From assembly GCF_019649055.1 (NCBI RefSeq), contig NW_026570225.1:2170001-2234000 (forward strand): a DNA stretch of 64,000 nucleotides. The letters are read 5' to 3'. The stretch comes from Paramacrobiotus metropolitanus. Its lineage: Eukaryota > Tardigrada > Eutardigrada > Parachela > Macrobiotidae. The position numbers and the translations under genes are program-made. Position 1 is the first letter of the stretch; every line of letters begins with the position of its first letter. Positions 1 to 64,000 of this stretch are shown piece by piece. The notes below the pieces were generated by a model, which saw nothing but the letters and a program-made list of their open reading frames with translations, was not told the DNA's origin and ran no database searches.

Positions 1-462
1 TTTTTTATTTTAAGTACTACTGACACAAGTTGCGGCAACGGAACTTGCCGAATGTTGTAATTAACAAATACTTCTACCGGAATAATTGTAATATGAGCAA
101 CACAACAGAAATCACTGTGTAAGGAATTATCATTTCTCTCTTTTTAGAAGAAACAGAAACAGAAACTCCAAATATGTATTTACGTAAAATCACAATAGCC
201 CGTTTAGGCACTGCAAAAGTGTCATAAGCAGTTTCGGACTGTTGGCATTTGAACAGATTTACGAAACCAGATAAAACTGGATTGTTCCCGAAAATCCGTT
301 ATCGATGGCACACTAATCTGGCCTCCAGGAGAATAGTCACAGCAACAAAACGCTGTTACTCTATGCAAAATTGCTAAATCATTAGAGCTCATAGATTGAT
401 TCTTGTTGTAAAATTTGCACCGTAGGCACTGTTGCGGTTCGAGGCCTTCTTTCTGCATGCAG

Positions 463-847
463 GAGTTTCGGGTGAAACCGGCAGCATTCTTCTGACTGTG
501 GTGTCTGCGAAAAGTTCAGCCGTGTTGGCATTTGATGTGCATGTGTTCTTGAAATTTCCCGGTATGACGCTGGATCAGACGAAAAAACCAACACAAAACG
601 CCCGCCTAAACATACACGGTAGTACGACGAAATGCACTAGGTAGCTGGTGCTGCAACGATTCCAGCAGTAGACACTTTGGGTTTTATGTTTTTCCGCGAG
701 GTTCAAACGGTTACGGTGTATAACCAGGCCATTTACTTTCCGGCTAGCCATCATTTCGAAGTGTACAAACGCTTGGCTGCTGGGCCAGCTGCTGACGGAG
801 GTCTACGCGTATGTGCAGCGAACGTTTTCGGCTTCGACGAACGATAA
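463..847 (+). CDS. 3' exons of an unidentified gene
   Basis: Two exons can be joined: 463..561 and 645..847. The first follows a good acceptor (TTCTTTCTGCATGCAG) and ends at a GTATGA donor in phase 1. The second starts after GGTAG and keeps that phase to a TAA at 845..847. The peptide ends in VCAANVFGFDER, and an AATAAA follows at 868..873. The protein is not recognised; it looks like a globular beta-rich segment with no membrane span or zinc motif. Earlier exons should lie left of the window or upstream in it, but I could not place them. The splice phases and polyA signal support a real gene, while the lack of a family match keeps confidence low. Confidence 0.35.
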
Positions 848-867
848 CTCGATAGCATCATAGCTGC

Positions 868-873
868 AATAAA
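868..873 (+). promoter_or_regulatory. polyadenylation signal AATAAA
   Basis: A canonical AATAAA lies 21 bases after the TAA of the first gene, a suitable place for its 3' end. Confidence 0.4.
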
Positions 874-1254
874 ACTCTTGCAGTAAGCAGAAAACGTTTT
901 CGTACTTGCATACGTGTTTATAAAAAGGTCCAATGAGCTGAGATTGCCATAGGCTGATAGACAGCAAACATCTGAATATCGAGGTACTTACTTTGATTAA
1001 TTTTTCGTTTCCAACCCCTGTAGTACATATATATATTTATTCTCTGCTCGCCAGACCTTACTTAAATTTTGCTAGTCAACACAAACAGATCCACTTCCAC
1101 ATGATACATTTTCCTGAAGGCTCACTTTGTCCGTTCATATATGATTGTGTAGCAGCAATTTCACTGAGCACTCTCTCGATACGTACGCCGCCCTGTAAAC
1201 TCCGTTTATGTTTATTAGCATTACGCTGCATGCAGGACAATTACGATGTGTGCC

Positions 1255-4200
1255 ATGTTTTCTGGACAACAAAATCCGCTGCAGGTCGCAGATGACAACC
1301 GTGTGTTACTGGGTAGCTGGGCAAACAAAACGCAGGTCTTTGTACCGATAAGTGCAGCGGATGTTAAGCAGGTAAGCAAACGGAGAAATACTCTAAAATT
1401 TGCTTAACACGAAATCTCAAGGGCAGAAAGTAACGTGTATGGGGCGATAACCAAATCTGCTGTAAAGTTAACCCGAAAACTTCTGACATTTATTTAGCTT
1501 TTCTGTAATTTCCTGGTTGCTCTTAGCAGATGCTTCTGATCAATTCAGTTCTCTTCCGTTAAAATTTATTATTAATACAGACGGCTGCTTCCCATATTAG
1601 AAAGCGGCGTTAAAACAAGGAAGTAATGGATACAGAGGTTTATCTCTTTGTAGCACGTAGTACGTGTGCATGCAGAACTTTTTGGTATCTAGAACTTTTT
1701 GGTATCTTTTTGGTATCTTTGGTATCTTTGGTATCTAGGCTTTTTGGAACTTTTTGGTTTGGTAGTACGTGTTCGAAAAATGACATGTTAAGATACGGTT
1801 TCCGGTTTCCACGATATCCTGTTGATATTCACGGTACGGAAAGTTGGTAAAAACATTAGGTAGTGTAGTCAACCGCGCTTATAATGCACAAACAAAAACT
1901 TTCTCTACGTGCAAACAAAATTAATCAGACATTAAATAAAATACTTTTCGAGTGGCACCTTAGAACCCGGTTTATTCCTTTGGACCACGCACAGTGACGC
2001 ATCCCTTTTGCTCCACGATTAGGCACTACGACGATGCATCCTGTTTGACGGTTGTTTACCGTATGTGTTTTATGTATTTAGGCTCTCACTCAGACGCCTT
2101 CATGGTTATAGTATAGATATGCTAGGCGTTGCTTGCTGCAGTTATACAAATGCACTTTTAGAATGCGGGAGCAATGTTACTATTGTGTATGTCACGTCTG
2201 CCGCCTGGCAATTTCTTTGCTATTGGTGTAAAGTAAATAACTCATTTAGCACTGCAAAGTGCAGCATGCCTCGTTTGGCATAATCGTTGTATTTTTGTCG
2301 CCCGATAGAAGTCAGAAGAAGAAGGTAGAAGTCTGGGTCTGGAGCTGTAAACATCCTTAATCGACAATGAAGTGGACATGTGCTCACACCACATGTACAG
2401 ATTAGACTTACTCAAAAGTGTGGTTATTACCAATATTATATGCTACGACGTGCAGCTGTGTGTTACATATTCAAAACAAGCCAGAGTTCTGGAATGCGCT
2501 GTGAAGCTTTAAATTTATGGAAATTATGTGGTGAGACATTTGCTGACGACAAGCTTTTGCGGCTGCTTCCCCAGACGGAAGGTTGGCCAAAGCCGTCTAC
2601 CGCGCCAGTCGTCGAAAACAGTAGCAGCAAGCGATATATGTCAGAGATAAAGGAAAAATAGGATGTCGAAACTTTGATCTTTGCATCGGCAAAGCCTGTC
2701 GACTGTCGCGCCAGATAATAAAACCGCATCCGGTCGAGCACAACTGCAATGCAACTTCCAAGTCTCATCAGACTGACAACTGGAAAACGTTTAGACAATA
2801 GGGAAATTATGACGTAAATGGGAGGTCATAGGAACTAAACTGCCTAATCGGGTGAAAAATATTATGCTCCATACTGGGATTTAGGAACCCGGAACCTGCA
2901 ACTGGCAGTACCGACAAGCTGCAGAAAAAGTGCAATGCAACACGTGCTCCAAATTATATGCCAGCAAAAAGAGCCTAAAGATACACAACCGCATCCACAC
3001 TGGTTACAAACCATATGCGTAAGTCAATATCACAACAAGTTTGTTTTCGAATGTTACATAGAATTTTTAAGTCCAACATAAACTCGACGTCTTAATGTTA
3101 TCCAACGCATCTATAAATAACGTCAATTACCCTCTTTATTACAGTTGCCCAATATGTCCCAAGCGTTTCACACAAACCAACGTCCTGAAAGCACACATCA
3201 ATTACCACACCGGACGTCGCGACTGGTTATGCAAAATCTGTGGCAAGGCCTTCACTCAGTCGGCACATTTGCGAACTCACGAAAAGACCCATTCGAATCG
3301 CAAGGATTACCAATGCCCGTATTGCCAACACAATTTCAGCTGCAAAGGTCAGTTCTCAAACATCGTTCTTTTTTTTCCCGAGCCACTAGTCATACGACCG
3401 CTGGCTCATTATCAATTGCTATATTATCTTAACATCGCAATTTTTTACATCTCTTTTCTTGGAGGACACTTTAACCACAAGCACTAGCCTGTAGATTCTT
3501 ATCTTTTCTTTGCATAACCAGAACAGAGGTGTAAAATTTATCGAAGCTGTAATCATGCCGCGAATTTTGAGATCAAGCAAGTGCGCGTTATAGATTTTAA
3601 GTTATGCAAGACAGACTTTGTTCCCATATAATCTTTGTACGAATATTCAAATTTGGTCTTGGTTCCAGATTTTACTGTCGTGTTACACCGTTGCAAACGA
3701 TGACAGCGGAGCTTCTGCGAAAACAAAATCGTAAATCACACAGCCCTCAAAAGCGCTTTTACATGAACCTCAATCAGGGTGTAACAATTGTCAAAAAAGC
3801 AAGTTACAATGGAGGCAGCGTGTGAGAAATTCCATTATTTATAGCTTCGAGTGCCTTGGTGCAATCTATAAATATTAACCCGGAAGAAGTGGCGCACCAA
3901 TTTCCTAGCGGAGATTTCACAATAGCGCAGTGTTATACTCCATTCGTCAATAACTGCAAAAACATTTCGAGAGAAACACTTAATTTCGGGAAAGTTTCAT
4001 ACTGAATCATAATGAACTGCTGTACATAATATTATTATACTGACCTCCATATTAAACTGTACGAGTATTGTTGTGAATCTACAAAACAACGCTAATCTGG
4101 TTAGTTACCGGATGCACCGGATGCGACTGATCGATTGAGATTGAGACAAAATTTGCCATCATTATTTACAGGCGTTAGCAAAATATCCGTAAAAAAGCAT

Positions 4201-5138
4201 TTGAGCTGCCGCATTTCAATGATAGGCAAATCGCATGCCTCAGTTAATTAATTGTTATTTCCCTATCACAAAATCTGCCACTTTAGGTTTCCCAGCCAGT
4301 GTATTTGCATTGTTTTGCAGGTGTACGCGACCGGCACATCCGTCAGCATACGGGAGAAAAGCCTTACAAATGCTTGCTCTGTGAGAAACGATTCACGCGC
4401 GGTGAGTCACTGAAATTTCACGAGAACGCCCATCAGGGCATCCGACCGTACAGCTGCCCACACGAACACTGCCGGAAGACGTTCACCAAACAGTCCAGCC
4501 TGAAGCGCCACATCCGCTCCGCACACAGCGGACTGGCATCCAGCTTCCGCGTCCGTTCGGCCAAATTCAGCTCACCACTCGCTCACGTATCCGGCTGTTC
4601 GGCTATCTTCCCGACAACAGTGGCTTCGCCCAGCGCCAACAGTGACTGTGTATCAACAACCGGCTCATCCACGGCGGGCCCGGACAGTCCATTTGTCATT
4701 AAGATGGAGGAACTCGACGAGGACGACACCGAAGACCAGCTGCTGCAGAACATGATCCAAAGTCTGAGTGCCGCTGAACTGGATCGCCTGGATCAGTATT
4801 TGGGTTTAAGCAGCACTGATGCCTCGCTGGAGTCATTTTTGAATGGAAGTGGTGGAGAAGTGTTTGATAGTTTTGTAAAAATGGAAGTGGATGCTAACGA
4901 TGTAGCTCGTCCAGGCACTGCTTACCCAACACAGAATTACAACGGGCCTGCTTACAGCGGGCATTATGGGATGAATATGTGGGATCCGGTGGACTGGGAG
5001 ATGCCGGAGCACAAGGTTTTTGATCGACCATGTATGTCGGGTTGCGATTACGACAGAAAATTCCCGTTATATCAAATGAGCGGAAGTTCAGTGTATTGCC
5101 CCGGTCCACACAACTTACCGTATTCCACTGGTTTTTAA
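1255..5138 (+). CDS. C2H2 zinc-finger protein ZfA (six fingers), split gene
   Basis: Exons are 1255..1371 (start, 39 residues), 2885..3018, 3145..3347 and 4321..5138; all phases agree and give 423 residues. The protein is probably a nuclear DNA-binding transcription factor. Six C2H2 fingers run from about residue 57 to 213: CNTC, CPIC, CKIC, CPYC (split by the last intron), CLLC and a C-x4-C finger, with TGEKPY-type linkers. The tail has an acidic stretch (MEELDEDDTEDQLLQNMIQ), two Psi-K-x-E sites (IKME, VKME) and a Tyr/Gly/Asn-rich end. The three zinc-finger exons are firm. The start exon is inferred from its good context (TGCCATGTTT), GTAAGC donor and phase 0; the acceptor before 2885 is weak and a second in-phase acceptor exists at 2908. 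The closest relative here is the gene at 37.4-41.5 kb. An AATAAA sits at 5663. Confidence 0.78.
1372..2884 (+). other. presumed ZfA intron 1 (no further gene seen)
   Basis: About 1.5 kb separates the start exon from the first zinc-finger exon. Apart from the small minisatellite I see only AT-rich DNA with short open frames. One frame (2380..2661) is long enough to be an exon but lacks convincing splice sites in phase. Confidence 0.4.
1675..1762. repeat. short minisatellite (TTTTTGGTATC units)
   Basis: Five or so imperfect copies of a TTTTTGGTATCT/TTTGGTATC unit lie in tandem inside the presumed first intron of ZfA. Confidence 0.7.
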
Positions 5139-6340
5139 AACCATCAGTTGTGCTTCAACTTTAGCCATTGGAATCATTATATATCATATCGCGCTTCACA
5201 TCGAATCACATGACATGGTTTTTGTACAGATAGCGGGACGGTTGCAGTATGGTCGGTGTGTAAACTCATGAGGAGGAGATTCGCGAAAGCTCAGAAGGTC
5301 AGGAAGCCACAAGGCTTCCCTTTGGATTGTTGGATTGTGATATTGCTGGATCTTCATTTGTTTTGTACGATAAGCTTTTAACAAGTTTCGTCTTGGCTGT
5401 GCACAGCTTGTTATTCGTTATACATGTTCGTATTTCTGCATTCCTGTAATTAGTGGGATCGTGGTTTGAGTAGTAGTTCTATAAGTACTTTTTTTGTTTG
5501 CCTGTAGAAGTATTAATCGTAAATTGAAATTGTTGCTTTTGTAACGATTTTTCGACTTTTCGTCACTGCCGTGTTTCAAGTTTTTCGTTATCCAATCAGG
5601 CAATCATTAGGTAAGGTTACAGCCGCACACATTGTGCGTTTATGTTCACAGTGTTACGTTTCAATAAAATAGGTATTTGAAGTTAGAATAATGCATGATA
5701 GGTTTCTTAGCAGATTGGAAGCGTAGTTAGACAAGTTTTAGAAATTTGTCGAGACGAAACGGAAGACGAAACTTCAAATTTGGACACACAAGTAAATGCA
5801 TAAAGTAAGAGTACTTCAAGTACTAGTACTGTAAGTATTCGCCAACGAATTAAACGGACATCATCAGATGGACAGATTCGGTATATAGTGTGCAGCGCAG
5901 TGGCTACGGACTTTTAGCCAAGACATTGCAAAACCAGGTTACCAATTGAACAGGAAAATGGCAATGTGCAAATTAAAACAAACACGTACTGTGCTATCCG
6001 AATGGTAAGAATAACTTCTATAAAATCTTAAATGTGCCTGCTTTCACGACATCTGGATTAAATGCACTTCCCATGGTCCGCTGCTGCGCCATAATGAGCC
6101 ATTACTTACCAATGTAAAGATAAACAAACACAAACAAAGAGAAAAAGCCGAAGCAAAATACGGACAGTACATATGACATCATAATATCTATATCTACAAG
6201 AAAGCGCTGCGGCTTCGCCTCCGCGTTTCTTGTGATCCACGGCCGAACAAATCATTTGAACAAATCATTCCATTTGCAGTAATACGTTAGTAAATTCACT
6301 AACTGCCTTAGCAGTTATTGTAGAACTTCTTAGGCAAGGA
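5139..6340. other. 3' flank of ZfA, no gene seen
   Basis: Probable 3' UTR followed by unique AT-rich sequence. Positions 6190..6240 hold a short fragment (GGCTTCGCCTCCGCGTTTCTTG) of the repeat family found at 13.4-18.3 kb. Confidence 0.4.
5663..5668 (+). promoter_or_regulatory. candidate polyadenylation signal of ZfA
   Basis: AATAAA about 525 bases after the ZfA stop codon. No other gene on this strand is nearby. Use is inferred. Confidence 0.35.
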
Positions 6341-6830
6341 GTCTAGCTCGGTCCCTCACTCAGTTAGCAACTTTGTTCACTGGACAGCGGTAGCGGTGGT
6401 AGCTCGGTCACTCACTCACCTAGTTTTGTTCACGTGACAACGATGGTAGCTCGGTCACTCACCCACCTAGCGATTTTATTCACTGGACAGTGGTGGTAGC
6501 TCGGTCACTCACTAACGGTGTCACCTAGCGATTTTGTTCACTGGACAGTGGTGGACTGGTGGTAGGTCAGTCACTGACTCATCTAGCAATTTAAATTAAT
6601 TTTTTTTTTTTAAATTTTCAATCATTTTAATTAGTTTCTACCAGCGCAAGCTTATTTTTATGTGAACTGGCCATTGCCGAATTAAAAGATCCTCTAGCAA
6701 TTTTGTTCACCTAGGGTAGTGATTTATTGCTCGGTCATCACTCTGCTAGTGATTTTGTTTTGTTCACTGGACAGTGGCGGTAGCTGGGTCACTCACTGCC
6801 TTAGCAGTTTTGCTCACTGGCTTTTGTTTC
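6340..6830. repeat. minisatellite of about 60-70 bp units
   Basis: Direct repeats of a unit containing TTTTGTTCACTGGACAGTGG, GGTAGCTCGGTCACTCACT and CACCTAGCGATTTT occur about five times at 6345..6590. A more diverged block follows at 6690..6825, after an AT-rich interruption. Confidence 0.75.
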
Positions 6831-7158
6831 CTTCAAAACCTGGGCTAATTCAACCAAGGGAATTGGATTTTTTAGGCATTTAAAAATTGAACATTTGAAC
6901 AGCAATCAGGCGATTAAAATTCAACATGTTTGCAAATAAAATAACTACAAATTTATTGTAGTACATACTTAACACTTTAATAAATGTTCTAGGCAACTGG
7001 CATTGCTATTATTCTCAAGGTCCACTAGTACTTTGTTTGATCACTCAATTTGTATACGAAGTATTAAATAGTAGTGATAGTGCAGTAATTCGTTGATCCG
7101 AACCTTGTGACCGAAGTCTCCAAATTAATACCCGTTTTCTTAAGAATGTTTCATAAAG

Positions 7159-7201
7159 AAATTGTTTCATAAAGAACTACTAGTTCTTTATGAAACAATT
7201 T
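7159..7201. repeat. perfect 21-bp palindrome
   Basis: The arms 7159..7179 and 7181..7201 are exact reverse complements with one base between them. The DNA could extrude a hairpin; no protein site is known for it. Confidence 0.9.
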
Positions 7202-7489
7202 TTAGTTTTCTAAGCTTTTCTTTGAGTCGATGTACTACAGCAGTATACTTTGTAATTTTCATGTAATTATAATTTTTTTTCTAGATATGGTTATTTCCAA
7301 CGTGAACAGCCCTTTTTGCAGTGATTGTGCTTATTCACTGCCGACGAGGATGCCGTTTATTTTTATGGTGTTTTTGTAGGGAATATAAATTTTTCGATCT
7401 GAGCAGTTTAGTCGGTTTGGCATTTTCTGATCTGAAGAAACTAATTTATTCCTTTTAGACGGGATTATTAATTTTACGGACCGTATACA

Positions 7490-7800
7490 GTATGCTGATT
7501 AAGGGATTTGGCTTGGTACATACACGTACCAAATTCGGGTACATACACGGGAACTTACGCTGTCGCGCACTCCTAAACACTTTTTTGCATTGCTTTATGA
7601 TATTTTGTAGCCAAAGGATTCGTATACACAGGCGAAAAACCCGTTTGTGCGCGCAACATTCGGTTCGGGAGTTATTAGTGAAATAAAATTCCAAAAGTAT
7701 AAACGCGCGGAGATGTACTGGTACCAAAAGTTTCAGTGTGAACCGATGCTCTTCAAATTTTGCACGAAAACACGCATTACCATGAAGATCGTTTTGGTAC
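7490..7800. mobile_element. partial copy of MITE-like family M1
   Basis: This stretch shares long blocks with the terminal-inverted-repeat element at 9348..9837, including TTTGTGCGCGCAACATTCGG, the GAATTTTATTT/GGAATTTT blocks and the CATGAAGATC region. Other copies lie at 10.8-11.05 kb and 21.06-21.42 kb. It has no coding capacity. Confidence 0.6.
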
Positions 7801-7879
7801 CGAACCAGCTTTCTACCATTTTTTCAAATTTTAAATTAATTTTAAAAATTTTTGAGACCGGCGTCTGTGAAGGGGAGCC

Positions 7880-9340
7880 TATATATTTACTTAATGCCTC
7901 CAAGATTTATTTTTACACTATATTTGGCAGTCACTAACTATACCAAATGCATGTAAAGCGTAAACATGTGGCGTGGCGCGCCGGATTGTGTAATTTGGCG
8001 TAACCCACGAAGTTACATTTTTCGCTGTATTAATCGTGCTCATCATCCGGGCCGGCTGGTAGTGGTAAATTTATCTACAAAGGTCACCTGGCGCGTAACA
8101 AACGATTGCAACACAGGATATTACTGTAAGAACTTCTAAAAAAATAATAAATAAAAAAATAGAAAATAATAAATTTAAGAAACTTTGAATTACTGAAGTT
8201 TTTAAAAGCAATTCTTTTTGAAGCTTTGTCCATGTACTGAAACGTGCTCATCAAATTTCGGTGAAGTTTAAATGTAAACTCTAACCAGGGCATTTTCCGT
8301 GTGTAAATTCAGAAAATTTTGATGTTTTGGGGAAAGATATTACCATAGTATGCTTAAAAAAGTAATTCCATCTGCTATGGTCCACTGGGCGTGGCAATGC
8401 AACAATTACGTATATGATTCCATAGTACTCTGCATACTGCTTTGCGAGTATTATACAAATAGAATGTTGCTGCAGTAAGTACGGGCTTTTCTGCTGTAAC
8501 TTTAGTCTGCTGTAACATTATTCTGGTGTTGCAACTTGTGAATGTTGCTTAGGGTAGGCTTTAGCCGTACACCCCACTTTTAGTCCACCGACGTAAGTGA
8601 AGCAGACGTTCTCATTTCATTCCTGCCAGATTGCAAATTTTTAAATATTGTCAGGGTCTCCTCGACAGTATACGAATTATTAGGTATACCGTATACGAGT
8701 ACTGTACTGTTGAATTTGTAACTATTTAACAACAGCCGCAGGGCATAGGCCATTCCTTTTGATCCATTTAAATTTTAATAATTTTTTTAGTTTCTATCAC
8801 CAACTCTTGCGGCAAAACTATTCAATGACTTCGCCGACTTTACGCGAGAACTGCTACTTTAATGTGATCTGTAACTTGTAATAGCACTTTGCTCCAGTGA
8901 ATTTATTTCTAATCATGACACTATTAAATGTCATGATTAGAAATAATTTGAAATCAAGCATAAAATAGTATCATGTGTACAGTAACATTCATAACAAACG
9001 CAAAATAAGTAAGATAACATACATACATAACATTAATAATATAACAATCATATCAAGCATAACATAAGTAACATAACATACATAAAACCTTTTTGCACGA
9101 ACAGCTCGTCATATTTATTTGACTGTAAAGCGATATTTTACGAGCATAGTGTTTGCTACTCTCTGTTACTGCGGATTCGCGTTTATTTTATTTTGGAATA
9201 ACTGGCTTGCCAATATAAACAGTTGTATTCTATTTCTAGGACATCTTGCCGCATATCGGGCTAAATAAATACGTACCTGCAGATCAACACACAAAATATT
9301 ATACGAGTAGCACTGTAGCAGCAATAGCGTAAATGCTGAA
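7880..9340. other. no gene seen
   Basis: AT-rich sequence with no convincing exon. It contains the 18-bp-arm palindrome at 8903..8946 and a simple run of CATAACAT/ATAACATAC-type repeats around 8990..9080. Confidence 0.4.
8903..8946. repeat. perfect 18-bp inverted repeat
   Basis: Arms 8903..8920 and 8929..8946 are exact reverse complements around an 8-base loop (CTATTAAA). Confidence 0.9.
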
Positions 9341-9347
9341 TATTAAT

Positions 9348-9837
9348 GGAAGTGGCCCGGTACAATACATGGTACCACATTCGTGTACATGCACCAAAAC
9401 TTTCACTTTCGCGCATTCTGAAATACATTTTTGTTTCGGTTTATGACCAGTGGATCCACTGTTCTAGCATGTTTTTCAAATTATAAAATAAATTTCAAAA
9501 ATTTTTAAATTCATTTTAAAATTTGAAAAAATCATGGAAGTCTGGATCGGTGTAAAAACAATCTTGGTGGTCATGTGCATTTACTTGCAAAATTGAGGAA
9601 GATCGGTCCATAATGAGACTCTTGGTACACCTGAATGCATTTAAACTTTTTGGAATTTTCTAACAGCCATAACTCCCGAACCGGATGTTGCGCGCACAAA
9701 CGGTTTTCTCGCCTGTGTATACAGATCTTCTGGATACAAAATGCCATAAGCCGAAACAAAAATGTGTTTGAGAGTGCGCGAAAGCGTAAGTTTTAGTGCA
9801 TGTACTCGGTTTTGGCACAATGTCCCGGGCCACTTCC
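9348..9837. mobile_element. MITE-like element M1 with about 100-bp terminal inverted repeats
   Basis: The left end begins GGAAGTGGCCCGGTACA and the right end finishes TGTCCCGGGCCACTTCC. Imperfect inverted similarity continues inward for about 100 bases, through the CATGCAC, TTTCGCGCA and ACATTTTTGTTTCGG blocks. The 490-bp element has no transposase. It is the most complete of about four related copies in the window. No target duplication is clear. Confidence 0.7.
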
Positions 9838-10064
9838 CTTCAGCCGATAAGCGAAAAATACAACAAACGTTTTTATCAAGCCAGTTATGCAAAATGGAAA
9901 ACAGTTTTGGGCAAAATTAGAGTGTAGGCGGTCATGACCTGAAAATATATTTTCGATCACCGCTTGACGGCGGCGCAGGTTTACCTACGTAATACGAGTA
10001 TGGTAACTAACGAAAGCAGTACACTGCTAGTATACTCGTATACGATTGCCTTTAAATTGGCTTT

Positions 10065-10195
10065 TGGCCACGCCCACTAGACCATTGCCGGTGAAATTAT
10101 TTTTCAAGTGTTATCTCTACCTACTCCGTCTTCAAGCAAAAAATCAGATTTTTCGGAGGGGGGAGCCTCTGACCGACCCCTGGTCAGATACACGG
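10065..10195. repeat. dispersed repeat R2, copy 1
   Basis: About 130 bp shared with 20664..20810: TTTGGCCACGCCCACT, ACCATTGCCG, then GTCTTCAA-CAAAAAATCA and CCCTGGT blocks in the same order. Function unknown. Confidence 0.65.
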
Positions 10196-10358
10196 TGTAA
10201 CTGCGTGCAGACTGCAGGCTGCTGACTGAACGTGATCGGCTTTAATTCTCACTCGCCTACAGTACAGAAGGCTTAGACCGTACAAAAGTCTGGACAAGTG
10301 CAGGGTAGCGGTACAGTACTTATCTTTAAATTATTATATAGATTTAGCATATCGAAAG

Positions 10359-10658
10359 TTGTTTTTGGTACTGATGCAGGATACGAAGCGCGATAAGCTA
10401 GGAGCAGTGGCAAACAAACAGGAGGATTCGGAAAAGGCTTTTTGTACCAGTGTTCTCACCATCAGCTGTATTGCCGAGTTTCCTGAGTTTGTGCGCGAGA
10501 GTATTAAGAACGAAATTGGCGGAATACTTTCACGCTATGAAAGCATCTATCCATGCGGATCATTGCAACCTCCTCTCGCTATAGCGCCATCCGAAGTTAT
10601 TATTGGCAGTACTAGCATATTTTTAAATACAAGCTGCGATATGTTTCGCGGTTTGTAG
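10359..10658 (+). CDS. possible terminal exon or small ORF, unknown
   Basis: The frame runs from 10359, with an in-frame ATG at 10374, to TAG at 10656..10658. A splice acceptor (CTGATGCAG) ends at 10379, so it could equally be a last exon starting at 10380. The peptide (KAFCTSVLTISCIAEFPEF, then VRESIKNEIGGILSRYES) is mixed in composition and looks protein-like, but I recognise no family. An AATAAA lies 91 bases after the stop, at 10749..10754, which favours a real 3' exon. No partner exon was found upstream. Confidence 0.35.
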   Translation: MFLVLMQDTKRDKLGAVANKQEDSEKAFCTSVLTISCIAEFPEFVRESIKNEIGGILSRYESIYPCGSLQPPLAIAPSEVIIGSTSIFLNTSCDMFRGL

Positions 10659-10839
10659 TGCATGAAAGCTGCAAAGGCAAAAAACGTTTTGTTTTTTTGA
10701 TTTTTGGACAAATTCGGTATGTTGTTAACATGTAAACTAATAATTATCAATAAAAGATTGATCATAATGTCCTGATTTGTGTTAATGGTTTCATTCTTAG
10801 TACTGCATTGAAAGCGGTTTAGTTTCTACCGGTACCGGT

Positions 10840-11050
10840 TTTTACACCGGACCAGAATCATTTTTTTCAAATTTTAGAATTCATTTTGGAATGTGAGATA
10901 TGTCAGAGTGGTGGTTTGGGATAAGAACGATCTTCATGGACATATGCGTTTACTTGAAAAATTAAAAGAGATCAGCCTAAAATAAAACAAAATAAAATGA
11001 GACTTTTGATATATTTAAATGCATTTAAACTTTTTGGAATTTTCTCTGGC
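10840..11050. mobile_element. partial copy of MITE-like family M1
   Basis: It shares with the 9.35-9.84 kb element the AACGATCTTCATGG region, ATGAGACTTTTG and GCATTTAAACTTTTTGGAAT blocks in the same order. Truncated at both ends. Confidence 0.55.
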
Positions 11051-11059
11051 TGAAGTAAA

Positions 11060-12600
11060 CTTGTACGACCGAAATGTACTTAACGCAGCTGAAGTGATCG
11101 GACGCAACAGCGTGGGGCCACCTGCGTAAAAGTTTCAAGAACTGCAGGAAATTTTGATGTGATTAGGGAAGTTAGGTGTGTTTTCACAAAGAACTTTAAT
11201 GCGGAAAGCAAATTTACTGCTGTTACTGACCTTTCTGAACAATCTAGAATTATAATTTTAAGGTCTCGAAACTTTTCGTATTCTCGGGCTGATCTAAATT
11301 TTTTCGAAACTGAAGACCTACGTGTAACTTCACCCTGTCCCCTCCACGTTGGCGGCATAGCATTCTGATTTTTTCCCGGGTCGTGTCGCGCATGTTTTCC
11401 AGATCTTTTTATGGTTTCAGGTGTAGTTTACTTTTGCGCATTTAGTGAACAAAAACTGAATCGGCTTTCGACTGCGATGCCACGAGAAACACCTTCCGAA
11501 GCGAAGACATCGATGGAATGAATCATGGCAGTGCTGGGAAATTATTTAATTCAGCCAGAAATTGAGGAACGACTTTAGGCGTTTGGGATAAGGGTTAGTT
11601 TTAATATAATTAGGAGAGTGCCTTGGAAAAAAACCAAAATTCATCGACTGGAGCAGACCCGCAGAACGCAATAGCCTGCAGGATCGTTTTTTCTCCCATA
11701 CAAAGCGCTCGTCGAAAAAAAGAAGATGGCCATTTAAATTTGTTTGTTATCAATATGGTGAGCTTACTTCCGGGATGGTGATACAAAAGTTGGCGCCCAA
11801 TCCATTGTGGAATGTATTTTGCTGCGCACGGTCAGAAAATGCTTCCCACGGTTGAGGGTGACCTCGCGAAGGAGGTCGTCCTACATTAGGCCACGCCCAC
11901 AGTTATATCGCTGCCCCGATCCACGAGGGGCTTTGAGTCAGTGGTGATGAGTGCGTCCCGGAGGGCCACTAAATGGTTAAGTAACGGGATCTGGTGCCGT
12001 CGAAAAACGGCATAAGGGGAATTAAAAACGAATTTTATGTGGGAGGAGAACTGCAGCGCATTTTCAGAGTGGTCTACTCGAGTTTTCAAATTCATGGAAT
12101 TCGTAATTAGCGCAAATCGTGGAAACCCAAATTGCAAATCGTGTTAGATAGGTTCAGTAATCACATAAAAGTTTAATAAAGTCAAATTTTGGACCAGTGG
12201 ATCATGGGAATTTTTTAAATTGATGCCGCCAACTTGGCAAATCGCAAAGCAGTTAAATCGCAAATTTGTTTTCCTTTTTTAAGCGATTATTTATTGGTAG
12301 AAACAAGTACGTACTAACAACGTAGACAACCTCACAAGGAAGCAAATAACCGGTTATTGTAACCACACGTTAAATAATACATAAAAAACATTACTTATAT
12401 AAAAGAACGGCATACTTGCATAAAACGGAAATGCATATCAGAGTCCAAAAACTAAACCAAAAATTTCTTGACTAAATGATTCGTGAAAATGCAAAGACTG
12501 ATGCGAGGTTTCTGTTGGATTTCAATGTACGGTACTAATAATTCGATTTAATATTCAACCATGTACATACCTGCATAGATGGTAGATGCAATGCATAGAG
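11060..12600. other. no gene seen
   Basis: Unique sequence with scattered short open frames on both strands and no consistent splice pattern. A small hairpin (GACCTCGCGAAGGAGGTC) lies near 11859. Confidence 0.35.
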
Positions 12601-12604
12601 CAGA

Positions 12605-12808
12605 TTATGCTTCCCCTTTCCCACCTTCACCTTTCTCTTCCAATTCACATTCTTCGGCCGCAGTTTCCTGATACTGCTGATATTCGGACACCAAATAGTT
12701 CATGTTGGATTCCGCTTCCTTAAATGCCATTTCGTCCATGCCTTCGCCAGTGTACCAATGCGAGAAAGGTTTCCGACGGAACAGGGCGGTAAACGGTTTC
12801 TCAAAAAC
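12605..12808 (-). pseudogene. beta-tubulin C-terminal fragment
   Basis: On the minus strand, 67 codons plus TAA encode the end of beta-tubulin: [20 protein letters not shown], then [15 protein letters not shown] and a short Glu/Gly-rich tail. The order and spacing match the helix H11-H12 region and acidic tail of beta-tubulin, which normally has about 445 residues. An in-frame TGA lies immediately upstream (12809..12811), and no other tubulin sequence is visible above it. It is therefore an isolated gene fragment. Changes such as Phe-Leu to Phe-Ser before HWYTGEG and a lysine-containing tail suggest relaxed selection. A last exon of a gene with very distant upstream exons is the alternative. 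Confidence 0.75.
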
Positions 12809-12811
12809 TCA

Positions 12812-13430
12812 AATTAGGTGGTTGTCTTTTGGAAATACAGAGTAGACGTAATGATTTATGAATCAATACAAAATTTCAAAAATTTAAAAACAGATTTGAA
12901 GACATTTCAATAAAAATTATCCGGTAAAGTTATATTTTGACATGCCGAATGTCCATAGATTTTTGTAGAAATTTTCACGGCCGGAATGTTCTTATGCCGA
13001 AAGGCCGGATACGAAATACCGCATATACAGTAATTGATGTCCTTCTACAAAATCTTAGGGTGATTACCGAAATATTGGTACGTTGTCGCGAAAAACTGCT
13101 TTGCGAACTGTTTTGTCGCTTACACTTTTGGTTTTGTCGATACAGCTTAAACTGGTGTACTTAAGTACAGTAAATCACTGTAACAATAACTAAGTAGATA
13201 ATTAGACTAAAATAAGAAAATGGCTATAGGCACCCCTTTCATTCCCGTTATCTACAGGCACCCCTTTTCGATTAACTAATATCTGCACCCCGCCGTGTGC
13301 GAAAGCTATAGGCACCCCTATTATCCGTTTATATGTTTTAAAGGCGCATTTTCTTGACCTTAGAGGATTTTCACTTTTCAGAAAGTCATTGCACTACCGG
13401 CTCTAAATTTTTTCTCTTGTATGCCGACAT
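12812..13430. other. no gene seen
   Basis: AT-rich, with a threefold short direct repeat around 13228..13320 (TAGGCACCCCT / CAGGCACCCC motifs). Confidence 0.4.
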
Positions 13431-13702
13431 TCCGTAGGTCTAACATGGGCTGGTCAGTTACCACACTGTACTCAAACAAGAAGCAGTTTTGGCTTCGCCA
13501 TTGCATTTCTTTTGATCCACGGTCGCACCAAACAAACGATCAAGCGCGTGTTCAGTTCATTTGCAAGCTTCTGAGGATACTATCAGCTTCTATGTTTCTC
13601 ATTTTCTAGCTTCTAGTAAATGGGTTTGCATTCTAACCTTGTCACGGAGAATATTTTGAACAGTCGTATGCCAATATTCATCCGTACTCGGCTTGTTATA
13701 GC
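13430..13702. repeat. dispersed repeat R1, broken copy
   Basis: Contains the R1 hallmarks AACATGGGCTGGTCAGTTACCA and TTTGGCTTCGCCATTGCATTTC at 13440..13515, and the CAATATTCATCCGTACTCGGCTTG end at 13670..13700, separated by unrelated sequence. Confidence 0.6.
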
Positions 13703-13935
13703 AAGCAAGCAACTTTATTCCCCCAGATTTCTTCTGGCAGGGGCACACCATGCATTGTGCCAAGTACTGTATTTAACGATAAAACAAAAAACTGAGATAA
13801 AACACAAAAAACAAAAATATATAAAATTAAAGCATTAAGGGTAGTAGACAGAAATTTGTATTTAAAACATTTATTTTAATTGTACAGAAAGAAGGTGAGA
13901 GTTTACATTTTAATATGTCTGCACGTGTATTTTAA

Positions 13936-15116
13936 TTATGGAGGTAACAACAAAATCTCCCCGCCATATACTTTGCGGCTGTCTTTCAGAATCTGGTTAA
14001 GAAAATTGCTTATATGAAAAAACAACGTTTCCTCGTTTTCCGTTGGTCTATCTTTTCTCCGTAGTATGCTCTGCATGATTTCCAGGAGTCCGCCATCAGG
14101 TACTGCTATGCCCAACGGAGTAAGGCGCTCCTTCAGTTTTTCTCTGTGTAGGAAATATGCCGGACACTCATTCAGGGCATGCTGCTTGTCTTCCACAACT
14201 TCGCAAAAGTTGCATAGCCGCCCCTCTTGTGGCACTCCGCTCCATCGTCCTGTCTCTACAGCAAGATGATGGTTTAAGGTCAGCATCTTCATCCACTTTT
14301 CACTGATTCTTACAGGCATGGCTTTTAGCACGTGAATTTCTTCGCTTTCCGGTAGACACTGAAACATAAATAACAACTTGGCAGCATTAGCTTGGATCGA
14401 CATTAGTAAATTCGTCCGGAACTTTATCTCAATTGCGGCCTCACGCCGGTCGAATTTAATTTCGATAATTGCTCTCGAATTTCATGTTCGCTGTTCTTAA
14501 AGTTTATTTCGATCTCCTCCGGTAATTCTTTAAGCGCATTTTTTAACCAACATCGCGATCTGGTTTTACTGACTATAATACTTTCATCGAATGCCGCTCG
14601 TAGAAGAGTGCCTTGATTAGCGCGACAAAGCTTTTCAAGAAAACGCATTTGTTGTCTTATCTGTCGGAAACCAAAAGGTGTCAAGTTTAAAAGGTACAAA
14701 ATCGCCTCGGTACTCGTGATACTCCTCAGATTGAAAACCCGTTTGACAAAAGTCATTTGCACATTTTCTGTCTGATAGTTTCTTCCACATAATTCTGCTC
14801 CGTATACCGCTAGGCTTCCCACAACAGCCTCGAAAATCGTCTGCGCTGTTTCCCATGTGTAACCATTTTTTAACCCAACTAACTTCTGAACCGCCATGTT
14901 ATGTCCCTGTTTTACTCGCTCTTCTAAATGTTTTGCTGTCTTTCTGAGGTCACACTGTTCGTTTAGTACAAGTCCCAGATATTTAAACTCTCGAACCTGT
15001 TCCAGCTTTCGCCCATCGATTTCTATATTACAGATGATTTGTTTTCGCATAGCGCCTTTATATACAAGGTATGCCTCGCGCTCCGCGCTCGGCACTACCC
15101 TCTTGGAAGGATTCAA
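13936..15116 (-). mobile_element. 5'-truncated LINE (non-LTR retrotransposon) fragment
   Basis: Two minus-strand frames, 14424..15116 and 13936..14403, are consecutive parts of one LINE polyprotein. The first ends the reverse transcriptase: after AYLVYKGAM comes FKYLGLVLNEQ, the post-catalytic motif of LINE enzymes, then an alpha-helical region. The second carries a C-terminal CNFCEVVEDKQHALNECP motif, the CCHC-like zinc knuckle seen at the end of many LINE ORF2 proteins. The catalytic YxDD palm and endonuclease are absent, and a frame change near 14404..14424 separates the parts. The copy is therefore dead. An AATAAA on the minus strand (13870..13875) may be its 3' signal. Confidence 0.8.
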
Positions 15117-15548
15117 ATATCTGACTGCTCTACGATTCTTTTACTTGCTTCCTATGACCATTTACGTCTTACGGGTTGGACGGCAAAAAAACACAGCCGT
15201 ACTTTGCGATCGTTTTATTCGGCTAATTCTTTCAAAATCTTACTTACATACTTATTTACTAATAAACACATATCCATGGTTACAGTACAGTACGTACTCT
15301 TTACTTATGAATGCTTAAGTATTTTTAAGTACTCCTTACGTTTTCCTATACTTAAGAACCGTTTGAAAAATTTTCTGACCAGAACGTTTAAAAAAAAGCA
15401 AAATTCAGGATGACACCCTACGAAAAATATGGAGTTTTTCAAGACCAGGCTTGACTTAAACTGACCACGCGTTGACGAATCCATAAAAAACAAAATTAAT
15501 TACGTTTTGGACGGTAAGATTGTATGAATATAAAGATATGAATACTGT

Positions 15549-15868
15549 AGTTATATGAACACTAAACATCTCTAGCAGGTGTTCGGCTTCTCCTCGTTGT
15601 CCCGACCATTTAAGCTCCTACTAATCCGATTTTCCTGCTTCAAAATATTTTTGAATCCTCTCAGGGCGGCGGGTGTTGTGCAACAAATAACCTTTTGCTG
15701 TCTTAAGAGTCCTGTGGCTAGTGGTCACTCAAAAACTTGTTACCATGGATGCCATAAGGCTAACATGGGCTGGTCTGTTACCACGGTCACACTGTACTTA
15801 CTATACTCTCTCGTACTCTCTCGTAACAAGACACAGCTTTACTGGGGTGGTAGACTGGGAGTAAACAC
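15549..15868. repeat. dispersed repeat R1, near full copy
   Basis: Shares with the copies at 16.1, 17.5 and 18.0 kb the ordered blocks ACTAAACATCTCT-GCAGG, TTCGGCTTCTCCTC, CTCTCAGGGCGGCGGG, GTGGTCACTCAAAAACTTG, TTACCATGGATGCCATA and GGCTAACATGGGCTGGTCTG. No coding capacity. Confidence 0.75.
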
Positions 15869-16006
15869 CAAAAACACTCAAATTTGACAGTTAAGAAATT
15901 AGAAGGGCGGAAAACAATTCCTTGAGAAAGCTGCGAAATACCATTTCCGTTTAAAATTAAACTTTTCTCCAAAATCACAAATTGATCCGGCACAGAGGCA
16001 CAGATG

Positions 16007-16054
16007 ATACTACGCAATATGCATTAAATATTGCGTAGTAATATTTAATGCATA
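16007..16054. repeat. overlapping nested palindromes
   Basis: TACTACGCAATAT pairs with ATATTGCGTAGTA, and the middle ATGCATTAAATATT also pairs with AATATTTAATGCAT just downstream. Two alternative hairpins therefore share sequence. Confidence 0.85.
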
Positions 16055-16116
16055 AGAAAACGCATAATAATGCATAAGAAAGCGCAAAAGCAAACCAAAT
16101 GCAATAAGTACTTCTA

Positions 16117-16446
16117 GTCGTAAGCCAATATTCATCCGTACTCAGCTTGTTATATGAATACTAAACATCTCTTGCAGACCTTCGGCCTCTCCTGATTGTA
16201 ACGCGTGATCTCCGCTTCTACTCAATCGATTTTTTTGCTTTAAATTGCATAAAAATCCTTCCAGTGCGGGGAGTGTTCTTAGACTCTTGTCCTTTCGCCA
16301 TTGCGATCGCCGTAGGCCCAGTGGTCACTGAAAAGCTTGTTACCATGGATGCCATAGGGCTAAGATGGGCAGCTCTGTTGCCACGAGCTTTACAAATTTG
16401 AACAAGAAAAATTTTCGGCTTCGCCTCTGCGTTTCTTGTGCTCCCC
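16117..16446. repeat. dispersed repeat R1, near full copy
   Basis: Begins GTCGTAAGCCAATATTCATC and runs through CTCTTGCAGACCTTCGGCC, GTGGTCACTG, TTACCATGGATGCCATAGGG and TTCGGCTTCGCCTCTGCGTT, in the order seen in the other copies. Confidence 0.75.
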
Positions 16447-17119
16447 TGGCTGAGTGAACACTTAACCAATCACTTCGCCCACTGATAAACCACTACAACA
16501 GCTTCTCAGATTCAGTAGAATTCAGCAGAATAAGCAGAAACTTAGCAGCCGAACCATGAACCAAAAAACTTTAGGGCAAAAGGTCAACACCCACAATTCT
16601 CACCGCCGGCAATTAACCATCCTGAATAAGTAGCTGTAGCCTGTCTGGCTTTGCCATTCTGACTTTGCAACACAATCCAACACACGAAGATACGACGTAA
16701 TTTTAAATAGTCGTAAGCCAATTTCATCCGTGCTCAGCTTGTTATCTACATCCGTAACCACGTATACACTATTGATAATGTAGCCAATGTTTGGGCGAAC
16801 GGCTAAACCGATTTCGACGCGGCCAAGTGCGTTAAATTCGTCTTAACGGCGCGAATGTTCTTAAGCTATGGCGCCATCGATACGCCCCAAAAGGGAAGGA
16901 GTAGCCCCAAAAAACAAATTGTTGCCATGGGCCCCCATAGACATACATGGTAAATACATTGTCTGTTTGCGGATCGTTCAGAAAAACCGAGACAGACCGC
17001 GGCCTTCGGCATCGGCACGTTACAAAGTATTGAAAATTTAAGAAACATGTGCAAAAAAACATGTGCAAAAATTAATCGGAGTCAATCCCACCAGCGTGAT
17101 CGGTATACCTCGTATTCTT
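16447..17119. other. no gene seen; R1 fragment
   Basis: Only a 35-bp R1 end (GTCGTAAGCCAATTTCATCC, from 16709) stands out. The short open frames here have no recognisable product. Confidence 0.4.
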
Positions 17120-17129
17120 TCATATACGA

Positions 17130-17408
17130 CATTTCTTAGATATCTTACGTTTCTTAGGTTTTCTTAAGTTTCTTAGATTTCTTAGGTTTCTTAGGTTTCT
17201 TAGGTTTCTTAGGTTTCTAAGGTTTCTTAGGTTTCTTAAGTTTCTTAGGTTTTTTAGGTATTCTCAGGTTTCTTAGGTATTCTTAGGTATTCTTAGATTT
17301 CTTGGGTTTCTTTGTTTTCTTAGGTTTCTTAGGTTTTCTTAGGCTTTCTTAGGGTTTCTCAAGTTTTCTTAGATTTTCTCTTTTTAGTTTTCGTAGTTTT
17401 CTTAGCGG
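17130..17408. repeat. TTTCTTAGG minisatellite
   Basis: About 25-30 imperfect copies of a 9-base unit TTTCTTAGG, with variants TTTCTTAGA, TTTCTTAAG and TATTCTTAGG. Shorter related tracts occur at 20.62-20.90 kb. Confidence 0.85.
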
Positions 17409-17497
17409 CTGGGACCAATGCAATCAACCGTTGCGAAGTGTGCATTGCGTAACAAACTTGCGCCGCAAAAGTTTGTGTACGGATGTAGATCCCGTAA

Positions 17498-17835
17498 GCT
17501 GGTTATATGAATACTATACATCTCTTGCAGGTTTTCTGCTTCTCCTCTTTGTTCGCTATGATCTCAGCTCCCACTCATCCAATTTTCTCGCTTTAAAATG
17601 TTCTGGGAACCGCTCGGCCTGGCGGGTGATCTAAGACTAATCGTTGTTTGCTATATGCAGAACCTCAAGCCCAGTGCCCACTTGAAAGCTTGTTACCATG
17701 GATGCCATAGGGCTAACATGGGCTAGTCTGTTACCACGGTCACAGTACACTGCATGTACTACTCAATTAGCTCAAACATGAAACAGCTTTGGCTTCGCCT
17801 CTGCGTTTCTTGCAGTATTTCACTTGATCACTGTC
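17498..17835. repeat. dispersed repeat R1, near full copy
   Basis: Contains TTATATGAATACTATACATC, TTGTTACCATGGATGCCATA, GGGCTAACATGGGCTAGTCT and TTTGGCTTCGCCTCTGCGTT in family order. Confidence 0.75.
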
Positions 17836-17981
17836 GCACCTTGCGGCCCAATGCACTGAGCTGTATCAACAGTTCGGTCAATCTCGCAGCCCAGTTCGCT
17901 AAACACTAAACAGTAATACTACGACGTAATTCTGCGACTACTAGTTACAACAAATCCTAACTCACTTATTTACAGTACCTA

Positions 17982-18275
17982 GTCGTAAGCCAATATTCAT
18001 CCGTGCTCAGCTTGTAACTGTACATCTCTTGCAGGGCTTCAGCCCTTCTCCTTCCTTCCTTGCCTAATCTCAAGTTCTACTCATTCGATTTGACTGCTTC
18101 AAATTACAGCTGAATCCTCTCAGTTTGCGGGGTAATCCCCTAGACAATGAGCTGGACTTTGCGAGGTCCAGTGGTCACTCAAACCATAGGGCTAACATGG
18201 GCTGGTCTGTTACCACGGGCATATTATTCTGTACTGAAGTGCTCTAATCAGCAAGAAAAAAGCTTGGGCTTCACC
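17982..18275. repeat. dispersed repeat R1, near full copy
   Basis: Begins AGTCGTAAGCCAATATTCAT and ends in the GGCTAACATGGGCTGGTCTG / GGGCTTCACCT region. The central TTGTTACCATGGATG block is deleted relative to other copies. Confidence 0.7.
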
Positions 18276-18699
18276 TAGCAGACTCAAAATGTCATAAATT
18301 TCGAGTGGTCTGTCGGCATAGAGGCACTCGTACTGAAGTAAGACTGCCCATTAATTTATTCTGCTCTATCCTCATCATTATTACTGTGTAATCCAGTGGT
18401 GCAGCTTTAATACTACTACATCAGACTTCAGCAGATATTTTTATGCAGTAAGTACGTAAGTACTTTAATTTTATTAGAACGCTGCGTGCTTATGGTCAGT
18501 GCACGACGTGCACTACACGTGCTGGCGTCTGTCCAGTGTGCAGGTGGCTGATATTATTAGCCTGATAATAATGAAAGTTATGTTCTCGTTACTTATTCTC
18601 TTTATGTTCTTACTCCTACTTCTTTAGGTTATACGGTAAAAAGTCTTTTCAACCGGCAATCCGCCTTTTTACTTACAAGTATTGTTTGCACCGAGCGCG

Positions 18700-18840
18700 A
18701 AGCGCGAGGTGCTGCAACAAGTCTTCGTCAAGAGCATAAAATTTGTCTGACGCCACGAAGAGCTTACGTCACGCTTTTCCAATTCCACAATCCAATACCA
18801 TTTCCCAGTGGTATTGGCGCTCGCGCTCGTGCATTAATGT
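18700..18840 (-). repeat. dispersed repeat R3, copy on minus strand
   Basis: Its reverse complement matches 63548..63730 through GCGAGCGCCA, ATGGTATT, TTGTGGAATTGGAAAAGCG, TTGACGAAG and GCAGCAC blocks. Internal palindromic words (AATACCAT/TGGTATT) are present. Confidence 0.6.
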
Positions 18841-19540
18841 GGTTCGCAACCACCGCTAGTACTGTAAATGTCAGTTTTGAGTAACAGCTCACAATTAGTG
18901 TGACGCATATATACATACGTCATGGTACGTGCAGTCTGTGGGACGCCGATGCCGGTTATGAGATCATCGAAACCTATTAAATTATTGGAGTATTTGTGTA
19001 TGATGTCATTCTGCCGGTTCAACTGACATCGCTCGTCGTTAGGAGTGTTACCACGGAGCACGGATAGCCTCTCTAGTCCAGATTCGTGTCTTATTACTGT
19101 ACGAGTATATAGTTTACATGCAGAAATACCAGACATATCCATCCGCCCGTCGCATGTTAGCATGGTATCAAAGCACTGCTGTCGAAATCTCGTCTCAATT
19201 TATCTGCTGTGTCTGGAGTCTGCACAGTGACTGCGACATTTAATAATTTAACGTAGCCGTTTGTCTTGCAAAAAAGGCAGCGTATTCTTTCTATATTAAC
19301 AGTAAGCGTTAGTTCAAATTCACGGTAAACAGTAGTGATAAAAAAATAATTTTGCTTCGAACAACTGCACACGACCTGTTTCTCGCTGCTAGCTGTGCTG
19401 CTTGTGCACATTTCTAGGATTTGCCGTTTGTCTGCAGCGATATACAGGTATGGAGTGCATGGGTAGGTTTGTTTCCGTCGGTTCTTATGTATCTGCGTTT
19501 CCTGAAAGCTAACAATTAGCGTATCTGCCTAATTTGTTGC
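18841..19540. other. no gene seen (5' flank of ZfB)
   Basis: Upstream region of ZfB with no clear exon. A good acceptor (AATTTGTTGCAG, ending at 19542) just before the ZfB start suggests an untranslated first exon somewhere here. Confidence 0.35.
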
Positions 19541-19552
19541 AGTTTAACTTTA

Positions 19553-22500
19553 ATGAGTGGTCGGAAGTCAGCGACAGAGAAGAGCAAAGCAAAGCAGAAG
19601 CAGTGCCCCGTATGCAGCAAATGGTATGCCAGCCAGAAAACTTTTAATATTCACAACAGGATTCATACAGGATTTAAACCTCACTGGTAAGTGATCGGAG
19701 TTTACGAAATGCTTTGTTAGGGTTACCCAACCCAAATGTGAGGATGTTGTTCACTGTTAGTTGTGGACTTTGTCCAAAGAAATTCGCTCAAGGAAATGCC
19801 TTAAAAGCCCACATTGATGCTCACAAGGGCAACCGCAATTGGATCTGCGACATCTGTAGCAAAGCTTTCATCCAGTCAGCTCACTTACGAACCCATCAGC
19901 GGGTACACTCAAGGATCAGAAAACATCAGTGCGGTGTTTCCCATCCAGAGTTCTCTTCGAACGGTACGCATAAACAGACGCACATTAATATTCCGCATTA
20001 TTATTTATATTATACAGTGCATCATAGTAATCTGTTCCGCCGTTTCATTGGTAAATGGCAACAGGCTCAGTACTCGATACTCTACATTCTACAGTCGATA
20101 CTGGTGATTCGCCTTTATTATGTAAAATCTTATGAAGGACATTTCCGAACACGTCCGCGTTATATTAGCATACACTTGCTAACATTAGAATCCTTAAATC
20201 AGAACACCCCCAGTCTGGGGGTGTTAGAACTCAGGTTTAGAAAACTCTGAAAACCAACACAGATATGATGGCTGAATTCCATCGAAACGTCAGCAGGCGC
20301 CACACGCAATGTCCAGCATAGCTGCGCCATGAATTACGAATAGTCTGGCTGCAATCTGTAGATTCTGTATTGGTGTTTTTGACAGCTGTCTCATCTATTT
20401 TGCCCTATCGCGCGCACCAGCATTTGCGGTTGCATTGATCTCTATGTAGCCTAGCCCAGTCCGCATCCGATCATTTCGGCCGCATGCGATCACTTCGGCC
20501 AACGTTCATTTCGGCCGAGGTTCACTTCGGCCAGCACCCATTTCGGCCACCGCTCATTTCGGCAACAGCGCATTTGGCCATCTTCAATTTGCCAAGCTTT
20601 CCTAGTTTTTGTTATGTTGCTTAGGTTTTCTTTGGTTTCTTACCAGGGCACCGTTAAACCATTAAATTAGCGTTTGGCCACGCCCACTGGACCATTGCCG
20701 ATGAAAGTATTTTTTTAAGTGTTCCCCATACCTATTCTGTCTTCAAACAAAAAATCAATTTTTTCTGAGGATAAAGGCGGTGACCGTGCCCTGGTTAGGT
20801 TTCTTAGATTTTATTATAGTTTATTTTGTTTTCTTAAGTTATTCTTGGGTAATTCTTAGGTTTCTTAGGTTTTTCTTGAGTTACTCTTAAGTTATTCTTA
20901 GGTTATTCGAAAGGTTATGGTACCATCGAAACACTTACATCAAAAGTATCGTTTTCTTGGCCAAATTAGTCCAAAATAAGCGTCAGCCGAAATAAACTGC
21001 AGCCGAAGTAAATGGCGGCCGAAAAAGTTGGGCCGAAATGAAAACGTCCGAAGTGATCGGTAGCCCATGTACCGGTCCACTTCCCTTAGCGCAACAGCTT
21101 CGACTGGCTGAGATCTTCATGGTAATTTGCGTTTTCATGCAAATTTTGAAGGGAATCGGTTTATAATGAGACTTTTGGTAAACCTCCGCGCGTCTAAACT
21201 TTTGGAATTTTATTTCGCCGATAAATTCCCAATCGGATGTTGCGCGCACAAACTGCTTTCTCGCCAATATATACAAATCACTTGGCTAAAGAATGTCTTA
21301 AAACAATGCGAAAACGTGTTTGGGAATGCGCGAAAGCGAAAGTTTTAGCGCATGTACCCAGATTTGATACGATGTACCATGTAAGTGTATGCTGCTCTGA
21401 CGCGGACGTGTTCGGGAATGTCCCTCGTTAGTTTTTCGGAAATCAGAAAAACAATCTGACCGATGTCTGCACCTGCCGCGGCCAAGTTTATAATAGAAGG
21501 ATTGCAATCTCCCAGCATTGCAATCCTTCTATTGCAATCCCAGAAGAATTGCAATCTCCCAGATACAGTAGAGTCCATGATTTTTGTGGTGCACTTTTCC
21601 CACTATTTACGGCTTCCCATTACAGATATCCACGATGGTGGTTTTAAAATACCTGATGCAAAATACGATCGCCATACTTCTGCAAGTGTTGCTAGAAGGT
21701 CGCGACGCACTGAAAAGAAATATTCATGCGCGACCTGCTTATCTGGGCGGAAGACTCTGTTAGTAAATGAACATCAGCAGCGCAGCAGAAAGGTCGCTCG
21801 TGAACGGCAGCTAAACGGCACAAACCTGTTGTGTGCGGCCGCTCCGGAGCCGATTGTCACTATCAAGCGTGAACCTGGCCGGAAAATGCGCAGTAATTAC
21901 CTGCTTCCGAATGGGTTGCCAGTATATTCGGCAGATGCTGTGAAAGTGCATTTGGATGAGGTTGAGAATCCGTCTGCCGCAGTAAAGGAAGAACCGGCAG
22001 AGGATATTGCAAAGGAGGCTGCGTTGTGTGAGGAGAATAACAGTTCAACGAGTTTTGGAGAATTTGCCAAGCAGATGTTTCAGGTAATTTTCAGAATTAT
22101 TATCACATGTTTCAATTATATGCGCCAGGACTTATTGGAGGGGACTTATGAAAACTTTAACTGGGAATAGCTGTTGTTGCCCCTCCATCTCTTTTGAACA
22201 ACAGTAAGATTCATGAGGTATTCTGTCACCTTCTTAAATTCTTTCACTGTTAATTACGAACCGTATTTACTTTTGTATGGCTGTCCAAAGGCTGTGTATT
22301 TAGCTGATAACAATAAGCTGGCCTTTTGCATTGGGAATACGTAGTATTACTACCCATTATATAAACTGTTTTTATTGATAACGACTGCAAAAGGACTCAA
22401 TCTAATGGCCAAACAGTTTGGTTTCACTGGGCATTTTCTGTGGGTTTTTTGCTTGGCCGCTCCGGCCGCCAGACCGTGCTAGTGGTGGTATCACTACAAA

Positions 22501-25500
22501 ATTGCCTTTTTGGACAATCATCCGATTATATTAGGATATCCGAGTGTCGGATAAGGATAGGGTAAGTATAAAGAAAAAGAAAAATTTCGGATAAGGATAA
22601 TTTTAAAAAGCGTCGGATAAAGAAACTTTATCCGATGCCCATCTCTAATTTATGGACAAATTTCATGTTTCGAGCGGTGCAAACGACAGCTTCGCTGCAC
22701 ATCCAGTATTGACAGTAATCGGGGTGTCCGACACCCGGAATATGGTTTGCACTGACAACATTAGTCATTACGTTGATCGACTGGGAACCGTAAAACAGTG
22801 GTTCCGACCGGGTGGCGGACACCTACACTACCGAACACACAGGTGAGCATCAAGCCCTTATTCCAGCGCCGTAAATTTATTACGTACATACTTACCTTAC
22901 ATACCGGTCAGCACATAACTTTCAAACATACAGAGGGTTATTCAGCCAAGTGTGTTCACTTTCGAAAAAAAATTCTTATAAATCGGCTTTTGGTTGGAGT
23001 GTCGCCATAAACATTTTACTAAAACGACAAAATAGTTTGACTATTTTTTGCAAATTTTGGTGAGAATCCAGCTTCATATGCATTCCTTATCGGCTGTTGA
23101 CCAGAAGACTTCGACTTCAAATCCTTGACCAGTCGAAATTTCGCTTTTATTTGGCTGGATTCAAAAGGCAAGTGCGTTTCTCGAATCTACACGTTTACAA
23201 CTTGAAAAAACGATGATCCGGATTATTTTATGGGGATATCGATGTAATGCTTTCCCGGTTGAGTGTGTAGGAACGGTTGGAAAAAACGCGAAAAAGGGAA
23301 CAAACCCGCGGGAACCATGCCCGTTGTGCGAATCCTTACACACCTAAATGCAGCAATCCTTTTCGTCCTCCCACAAACCAGAGCTGTAGCGGAGGTTTTC
23401 ATTGATCGCTTTAAGGGTCTATTGTTTGCGAAAAACGTTCCGTGACTCCAGCCAGGCGGGGAAGAAACCTTCATCCCGAACCAGGATGGTGCTCCCGGGA
23501 CGCAGTGCCGACCCGACCGGGGCTGCTTCCCAATCGTAAAAAAAACTAGTTGATCGAACAGAAAAATGTTTGCTGAATACCCCTGACACGTTTTCGATCG
23601 AATCGTTTATGAACCCACATTTTAAGGGATTTTTTATTCAAAGGCACGGCAGTTGCTGTACCTGAACTGGTCGACTGTTGGCAACATGTCTGTCAAGCAT
23701 TTAATTTTTTCTTGTGTCAAAGGGTAATGAAATCTAAACTTAATCATATTTTTATTACGGCTGAATGTTGTGGCTTTCCGATAAAATATCTAGAAAAGCA
23801 ATATGATCATGTGGGGACTAAATATAAATTTTTCAAAAAGTGAACACACTTGGCTGAATAACCCTCTGTAATTGTACAACAAACACTAACTTAGACTACC
23901 AGGTGGCGGACACCCGCTTAATCAAACAGCCGACATTCGCCGTACTAATTCTTAGTTCTGTTCAATAAATTTAGTACGACTGCAACAATCGTAGTCGTAG
24001 TTTCCAGGATGTTGTAGCAATGTTGTTCAATTTTTACTTTCTGCAACACTTCCCGGCCATACTTCAACCGCAACAAAAATTTAAGCCGACCCAGCAGAGA
24101 TACGATTGGCGGAGATAATCCCGCTGTTTACATTTATTAACAAGCGGAAGCAACATTTTTATTTATTACAAAGGACACTCCAAAAGTGGGTTTCTCTATT
24201 ATGTATCTCCCGACGTCTTTAGCTCTTATGAACCATGTTTTTAGAAACGTCCTTCATTAACGAACCAAAGTAAAATACAACTCTACCTGACTACAATCAA
24301 ATGGAGAAGAACTGCCGAGAAAACTGTCAAAGGTTTTACGCACTTTGCCACGTGTTTTACCCAGACAGTTTTTACTAATTTTCTTAACTTTTTTCTTTTC
24401 CTTTTCCCAGTTTTTCATTGAATCTTTTGATTCTTATTTCCCTAGTTAGTTTACATAATTACTTATACAACAAAAAATATATCACATGTTTATTACTTCA
24501 AATGGCAGCGAGGCAAAATAGGGAAACTTAGTTTTTGGAGCCTCCTTTGTAATATCACACGAAAATGTACAGAAGTACAGCATGCCAATCATGGTCGCTA
24601 TCATACCCAAAAAACCAGTCCAATATATACTCAGACTTATGCAGTTGCTATAGGTCGCAGGATATCGAGTTTTCTAAAAATTTGTCGGTGCAGTTATATA
24701 ATACAGAGTAAGAAACATGTATTTTATGTTACTAAACAGTTTGAACTTTGAAGTATTGTGCAGTACAATGCAGTTTCTGGTTATGGTAATCAGTTCATAG
24801 GTGACATCATAATGATAACAAGTAATTAAGGAGTAGTAATGTTTTAAATAAGTATGCATGTAGAGCTGCACACATATACACATATGGTAATTCTGACAAA
24901 ACTGCCCATTGGCCAGTTTGCTACGATTGTTGTAGAAAGGAAGAAAAGCCCTCCCTCCTACAACATCAATCTACAACAAATTTTTCGTCGTGCAACTTTT
25001 TTTCTGCAACTTTCGCGTCCATACTTTCGAGAATTACAACAAAAATTGATACAACAAAAGTGGCTCGCGTACATACTTTTTCTACGATTGTTGCAAGATT
25101 TCTAATGTTTTCCGAATTACAACTGAGGTATGGACCTAGCATTACAGTACTCATATCATCGCAAGAGCTAATTTACACAGAAACAAGACCTATGAACAGA
25201 AACTCTGCACCAGAGCCGGTGATTGATGTTTTAAACCGTATACGGTACTCAACCTCAACGTACTGTAACTCAAGGTGGTCGGTCTTCGAGGTCCTTATAA
25301 TATTCACACATCTGCTTTGCCGTCGGTGTTCTAACTTCGAGCAGTAGAATAGGAATTCTTATTAGATATATTTTGCACTAGTTTTATACATATAATTATG
25401 CAATGATACGATTTATTCTTTCGATGTGGATCGGAATTTGGCAATAAAGTTTTTATCAGCCCGAAAACCCTACCGTCAATAAACGTTAACAGTTTATGGT

Positions 25501-25772
25501 CATCACAGGGAGTTCCAGGCAGCAAATATTCCCCCAACGTTGGCATGGGTGATTGGTTGGATGACGATGCAACAACAAAGTGCGCCGATGAAACTGAGCA
25601 ACAAAAATCGGATCTTGTTGAAGAATTGTCTCCGGTCACGCTTGAAGCCGGTCTTGATGTGGATTCGGAAGTGCTGGTGGAGATAATGGAAGAATGCATG
25701 ACTTTGTTAGACGATAGCAATTTTTTGAGTACTGTGGAAATGGTATTGGAATATTCAATTCCGATTAACTAG
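19553..25772 (+). CDS. C2H2 zinc-finger protein ZfB with degenerate downstream fingers, split gene
   Basis: Exons are 19553..19686, 19761..19963 (203 bp), 21626..22083 and 25509..25772; phases agree and give 352 residues. The start MSGRKSATEK resembles that of the gene at 47-49 kb. Three fingers are intact (CPVC, CGLC, CDIC). The fourth has lost its second cysteine (CGVS) and its histidine pair. The next keeps CATC but no proper His-x3-His. The tail is acidic with IKRE and VKEE sites and ends VEMVLEYSIPIN, after a DWLDDD segment. It is probably a nuclear factor that lost part of its DNA-binding array. Introns 2 and 3 hold several transposons. Exons 1-2 are secure; the last two rest on splice sites and phase. 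Confidence 0.72.
20441..21062. mobile_element. fold-back element with TTCGGCC repeat arrays at both ends
   Basis: The left end (20470..20590) has about seven copies of a 14-18 base unit built on CATTTCGGCC or CACTTCGGCC. The right end (20955..21062) carries the same units inverted (GGCCGAAATGA, GCCGAAGTAAA) and ends AGTGATCGGTAGCCC. The middle includes R2 and TTCTTAGG tracts. Such iterated inverted ends are typical of fold-back transposons. No ORF. It lies in ZfB intron 2. Confidence 0.7.
20664..20810. repeat. dispersed repeat R2, copy 2
   Basis: Counterpart of 10065..10195 (GTTTGGCCACGCCCACTGG onwards). It sits inside the fold-back element. Confidence 0.65.
21063..21420. mobile_element. partial copy of MITE-like family M1
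   Basis: Follows the fold-back element directly. It shares GGTCCACTTCCCTT, AATGAGACTTTTGGTA, GATGTTGCGCGCACAAAC and GCGCGAAAGCG blocks with 9348..9837. Confidence 0.65.
21495..21530. repeat. perfect 14-bp inverted repeat
   Basis: AGAAGGATTGCAAT and ATTGCAATCCTTCT flank an 8-base loop, followed by two further partial copies of ATTGCAATC. Within ZfB intron 2. Confidence 0.9.
22931..23868. mobile_element. Tc1/mariner-like element, TA-flanked
   Basis: Ends are inverted repeats of about 35 bp starting CAGAGGGTTATTCAGCCAAG, flanked by TA on both sides (22929..22930 and 23869..23870), the target duplication of this superfamily. The 938-bp interior shows no recognisable DDE transposase, so it looks non-autonomous or decayed. 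It sits in ZfB intron 3. Confidence 0.8.
23871..25508 (+). other. ZfB intron 3, distal part
   Basis: No exon seen before 25509. It holds a repeat (about 24400..24560) shared with 55840..56000, and two diverged copies of a CAACAATCGTAG / CTGCAACTTTC-type block at 23.96-24.12 and 24.92-25.10 kb. Confidence 0.4.
24400..24560. repeat. dispersed repeat R4, copy 1
   Basis: Shares TAGTTTACATAAT, TTCAAATGG, GAGGCAAA and TCCTTTGTA in order with 55840..56000. Confidence 0.55.
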
Positions 25773-26186
25773 GGTAGGAGTTTGGTGCTTATACACAGTA
25801 AACACGATTTTCGCTGATTGATAAGTTAAAAATGCAGTTGCAAGTTACAACTGACATCTCTGAGGGAATTACACGCTGTTATCACTTTATCGCTGTTAAT
25901 TGTGAGTGCACTATTTTGTGCATGATTTGATCAGTGACAGTACTTCTATGGCAGCGAAAAGTTAAGACTGTTGAGAAAAATATTAATCGGATAAACACAC
26001 TAGTGCGTGACAGCGTGCCGTTTGAATCGGTTTGATTACGACCTGGATCCTCATTCCTCACACTGATCTTCACGCTAATACCTTACCATTAACTGTACCA
26101 TTGTAGTGATTGTACAGTATAGTAAGTTTACGTAAGTGCATGTTGAATAGGACAGGACCGACAGGTTTCCGTCATGGCAGTATCGA
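25773..26186. other. 3' flank of ZfB, nothing recognised
   Basis: Presumed 3' UTR and spacer. No clear polyA signal was found near the stop. Confidence 0.35.
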
Positions 26187-26194
26187 GACCTGCC

Positions 26195-26941
26195 CATAGG
26201 CGAATTTAACTCGCTTGGGCGGGAGGGGCACTGAGAACCCAAGAACCCAAAGACTGCAAGATAACTCACTGCAAAACTTATAAAAAATTTTATATAAAGT
26301 ACGAATCGAATCAAAATTGTTGGTACAGCAAGATCTGAATTCTCAAGTAAACAATTATATGATAACGGCCATTTTCGCGCGGAGCGCGAAGCCGACGAAC
26401 GTTTTCACTGCAGAAATTACTAGAAATTTTATAAAAAAAAAGCAGAAATAATTTGAATTATTTTCAGCGGAATTCAAAAGGCAAAAAGCATTGCAATATT
26501 TTATGTACAGAGTCAGAAAACCAGTGAACCTTCGCGCGAAGCGCGAAGCCGGCGCACGATTTCATCGCAGAAACTGCCAGAAATTATATAAAAATTTGTA
26601 AAAATAAGTAAGATACAGATACGTCATTGAATTTTTCTGCAGCGGATGTTAAACGGAACAACAGCAATGCGGTATGATGTACAGAGTTGAGAAAAACAGT
26701 AAATTTTCGCGCGAAGCGTGAAGCCGATGCACGCTTTTAAACCTGAGATTGCTAGAAATTCGATAAAAAATTGTAAAATATTACGAGTTTCTGATAAAAC
26801 TCCTTTAGGAACATGGTTTATTTCCAAAGCCGGTAAATTTTTTCAAGCAATAGTCCCCCTTTGCTTTTTTGAAGTACCCACTTTTCCAAAAATTTCGGAG
26901 GGGGCACGTGCCCCCGTGCCCCCTTCCTAAATTCGCCCCTG
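26195..26941. mobile_element. hAT-like non-autonomous element with internal tandem repeat
   Basis: The ends CATAGGCGAATTTA and TAAATTCGCCCCTG are 14-bp inverted repeats with two mismatches. They are flanked by an exact 8-bp direct repeat GACCTGCC (26187..26194 and 26942..26949), the size made by hAT transposases. Three 160-176 bp tandem units beginning near TTTTCGCGCGAAGCG (26363, 26522, 26698) fill the interior. No transposase frame. Confidence 0.8.
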
Positions 26942-26949
26942 GACCTGCC

Positions 26950-28903
26950 TTGATAACATCAATTTTTTGTCATAGCTCATAAGGTCATATCAAACACCGC
27001 TGTCGGGTTCCGTTGCTTCCGTATTGCGGAAAAGAGAAAATTAATAAGGATGCGTAATTAAAAACAAAACTTCAATTTAAATCTGAAATTTCTGAGCGTA
27101 AAACAAAACGGTATTGTAGTTCCAGCGTAACTGCAATTTAATGAATTAAGATTAGTGACACCTATTTATACTGACATTAGCTTTGAACCTATTTGCATGC
27201 TATGATTCGTCTGCATTAATTTGAGACAATTCAAGTAGATCGGATCGTGAGTCTTGTGACTGATGACTGATACATTGATAGCAATCTCCACAATGTTTAT
27301 AATGTTGGTAATCAACTTTTGCATTGATTGCAGAAATCCGAGCAATTGATATTCTACTGGTTCTTCCCTTAATGATGGAAAAAGCGGCACTTTAGTGTGG
27401 CGCTTTGTAAGCACTTTGTACGTTCGTATATATGTATGGTAAGGCACCGATCGCGACTGCCGGAAAAATACTTACTGCTTTCGTGGTCCTGCCTTCCAGG
27501 TACCTTATCACGCAGCAGGAGTGCCGGTACCGCTGGACTGTACTCACTTTGTTAAATGGAACAATGTACCGTATAATCGTAAGCATGCAACGATTTGTTG
27601 TTTTCGCAAAACTATCTCGACCTTGCGCTACGGACAGAGTATTGCTCCGAACGTGTGCGGAACTTAAAAGCGGATTTAATAATAAACGAATAAGCTTTTG
27701 GAGAAGTTATCCAAATAAGTAAAAAGGCACACCCTTTTTCAGTTTCGTCGTCATAGCTTCCTGTGTAAATGTAATCGCATGAAATCCATCCAGGCACTTT
27801 TACCGGGTAATTGTTTTACGGCAGTTTTTGCCGTTTACCGCACATATGGACTCGGATTGTATGCAGTTCCAGGATCGCAAATATTGACACTACTTTTTGA
27901 TGGGATACCTACTTTCTCAAGTTCACTGTAGCAGATAATGTTTACGTATATACCTTCAAGTGGTATGTACTGTAAAATATTGAACTACCTTAGTCAGTAA
28001 AGGTAACCAGTTGTCCTTATTGAAGTCTCGACAACTGCCGACGGAACCACTCGACAAGGTTATGTTTTATTGCTAGGCTGGATGACTCAGACCGCCAGAC
28101 AAACTAAAACAGCAGAAAAAATCAGACTATATGCATGAAAGCTGCTATTGATTATTGCACGTTCAACTATTTCCACACATCCGCGTACAAAATATCCTTC
28201 CACGCCTTACATTCCATCCGGCATTTTCCGTACATTCCGGAAGGCTTCCAAACCACGGAAAGACGCCGTTCCCACCATAAGGCCACCCTTCTAATCATTG
28301 GTTCATGCAGCGCACGTTCCCTTCCGTTCCCTCGGATCCGATCCATCAAACGTTACAAAAATCACGGTACAAATTGCGCACATGCTGGCTTTTCGATCGC
28401 CTCAAACAGGACGTACAAAGCATCACAACAGACAATTAATGGAAGCAACTCGCTAATCAACACGCGGAACACGGACAGCCGACTGCACTAACCATCCTGT
28501 TAGCGCGTCGAGCCAATCCATCACCATTCGGAGCATCACACCTTCGCTTTCCACAACAAACACTAACCTCGATCCAGTAAGCAAGCGTTAAATCAGCTAA
28601 ATATACAATACGACATACAAGTTAGCGTAATATTAAGCGGGACAAATGTTACATGCGGATGCGGCTGTAAAGACAACTAAACAACTGACTTTCAACAGTA
28701 TCCAGCAATTTGTAGCCGACAGGAAAGATTTGTCAACGGCTGATATCATGTGAAAAGCAGGAGACAAATTCAAATGGCAGTGAAGATATTCGAGACTGAA
28801 TCGAAGTGGAAAAAACTGAATGCTCAGGACGGGAGAAATGACACCGATGTACTGTTAGTCTGTAAGGGATAACCACAACAACCATAGTAAAGCAGATGCG
28901 CGT
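26950..28903. other. no gene seen
   Basis: Low-complexity and unique sequence downstream of the lin-29-like gene. 28135..28600 is somewhat richer in GC and open on both strands, but shows no domain. It could be 3' UTR of the minus-strand gene. Confidence 0.35.
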
Positions 28904-30885
28904 TCAATATTTCACGTTGTAACCATGGCCGGGCATTCCGTAGCCATAGTTTGGCAGATGACTTTGCATGTTGTTGCAGTCCAGCCCGTTAAACCCATAG
29001 GGATCGTTAAAGGCGCCGAAACCGTTACGACAATTGGCATCGACATTAAACATCATGCAGGAATTGCCGTAGTACGGTCCTTGTAGCCAATTTTCTTGTT
29101 GACTGGAAGTCGGGAAAACCGGAAACGAAAAGTCTGGTTCGAATTTGGCCTCCAGCTTCGCCAAACTGAAGTCGTCACCTGCAGTTTAAGTGTCTCTTCA
29201 GCATTTGTGAGATCCAGCAGGCTCGTAATAGATCAATGTTGATAATATGAACATGGCGTAGCCTCATAATTTAGTAGTAGTTAAACCACCTAAGAACTTC
29301 GTTAATATTTTAGATATTAAAAGCTTATTAAAAGAACTGCACTGTATGCATTTGCAGCACAAAAGCTGTCGTGAAGTTGTTACTTATGGTAACGTTTTGC
29401 AGTGACGTTACCGGAGGTGCTGTGTTTGTAGTATTCGTATCGTTGCATAGCTTCCTCCGCATGCTTGGACATATGTTTCTCCAAGTAACTGGACTGTGTA
29501 TACGATTTTCCACAAAAGCGACAAATATGCGTCTTCAGGTGTTTGGAATCCTTGTGCTTCGGGATATGCGCCTGCAGACTGTGCTTATCTGCGAAGCAGC
29601 GGTAGCAGCTGTTGCAACGGTACGGTTTGTCGGTCTGATGGACTCGGCTGTGGCTCTGCAGATTGCTGAGCTGGGAAAAGGCTTTAATGCAGCCTAAGTA
29701 CGGGCATTTGTACGGCTTATCGCCGGTGTGAGTGCTACAAGCATTCGCAAAAGCATTAAGAGGATCAGAAGACAATTGCTCCGCGAGGAATAATTTGCGC
29801 AGTCGTCGTGGAAAATGCACTGATGCGCTAATCAAGTGGCACTTACCGAACATGTTGTTGTAAGTGTGATAGTTGCGTGAACTTTCGCTGACATATATCG
29901 CAGCGATGAGGTTTAATGCCCAAATGAATGCGCATATGTTGGGAGAGGTAGGAATTGTTGGCGAAAGTCTTTGGACACTGCGAACACCGATACGGCTTGG
30001 CTTCCCTGGCATGGACTTGTAAATGGATTTGGTGTTCCGTTTTTGTATCGAAGATCTGAGCAGGAAATATGTCTTATGTTTCAGAAAACAACCTAGAGGC
30101 TAGATGTACGTTTCTGTGACACTGATCATAAGATTAATCGAATACATACACTGAGTGCACACATAATACCTAACACTATACAGATACCTAATTTACAAAG
30201 CAGACCTTCGCTAATAATAACAATACGACATATAGCAAACTTGGAGATATATTAATATTCTTGCGTGCATAGTAAAGAGGAAAGGTTTTGCTTGTGGCAT
30301 TATGCGTCAATATTTTTTTGTTTCAGAGATTTGCTAGAAAGGAAAAACTATCCGAATTTTAAATCAGTTTACTAAATATTGCTAAAAGTCCGAAAGATAC
30401 CGAACAAATGAATGAAACAAAGAATAACCTCTTGTCCCACCAAAGACCGATACGATATTCAATTATTGTGAACGCGAATTGATTTAATCTGATAACTCGG
30501 CCCACATTCCGCGAGTCCTGTTGCGGCATCTTTTTGATGCGTGCGTATGCCAAAGTGAACTACGTGGCGTATCTGGTCTAGAAGTATGCTAACGTCGTTC
30601 GGTTTCATGGCAAACAAGTAATGCAATTATCAGATCATAATCAGGTTTTTGCAAGTAATCTAATTTTGAAACATACGGTACCTATCTAACAGAAAAATTG
30701 CACCGGACCTGATAGCACATTTTGCACGAAAAGTGTCGGGAATGCAGGGATTTGGGAGCGGGCAATGGCGCGGTCGGCCAGTACGTTGCTGATGTGTTCC
30801 CGCCAATCGTTGAGTACTGTGGCATTGCACAACGTCCGTACATATCCGTACCGCCCATACCAAAGAAATCATCGTCGCAATGCAT
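28904..30885 (-). CDS. lin-29: LIN-29/Rotund/Squeeze-type six-finger transcription factor
   Basis: Minus-strand exons are 30709..30885, 29847..30055, 29412..29734 and 28904..29178, all in phase, giving 327 residues from the ATG at 30885. Six C2H2 fingers start at Cys54, 83, 111, 139, 169 and 200. Finger 1 is split by the first intron. Diagnostic strings include FTQLSHLQQHVRTHTGDKPY, AFSQLSNLQSHSRVHQTDKP and GKSYTQSSYLEKHMSKHAE, which match the nematode LIN-29, insect Rotund/Squeeze and vertebrate ZNF362/384 group. Members are nuclear regulators of developmental timing, appendage patterning or neuron identity. The tail is Tyr/Gly/Asn/Met-rich and lacks further domains. The reading frame stays open upstream of the ATG to an acceptor at 30895, so a longer N-terminus is possible. 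Confidence 0.9.
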
Positions 30886-33520
30886 TGAAGCTGACTGCCT
30901 AACAATCAAAACTAGCATATTACTACCATCGTTAATATACAAAGGAAGCAAAGAAAATATCTGCTTACCGTGACCACCGCTGTTCTTACGAGGCGCGGTC
31001 AGGATTCGTTGTGTACAATACCAGAGAAATCCAGAGGGCCAGAGTAGAGTTACGGAAAATGGCACACATACAACGGCTGGCACGCACCGGAAGTATGCAG
31101 CTATGCTTAGGGCACCGGGTGGTCGGGTTCCGTTTAGGTGATCACCTTCCCTTCTGCTCTAATCCCGTATTGTCATAGCGTCGTCAAAGACTCCTAAACG
31201 ACCAGAAAATTGGGCTCATTTTATGCTAGTTTGGGCGGTAAGTAGAAAGACTCCCTGAGAGGTTTTTCTTATACCGAAAAACGGACGGTATGTCTATCAA
31301 TGAGTTGCAGCTACCTAACAATAACATTCATTAATTTTTAACGCTGTACAGAATGTTTTTCTTCCTTCGAAGAAACTGTATCATGTACAGCAGACGTAGC
31401 ATTATTTGTTTAATTTTTTTGCGCGTAAAGTGTCAAACGAAAATTTTACTTATACTTTGGTATTTCTACAAAGTGCAACTGAAATATGCGTCGGAAGTTT
31501 GCTTAACTGATCCAATGAAGTTTTTCTGCGTCGGGGATGAAATTTTCATAGTTTCTATTATCGTTCGTAACACCAAAAGCACCCAGCAGAAAACTAGAGC
31601 AGAAGTCGGGAACAACGGGTACAACAACACTATAATGTCGGAAACAACAACCCTATAATGTCCGTTTTTTGTGTACGTGCAAATGCTCATTATCATTAAA
31701 GTACCTTAAACGCGTTGCCGGTAATCGAAATTAAAACCTGCCAAGTGCCGATTGCATTGTCGTATATTGTACGAATCTGATTGGTCGGTATCATCGTTTT
31801 AGAGTGCGGGGTGGCTATAACTAACTCATAGTCATTGATCAAGTTGTTCTTCCCGGCATTAATATTGTTGTTATTCGTAAACTTTTAGCCTTAAAAATTA
31901 AATACTAATGGTTACGATTATTTTCGAATTGACGTGATCTGGACACAACCCTGTGCTTATCAATCACAGCGCTATCTGATCCTCCTGCATCTTTGCATCT
32001 TAACAGCAAGCCCTTTTCATTTCGAACTGCATGCAGTGTGGGTCAAATCGAGCGAAGAAATGCTTATGATTGTGCCACAAAGACACCTTTCCTTGTTATA
32101 AATATCTAATCATTACACTGTTGTTGTGACAAATCCTTTGAATATTAACGCAAGCCAGCTGCCAACAATTGGTATTCGCTGTTTGAGCTTGCAGAAAAAA
32201 CTATTGTGAAATTTTTACTTAATGTTAAAGTGGCAAGCATTAAAAAAATCATTATTTACAAGAATTTGTAATCTCATACATCTACGAAACAGAGTCTACA
32301 GTTATCACTGATCGAACTGACGACTTACCGCAACCACGTTGTACACGCTAACTGATACGATGGACCTGGAAAAACAGACTATATCCCACGCTCACCACGC
32401 ATGAACATCGGTTATTTAGTTAAGAAAAGGTGAATCTTGCAACCATGAACAACTGTACATACAGTATCTGACGTTAATAGTAAAAATGCCGCTATTTGTA
32501 CCAAAACATTGCTTACCTAATTTGATCAATAGCCAGCGCCAGGATTGACGCAGCGGCCGGCGGGAATTGATCTAATCTGCTCCCGTTTTACATTGTATTG
32601 TCTGGATATTGATATACTGTCTCGTGAAATATAACCACAATGTTATGAAGAAAAGTTTCTCCGTGCCGCTGTTCTTCCAGGCATATACCAATACTGCAGG
32701 GCGAACCAATAGGGATAGGGATGCGGATACGACGTAACTGGATTTGTACGAAGTATGTAGTATGTACTAACAACTACCCGCGGTATAATTGCACCAGATT
32801 ACGGATTGCTGCCCATTTCTCCCTGAAACGTTGACGACAGATGGGTACAAGTACTTACACATCTTATCCGTTTATGTATACACCACACATAGATTCTACA
32901 ATGCTAATGTTGGAGTGTCACTAATCCACGTATAAGTACTCTGTAGAATAGACCCCCGTCTCCCGACCTTATGAACCGGTGTTAGGATGGTTTGCTACCC
33001 GGAAGTCCAAGGTCAAAATACCAAATCAAACATTTGATAGTTTTAAAAGAACTAAGAATCAGCATTAGGCAAATTCTCAAAAATGGTAAAGTAGCACCTG
33101 AGTACGGTGTCTTCATAAATTTCTGCAGCATTATTTTTAGTTTACTTAATTAGTGAATCAGAATTAATACTGTCAGAAATTTCAGTTTTTTAGGGTTCGC
33201 TGGTTTATGTGTGGATTAATTATAACGTTCTAATCAGAACAAGCCTATTCAAAAAAAGTATAATGATTAATGCGACACAGCCTATAAGAGTACTGGAGCA
33301 TTCATTTTTACTATATTATTAGCGTAAGCCTAATAACAAAAATCCTTACGTATCTCCCTTTTTCAAACGACACACAGAACCAAATTGGTGTCTACAGATC
33401 ATTCAATAGCGCCGAGATCACAATTTGCAGAAACCGGTTAGTTTTTTCAAAAAATTTATTACTCAAAAGAAAATTTCAGAAAGCTTAACATGCTACAAAA
33501 CCAGCGCCACGCCACCGCTT
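30886..33520. other. no gene seen
   Basis: Presumed 5' region of the lin-29-like gene. Earlier non-coding or coding exons could be here, but none is supported by splice signals I trust. Confidence 0.35.
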
Positions 33521-33529
33521 ATTATACTA

Positions 33530-33810
33530 TCTCCAATTCGACGGGACGACACATGGCCTTTCCGCCGGATACGCTCAGCCTGATGCCGCAATCGACGGTT
33601 AGCTTTGGAAACAACTTCCGGTGTTCGAACATCACGCTGGACTGTACCTGCTGTGCGGCGTTCGGATGATCGGCTGGGCGTACGAGATGGCGCGGCGAGT
33701 GGAGCACGGCAAGCTTTGGCTGCGCTTCAGCTGCGGGACGGTACCGTTCGGCCATGAGTGGTCTGTTGGCGGTCCGGGAAGACCAAGAGACTATGATTCT
33801 AAATAATGAT
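33530..33810. other. coding-like GC-rich patch, strand unresolved
   Basis: This stretch is richer in GC than its surroundings and open in several frames. One plus frame reads MAFPPDTLSLMPQSTVSFGN and ends at a TGA near 33669; another continues with MIGWAYEMARRVEHG. No family was recognised. It may be a missed exon or a decayed gene. Confidence 0.25.
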
Positions 33811-34155
33811 GGCAGATGTGTTCATGCCTAAAAACCTCCTCCAGGTAGTAGGTAATCTACAAGAAAGTCATACAGTAATTGTAGACATATATACGGGTGC
33901 ATCGTGATCACCGTATCGTTGGAATCACACAATCCCTTTGACGATCAACCACAAGTACAACCGGTCCAACCGGAAGCGGCGTACGCAGCGCGGTGAACCA
34001 TGCTGCGCTCGTACTTTCTATCTTGCAATTTTTCCATACACTCCTTATTTCTGCTAAACCTTGAAAGCAGCTGCTACAAACCAGCGGTTTTCGCGGTACC
34101 AGCGGTTTTTTTAGTACTTGCAGTAACGCCGTTAAAGAACAAATGATACAAACAG

Positions 34156-34657
34156 CCAAAACTTCTTCCCCAAATGCGGTCCACAGATATGCCGCTTGGT
34201 CCGAATCTGGTTCAGGTAACGCAGCCGTGTGCATACTGCGGGATAAATCGCGCACAAAATATTCACCGCTGCCGCGTAATTGCCGGCGATTCTTTTTCGT
34301 TTCCAGTAGCGCCGCTTGTTTTCTCGATTGAATGGTAGTAGTGCCTGTTGCTTGGGTTAGAAGACTACCAAAGCATCAAGAGCTAGAACCACAAGCTGCA
34401 AGAGCAACCAGGAATGCCAGCACTCATCTCCAGGCTAAAGAAGGCGGTCGGATTGATTCCAGCCTAACATGTTCCGCATCCCCTTGGAATCGGAGTGCGC
34501 AAACTCCTCTGGCATAATAAATTTTTTTTCATCATTGCGCAGGTTTGCCTGTCGCCGCTGCAAAGCTTCTCAACGTACCAATGCAGTGCCAGTGCCAGTG
34601 GCAGTTTCGGGAAGATTGCGGGAAACTCAACGATTAATCATCATTACTGCACCCTAG
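34156..34657 (+). CDS. possible small two-exon gene with cysteine motifs
   Basis: Two exons join in phase: 34156..34334 (acceptor AAACAG, donor GTAGTA) and 34543..34657 (acceptor CATTGCGCAG). The product shows PCAYCGINRAQNIHRC, a hydrophobic stretch SFPVAPLVFSIEW, then FACRRCKASQRTN. That is two CxxC pairs around a hydrophobic segment, with HRC between, so zinc binding is possible. No start codon was found and the family is not recognised. The in-phase junction and the two metal-type motifs are the only support. Confidence 0.35.
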
Positions 34658-34899
34658 CACCGCGTTAGCGGCCGTAATGACTAAAAGACACGATTCACCA
34701 TCTCACGACGATGAATTGGCTAGAATGTCTCCAGTCTCCAGGTGCTGCCGTGCACTAATAACTCCGCTACAATGTGCCGAGACGCAGTATCACAAACACA
34801 GCTCCAACTTCTTCCAGATGACAGACGAATTCTTCGTTATATACGACAGTATGAGAGGCTTAACACAGCTAACGTACATTCCTACGATCTGATGGTGAT

Positions 34900-36105
34900 G
34901 CGGTAAAGAAACGTCTCTCCGAGACAGTCTACTTGTAACTTGGTTTACAAGCCCAAAGCCGTTAAAGTGGGAAACGGAAAGGACGCCAAATGACGGGGTT
35001 TAGATTAATTTTACTGAGTGAAACATTGACAACTCGGATCAAACCCACGGGCCTCCTCAACGTTCATCATACAACCGCTACTCTGAATGAACGTTAACGC
35101 AACAAGGAATCGGTCCCTTTGACAATTTATGGAGTGCTTTATGGACTGCGCGACGCTACGCCGCTGAGCTGGGGCACTGGCGTCAGGCAGTAAGTGGGCG
35201 TTGCCAGCCCAAAAGGCGTCTGCAGATCGGTGAACCGTGCCGCGTTCATACTTCCGGACAAGCGCTGAACGCTTTACATCCTTTTTCGGCGATTGACAGT
35301 GGCGTCGATCCTAACTGTGGTCGTCATAACGTGGACATCTTAAAGGTCATATCGATTTGGAAAGCATGATGTCCAACAATATGAAACTTCATTTTATTTT
35401 TTAAAATTAGTGACATCCAGAAATAATTGGGTATCCTTAACCGACTTAATAAGATACAGGCTAAGATACCTTCAGTATACCTCTGACTGTTGACACTCAG
35501 GCCACAGAGGTATTTGTATAAACTGATAATTATTCTGTAGATATAAAATCACATTGCATCAGTATCGTACTTATAGCAAGTGACGTTTTTCTAACCATAA
35601 GTGATCGTGAGCATTACAAAATACAAACTTCTACGTCGTCGTCTGCAGAAATTCATTTTCGGTTATTTTGTTTCCATCCACCATTTTAGTCTTTCGAAAT
35701 CAGGTCAAATGCCTTCCTGGCTCTAGTAGCCAGGAAGTAGCCTGCAGATCAAGTCGAACAGCAGAATGACGGGTGCCGTGAAACAATAGCGGCACTTTGT
35801 TAGTTCCGGATGTTTCTGGCATATCCGGGAAATTTAGAGCGGTGAGGACATCTGGAATTGGCGCCTGCGTTCGAAATAATGTATATCCTTGACTGCAAAG
35901 TGCAAGGTAATTGTGACAATCAAATTCGAGGTCACCGAAAAGGCAAAGGTACGCTTGGCCCGTTGGCCGACCCAGCAGTGTGATGCTGAGCGTAAAAACG
36001 TGCGGCTTACATGTTAGGTGGAGCTGCTCTCACTTTTAAATAACTATGATAATACTTATCAATACAATGTCATACTTCTAAATTCTTTCAAAAATGTTAT
36101 TTTCT
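34900..36105. other. no gene seen
   Basis: Intergenic sequence left of the TRIM. A small perfect hairpin (TTCCTGGCT / AGCCAGGAA) lies near 35715. Confidence 0.4.
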
Positions 36106-36109
36106 GCTC

Positions 36110-36287
36110 TGTGAGGAGAGAAGCGGCTCACGTTCAGCGACAAAATCTTTCAAATGATTTCAACGTATTGCGCCGTGGTGCAGTGGTACTGCCTACGCGG
36201 ATCTAACGACGTAGCCGGGGTTCGATTCCCCCATCGGCGCCTTTTTCAGCCGTTTCTCAGTTTCCAGTGGATAGCGCCCTGCTTATT
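36110..36287 (+). repeat. 5' LTR of the TRIM
   Basis: 178 bp beginning TGTGAGGAGAGAAGCGG and ending GCCCTGCTTATT. Identical over its length to 36539..36716. Confidence 0.88.
36170..36241 (+). ncRNA. tRNA-like unit in the 5' LTR
   Basis: 72 bases from GCGCCG to CGGCGCC form a tRNA-like cloverleaf. It has a 6-bp acceptor stem, an A box TGGTGCAGTGG (36176..36186), a CTACG/CGTAG anticodon-type stem, and a B box GGTTCGATTCC (36219..36229) in a T arm of four G-C pairs. TTTTT follows at once (36242..36246), a polymerase III stop. The anticodon-type loop is 12 bases instead of 7, so no anticodon can be assigned. It is likely a pol III promoter or tRNA mimic rather than a working tRNA. Confidence 0.7.
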
Positions 36288-36303
36288 TGGTAGCAGAGCG
36301 TGG
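36288..36303 (+). promoter_or_regulatory. primer-binding site, initiator tRNA-Met type
   Basis: TGGTAGCAGAGCGTGG starts immediately after the 5' LTR. From memory, the first 12 bases are complementary to the 3' end (including CCA) of insect initiator tRNA-Met. Confidence 0.8.
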
Positions 36304-36504
36304 TTGAGTTGGGCCTAGTGCGTTAGTGTGCCTCTACATCCCTGCGGACGAAAGCCGCACTGGAAACGAGGAACGAGCCGGGAGCGGTTATCGGGAAGCC
36401 GCCTAAACGAATAAAAGAAAAAACGAATAAAAGGATGCGGTAATTGCAACCGCTTAGGAGGATGCGGTGAGCCGGAGCCGCCGCTTAAAAGGATCGCTTA
36501 GTCT

Positions 36505-36522
36505 CGCTACGAGGACGTAGCG
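36505..36522 (+). other. hairpin in the TRIM interior
   Basis: CGCTACG and CGTAGCG pair perfectly around AGGA, just upstream of the purine tract. It could be an RNA packaging or processing structure; its role is unknown. Confidence 0.6.
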
Positions 36523-36530
36523 AAAGCTGC

Positions 36531-36538
36531 AAAGGGGG
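36531..36538 (+). promoter_or_regulatory. polypurine tract
   Basis: AAAGGGGG abuts the 3' LTR, where plus-strand DNA synthesis is primed in LTR elements. Confidence 0.8.
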
Positions 36539-36716
36539 TGTGAGGAGAGAAGCGGCTCACGTTCAGCGACAAAATCTTTCAAATGATTTCAACGTATTGC
36601 GCCGTGGTGCAGTGGTACTGCCTACGCGGATCTAACGACGTAGCCGGGGTTCGATTCCCCCATCGGCGCCTTTTTCAGCCGTTTCTCAGTTTCCAGTGGA
36701 TAGCGCCCTGCTTATT
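36539..36716 (+). repeat. 3' LTR of the TRIM
   Basis: Identical to the 5' LTR and followed by GCTC, the right copy of the target duplication. Confidence 0.88.
36599..36670 (+). ncRNA. tRNA-like unit in the 3' LTR
   Basis: Identical second copy of the unit at 36170..36241, with the same A box, B box and following T run. Confidence 0.7.
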
Positions 36717-37351
36717 GCTCGCATGCAGTCAGTAGCTAAGTACTTAGTTAATAGCTTGGTACAATGTACCATTTCCCTTCGTCAATTTTATGTACAGATA
36801 TGGTTGTTACCGTTTCGTTCATGCAACAGAACCAGAAAACGTAATATCTGTATTTGATATACAACTGTTATTTGCTAACCAGAAATAAGGGCTACTCCTG
36901 AACGCTTCCATCTTCTGACGTGGTACGCGCTACTGCCTATAAATACCGGCACTGACAATGAAGTATGTGTCGGCATTTACCGATTACCTACTAGTACTTA
37001 ATTTCTAACTGCATGTATTTTTAGAATTTAATGCTGCTCGTAGCGTTTAAAAACAAAGCCACTAGTAAAGTTAAGAAGTATTCCACAAAAACAGATCAGC
37101 TTTAAACCACAGAAAGCACAGAAAGCCAAATACATAACTACCGAATATCAGATCCAACGTTCCCATCACAGTGCATTTCCAGTGAGATAATCACAGAATG
37201 TAATTAATTCACCAATCCTTCTCTGACTCCTTCCCACTAACTTCTGAACTATCGTTTCATAAGGTCAAGAGCATTAAAAGGAAAACAGTCACACAATAAT
37301 TAGGTAAATATTAATCGAAGTACTCAAACATGCAGCACCCGGCATAATGCA
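36717..37351. other. no gene seen
   Basis: Spacer between the TRIM and the 3' end of ZfD; presumably includes the ZfD 3' UTR. Confidence 0.4.
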
Positions 37352-40300
37352 TTACTCACGCCTCACGAACTGCATTGAATTCCACGCCTCAACGCCATAA
37401 GTTCCAAACTCCGCGAACGGATCCTGCACGTAAATTCTGTCTTGTCCGCTGGTGTACGAGGCCCAGGCCTCCGGTTTGGTGCACATCATTCTATATCTTT
37501 GGCAGTCGATGGGTGCAGGTAACGTTTCCATACGATGTGCCATGTCACTACCGCCCAGGTAGCCGTAATAGCCAGGAAAATATTCCGGCTCAAATTCCTC
37601 CATCTTTGGTGCTATCTCTGCGTGCACGTGCGGAATGTGGCAAGTAACAGCAGCACTTGACGAAGCCCCTAGACCTGGCAGTCGAATGGCAAAATCCGCA
37701 CTTAGCTGAACTCCCGGCGGCCGCTCTGCTGCCACAGAGGAAGTTGAATGGCAAGTAGTAACATGGCGTTTTAAACTGGACTGTTTTGTAAAGGTAGACT
37801 GACATCCAGTGTGCTGACAGTGATAAGGACGAATGCCTTTGTGAGCATTCTCGTGGAACTTCAAGGATTCCCCCCTTGTAAACGATTTTGGGCATTGGCT
37901 ACACTTATATGGCTTTTCGCCTGTGTGCTGACGAATATGACGGTCGCGGACACCTGTAAAAAGCCGAATTAACAACCTGAAAAATCCAATTGTCAAAAAT
38001 AATAAAATGCGAATAGTGGTATCGAGCAGTATTGCAGTGAGTACTAACCCATTTACAGGTACAGTGAAGTAAGTATCACGTACACATGATAACACATCTA
38101 ACGCTATTACGGCAATCACAAGTTGTAATGATTTCAGTAGTTTCAAAAAAATAATTTATAAGATCATGATTAGGGCTCTCGCCTATGTGCATTCGTAATT
38201 TATAAAGAATTAAAGACACACTGGCAGTCGGATATTACCTAGCCTGGGTCCCTCCGGAAATTTGTTTCCATTTTCCATTTAATCCGCTTAAACATTTTGT
38301 GCGAAAATTTAGAAAATGGTAAACCTACGAACCACCGCTTCCGGCGAATGGCAGCCTCCCGAGGGTGGCAGCGTGTTTTGGCTTTGGCACAAATCTGTCT
38401 ACTTTTTACTTTATAAAATTCGTTTTCCCAAACAGAAGCAACTCTTTCTGCTTGATTTTTAAATTTTAATGAAAAGCAGTAAAGTGAAAAAATCGTTTTT
38501 TTATCGTAAGCAATCAGACCGTTTTGTTGGGTAAACGAAGCGAACCTGTGGAAGCTGCCTCGCGGTGCGCGGTAAGTGGCAAACTCCTCGTAAATATTAA
38601 TTATAAACCCCGTGCGAGTGTTATAGTCGTATTATGTGCCTTAAACACGGGTTACACCGGTTCTAATAATTATTGTAAGTAGCCTGCTTGAAGTCAAGTA
38701 AATGCAACCCTTATACTTTGTAATTACTGAATTCAAAATCGCCAGTAAACAATGAATTGCTATTTTACGCGATCATGATGTTGACTGACTGCAGGGTGTT
38801 GTTTCTGTTAGCTTTCATGCTGGTGTTAGCAAATTGTTAAAATTTTTTTAGTTATCCATCGTGCCCTTCACCGTGTAATTCTTGGTCATTGTCCACTGCC
38901 TTGAAACGGGCGCGGTTCCGTTGCACGAAGACAATAAATTCACCATTATTGTTATTGCGAAAATTATGTTTAGAAAAGTGATAATAAAATCATGGTACTG
39001 ACTTGTGAGTACAGAGTTCGGATGCTGAGTCGTAGACTAAAGGTAATAATTGTTGTATAATTTTTCGAAATGGCTGTGCGCCCCGACAATCGGGGTGCAA
39101 AGTAAAATGGCTGTGCGCCCGGTCAGGACGCGAAGTAATTTGGCTGTGCGCCCCGAATTTTATGTGGAAACGAAACCTTCCAGGCCCCGAATTTAATGGG
39201 TTTGCAAAATACAGGTAGATACTAATTACACAATTTACTGAAATCTTCTAATAAGGTACTAAAATGGTACACCGTCCTAACCGGGCGCATAGCCAATTTA
39301 CTTCGCGCCCCGATCGGGGCGCACAGCCGTTTTGCTTTGCGCCCCGATTGTCGGGGCGCATAGCACTGACCATAATTTTTATCATTTACTTGCGATTTTA
39401 ATTTCAGATTATTTTATTAGCGTTTCGCTTAATGTACAATATGTGCGTGTATGTGCGTGTTCCCTCTATGTAGGGATTTGCACATACACGTAACTGTAAC
39501 GAGTTGACAATGGGCTAAACGAACAGTTTGCCATAAACATTAATTATTTTGTCGAAGGTGTAGAGTACGACCGCGCTCGACATGAAAGGACGATTATTAA
39601 TTTCATATTATGGAACATGAGCTATGAAATTAATAGTCGTCCTAACTATAATTCTATACCGTATTATTAATTCTATAGAAGTACCGTAAAAAATTATAAT
39701 GCGTAAGACACTACATGTTAACATGTTACTTACATGTCACAGATGTCAGTGCTTCGTGTAGCAAAATCAGTGCGTTTATTGTTTTGTTGCCCCTTAGAAT
39801 GAAGATTCTTTCGTCGCCTTTTGTTGCTGTTGCACGTTGTATGTTTTTGAAGTCGATTATTATTTAAAATTTCAGAGGTTCGCCTGCAGTAGCAGGTTCA
39901 TGACTCTCGGCAGATTTTCGCTTTTCGGTTTATGTTCAATAAGAGGCAGACTAGCTGCACATTTACCTCGTGACTCGTTCGGATTTGAATAAACTACCGA
40001 GTATAGTTCATAAAAATTTTTAGGTTTATAGGTAGTCGCTAGTTTCTTGTGCCGGTAGCTAGGTATATAAAAATTTTAGGTAAAGGCTCAGCATATCATT
40101 TCTCGTTTCATAACCGTTGGCTCCTTGTGCCACCCTTGACTTCTAATCTAACCCTTGATTGCAAAACCTCCTTCGGCTTCGTACATCACCATAAATTACG
40201 CTCTTCTATTTGAGTTCAGTTTAAAGAAGCTGCTATGATATATTGAAAAATAACTAAACTAAAAAATAAAAACTTTATTAAGTTTAATCACTTACGTAAT

Positions 40301-41532
40301 AGTGCTACAAGTTAAAATTTCCGGTAATCAATTTTGAGCAATTAATCAATCAATTTATTAATTTTGAGCGTTCAAATTTCCATCTATTTACTTAAGTATT
40401 CGCCGCGAAAAGATGAGATACAGAGTACATATGCCGGCGATCGCAACGCGTGAGAAAACATTTGTTAACGCACCAAATTAGCACGTTTGCCACGTTCCGC
40501 ATGTTGCATGAAGCGCTCACACGCTACCAGAAAGAATCCAATCCAACAGAGACTATTAAATATTACGAATTTAATTATAGCATACAAACATTATAAAATT
40601 CAAAAAATTATAAATTTTAGAATTAATAAGTTATGAAATTTATAAAAAATTGTAATATAAAATAGAAGAAGTGTGTGGAAACTTAACCAGTTATATATAC
40701 ATATGCGGAGCTTTCATCAAAATTAATCCAGTTCGGCTTTTCTTGGTGATTTTTAAAACATAATAGGAAGTTGTGAACACCGGTTAACAACATCCAAAGA
40801 AAAATGGCTGTGGTTGAATGAATGTGGTTTCAACTTACTGACAGTTGCCAATGGAGTGCATGTATCACTGGCTGTATGGCTGTGCGGTCTGTGCATGATC
40901 CGGCGGCGGCACAAGCACTTTTAAGCAGACGTTCGGCTCTTACATTTTCGTAGCAAAGAGAAACTTACCTTTGGAACCAAAACTTTGTTGGCAGTAACTG
41001 CAGTAGTAATCCCTTCTATGAAGATGGATTTTCTCGTGGGTGCGAAGATGAGCAGACTGTGTAAACGCTTTGCTGCAGTATTTGCATATCCAGTCACGGC
41101 GGCCAGTGTGTGCATTGATATGCGCTTTCAAAACATTTGTTTGGGCGAACCGCTTGGGACACATGTGACACCTATACGAAAGGTGTTTTCCAGGGATAAC
41201 TGGGCAGTTTAATTGTTTTTAAATCAGTGTACGGGTCAGACTTACGCATAAGGCTTGTATCCGGTATGCGTGCGCATGTGGATCTTCAGACTCTTCTTAC
41301 TTGCGTACGTTTTAAAACAGGTATCGCAGGTGACCTTCTCGGAAAGGCGCCCATTTCGGGATCCCGTGTACTACATTTACAGGAACCAGGAAAATAAGAC
41401 CACTTTAAAAGAGATTTGGCATTGTTAACTTCTTACCAAACAACCAGTGGCAGTAACCCCAGGGCCGACTTCTTTCTCATCCGTCAAGCGGTCATCGCAC
41501 TGGGCGTCAACAGGCTCGTATCCATGCATCAT
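37352..41532 (-). CDS. C2H2 zinc-finger protein ZfD (six fingers), split gene
   Basis: Minus-strand exons are 41437..41532 (start), 41246..41370, 40969..41171 (203 bp) and 37352..37953. Phases agree and give 341 residues. The ATG at 41532 opens a short acidic N-terminus before a 66-bp intron. Six C2H2 fingers start with Cys47 (CDTC), then CHMC, CKYC, CSYC (split by the 3-kb intron), CSQC and a C-x4-C finger. Linkers such as HTGEKPYKC mark it as a nuclear DNA-binding factor. It is the closest paralogue of ZfA: both share VRDRHIRQHTGEKPYKC, RGESLKFHENAH and FTKQSSLKRH. The tail has PKMEEFEPEYF and a Tyr/Gly patch. The large intron holds a GC-rich inverted-repeat element. Confidence 0.87.
39070..39367. 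mobile_element. GC-rich long-inverted-repeat MITE-like element
   Basis: The left third carries GGCTGTGCGCCCCGACAATC and two more GGCTGTGCGCCC units spaced by AAGTAA. The right third is its imperfect reverse complement, ending GATTGTCGGGGCGCATAGC. Smaller hairpins (CCCCGACAATCGGGG) lie inside each arm. No ORF. Confidence 0.75.
39587..39643. repeat. 20-bp inverted repeat
   Basis: AGGACGATTATTAATTTCAT and ATGAAATTAATAGTCGTCCT pair with one mismatch around a 17-base loop. Confidence 0.88.
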
Positions 41533-44500
41533 TTTTCCATCCAGATGGTGATCCGGTAGCGTGAATTATGTAATAAAAACCTGCATTCTATGTATTTGAT
41601 CCTTCGGCGGTCACTCAGCAATTCTCTGAGACTGAATTTTCAACCACGATTTTGCAGCTTCCAAATGACGAGCAGTATGTCAACGGCAACGCTGGGCGAG
41701 TAAGACCCGGGCATCTTTGGTATGAACTAATCAAGTAGCAATCAGTACAACCATTGTTTGGGAAGACTATGGGCATTTAAACTCAAAGAGCGCGAATTAC
41801 CATTTCCCCATATCGTCATATATACATTTTTCAGCTGAACACTTATCGTTCCAAATACAACAAAAACATTCTTTATCTCATAACTCAGATCCTTACTCAC
41901 ACCGATTATAGACACGCTGCGATTTTCTACATTGATAAATTAGGACATTAGCGCTGCTTATGGTGTGCAATCCTGATCACGGCAGAAATTATGACAGAAC
42001 CCGAACAAGGAACTTCCTGTGCAGCCGGTAGCAGTCGACGGCTAATGCACCTAGTCAACTAATGGTCACATCCCCATGCAAATGGACTTGCAGCGATAAA
42101 CTGTCGTTTTTTTCCTGTATTTGAAAATGTGCATATTCAAAAACGGCGCGCTCAGATTGTGTTCCGCATCAGCGGTAGTCTAATAAAAATAAATTGCGGG
42201 TCATATATTTGGCCTTGTTATTATTTATGCAGTGGCACAACCGTATACGTAGAAGTTTGCGTAATGGCTTAATGGAATCGGGATAGAAGAACACAATATT
42301 CTACAAAGTGAACGAAGTTACCATTGTTGCTTATAGACGCAGCTACCGGGTATACCTGAGCTGGTAATGCCGTAACGTTACGATTTGTACTTAACTACAG
42401 CGATAACTCCATTTTTCAACCAAAATTACACAAAATGACACTGTTTTTCGATGTTTATCACACTTAGCATCAATTTAATATTTTCTAAAGATAAATTCCT
42501 TCAGGAAAAACTTCACGTGAAATTATCACTGGTCAGTATATCCCTACAATGAATGCATCCAAGCCTGATGTTACGGGGTAAAGCTGTACATGCGTAGCAT
42601 GAATGAGAGCTTTCCTCAATAAAGAATAATTTGCAGTTTTCAAACTTATTTTATAATTTGATGCTCTGTAGGTTTGAATTTACTAGAGCAATTGATTTAT
42701 TCAACAGCTGTTTAGTAATATTACATTGAGTAATTTTGTTATCTGTCCAAAACGGAAGATGCGGCCAAGTAATCTGGTAATGACTGTTCGCGTGTTTTGT
42801 CTTCTAAAACCCGTCCTTAGCCAGTCACCTTCCGCACTGATCTTCCATGAGATGTTATCTATTAGAACTTGTTAGCATACCATGACAGGCTGCGACAGAG
42901 CTATATTTTGATTTCCGGTACCGGCCGGCGCTCACAATCTGTGCTGCAGTTGGGAAGAGACAGCTGTAAGAAAGTACTCGCACTGACCATGGGTACAAGC
43001 ATCAAACGTGATTACGTACTGCTTGCTAACTCATACATGTATGCTGCAGTCGTTTAAAAAAACAGTCATCAATAAAGTTTATCAATAAAAAGACACCATT
43101 AATATTACGCACAGAAACCACATGTGCATTGCATGCTCCCCGAAGATGACACAACATTCTAAATCGAAAAATGCAGAAACCTACTGCTGTTTATAATTCT
43201 TTGATATATAGATATATATACGAGTACCCAACTTATCTAGTATACACAGCACTGTGCCGTTGTACTAAAATGGCCTTTATTGTATCGTGCTAACCCCTAG
43301 AGTAGAGTACTATAGTACTAGAGTACTTGTAGGCCTTTCCCAATTCGCGTGGGATCTGTATACGCCATAACTGTATGTCCCAATAAAAAACCATAAGGCT
43401 AACTTTATGTTGTACTGACGCTTGAAAGCGAAATTTCCTTTCCAAATCGAATGATTGTAAGATTGCGTAACAATACTAGACTACTAGAACTTTTACCTTT
43501 CAAATCAACCGACAACCCTAATTCCTTGCAGTAGCTTAAGTTTTTTCTTGACTTTGAACGCTTTTTTATGATAATCGTAAGGAATTTAATGTTTTCGTGT
43601 TACGCGTACGGGTTTTCCCCTTTACAGCAGTGAACACTGGACAATACACCAACTAATGAATACTGACAAGCATGGTGGAGAAGCGAACTGAAATTTTAAT
43701 GAAATTTGCTAGTTATTAGAAATGGACATCAGTTAAAGACACTAAAAACCAAGGACAGAATCCGAAGTCAAGTTGGATCGTTTTGGCGGGCTACCACAAC
43801 AGCACGCTTTTAAGCAGCTTCAACTGAAACGAAACGATATTATCAGTTACTGTCCCGTACAACGTAATATTCTGTTAAATCGCTGTATACTTACCTTCTG
43901 GCCAGGTCAAAAATCGTAGAATATCCGTGCTTACCAATGGGCCGCCGTATGACAATTCTCTCGTACCGAGATGGCTGTTCCGCGGTCCACCAGACGACAG
44001 TTCTGTCCGTCCGGGTGGTATGTAATCTAGTTCACTTTCAAAACACTTGCCGCCAAGTCAAGTTCATAATTATTTCATCAACAAAATTCATGCATCAACA
44101 AAATTCTTTTACTTCAAAATTAATAATAATTAACAATTTAATTAGTTCATGCACGATTACGGTGACTTAGTGATAGATTATATACTGGTCGTATTGACTA
44201 CGAGCGCGGACCACACCAGGGATTACTTAGATCGAAAGGGTTCATGACCTTAAAATTCCGTACGATATACGGTAAGCTAGTATGTTTGAGCGTTTGTTAT
44301 TACCGCTGTTGTTACACCTAGTATCGACCGCACAGTGAACAACCTAGCTCCAGTGTTTTAGGTCTTTGATGCGAAATTGATGGCGCCCTATCGAACGTGA
44401 TTATAAATAGTATTTTTGTCCCCCGCTCTGTTTTCATTGCATTCCCGTATAAGTTCTGGTTGAATCGGTAGCACACAATTTTTAATTATCATACAAATTT

Positions 44501-45050
44501 AGCAGAACGGTGTCGGCATACTAGATCTAGAGAGGATTCGAATTCTATTTAGGTATAGAAGCATATAAAAAGAAATCATCAAGTATAAACAACAAAAATC
44601 CTTGCTAAATAAATCCATTCCTCGGGTTATAGTTACACAGTAACAAAACTTTTAATAGAAGTAGTCAACTCTCCTTGATGCGCTACGGCTCCAGCATACC
44701 AAGAAATTTAATGAGTTCTGCAAACATGAAACAGAGCTTAGCGGTAGCTGGCAGCACTCAGTCACTACTGATATCAAATAAACCAAACCAACTGACACCG
44801 CACGCGACAATTAGGATCAAGTGATTTAACAAACAGAATCCAACAAACCTACTTAACTATCCTGCACCACACAGGTCGAGTGAAATCCAATAAGGCATTG
44901 AAAACCAGGTTCCACATTCTCCTTTGCGCACTTCATGAACTTATTAACCTTACCGTTTAATTTCATGCACACAAGTATATATCGAAATCAGCGGTGACCT
45001 TCGTTGTTGGGTATGCAGCTGTATACTTAACAACAGAGGTCAAAAACGGC
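41533..45050. other. no gene seen
   Basis: Presumed upstream region of ZfD. Unique, AT-rich; no exon, RNA gene or clear transposon was recognised. Confidence 0.35.
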
Positions 45051-45056
45051 AGATAG

Positions 45057-45236
45057 ATGTATGATAACGCGTGGTGGAATGAAAATGCGTTCCCATTACG
45101 GCTAGTCATTAAGATGCAGGCCAGAATTGCCTTCATCAAACTTCTTGGAGAATTCCACCGGACGTGGTTTGGGCATGCCCAGATGAGCATCATATTTCCA
45201 TTTTCTGTTGTGGCGTTGGGCATTGTACATCCTTGA
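45057..45236 (+). CDS. possible 59-residue membrane microprotein
   Basis: An ATG-to-TGA frame reads MYDNAWWNENAFPLRLVIKM and ends in a hydrophobic stretch (SIIFPFSVVALGIVHP) that could span a membrane. It is followed by another minus-strand frame of similar length, so chance is possible. No family was recognised. Confidence 0.2.
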   Translation: MYDNAWWNENAFPLRLVIKMQARIAFIKLLGEFHRTWFGHAQMSIIFPFSVVALGIVHP

Positions 45237-47282
45237 TGCGGCGATAAAATGAACGTTTGGAAGGCGTTAAGGCTTTCCGGTTTGCTTGCGAGGTTGCTCA
45301 TCGGCAAGTGAACGGACAGTTACAGACTGGACAAAATACGTATTCCGTCGAGTGAGGACACAACCACAAAACAGTAGCGTGCTGTGCCTAATCATTAATA
45401 TTATAATGAGCATTAATATATACGGTATGTCAGTACATCTCGTCCCCCTACAAAAACGAATATTTATTGTAATAAATAATTTTAGTGCAATATAAAGTAC
45501 ATAAGTACTGAAAAGCTGTCCTATTATTCATTAAAAGGCATATCGAATTGTTTCGCTTCCTTCGTACATGATAAACATCGACTTACAAATAAAAAAATTA
45601 ATACAGCTCAAACTTTTATTTGTCAAAGCAAAAGCGTTAAAATTACAGATTGGGTTTTCAAGTGCATTTGTGCAGTAATCATACGTGTAAGTTATTTCGC
45701 AAGGCATGCACCACCGCTTTCACTGATGTACATACCTTTCATCATTTAACTTTCGGTATGCAATTATTACTGGTGACTTGGTTTCTTTACTTTGAAGATG
45801 CGCTTGATATTAATTTATTATGCAGTGCCTGTATTATTGCCTGGATTGGAGCTGAAACAATAAAAATATGTATCTTTTGCTGCTTACATTATTCTTTCTG
45901 GGTGACCTTTGCATACAGTGAGCTTTGCAAAACGTTTCCCTTGCTGATTTCCATTTAAGCTACAACATGTTTTCTGGGAACTACACTGAGTAATTGTAAT
46001 TTTCGGTTCTAATTTTTTTATAAATGTTTTATTATTATTTTAATTTTGGGTATTAAGTACAGCAGTTCTTAATTTTTTAAATCCATAGCTAGCACCACTT
46101 TTTGCTGCATGTTGAAACAAAGAGAGCTGCAAAAGCTTTTATAAAGGCTATAAAAAAACCGAGTATCCGAAGAAATTCCATAGTACACGGAGGTGAAAAC
46201 GCGCGGTAAAGCGTGAGGTGAAAACGGCAGAAAACCGTAAAAATGCAGACTGAGGTCACGGAACTGGTGTTTCTTCCTACATACTTAATACGGGTTTCTT
46301 TGGGCTGAAATAATGTACTTTATCGATATAAAATTGAACAGAAGGTGAAAAATAAAACGATTTGAGCCGTTTCTGTTCGGCACGGCAACTCCGTGTTGGA
46401 TAAATTGGAACTGGGAAGGTTCCAGCCTAAAATCAGACGCACCGCGGATGCTTATTTCCGTATTTTGATTCCGTAATACTTTGATAACTATGTAAATTAT
46501 ACTTTAATACTTCCTCGACTGTGCCCAGTTTCCGTTGTGCATGAGTATAAGTTGATGCAGTGCACAGTGGTAATATGCAGCCAAAAACCAATTCCGCCAT
46601 GTTAAGTGAGAATATTTTAGGGATCACCTGTAGTCATCCAAGTCTGACGGATGTCCAGCTATGCAGCAGTGCATGCACCCTTTTTCAGAGTAATAGTGCT
46701 CTTCCAAGTCACAACTACAGTTACTGTAATGAGTGGTTTTGGACGCAAAATATCGCTTTGACAACTGACGAACAAGAACCGATGTTAAATCCTGATTGAA
46801 AGCCACTGCACATCGAAAGGCGATCGGGCTTTTCTACTATCCGTACACTGATACCCGTACTTTCTTCGAAGATTATAAGGAATTTGGACACAAAAGTACG
46901 GCAGCAGTTCAAGATAAACAAATCATGTAATGTAGTCCTCCGTCGACGTGTCATAACTGTTTACCACGGATTTTGCAATCATTGGTACATACAGTACTGG
47001 AGAAAAACCAATTCCGTGCAGCACAACAAAAAAATGCAAAGCCAACAAGTAAAAGTTTCTACCGTAGAAAAGGGAGCAACGTATAACAAAATCAAATAAT
47101 ACCATCAACTGCGTACAAAAAGCAAAACCTTTCTCTATCACATTCCTCGAATCATAATTACAACCACCTTCAGCATTGTGCGAACAACACTTCCGGCGTT
47201 GTGATTCCAACATTTCAGTCACTCCATTGCGATCCGCAAACAATGCACGTGCACAACAACGCACAAGCGCAACTGACCATGC
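45237..47282. other. no gene seen
   Basis: AT-rich spacer before the 3' end of ZfF. An open plus frame at 45650..45958 is hydrophobic but lacks coding features. Confidence 0.35.
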
Positions 47283-48811
47283 CTAATACAGCAGGTCCAG
47301 CATGTTCAAAAAGCCTTGCTCATCCCAAACAAAATCCATTGGATCGCCAGCCTCAAACGGCTCGAAATCATTCTGCTCCTGCTTAATCAGGCCATTTAGA
47401 ACCTACAGTAGAAAACCAGGAAATCGTGTAATATTAATTTTGCTAATTGCACCGAAATTATCGGCCAGCACCTGTTCGGTGACATTCTCGTCGTATTCAG
47501 TGGTTACCTCTTCCTCTTCCTGTTTCACAGGATTTGCAATAACCGCCTCGTTGGCCTGATCATCTTCAGGCGGACAAACCACCGGAAGTGGTCCGGGCAT
47601 TTCGGGGTCGCCGGGCTCAATTTCAGTTTTAATTTGGCATCCAACTGCAGCTGTGTGGCAACGCACCCCTCCACTATTAGATTGCAAAAAGCTTCGCCTA
47701 TTCTTCGATTTCGTACGCTTACGCGCAGTACTCCCAATATTTCGGCGTTGCAGACATCTGTGTTGTATTTGACTTTCCCGACGGGAGAAAGACTTCTGAC
47801 AGAACTGACAAGGATACGGTTTGACGCCGGTATGCCTATGCTCATGACGATCCCGAGCAGCTATGCAAAATAAAATATTTTCTAATTTCGACAACCAACT
47901 TAATGGTATACGTGACGGCCGTTTATAATGTATGCCAGTTTCGTTATTATATGACTGCTACAGCAATAGTATTGTTTTGGTTGTTAAAAAATTGAAGTAA
48001 GTACGCTAAGAGCTCTGGTTCTGTTTGAATACAAGATATCTCCATTCGATATTCAAAAACGTCGGCTACAGACTCTAAACAAGAATTAGCCTCTAATTCA
48101 CGAATTCTATATCAAAATTTACGCATGCAAAGCCGCGCAAACCGCAAAGCATTCTGTAATAAATCCAAAAATTTGATTGTGCGGAACCTTGATTTCTTCG
48201 ACTATTCAAGAAAAGGCATTTTTTATCTTGATAATACCACTGATGTTATTAATTTATTAATGTAAACAAATAGTGTTAGAGACCGGTCATACTAGGTACG
48301 ACGACTCTCTTCTACGTAGATCTTTCGTCATCACACACTAATTATTAAATGTATTCGCGTGTCATCTCACCTTTCGAGGAAAACTTGCTCAAGCATTGTG
48401 AGCATTGGTGATTTTTGTTCTTCAAATGCGTATTTTGATGAGTCCGCAAATGGGCGGACTGAACGAACGCTTTTGAGCAGACCGGACAGACGTAATCGCG
48501 GCGTCCAAGATGCGCGTTTATGTGGGCCTTCAGGACGTTAGCCTGGGAAAATTTCTTGGGGCATAAAAAACAACTGCAAGACAACGCCTTATAAAGCATC
48601 CTTAACTGACACCCGGTTGTTTGAAAACACTACATGCAATATCGGCCGCTTCTTGCTTTACTGACCAGTGTGGCTTATAGCCAGTGTGGATACGATCATG
48701 AATCTTTAATGACTTCTTGCTGGAATACATTTTGAGACACGTTGGACACTGTACTGCACGTCGGGCCGACGAGGCCGTTTCCTTGTGCCTTTTATTTTTT
48801 CGTCCAGTCAT
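47283..48811 (-). CDS. C2H2 zinc-finger protein ZfF, split gene
   Basis: Minus-strand exons are 48666..48811 (start), 48371..48573 (203 bp), 47472..47860 and 47283..47402. Phases agree and give 285 residues. The start MTGRKNKRHKE is basic, as in ZfB. Fingers begin CPTC (Cys22), CFLC, CPVC, CSQC (completed by HEHRH after an intron) and CQFC; the last has an abnormal second half. The acidic tail carries IKTE, VKQE and IKQE, all SUMO-acceptor type, and ends MLDLLY. The last 69-bp intron has a good pyrimidine tract. If it is retained, the frame stays open to 47403 and gives a different C-terminus (ITRFPGFLL). An in-frame ATG at 48931 is an alternative start. Confidence 0.85.
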
Positions 48812-51800
48812 TGGTTCTAAAAGTACTTTGTATTTAGTGCAACTAGTAGCAAACTGAAAGTTAACACGAAGGATTAATTTGGGTTCGGCAGTACTGCCCG
48901 ATACTAGCGCGGGAAAGTAAAATGCTGACAAATTCTTTACATTTTTGCAACATTATAATATTGTTGCTGCGCTTATCGGGAAGGGATAGAATTTCCATTG
49001 TGGTTTATGTTCTGTTCACAATTACATGTAGACTATTGCGAAGTTGTTCGCTGATTTCAGTAATAAGAACAGATGCTGTGATCTGATGCTATCATACGGA
49101 TGTTTACTTGCACGTGGGTGTTTTCAATTATACACTATCACTTTTGGTCGTGCGTCATATTACGTATTTTATTAAAAAGGATTTATATTCCATAAATATC
49201 ACTTTTCTAAATTGGGAGCAACCGGGCTCTTGGCAATGGAGGAGTATGATGGGAAACTGCGTCAGTTAATACCTAGGTATGTATAGAACTATATAACATA
49301 TGTGCTTCTGCTATATATTACTATATATAATAAGTATTATACGAACCTATATCCCTATATATAAAACGGATGCGGACCTCAGACGCCGATCAGAAGGAAT
49401 GCCGCAGCAGCAGGGAAAAACTCATAAATCATATTCCTCGAAGCTACGAGTAATTATGTACCTGTGTGTGCATCCTTAATTGTTGGATAAGTTCAAATTA
49501 GACACTCGTAAAATACCGGAAATCATAGCTCCCTAGTCAGGCTACGCATAATTGCCGAATAGGGATGGTAAAAAAACTTCCGCTAGGTATCTCAGATAAT
49601 ATGTAGATTGGGATATATAGATATAACTACATATAGTGGTTTTCCCGTTAATTTACGTGAATGTTTTACTGTGTTTTTCCAATTCTTTCTTATTGCACGC
49701 ATTACTGTACAGCATACAGACTGTTGTGGACACCAAATAGTACTCGTAATACATTTACGAATTGCTGTAATGGTCTGTATACAGTCCTTAAACTTGGAAT
49801 CTCTAATTTGCGTATTCCAAGTCTGGGTAAGCTTCCGATAATAAGAATATCATAAAGGCAATGTGATCAGGTGGTAAAGCGGCATGTGTGAACAGTACTG
49901 TAAGGCTTGGAATTAGCGGATATAATACTGCTTTAAGCGTGTCCTAATTTTATTAAAACGTTTTCAAAGGCTTTGTTTAAGGAATTCCCGCTAGGTCTGC
50001 CGTGATGCAGATCCAAAGACATCCAGCCAATCTATAGCCGGCACACAAACGCAACATCCATAGGGAGGTCTAAAAACTTTGCAAGCAGGTAATCTTATAA
50101 TAGAGGCAAGTGCTGTAAACGAGTGTACCCCCACATCAAACGTGTCAAATGGATTAAACCACCAATTTTCCGGTATGAAATCAATTCCCACAGGCCAGGT
50201 AATGAAGCAGACTTGCAAAGGTCCATTTCAAAAACCGCTTGTGCATAAAACCCAATTTCACAATTTCAATTGTATTATACAGCTTCCGAAAGAGTGCAGC
50301 TGACCAATTGCAAATTTATGAATTTTATGGAGATGATTTGTGAAAATGCTCTCAAAAACAGTCGTTCGCATGGCGGCAACTTTCGCTGCCCTGAAGTAGT
50401 TTTTTTCATTAAACACCTGCTTTGCACGCTTTAGTAGCTGGCGAACGACACCTTTATCGTTCCCACATGAGACATTTTGGCTCGTCAACGATAACTATAG
50501 AGTCCAGTTGCAACTGCCATAAATATGACTGCAGTGAATCTTTCGAATAGTTTGGAGACCACTCTGACATGGGTCAGTCAAATTATGAAGCAGGTGAAAT
50601 GAAAGATAACATTATCCTGATGAATATCTATAAGATGTGCGGCGTCGCTTGATCTATATTGTGAACACATTATCTTAAGACTTAATGGCAAAATTTTATG
50701 ATTAAATAATTGTTATACTGAAAAAGTATTGTATCATTAATACTAGTACGAGTAAATGTAAGTATGTAACAAACGAGTAGCTAGCTGTACTACTACGGGA
50801 AATCCATGATGATTTGTTCAATGGTCCGACATTGTTGTGTAAACGCAGTAATGCACAGCAGTCAGCAGTAGGTGTTTTGTGGGAACATGCACCGCTGCTC
50901 CAGTTTTAGAATGACACGACTTAGGTCTAAACTCTGGAAAACTACCACTGCCGTTCTGATCAGTGCCAACAAATACAGTAGCATAAAATCACAGTGTCTC
51001 GATCAATTAACATTTATGTATTTGTAACAACGCTGAGTTTGCATTATTAATTTTCCAGTTTTGTCTTACCAGCGACGGTTAGCGGTATATGGTGCTTACT
51101 TCAAGTCTCAAGGTGATATCGTATTACAATTACATTGGAATATAACACTTTAACTTGGCTGATACAGTAAATAAACATATGCATAGTTAGCATTTTAATT
51201 GCACGATTTATCTCCACTAGAGCGCTACCGAGTATGCGGTGCAGGTACATAAGTATGTATAGTACACGTAGCGCACAAGTCATCGGTATTGTACCGGGCA
51301 CGTGTTAACGTATGCAGAGACTTGTAGATGGTGCAATAACATGCATGAGATTTGCACCAAGTTCCTAATTTCTGTCACATATTTAGAAACAATTTTAATA
51401 ATTTTATAGCCTAAACTTAAAAGTATGCTATTAACCTGCTTTCAGCGCCTTAAGGACAGATTCCGTGATATTTTGCTGATAGATTGATAATTTCAGATAT
51501 CGCCGCAAGTCGTTTTATACATCCTCGCAGCAACGCAACAAATTTGTTCAAAGTGTTTTTATGTTACACTTACGCGCAAGATAGGTCCCACAATCTTTTT
51601 AAGCTAGCAGCGCCGGTCGTCCAACGTTCGCACAACACTCTCCGTCCAGACGACAGCTCTATCACATCAGGCCACTTGAGTCGGCCGGTGGACGTCGGCA
51701 TTCGAAGTGTGAATACTCGTATCCCAGTCAATCCCAGATTCCCCAAGCGTGCTACAACACAGTTTCCTCTTATTTAAGTCACGGGATAAACAACAAATCA

Positions 51801-53820
51801 TGAGTGAGAGTAAATAACTTTGATAAAATAACACTGTTACAGCGCTTATGTTGTACTACAAAACTGTTTCTGATATGACACCATGTTAAGGTAGCGAAAT
51901 GGTACAAAAAAACATGATCACACAATTGTATGAGTATAATAATTGTTATAGCTGCTCGACGCACATTAAACGGTTAAAGTGTAAATTCTCAAAGCTTACT
52001 AGAAAACGCACGCGGCTGTTGATTCCTGAGGAGCTGCCAGCAACAGCGGATGCCGGCGAAATGGTATACTGAACGGCCAATGCGCACAATAAATACAACT
52101 GCCGCTAGTAAATGGGAATTGGTGCGGCCGCGTACAACCAAGGACCCAATGATTACAGCACTGTTTTTTACTGGCTGGAATCGTAGCCGGCTTTTCTGAT
52201 CGTTATTGGCGCGTAATATGCCGCATGTATACCAGTGCATGCGTTAGTCTAGACAGAGTGGCTTTGGATGACAGTAAGGTCAATTGAATTTTCCGTGTGT
52301 TCGCATTTTCATCGATTTTCGTGGTTTCTACGCACTTGCAAGTTGCAGCTAGCACTTGCTAATACGATTGCATGGATTGAATCAGTTCAAAAATCGCTAC
52401 ACCTACCTTTATATATATACACAGTCTACAAGAAAAAAGCCCATATTTTTTACAGCTGTTAATTTGCTTCTATACTAGTATTACAGTGCGTATTTCTATG
52501 GAATGATCGGGATCGACGCAAACGTGATTTTGCATCTCACAGTCAAAGTTACATAAATTAAATGTAGCGGGTATAAAGGTGTTTTCCTGCACCAGGCAAG
52601 TATATTTAAATTTCTAGCATACATCGTAAATCCTTAGCAGTTTATACTATTTAAATTTTTTAGTTTCGTTCACAGTTTTTCGAGGTGCAATTTGTTCCAC
52701 CGTTTTATGTTTGTGAAATCGTTTGGTTAAACCGCATAAAAATCTTAGTTTATGCAACTGCTATAGATTATATCAGATTCTGTAGTATGCAAATTTACTG
52801 TACGAATACATTCTTTTGTTGCGTATTGCGTATTTTTGTACGAACACTACGGGTAAGCAGCAACTACAGTATAAGCTGTCAGTAGGGCATTTTTCCCTAA
52901 GTTTGATATTGGTGTGGCAGTTTATTTGTTTCAACTCACTTCCAAGGCCTCGGTACCTGTACTTGCACATGCTGGCGAGCAAACTCCGGCTCTGTGTTTT
53001 TCGATATCTATAGAAAAGGTGATCACAGAATTTTCTGGAGCTACTTTAGACTTTGGGTATTGATGTTTGTCTATGATCGCCGGAGCCGAGTGCTTGTCAA
53101 ATGCTTACTTACCAAATCAAAACAAGCACCAAGCCATTTGGTGTCAATTACTTAACAAAACTACAGTATCTATGTCAGTCTTATGATACCATGGTAACAA
53201 GCTTATGATTGACCACTGGATCTCACAAAATCAAGTTGGCAAAAAGTCAACCAACAGCTGCAGATCACCGGTAACATTGATAGCATTAAGTTACTATTAA
53301 AACATCAAAACTGGGTAGTTAGAAGTTGAGATCATCGGCCGGGAAGGAGAGGGACCGAAATCCTGGCACCGATATTTAGTACCAGCATTTATATTACTAC
53401 CCTAGTACTTACTACAGTACATGGAATATCACGTTGTTTAGTAGTGGCGGTACGTTGTTAACCAGTATTATGAACATTTTCTTGAATTGTTTCTGTCCTT
53501 TCTGTGTTTTCTCTTCAATGTTTAAACCATAATATCTCTTCTTTAAACCAATAACATTCCGTATGTTCTGAGATAATGTCATCTTCAAACTTCTTGGAAG
53601 GTTTGTACGCGTAGTAGGTAGCGATCTACAAACTGTCTGCCACCTGTGTTTATGTTATTACGAATCTCGTGAAAGAGTTGTACTCGATGTCCGCAGACAG
53701 CAGTCAGTTAGACTCCTGACTCCTTACTGTCAGTTCACATCGTTACACTATTGTCAGGATAGGTCAAAGAGGCTTAATACAGATACAATAAGCTAATTGG
53801 TCTTGTTTGTTATTTTTGCA
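48812..53820. other. 5-kb stretch with no gene recognised
   Basis: Unique, AT-rich sequence with TATATA-type simple stretches near 49300..49360 and 49610. Open frames around 49991..50303, 51484..51777 and 51989..52240 are short and overlap on opposite strands, and none shows a domain or splice logic. Confidence 0.35.
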
Positions 53821-53821
53821 G

Positions 53822-54146
53822 TAATTTGCTTCGACTGCTAGATATTACACTGACATTGGAAGAAAATATATGCGACAGGTTGAGTAATGCGATTCTGAAG
53901 GTCAACAGAGATGATTGCATTGATGGGGCGCCCGGCGCGGGTATGAATGAGATAAGCATTCGACCCACACCACGTGCATACCTCCAAGGGATCGAAGCTA
54001 ACCACAGCAACACGGGACCATCAGAAAAACGTCCTGCTACAATCCTCGGGTTGGATGATCAGGTGAATCGGCTGAAGATGAGAATCAGGACATCCCAGGT
54101 GGATGGTGGTGATCTATATGTTCTTGCAATCTTTGCAACGCTATGA
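53822..54146 (+). CDS. possible terminal exon of an unidentified gene
   Basis: A strong acceptor (TTGTTATTTTTGCAG) precedes a frame open to TGA at 54144..54146. The peptide has a leucine-rich amphipathic start (LLRLLDITLTLEENICDRLS) and a polar remainder (GLDDQVNRLKMRIRTS), the kind of sequence found in coiled-coil ends. There is no ATG near the acceptor, so it would be internal or terminal. An internal CAG-GTGGAT could also be a donor. No partner exon or family was found. Confidence 0.3.
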
Positions 54147-56507
54147 AGCGCAGCTGAGCTGTGTTCTGGATTCTACTTTGTCACAGTCTCGTGATACCTA
54201 TATGAAATTCTACATTGTCAATCTAATGCGTTAGGCGTGGATTATTAAGTGCAGTCGGTATGGCTTTACCACTGCCGCAAACGAAACCATTATGTCCACA
54301 ATAAAAAGCTAACCCGTGGCACGATCTCGATTACAACCGTCTGGCGAGCGTTATCTAACAATTAAATGCACCGATATATCGGATTTCGCACACCATACTA
54401 ACATCAGATTTGGTAATGTTAGCAACGACGACATTTGGAAATATAGTGCAGGACACACAAAAACATCACAATATACAGTAATGAAACAATTGCAAATTTC
54501 TGAATTTTGGCAGGCTATGTTCTGTTTTCGATATCATCCATAATTGAGCTGATCATCCTACAGTAATAATAATTACAGTACTTTTGCAGATTTTAGTGCC
54601 AGTTTATCTCTTCACAAAAAATTTCACAACAGCTTCGGAAACAATCACTCATTAAGCATCAATCGACAGAGGCGGCGAATAAAATTATTGTATATAGTAC
54701 TTAATCGAGTGCACCTCATCAGAAGTCAGTAGTCTCGGTACGTAGATATCAGTATGAGTAGTGCGAAATAGATACATATTTGTATTATATTTACAGAATG
54801 GTCATAAGAAGATAAATTTATATTCAGAAACACAGACTTTGGGTTTTGATTCTTGTAGTTTTTTGTCTGTCGCAACATAATACGCGAATCGATACTAACC
54901 ATGTTGAGTTATTGTTGGTCTTGGATGCTCGGTTTCCTAAACAATGGTAGCGAACAAAAACAACAAACAAACAACTTCTCTGCACTTCCTGTCGCTCTGC
55001 TCTTTTAGTCATTTAGTGCGCCGCAGGTGATTTGACATTAATATTGTGTCTGTTTCGTGCTCACGCTTGCAACAAAGTGGCGCATTTGACATTCCTACAT
55101 TGATTCAATCCGAAGCTATTCGGTGACTAAACAGCACAGAGATGTACAAATTTTATTAAAATAAAAGTGGTTTATACAATATGTACATAGCTCATAGCTG
55201 TATTGTACGGAGGGCGTCGATGTCGGGATGGGTCATAATGAACTACGAATAGGTACTTATTGTGACGTCATTGTACTTTGAAATTTCAATGAAATTACTG
55301 TAGTAGTATGCAAGTGACGCGTTTCGAAGGATGATGGATTAAATGGCTTTGTCACTTTGTCGATATTCTAGTAGATTGTGACTTTGTCGAAAATAGGGCT
55401 TTCTCAGGAAAATAGGAATTGTTTGGGCCTTGGTGCAAGAAACCGAATGCAGTGCAGCATACGGACCGTGAAAAAGTGAAAAATTCTTGAAAATAATTAA
55501 TTTTATTGTCGTCGGTGTATTTAGAAGTTATTCGGTTTCTACGGTGGGCAGCAATTGTCATAGAAAGTGTTTTTTATGGGCGCAACGGATACCGCGCGCA
55601 TTCACAGATTCGGAAAGACTGGTAAAGGAAGAAATCAGTGTTTTGTAAACGAATCAAGTTTTCATAAATCTGTTAGCTTTTCGAAATGTTTTGCAATCAC
55701 TGTAAGTAATATTACGGACACTATTTGCAGTTGACACTAGCGACAAAAGCAATTCCGGAGTGGAAGTGAGAAAAAAACCATGTTAAAAAAAGGCTACGAG
55801 TAGTGTAAGCTCTGCAAAAGTGGCACAGCCATTCCATTTTTCGGTTATTCTCTTCCTCATCGAAACTTATGATTCTTTTTTTTCCTGATTAGTTTACATA
55901 ATGCCTAACAATAAAAAATAGTTCACATGTGTGTTAGTTCAAATGGTCGGGAGGCAAAGCAGGAAAACTTACTTATGGAATGTCCTTTGTATATCTGTAA
56001 AAGTCAAACACCTATTCTGTTTTCACGATATTGGAGTCTAACGCTTGTAACTAGTGAATCTGAATCTAGATTAAAATTCATTTGTACGAAATACTGCGAA
56101 TCTCTGTCACGTCATTTTGTTAAGGAACTTACAAATCTTGTGCAGACACACAACGGAAATCAACATTTTATGCACATTTTCATCGCCATAATACTGTACA
56201 GAAACCACAAAGGTAAGTCTAATAATCACAATGCACAAAGAAGGCAACATGAGGCCGAAAACCAACAACACCAACTTGCATAAATCTCCCACACCCAACG
56301 ATCTATAACCCAAGCCAAAGCGGTACCAATATTAAACGCAACAAGCGCTACTCCGTGTTAGCAGATGGCAAACTTACAAACACGAATGTGCAATGTGCAT
56401 TATCACATTAAAAACAAAACTGTGCAAAAAAATTAAAAGCAGTACCTCTGGTACAAAAAATAATGTCAGAAGAAAACATAAACTAGAAGAATACATACAA
56501 CGCATCT
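54147..56507. other. no gene seen; repeat R4 copy
   Basis: Spacer before the Tribbles 3' end. 55840..56000 is the second copy of the repeat at 24400..24560. Nothing else recognised. Confidence 0.4.
55840..56000. repeat. dispersed repeat R4, copy 2
   Basis: Same block order as 24400..24560 (TAGTTTACATAAT, TTCAAATGG, GAGGCAAA, TCCTTTGTAT). Confidence 0.55.
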
Positions 56508-58130
56508 CTATGATCCAGGCACGCTACGCGACGTGACGTTGCGCAGCGCGCTTCTGGTGGCAGTTGCTTGTCGCTCGTCGCTTTTATCCAGTCTGCGCTC
56601 TATCTCTGATAGACAGAGCACAGACTGGATAAAAGCGACGAGCGACCAGCAACTGCCACCAGAAGCGCGTTTGCGCAACGTCACTAATAATGTGTCTGCA
56701 CGATCGCTCTCGATAACGTTCGTCATATTCAACCACTGGTGCTCCAGGATCATGGCACACGTTGGTCGACGAGCTGCTTTGACATGCAACAGAACTCGCA
56801 GTAAATTCTTCAGATCTGACGAAAAACTACTTGGTAATGGTCCAAAATCTGCCGAATTAACGCGCTGTATCAAACGTCGTACATCCGTGTCATAGAACGG
56901 ATACCGTCCGGCCACCATGGCAAACAAAATTATTCCTAGCGCCCAAATATCCTTCTTGAGAACATTCGTGTTTCGGCTGGCACGCCCTGTGTCTGTTTGA
57001 TCACCACTGGGAAGCACCATACAATTGTCCAAGCTCATCAGGAATATCTGAGTACTATAAGGAAAGCCACAAATTACTGGATGTGGTTCACCTTAATACA
57101 TAGTACATACTCGAGCAGTTTAGCAAAGCGTCAAACAGAAAATGCGACTAAAGCAATATTCCACTTCTTCTTGATCATCCCTTTTACTTGAATGCATCCA
57201 TATGGGATGCAACAAAAGCAGGAAGAATGCGAACCATAATATCATTTCCTTCGTAACCTACTTATCACGCATAGGATCCACAAAAACCCGCCGCAGTTTC
57301 ATATCCTTAAGGAAAATACCCTTATTGTGACACTGAAGCAGCAGATTGACCACTTGACGGAAAAGATGCCGTGCTTCCGGTTCACTCAAGTGTGCCTTGG
57401 ACTGAATGTAATCCTGAAGACGCATCCGATCAACATCACGATAGATAAAGCAATCCAGGAGCACAGAGCTCGAATAATCGGCGGGCACGGGCGAGCATAA
57501 TTTGGCTGCTGGGAGTGCGCTTGATAGCGCAACGCGGACCACATCAACGATACCATTAATACTGCTAACATCCCTCATGAGGGTGTGCGCTAACATTAAA
57601 TCCCCACTGCGAGATGATCCACTGGGCATGATCTGCAAAAGGAACAGGTGTCCTCGATACCTGACCGATGTTCAGAATAAACCGCGCGGTACAGTAATAA
57701 AACAGCATCAATACAGCAAGGTTCCATACATTAGTGAATAAATCACAGCATGCCATCTCACCTTGCAGATAATTCTCCGGTTATTTTCGGTATCTTTCCC
57801 CGCAAACCAATCCGTCTCGTTTAGGAGCACATCTGTGAACACGTATTTACCGACTGTCCACGGTAGAACGACCTGATCTCTGTCCAGGCAGGATGCCGGG
57901 CCAGTCGACATGGACAGATCTACCGCTGCATGAGCGCCCGATGCGCCGAGATGAGCTTGCAGGAGCTGTCGCATACCAGGATCCCGACGAGCCGGATACG
58001 GCTGAAATCGAGTGGGGATGGGAGAGGCTGGTGCATTTGAGGCTATCTGATTCTGATTAACTTCGGACAAAGGTACGACGCCGCTACGAGATCGCTGTTG
58101 CAGAGATGACAGTTCCAGTTGAGGAGTCAT
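56508..58130 (-). CDS. trib: Tribbles-family pseudokinase
   Basis: Minus-strand exons are 57762..58130, 57262..57632 and 56508..57054; phases agree and give 428 residues. Tribbles proteins are kinase-like scaffolds that steer substrates to the COP1 ubiquitin ligase and restrain signalling kinases. Seen here: the lysine of the ICKV strand (123), LFRQVVNLLLQCHNKG, the degenerate catalytic loop LKDMKLRR (Asp233, Lys235) and SLD (254-256) in place of DFG. All are Tribbles hallmarks. The C-lobe follows with DIWALGIILFAMVAGRYPFY (282 on) and a final EHQWL helix. The segment between SLD and DIWALG lacks the usual CPAYVSPE. The C-terminal tail is encoded across a large hairpin, and no COP1-type VP motif is visible there. 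Regulation is not evident. Confidence 0.92.
56533..56684. repeat. hairpin with 73-74 bp arms in the Tribbles last exon
   Basis: Arms 56533..56605 and 56611..56684 are reverse complements with about four substitutions and one single-base gap, separated by 5 bases. The whole structure lies within the Tribbles reading frame. Confidence 0.92.
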
Positions 58131-58618
58131 ACTGGTATGCGTTTAGGCTGTGCGTTTACTGGGAACACCAACTGTAATCGACAATTTCTCAAGCAAATCG
58201 GTGCCTTGAGAATGAACCTGTAAAAACAGCCTCTGTAGCACGAGTACAGTGAATTTCAAAGCATTTATTAGCGCAAAAAATCATCTGGAGAGCCGGTGAG
58301 AAATAATGCAAATTCCGTCAAAATTGAAAAGTGGAGGTAACAAAGTAAATAGTTGCATCATTTTAGCACGGGAATCTAAAGTACGGTGTGAGCGATTCCA
58401 TGTGATTGATAATATCATTGATTAGTCAAGTGATAAGACAGAATATCAGCGGTTAGCGGGTTAGGTATGCATTGTAGTACGAGTATTTGGACCAGAAAAT
58501 TTACAAAGTAGCCGTATTTCATTTAATTTAGCCCGTACCGTACACGGTACTGGTTGTACAACAGTATCACATTATTTGTATACTATAAGTCTATAATTAA
58601 ACAGTATATTGAGTATCA
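58131..58618. other. 5' flank of Tribbles, nothing recognised
   Basis: Presumed promoter and 5' UTR. No TATA box or initiator could be assigned with confidence. Confidence 0.35.
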
Positions 58619-58626
58619 CTAAACAC

Positions 58627-59018
58627 TAGTGTTGGGTAGTAAAAGTCCCTGCCAATATATTTACTATTTTTACTATCTGCTTTTGGAGATTTACTTACTT
58701 TTACTAACTAATGACAATTTTTCAGGACTTTTACTTACTTTTACTTACTATTTTAATTTTTCAAAGGACATTTACTTACTAAATTAAAGTAAATTTAATA
58801 AATTTAATTTAGCGTTAAATTTTTTAACTACATTAGTTTGGAGGTGCAACAGAACACTGCAGACGAATTTGTTATGCACCGAAAATGGTTGCATTTATCG
58901 AGTTTATTTATCATTATTTTTTATGCACTTACTGTACTATTTGCTAAACTTTTAATATTAGGCGGACTTTTACTAAGTAAATGGCCGTTATTTAATTTTA
59001 TTTAGTAGCACAACACTA
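58627..59018. mobile_element. hAT-type MITE with 8-bp target duplication
   Basis: The ends TAGTGTTGGGTAGTAAAAG and TTTAGTAGCACAACACTA are imperfect inverted repeats. An exact 8-bp duplication CTAAACAC flanks them (58619..58626 and 59019..59026). The 392-bp interior is rich in TTTACTTACT repeats and codes for nothing. The 8-bp duplication and TAGTGTTG end are typical of hAT elements. Confidence 0.82.
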
Positions 59019-59026
59019 CTAAACAC

Positions 59027-60278
59027 GGTAAAACACCTAATAAAGTAGGAGCGCGGCACTCAGTGCACTGGCATTTTACATCAACGCCAGATCTAATGGA
59101 AAAAAACAAGATCAACAGAAACTGCACGTTATTCTTCAGAAATGGTGCATCGAATGGAAACTTCAATTTTGAACATATTGTTCACAGTCAGTAGTGGAGA
59201 CATTTCGTGAAAAACATGGTACAGTATGTCCTAATGCCACGGGTACCGTGTCACGTGTGCGTTCTGTTACATATACTGCATCCATATTTTTGTAAAAAGT
59301 AAAAGCATGCCAGCCGAGTCTGCAGCCGACTAATTATAATCCCAACATTAAAACAGAATTGTTCGTACGATGTGAAATAAGTGTCGAATGATAAGTTCGT
59401 ATGATGTGTATAAGTGTCGAATCGGTTACTGCTTTTAAATCGTAAAAAAAAACATTTCTCATTATTTTCATGGTGTTTGTCAGAATTTGACATACTGTAT
59501 TCAGCATACTGATGGTGAGCTTACAAGTTAGCTTACGGGCAGTTGTACTAGTACCGGCTACTAGTACTGTACAACACAGATTAACAGTGCGGCGAAACTG
59601 GCTGCATTATTAATTTTCATCATTCATCCAGAATATACTGCAGTATCCTGTATCGTGTATGCACAGATAAACACTTTTCCAAGCAGTGGAAAGTGCCGAA
59701 AAAGACTAAGTACTAGTACTGTAATGAAACATGAAAATACACCTATTAAATTTTGCTTCTTGAATCACTATTACGTGTACAGTACTTTCAATTCAAGAGG
59801 CAAAATCTGAGTTAACTAGTGCGACAACGAATGCGAGTGGAAACTGGAAACCGAACAACGAATGCAAAAGAAATTTAACAAATACGAACTTCATTAACCG
59901 TAAGCCTAATTCTCGGAAGATAAACGAAAAATACGGAGACAAGCTACTGCGTGACCGATGCTTCGCGATGAATTGAAGAATAAGAAATCGAATTCGAATA
60001 TTCTGATCGCAGCAATATGCTGCGATTTGCGATACGAGTACTGAGAGCTGGAGCAGAAACTACTGTACACAGTACACGCAAAGAGAAAATTAATAAAGAA
60101 AAATCAACACGCGTGACGAGAGCTGAATATAGCGCCAACACGACTTGAAAAAGTGATAAAAAATGCAGCCATTCGATACGGATCCTTCGCAGCTTGTTGC
60201 ATGATGAAAAACACTCAAATTCTCTGATCGGTGCGCTGTTCTAGATACAGATAACTGAAGTACTCTTACAGTACGGCG
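59027..60278. other. no gene seen
   Basis: Unique AT-rich spacer between two transposons. Confidence 0.4.
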
Positions 60279-60280
60279 TA

Positions 60281-61286
60281 CAGTAAAATCTGTGAGATTG
60301 AACATCTGCGAACATTGAACACAACACGGCTTTACATTGAACGCTCGCGCCTAGGAACCGGCGCGTCTCGTAGACTACTCGTATAACATAGGGGGGCCAC
60401 CGCGAATATTGAACATCTGTGTAAACTATAAAGTGAACATTGAACGCTTTACTCGGAACCGCACTAATAAAATGACGCTGTTCAGTTTGAACAAAGGCAA
60501 AAAATCCGGCTCCGGTATGTGAGAAAGACGGCAGAGAGAGAATAACTTTGAACAATACCGTTTTAAAATGCGCATTTTTCGCTTGTTTTCACACAACATT
60601 GCAGTTTGTCATCTAAACAGCTGTGAGGAGGAGTTGCCTCCCCGCACACCCGCACTGGTGCGGGTGCTAAGTTGTTTTGCTGTTTTTCGATAGTGATTTT
60701 CTCCATCTGCCAGATCTTCGGTCTGGTAGATTCTTCAGTTGCTAGCCATCGTCGTCTGAGTAACTTGCTGTTCTTTTTAGCCCCGCAGCATTCTGCTGCG
60801 GGAGCCGGGAGCATCTGTAGTGCTATGTGAATGGGATATAAAGTGTGCAGTTGATTGTCGGGTGTCTTGCGTTTCCGCATAACTCGTAGTATACAACACT
60901 GCTCACTCTGCAGGATAGATTCCGTTTCTGTCTCTGTCCGTGGATTCTTCCTAGATCCACCATCATACAGCTGACTCTGTTTCGTTGATCTACAATGTTT
61001 TCGCATCGAGATGGCGTTAAAGGTTTCAATAGTTGGGCGCAACTGGGCGCAATTGCTTTGAGATTACTGTACTTATTTACTTTGCAGTATAAGCTTATCC
61101 TTTGAAAAGACTATGCACAACAGGGGGATGTACCCCCGATAGCTGCCTTTGGGGGTCTGTCTTGCTGCCCCTGGGGGGCCCCCCAAGTTGGTTCACCCGG
61201 GGGCAGCTACTGCGAATATTGAACACTCGTCTACTTTGAACACTTTTGAAGGAACCGTAGGTGTTCAATGTACACAGATTTTACTG
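60281..61286. mobile_element. pogo/Tigger-like element, TA-flanked
   Basis: Both ends read CAGTAAAATCTGTG inward and are bounded by TA (60279..60280 and 61287..61288). The words ATTGAACAT, ATTGAACAC and ATTGAACGC recur at least six times just inside the ends, as candidate transposase-binding sites. The 1006-bp interior includes a 159-residue minus frame (60563..61042) without recognisable transposase motifs, and small GC hairpins (CACCCGCAC/GTGCGGGTG). Non-autonomous. Confidence 0.78.
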
Positions 61287-61513
61287 TATTTCGCTTTGCA
61301 GTGCGTACAGCAGCGAGTAATTCGGATAAACATGATTAGAGAACGGTTTTGAAGTCCATAAGAAAAAATAATACTGCTAAACGGTAAACTTACTTCCGAC
61401 GTTCTGAGTGAGTTTATAAGAAACTGTACGGTTTTGCCACAGATAAGACTAGAAAGTAATTATAAGGATGTACTAGTAATACTTCTATCTATATAATATA
61501 TGTTATTAGTTAA

Positions 61514-61658
61514 GTACCTGTTATTTTTAACGTTTTGTTAAAAAAAGTGCCCAAGTTACCAAGTACAATACATAACCGTCTTGTTACAAGACGGTTATGT
61601 ATTGTAGTTGGTAACTTGGGCACTTTTTTTAATAAAACGTTAGAAAAATTACAGGTAC
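61514..61658. repeat. 145-bp near-perfect palindrome
   Basis: Arms of 71 and 73 bases (61514..61584, 61586..61658) meet with a single-base centre. They start GTACCTGTTATTTTTAACG and end in the complement, with only a handful of differences. Confidence 0.92.
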
Positions 61659-61659
61659 T

Positions 61660-62280
61660 CTTATATTCTTATTTGAATAACTCAATAATGGTTACGAATC
61701 CATTTATTATATCGTAAACCTTTCCATGTAGAATATTGTACAACTGATTAATTAATTTAAAAGCGTGCGAAACCAAACTAATGAAGGTTAAAAAACATTT
61801 TACTGTTGTAATCGTCGCCAGTGGTCGAATCTGCTTAGTGCTTACTTGAGTAAGGCCTTAGGGTCCCGAAACCCGTTCCGTGTTCTAGCCTTCGCCTGCG
61901 GCTGCTTCAGTGTTCGAGCCTATGAGGAACCTCAAAATAACATATCCGTGAACCCAGAAATTTACTATTTCAGCCGATGTGATGAAATTTTTAGCGAAAT
62001 CTGGCAGGTACTGTAGTTACTGTAAGGTTGTATACCTTACTACAGCTTACCAGTTACCAAGTTGTGATTTCCTGACGCAACTAGTCCAGGACAAAAAATA
62101 AAGTATAAAGGATCGCTGATGGGCCCAATCATGAAACAATAGCTCAATTCAGCAACAGTACAAGTACAGTGAAGTACGATGATAGCACGACAAAGACAAC
62201 GTGTAACATTCGTAAATCTACCGAACAATAAAGACAGTCAGACAAAACAATATCAGCATAAAACTCAGAATCTCCACACG
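61660..62280. other. no gene seen
   Basis: Spacer without recognisable genes or repeats. Confidence 0.4.
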
Positions 62281-62283
62281 CCA

Positions 62284-62947
62284 CACCAACTAGATCACTG
62301 GTTGAATGGCGAAAACGCGCCGAAGCGCTTTGGGGTAATACTCGCCCCAGATCCCATCGGGCATGACACACAGAGACTCCGAATTTACACCTCCACGTCC
62401 CATCCACCCATCCAGAGGGTTCGGGAGATCCACTCCACGGTCCAATGTGAGCGAAACGACAGCTTCCAGAATGAACATCCATGCGTTCCCGAAAACAGAA
62501 AACACAGAGCCCCCGAACGCTGCACCAACTAGGTCACTGGTTGAACGGCGAAAACGCGCCGAAGCGCTTTGGGTTAATACTCGCCCCAGATCACATCGAG
62601 CACAACATCCAGAAACTCCAGGCTCCCCACCCTCAGGCCGCATGAATCCGGAATGCGAAAATGACGTATGCAAGCGACGGCAGGTCTCGGAGTCAGCGCG
62701 GCTCCCGAGCGCACATCCATGGTTTCCAACCTCACCGTTCCCAAAAGCAAAAACAGCAGAATCCCCGAACGCTGCACCAACTAGGTCACTGGTTGAATGG
62801 CGAAAATGCGCCGAAGCGCCTGGGGTTAATACTCGCCCCAGATCACATCGAGCACAACGTTCAGAAATACCGAGCTTCCCGCCAACAGGGCCGACGAAGT
62901 CTTCTCCGCGGGATGAATTCAGGAACCGATTCAACTCCATGATATGA
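62284..62947. repeat. tandem repeat, about 240-250 bp units, open on both strands
   Basis: A conserved block starting CACCAACTAG-TCACTGGTTG and running to ATACTCGCCCCAGATC recurs at 62284, 62523 and 62775 (periods 239 and 252). The array is GC-rich compared with its flanks. A plus frame (62363..62947) and a minus frame (62290..62940) both stay open across it. The plus frame repeats NAAPTRSLVE-RRKRAEA and NTRPRSHRAQ. No family was recognised. Confidence 0.7.
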
Positions 62948-63547
62948 GAGACGGATGAACAAAGCGAATCAGATCCACCAGATGAGTATGGCGAAGTGAG
63001 ATGTTACACGGGTGCTAGAGAGCCTCCAGTGGCGGATGCTGGCAGAACCCGACCGTGAAAGCGCTCAGGACTTGTCCCTGCCAATCTGGCGTTAACCAGA
63101 ATGGCAGGGCTCAGTTTACCACACAAAAATATCCGCAAAAACAAAATGACAACACAGGAAATTCAAAACTCTAGACAAAGACTCGATAGAATATTATATT
63201 GTATAGCAGTGACTATAACTAACTCGTACAACACAGATAGCTCAATATTACAGGGAAAAACATCAATATTACAGGGAAAAACATCGTGCCACCACCAGTT
63301 TCACAACGGCATTTACGCTGTCAAACATAATTACGTCGCGTCCGGTAGGCTTACTGTACTTTGGCTTAACTGTCTGACAGCATTTTCTTTTCTCTGACCC
63401 TATGTTTAGGCCTCATCTCAATTTGTGCTGTTTCAAGATTTGAAAACACAAAGGTTAACACGGTTACGCGACCGTTTCGCTTTCGCCGTTCTGCGCAAGC
63501 ACGCAGTGCAACTTAATACGTAATTGTAAACTAGTGGTGGTTGTCAA
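62948..63547. other. no gene seen
   Basis: Includes a small hairpin (CCTGCCA / TGGCAGG, near 63077..63108) and a 22-bp tandem duplication containing TCAATATTACAGGGAAAAAC at about 63241..63285. Confidence 0.4.
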
Positions 63548-63730
63548 CCACATTGCACCGGACGCGAGCGCCAGTGCTACTGGAAAATGGTATTACTATT
63601 GGACTTGTGGAATTGGAAAAGCGTGACAGACGGTCTTTTTCGGTTTTGGCTCTGCTGTGGAAAATGCATGCTCTGCTATGGAGCGTGCATCACTTGACGA
63701 AGGCTTATCGCAGCACATCGGGTGTATAGA
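63548..63730 (+). repeat. dispersed repeat R3, plus copy
   Basis: Counterpart of 18700..18840 in opposite orientation. Its first part (ACCACAT-GTTGCACCG-GCGAGCG) occurs again at about 63790..63832. Confidence 0.6.
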
Positions 63731-64000
63731 TAGATATTACAGCGTAACAGGCTTCGTAAAGTTTAAATTTAAATACCAGTGGTGGACCGGTGGTTAATAA
63801 CCACATCGTTGCACCGAGCGCGAGCGATACTTACCGACAAAATAATGTTTGAAGTAGAATAATAAAGTTGAATTAGTGAATTGTACACAGCACATGTGTT
63901 TTTTGAACTTTTTGTTCAGATACCGCTTTCATATATTGAGAAAATCCGTCATAAATTATACACAGATATGTGTGACAGAATTTTCAGAGTTGACTGACTG
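63731..64000. other. no gene seen
   Basis: AT-rich end of the window after a partial repeat R3. Confidence 0.4.

What the first reader, a model, noticed from the sequence alone, without database searches (positions are those of the whole stretch)
36110..36716. Complete miniature LTR retrotransposon whose LTRs carry a tRNA-like pol III unit
All parts of a TRIM are visible: identical 178-bp LTRs, an initiator tRNA-Met primer site, a purine tract, a 4-bp target duplication and no coding capacity. Each LTR contains an A box, a B box and a following T run in a tRNA-like fold. Plant Cassandra TRIMs carry 5S rRNA in their LTRs; a tRNA-bearing equivalent in an animal would be a parallel invention. 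It would let pol III drive transcription from within the LTR, independent of the insertion site.
Basis: partly seen in the sequence, partly recalled or inferred. Interest (0 to 1): 0.92.

Follow-up and report, generated by a model that had tools for sequence, protein, structure and literature searches.

The report
tRNA-carrying miniature LTR retrotransposon (Helenus-type)
This is a young copy of a family of tiny virus-like jumping genes whose end repeats carry a tRNA-like promoter; it is real and multi-copy, but the same kind of element was already described in 2024 under the name Helenus.

Summary
Window 36110-36716 is a complete 607-bp TRIM: identical 178-bp LTRs, primer site directly after LTR1, purine tract, GCTC duplication. 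The genome (169.8 Mb) holds dozens of full copies and hundreds of LTR candidates. Of 69 copies examined, 53 have a perfect 4-bp duplication exactly at the homologous ends.

The tRNA-like module (A box, B box, T5) is under constraint. Post-insertion mutations are spread evenly over the LTR, but subfamily-defining changes are about five times rarer in the module (4/81 versus 23/97 sites, P=0.0006). At least one, probably two, further TRIM families in the genome carry a related module and the same primer site; other LTRs with that primer site carry TATA-like and poly(A) signals instead.

The claim of a new invention is wrong. Kojima (2024, PMC10886601) described tRNA-bearing TRIMs (Helenus) from fungi, a plant and six animal phyla. 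This is a new Helenus lineage. New details: an initiator-Met-type primer site with a 4-bp duplication, and evidence of selection on the promoter. Pol III transcription is inferred, host unidentified. T5 would stop pol III inside the 5' LTR, so the element needs read-through.

The parts
36106..36109 (.). 5' target site duplication GCTC
36110..36287 (+). 5' LTR, 178 bp (starts TGTGAG, ends TTATT)
   Evidence: same ends in 53 of 69 genome copies with exact 4-bp duplications
36169..36241 (+). tRNA-like module of the 5' LTR (cloverleaf fold; not a functional tRNA)
36176..36186 (+). A box TGGTGCAGTGG
36219..36229 (+). B box GGTTCGATTCC
   Evidence: GGTTCRA intact in 95 of 107 LTRs
36242..36246 (+). 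T5 run, pol III terminator-like; T4 or longer in 101 of 107 LTRs
36288..36305 (+). primer-binding site TGGTAGCAGAGCGTGGTT, initiator tRNA-Met type (3' end)
36306..36530 (+). non-coding internal region (251 bp with PBS and PPT; only its 3' ~81 bp is shared with most copies, whose internal part is ~185 bp)
36531..36538 (+). polypurine tract AAAGGGGG
36539..36716 (+). 3' LTR, identical to the 5' LTR
36598..36670 (+). tRNA-like module of the 3' LTR (A box 36605-36615, B box 36648-36658)
36671..36675 (+). T5 run of the 3' LTR; inferred end of the full-length RNA
   Evidence: inference
36717..36720 (.). 3' target site duplication GCTC

Best explanation
A recently inserted, non-autonomous LTR retrotransposon (TRIM) of the Helenus type. 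Inferred cycle: RNA polymerase III is recruited by the A and B boxes in the 5' LTR, starts near 36165-36169, reads through the T5 run of the 5' LTR in a fraction of transcripts and stops at the T5 run of the 3' LTR. This gives an RNA of about 507 nt with the whole tRNA-like module as its terminal repeat (U3 about 36110-36168, R about 36169-36246, U5 36247-36287). Initiator tRNA-Met primes minus-strand synthesis at 36288, the purine tract at 36531-36538 primes the plus strand, and the reverse transcriptase and integrase of an autonomous LTR element with the same primer site, most likely Ty3/Gypsy, copy and insert it with a 4-bp duplication. Shown: anatomy, copy number, duplications, solo LTRs, selective constraint on the module, other LTRs with the same primer site. 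Inferred: pol III use, start and stop points, read-through, the Gypsy partner.
For: Anatomy. Multi-copy with exact ends: (53/69 copies with perfect 4-bp duplications; full, solo and tandem 3- or 4-LTR copies). Recent activity: 8 of 35 full or tandem copies, this one included, have end LTRs with no substitutions. Constraint: private changes 0.89, 0.98 and 0.90 per site in U3, module and U5, but shared variants at 4/81 module sites against 23/97 outside, Fisher P=0.0006; these copies mostly came from the 607-bp and internal-region searches, not the core search. The core is 100% identical at 40 or more places. T4 or longer after the module in 101/107 LTRs; no T4 run in any of 38 internal regions. 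A second complete family with an unrelated LTR body, a related module, the same primer site, and duplications ATGA (L110) and GCAC (L172); its only T4+ runs also follow the module. Other LTRs with the same primer site carry TATA-like and AATAAA-like motifs, and families 1 and 2 carry no TATA motif. At least 150 scored Ty3/Gypsy RT-RNaseH matches out of 1043 candidates. Prior description of the same architecture, with Gypsy as the likely partner in animals: PMC10886601.
Against: No expression data. The T5 run in the 5' LTR should terminate pol III. No autonomous element sharing internal sequence was found, and no primer site lay 1-7 kb upstream of a scored Gypsy domain on the same strand (only 150 of 1043 candidates scored). 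A canonical iMet gene was not found. T4 avoidance outside the module is not significant on its own (P about 0.05).
Confidence: 0.85

Rival explanations
1. Ordinary pol II TRIM whose LTR happens to hold a decayed tRNA or SINE relic with no present function.
For: Module is not a functional tRNA. T5 in the 5' LTR is awkward for pol III. The Echinococcus ta-TRIM is transcribed by LTR promoters into polyadenylated RNA (PMC4558846).
Against: Selective constraint concentrated on the module and T run. A second family keeps a related module in an unrelated LTR. No TATA motif in the two families, and AATAAA lies inside 31 of 38 internal regions, where it could truncate a pol II transcript.
Confidence: 0.12
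2. Plain tandem duplication of a tRNA gene with flanks, not a mobile element.
For: Two identical copies 429 bp apart.
Against: Dozens of dispersed copies with identical ends, 4-bp duplications, primer site and purine tract.
Confidence: 0.005
3. The tRNA-like module acts mainly at the RNA level (packaging, primer annealing or strand transfer as part of the R repeat), and its constraint reflects that rather than promoter use.
For: Cloverleaf is the minimum-energy fold; three families share B box, ATCGG and T run.
Against: Invariant columns across families are mainly the box A core, box B and the 3' acceptor half, with the anticodon arm free to vary; fold z-scores are modest (-1.5 and -0.2).
Confidence: 0.12

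Closest known systems
Helenus (Kojima 2024, PMC10886601), TRIMs with a tRNA-like sequence in the LTR; animal lineages
   Same: Two LTRs with a tRNA-like box A/B module, PBS at LTR1 end, PPT, 4-bp duplications in animals, 311-1263 bp long, solo LTRs, tandem arrays in some families, tRNA-like part generally not a functional tRNA.
   Different: The primer site here is initiator-Met type; the paper reports Lys/Leu/Trp/Arg (Hymenoptera), His/Leu/Lys (vertebrates) and Lys/His/Ile/Pro/Glu/Ser (bivalves), with iMet only in fungi, which have 5-bp duplications. No letter-by-letter comparison with Repbase consensus sequences was possible.
Cassandra (plants)
   Same: TRIM with a pol III promoter and terminator in the LTR; iMet-type primer site (TGGTATCAGAGC in plants); tandem arrays (PMC7215508).
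   Different: Cassandra carries 5S rRNA, this carries a tRNA-like sequence; no 5S match here.
Ajax (nemerteans)
   Same: Small-RNA promoter inside TRIM LTRs.
   Different: 5S-derived, 5-bp duplications, tRNA-Leu primer (PMC10886601).
tRNA-derived SINEs
   Same: Same kind of pol III head; proposed source of the module.
   Different: No LTRs, PBS, PPT or integrase-type duplications.

Membership tests
TRIM / LTR retrotransposon | Two direct LTRs, near identical, bounding a short element under 1 kb | tested here: met
   607 bp
TRIM / LTR retrotransposon | PBS abutting LTR1 and PPT abutting LTR2 | tested here: met
   conserved in nearly all full copies
TRIM / LTR retrotransposon | 4-6 bp target site duplication at many independent loci | tested here: met
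   53 of 69 exact 4-bp
TRIM / LTR retrotransposon | No coding capacity | tested here: met
   no ORF of 150 aa or more overlaps it
Helenus | tRNA-derived sequence inside the LTR with box A and box B | tested here: met
   GGTTC in box B met; box A is TGGTG..TGG, not the commonest TRGCY..YGG
Helenus | 4-bp duplication in animal lineages | tested here: inconclusive
   4-bp duplications shown, but the host was not identified as an animal
Helenus | tRNA-like part generally not a functional tRNA | tested here: met
   (family 1). ARAGORN does call tRNA-Leu(CAG) in family 2
Helenus | Sequence similarity to a published Helenus consensus | not testable with these tools
   Repbase and the paper's supplement are not available here
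Helenus | PBS shared with Gypsy elements of the same genome | tested here: inconclusive
   Same PBS at LTRs with TATA-like/poly(A)-like motifs; their pol genes could not be read
TRIMp3 (pol III-transcribed TRIM) | Transcription by RNA polymerase III | not testable with these tools
   no RNA data; constraint on the module is indirect support
Cassandra | 5S rRNA sequence in the LTR | tested here: not met

The most novel reading that the evidence does not exclude
Several LTR families in one genome carry related tRNA-like modules on unrelated LTR bodies, all keyed to the same initiator-Met primer site as pol II-type LTR elements. This suggests that a pol III promoter and terminator cassette was moved between LTR bodies, with the complete cloverleaf serving as the R repeat and a leaky T5 terminator doing the job that the poly(A) signal does in retroviruses.
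Probability: 0.3. Interest if true: 0.6.

Novelty: new member of a known kind. Interest (0 to 1): 0.42.

Why it matters
It adds a lineage with initiator-Met priming to a group known only since 2024. It also gives population-genetic evidence that the tRNA-like module is selected, which the original paper inferred from motif conservation alone. A young copy with identical LTRs, next to other LTRs that use the same primer site, makes the open question of whether Helenus is really driven by pol III directly testable.

Tried and rejected
Tandem duplication of a tRNA gene: rejected. Functional tRNA gene: rejected for family 1. 5S/Cassandra: rejected. Autonomous partner by shared internal sequence: none found. 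Canonical iMet gene by two patterns: not found. Source SINE: held sequences contain the module only inside these TRIM LTRs; the nearest tRNA genes (Arg-CCT, Gly-GCC) are about as close to it as the family-2 module is. Host: no COX1, Chitin_bind_4 or Col_cuticle_N match, which argues against arthropod and nematode, though the tool warns that absence is not proof. T4 avoidance: only borderline. Candidate third family at L159/L169: B box and T5 but no second LTR within reach, not counted. Fourth at L166/L170: good module, but the 3' LTR is reduced to 31 bp, so counted only as probable.

Full report
Observation. The two 178-bp repeats are identical. The flanks GCTC/GCTC, the primer site TGGTAGCAGAGCGTGGTT directly after the first repeat and AAAGGGGG directly before the second are all present. 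Each LTR holds A box TGGTGCAGTGG, B box GGTTCGATTCC and a T5 run. The module folds as a four-arm cloverleaf (-31.5 kcal/mol, z about -1.5) but is not a tRNA gene: ARAGORN finds none and Rfam gives only 22 bits for tRNA-Sec.

Genome-wide test. I ran that search. The whole element and its LTR have many relatives (337 and 381 first-look candidates). The internal region alone has about 50 candidates, so most LTR copies must be solo. I read about 70 copies with flanks. Of 69 distinct elements, 53 have a perfect 4-bp duplication at exactly the ends homologous to 36110 and 36716, and 4 more do with a shift of one or two bases. Three- and four-LTR tandem copies also occur. Eight of 35 full or tandem copies, including this one, have end LTRs with no substitutions, so the family was active recently. 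The tandem-duplication alternative is excluded.

Selection on the module. For LTRs of full-length copies, I separated changes private to one or two copies (post-insertion decay) from changes shared by three or more loci (differences between active lineages). Private changes are even along the LTR: 0.89, 0.98 and 0.90 per site in U3, module and U5. Shared variants are rare in the module: 4 of 81 sites against 23 of 97 outside (Fisher P=0.0006). Two of the four are the C and G of the CpG in the B box and may be recurrent deamination. Most of these copies came from the 607-bp and internal-region searches, not from the core search. The T run is at least T4 in 101 of 107 LTRs, and none of 38 internal regions has a T4 run; a shuffle test of T4 avoidance outside the module is only borderline (P about 0.05).

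Other elements with the same primer site. The primer-site pattern occurs 125 times in the genome against 0 for the reversed control. I read 42 such sites outside the copies already in hand. Two were further divergent family-1 copies. Several groups of LTRs ending at this primer site have TATA-like and AATAAA-like motifs and look like ordinary pol II LTRs. Three sites (L110, L153, L160) are a second complete TRIM family: 228-bp LTRs unrelated to the first outside the module, a related module, T5 directly behind it, internal region about 253 bp, duplications ATGA (L110) and GCAC (L172). One site (L166/L170) is probably another, with a truncated 3' LTR, and one (L159/L169) is unclear. Across the families the invariant columns are box A core, box B, ATCGG and, where the aligned stretch reaches it, the T run. 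LTR1 and family-2 LTR align better than any of 500 shuffles (33 against a maximum of 25), but this comes from the module; U3 alone is borderline and U5 shows nothing.

Mechanism. The strongest reading is a pol III-driven TRIM moved in trans. The element can only replicate if pol III reads through sometimes and stops at the same site in the 3' LTR. That would make the tRNA-like module itself the R repeat, and the RNA about 507 nt. Cassandra is reported to start in the 5S of one LTR and end in that of the other (PMC10886601), and transcripts that read through intervening LTRs are reported for Cassandra arrays (PMC7215508), so this is plausible but not shown here. AATAAA inside 31 of 38 internal regions argues against long pol II transcripts.

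What is known. Kojima 2024 (PMC10886601) named TRIMs with tRNA-like LTRs Helenus and found them in fungi, one plant and six animal phyla, with 4-bp duplications and Gypsy-like primer sites in animals. The finding is a member of that kind. The difference is the primer site: in that paper iMet is used only by fungal Helenus, which have 5-bp duplications, whereas here an iMet-type site goes with 4-bp duplications. The canonical iMet gene was not recovered by two pattern searches, so the primer's name rests on 18 bases.

Limits. The host is unidentified; searches for a cuticle-protein domain and nematode cuticle collagen were negative, with the tool's caveat about absence. 'Animal' is therefore an assumption supported only by C2H2 zinc-finger genes in the window. 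No RNA data exist.

Noticed in passing
L110, L153, L160, L171, L172: A second complete tRNA-bearing TRIM family (228-bp LTRs, TGATAGGC...GAGA), same primer site, 4-bp duplications; ARAGORN calls its module tRNA-Leu(CAG).
   Followed up: yes
L166 / L170 (C91:481500-482900): Probable further tRNA-bearing TRIM with module GCCGATAGCCTAGTGG...AATCGGCAGATTTTTT; its 3' LTR is reduced to 31 bp.
   Followed up: partly
L159 / L169 (C53:279000-280300): B box and T5 run upstream of the same primer site, no second LTR found nearby.
   Followed up: partly
whole genome G000: Very rich in Ty3/Gypsy: 1043 first-look candidates for RT_RNaseH_2, with many long open frames.
   Followed up: no
whole genome G000: The iMet-type primer site is shared by many unrelated LTR families, yet no canonical initiator tRNA-Met gene was found by pattern.
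   Followed up: partly
window 4299-5138 +, 37352-38146 -, 47403-47894 - (also 19714-20250 +, 29380-30012 -): Several C2H2 zinc-finger exons; three share an RDRH start at the exon edge, which suggests a local paralogue cluster.
   Followed up: no
window 13936-15116 -: Two adjacent open frames that look like the end of a non-LTR retrotransposon; no Pfam hit.
   Followed up: no
C60:271290-272552, C56:314507-315409: Tandem copies with four and three LTRs sharing internal regions, each flanked by one 4-bp duplication.
   Followed up: partly
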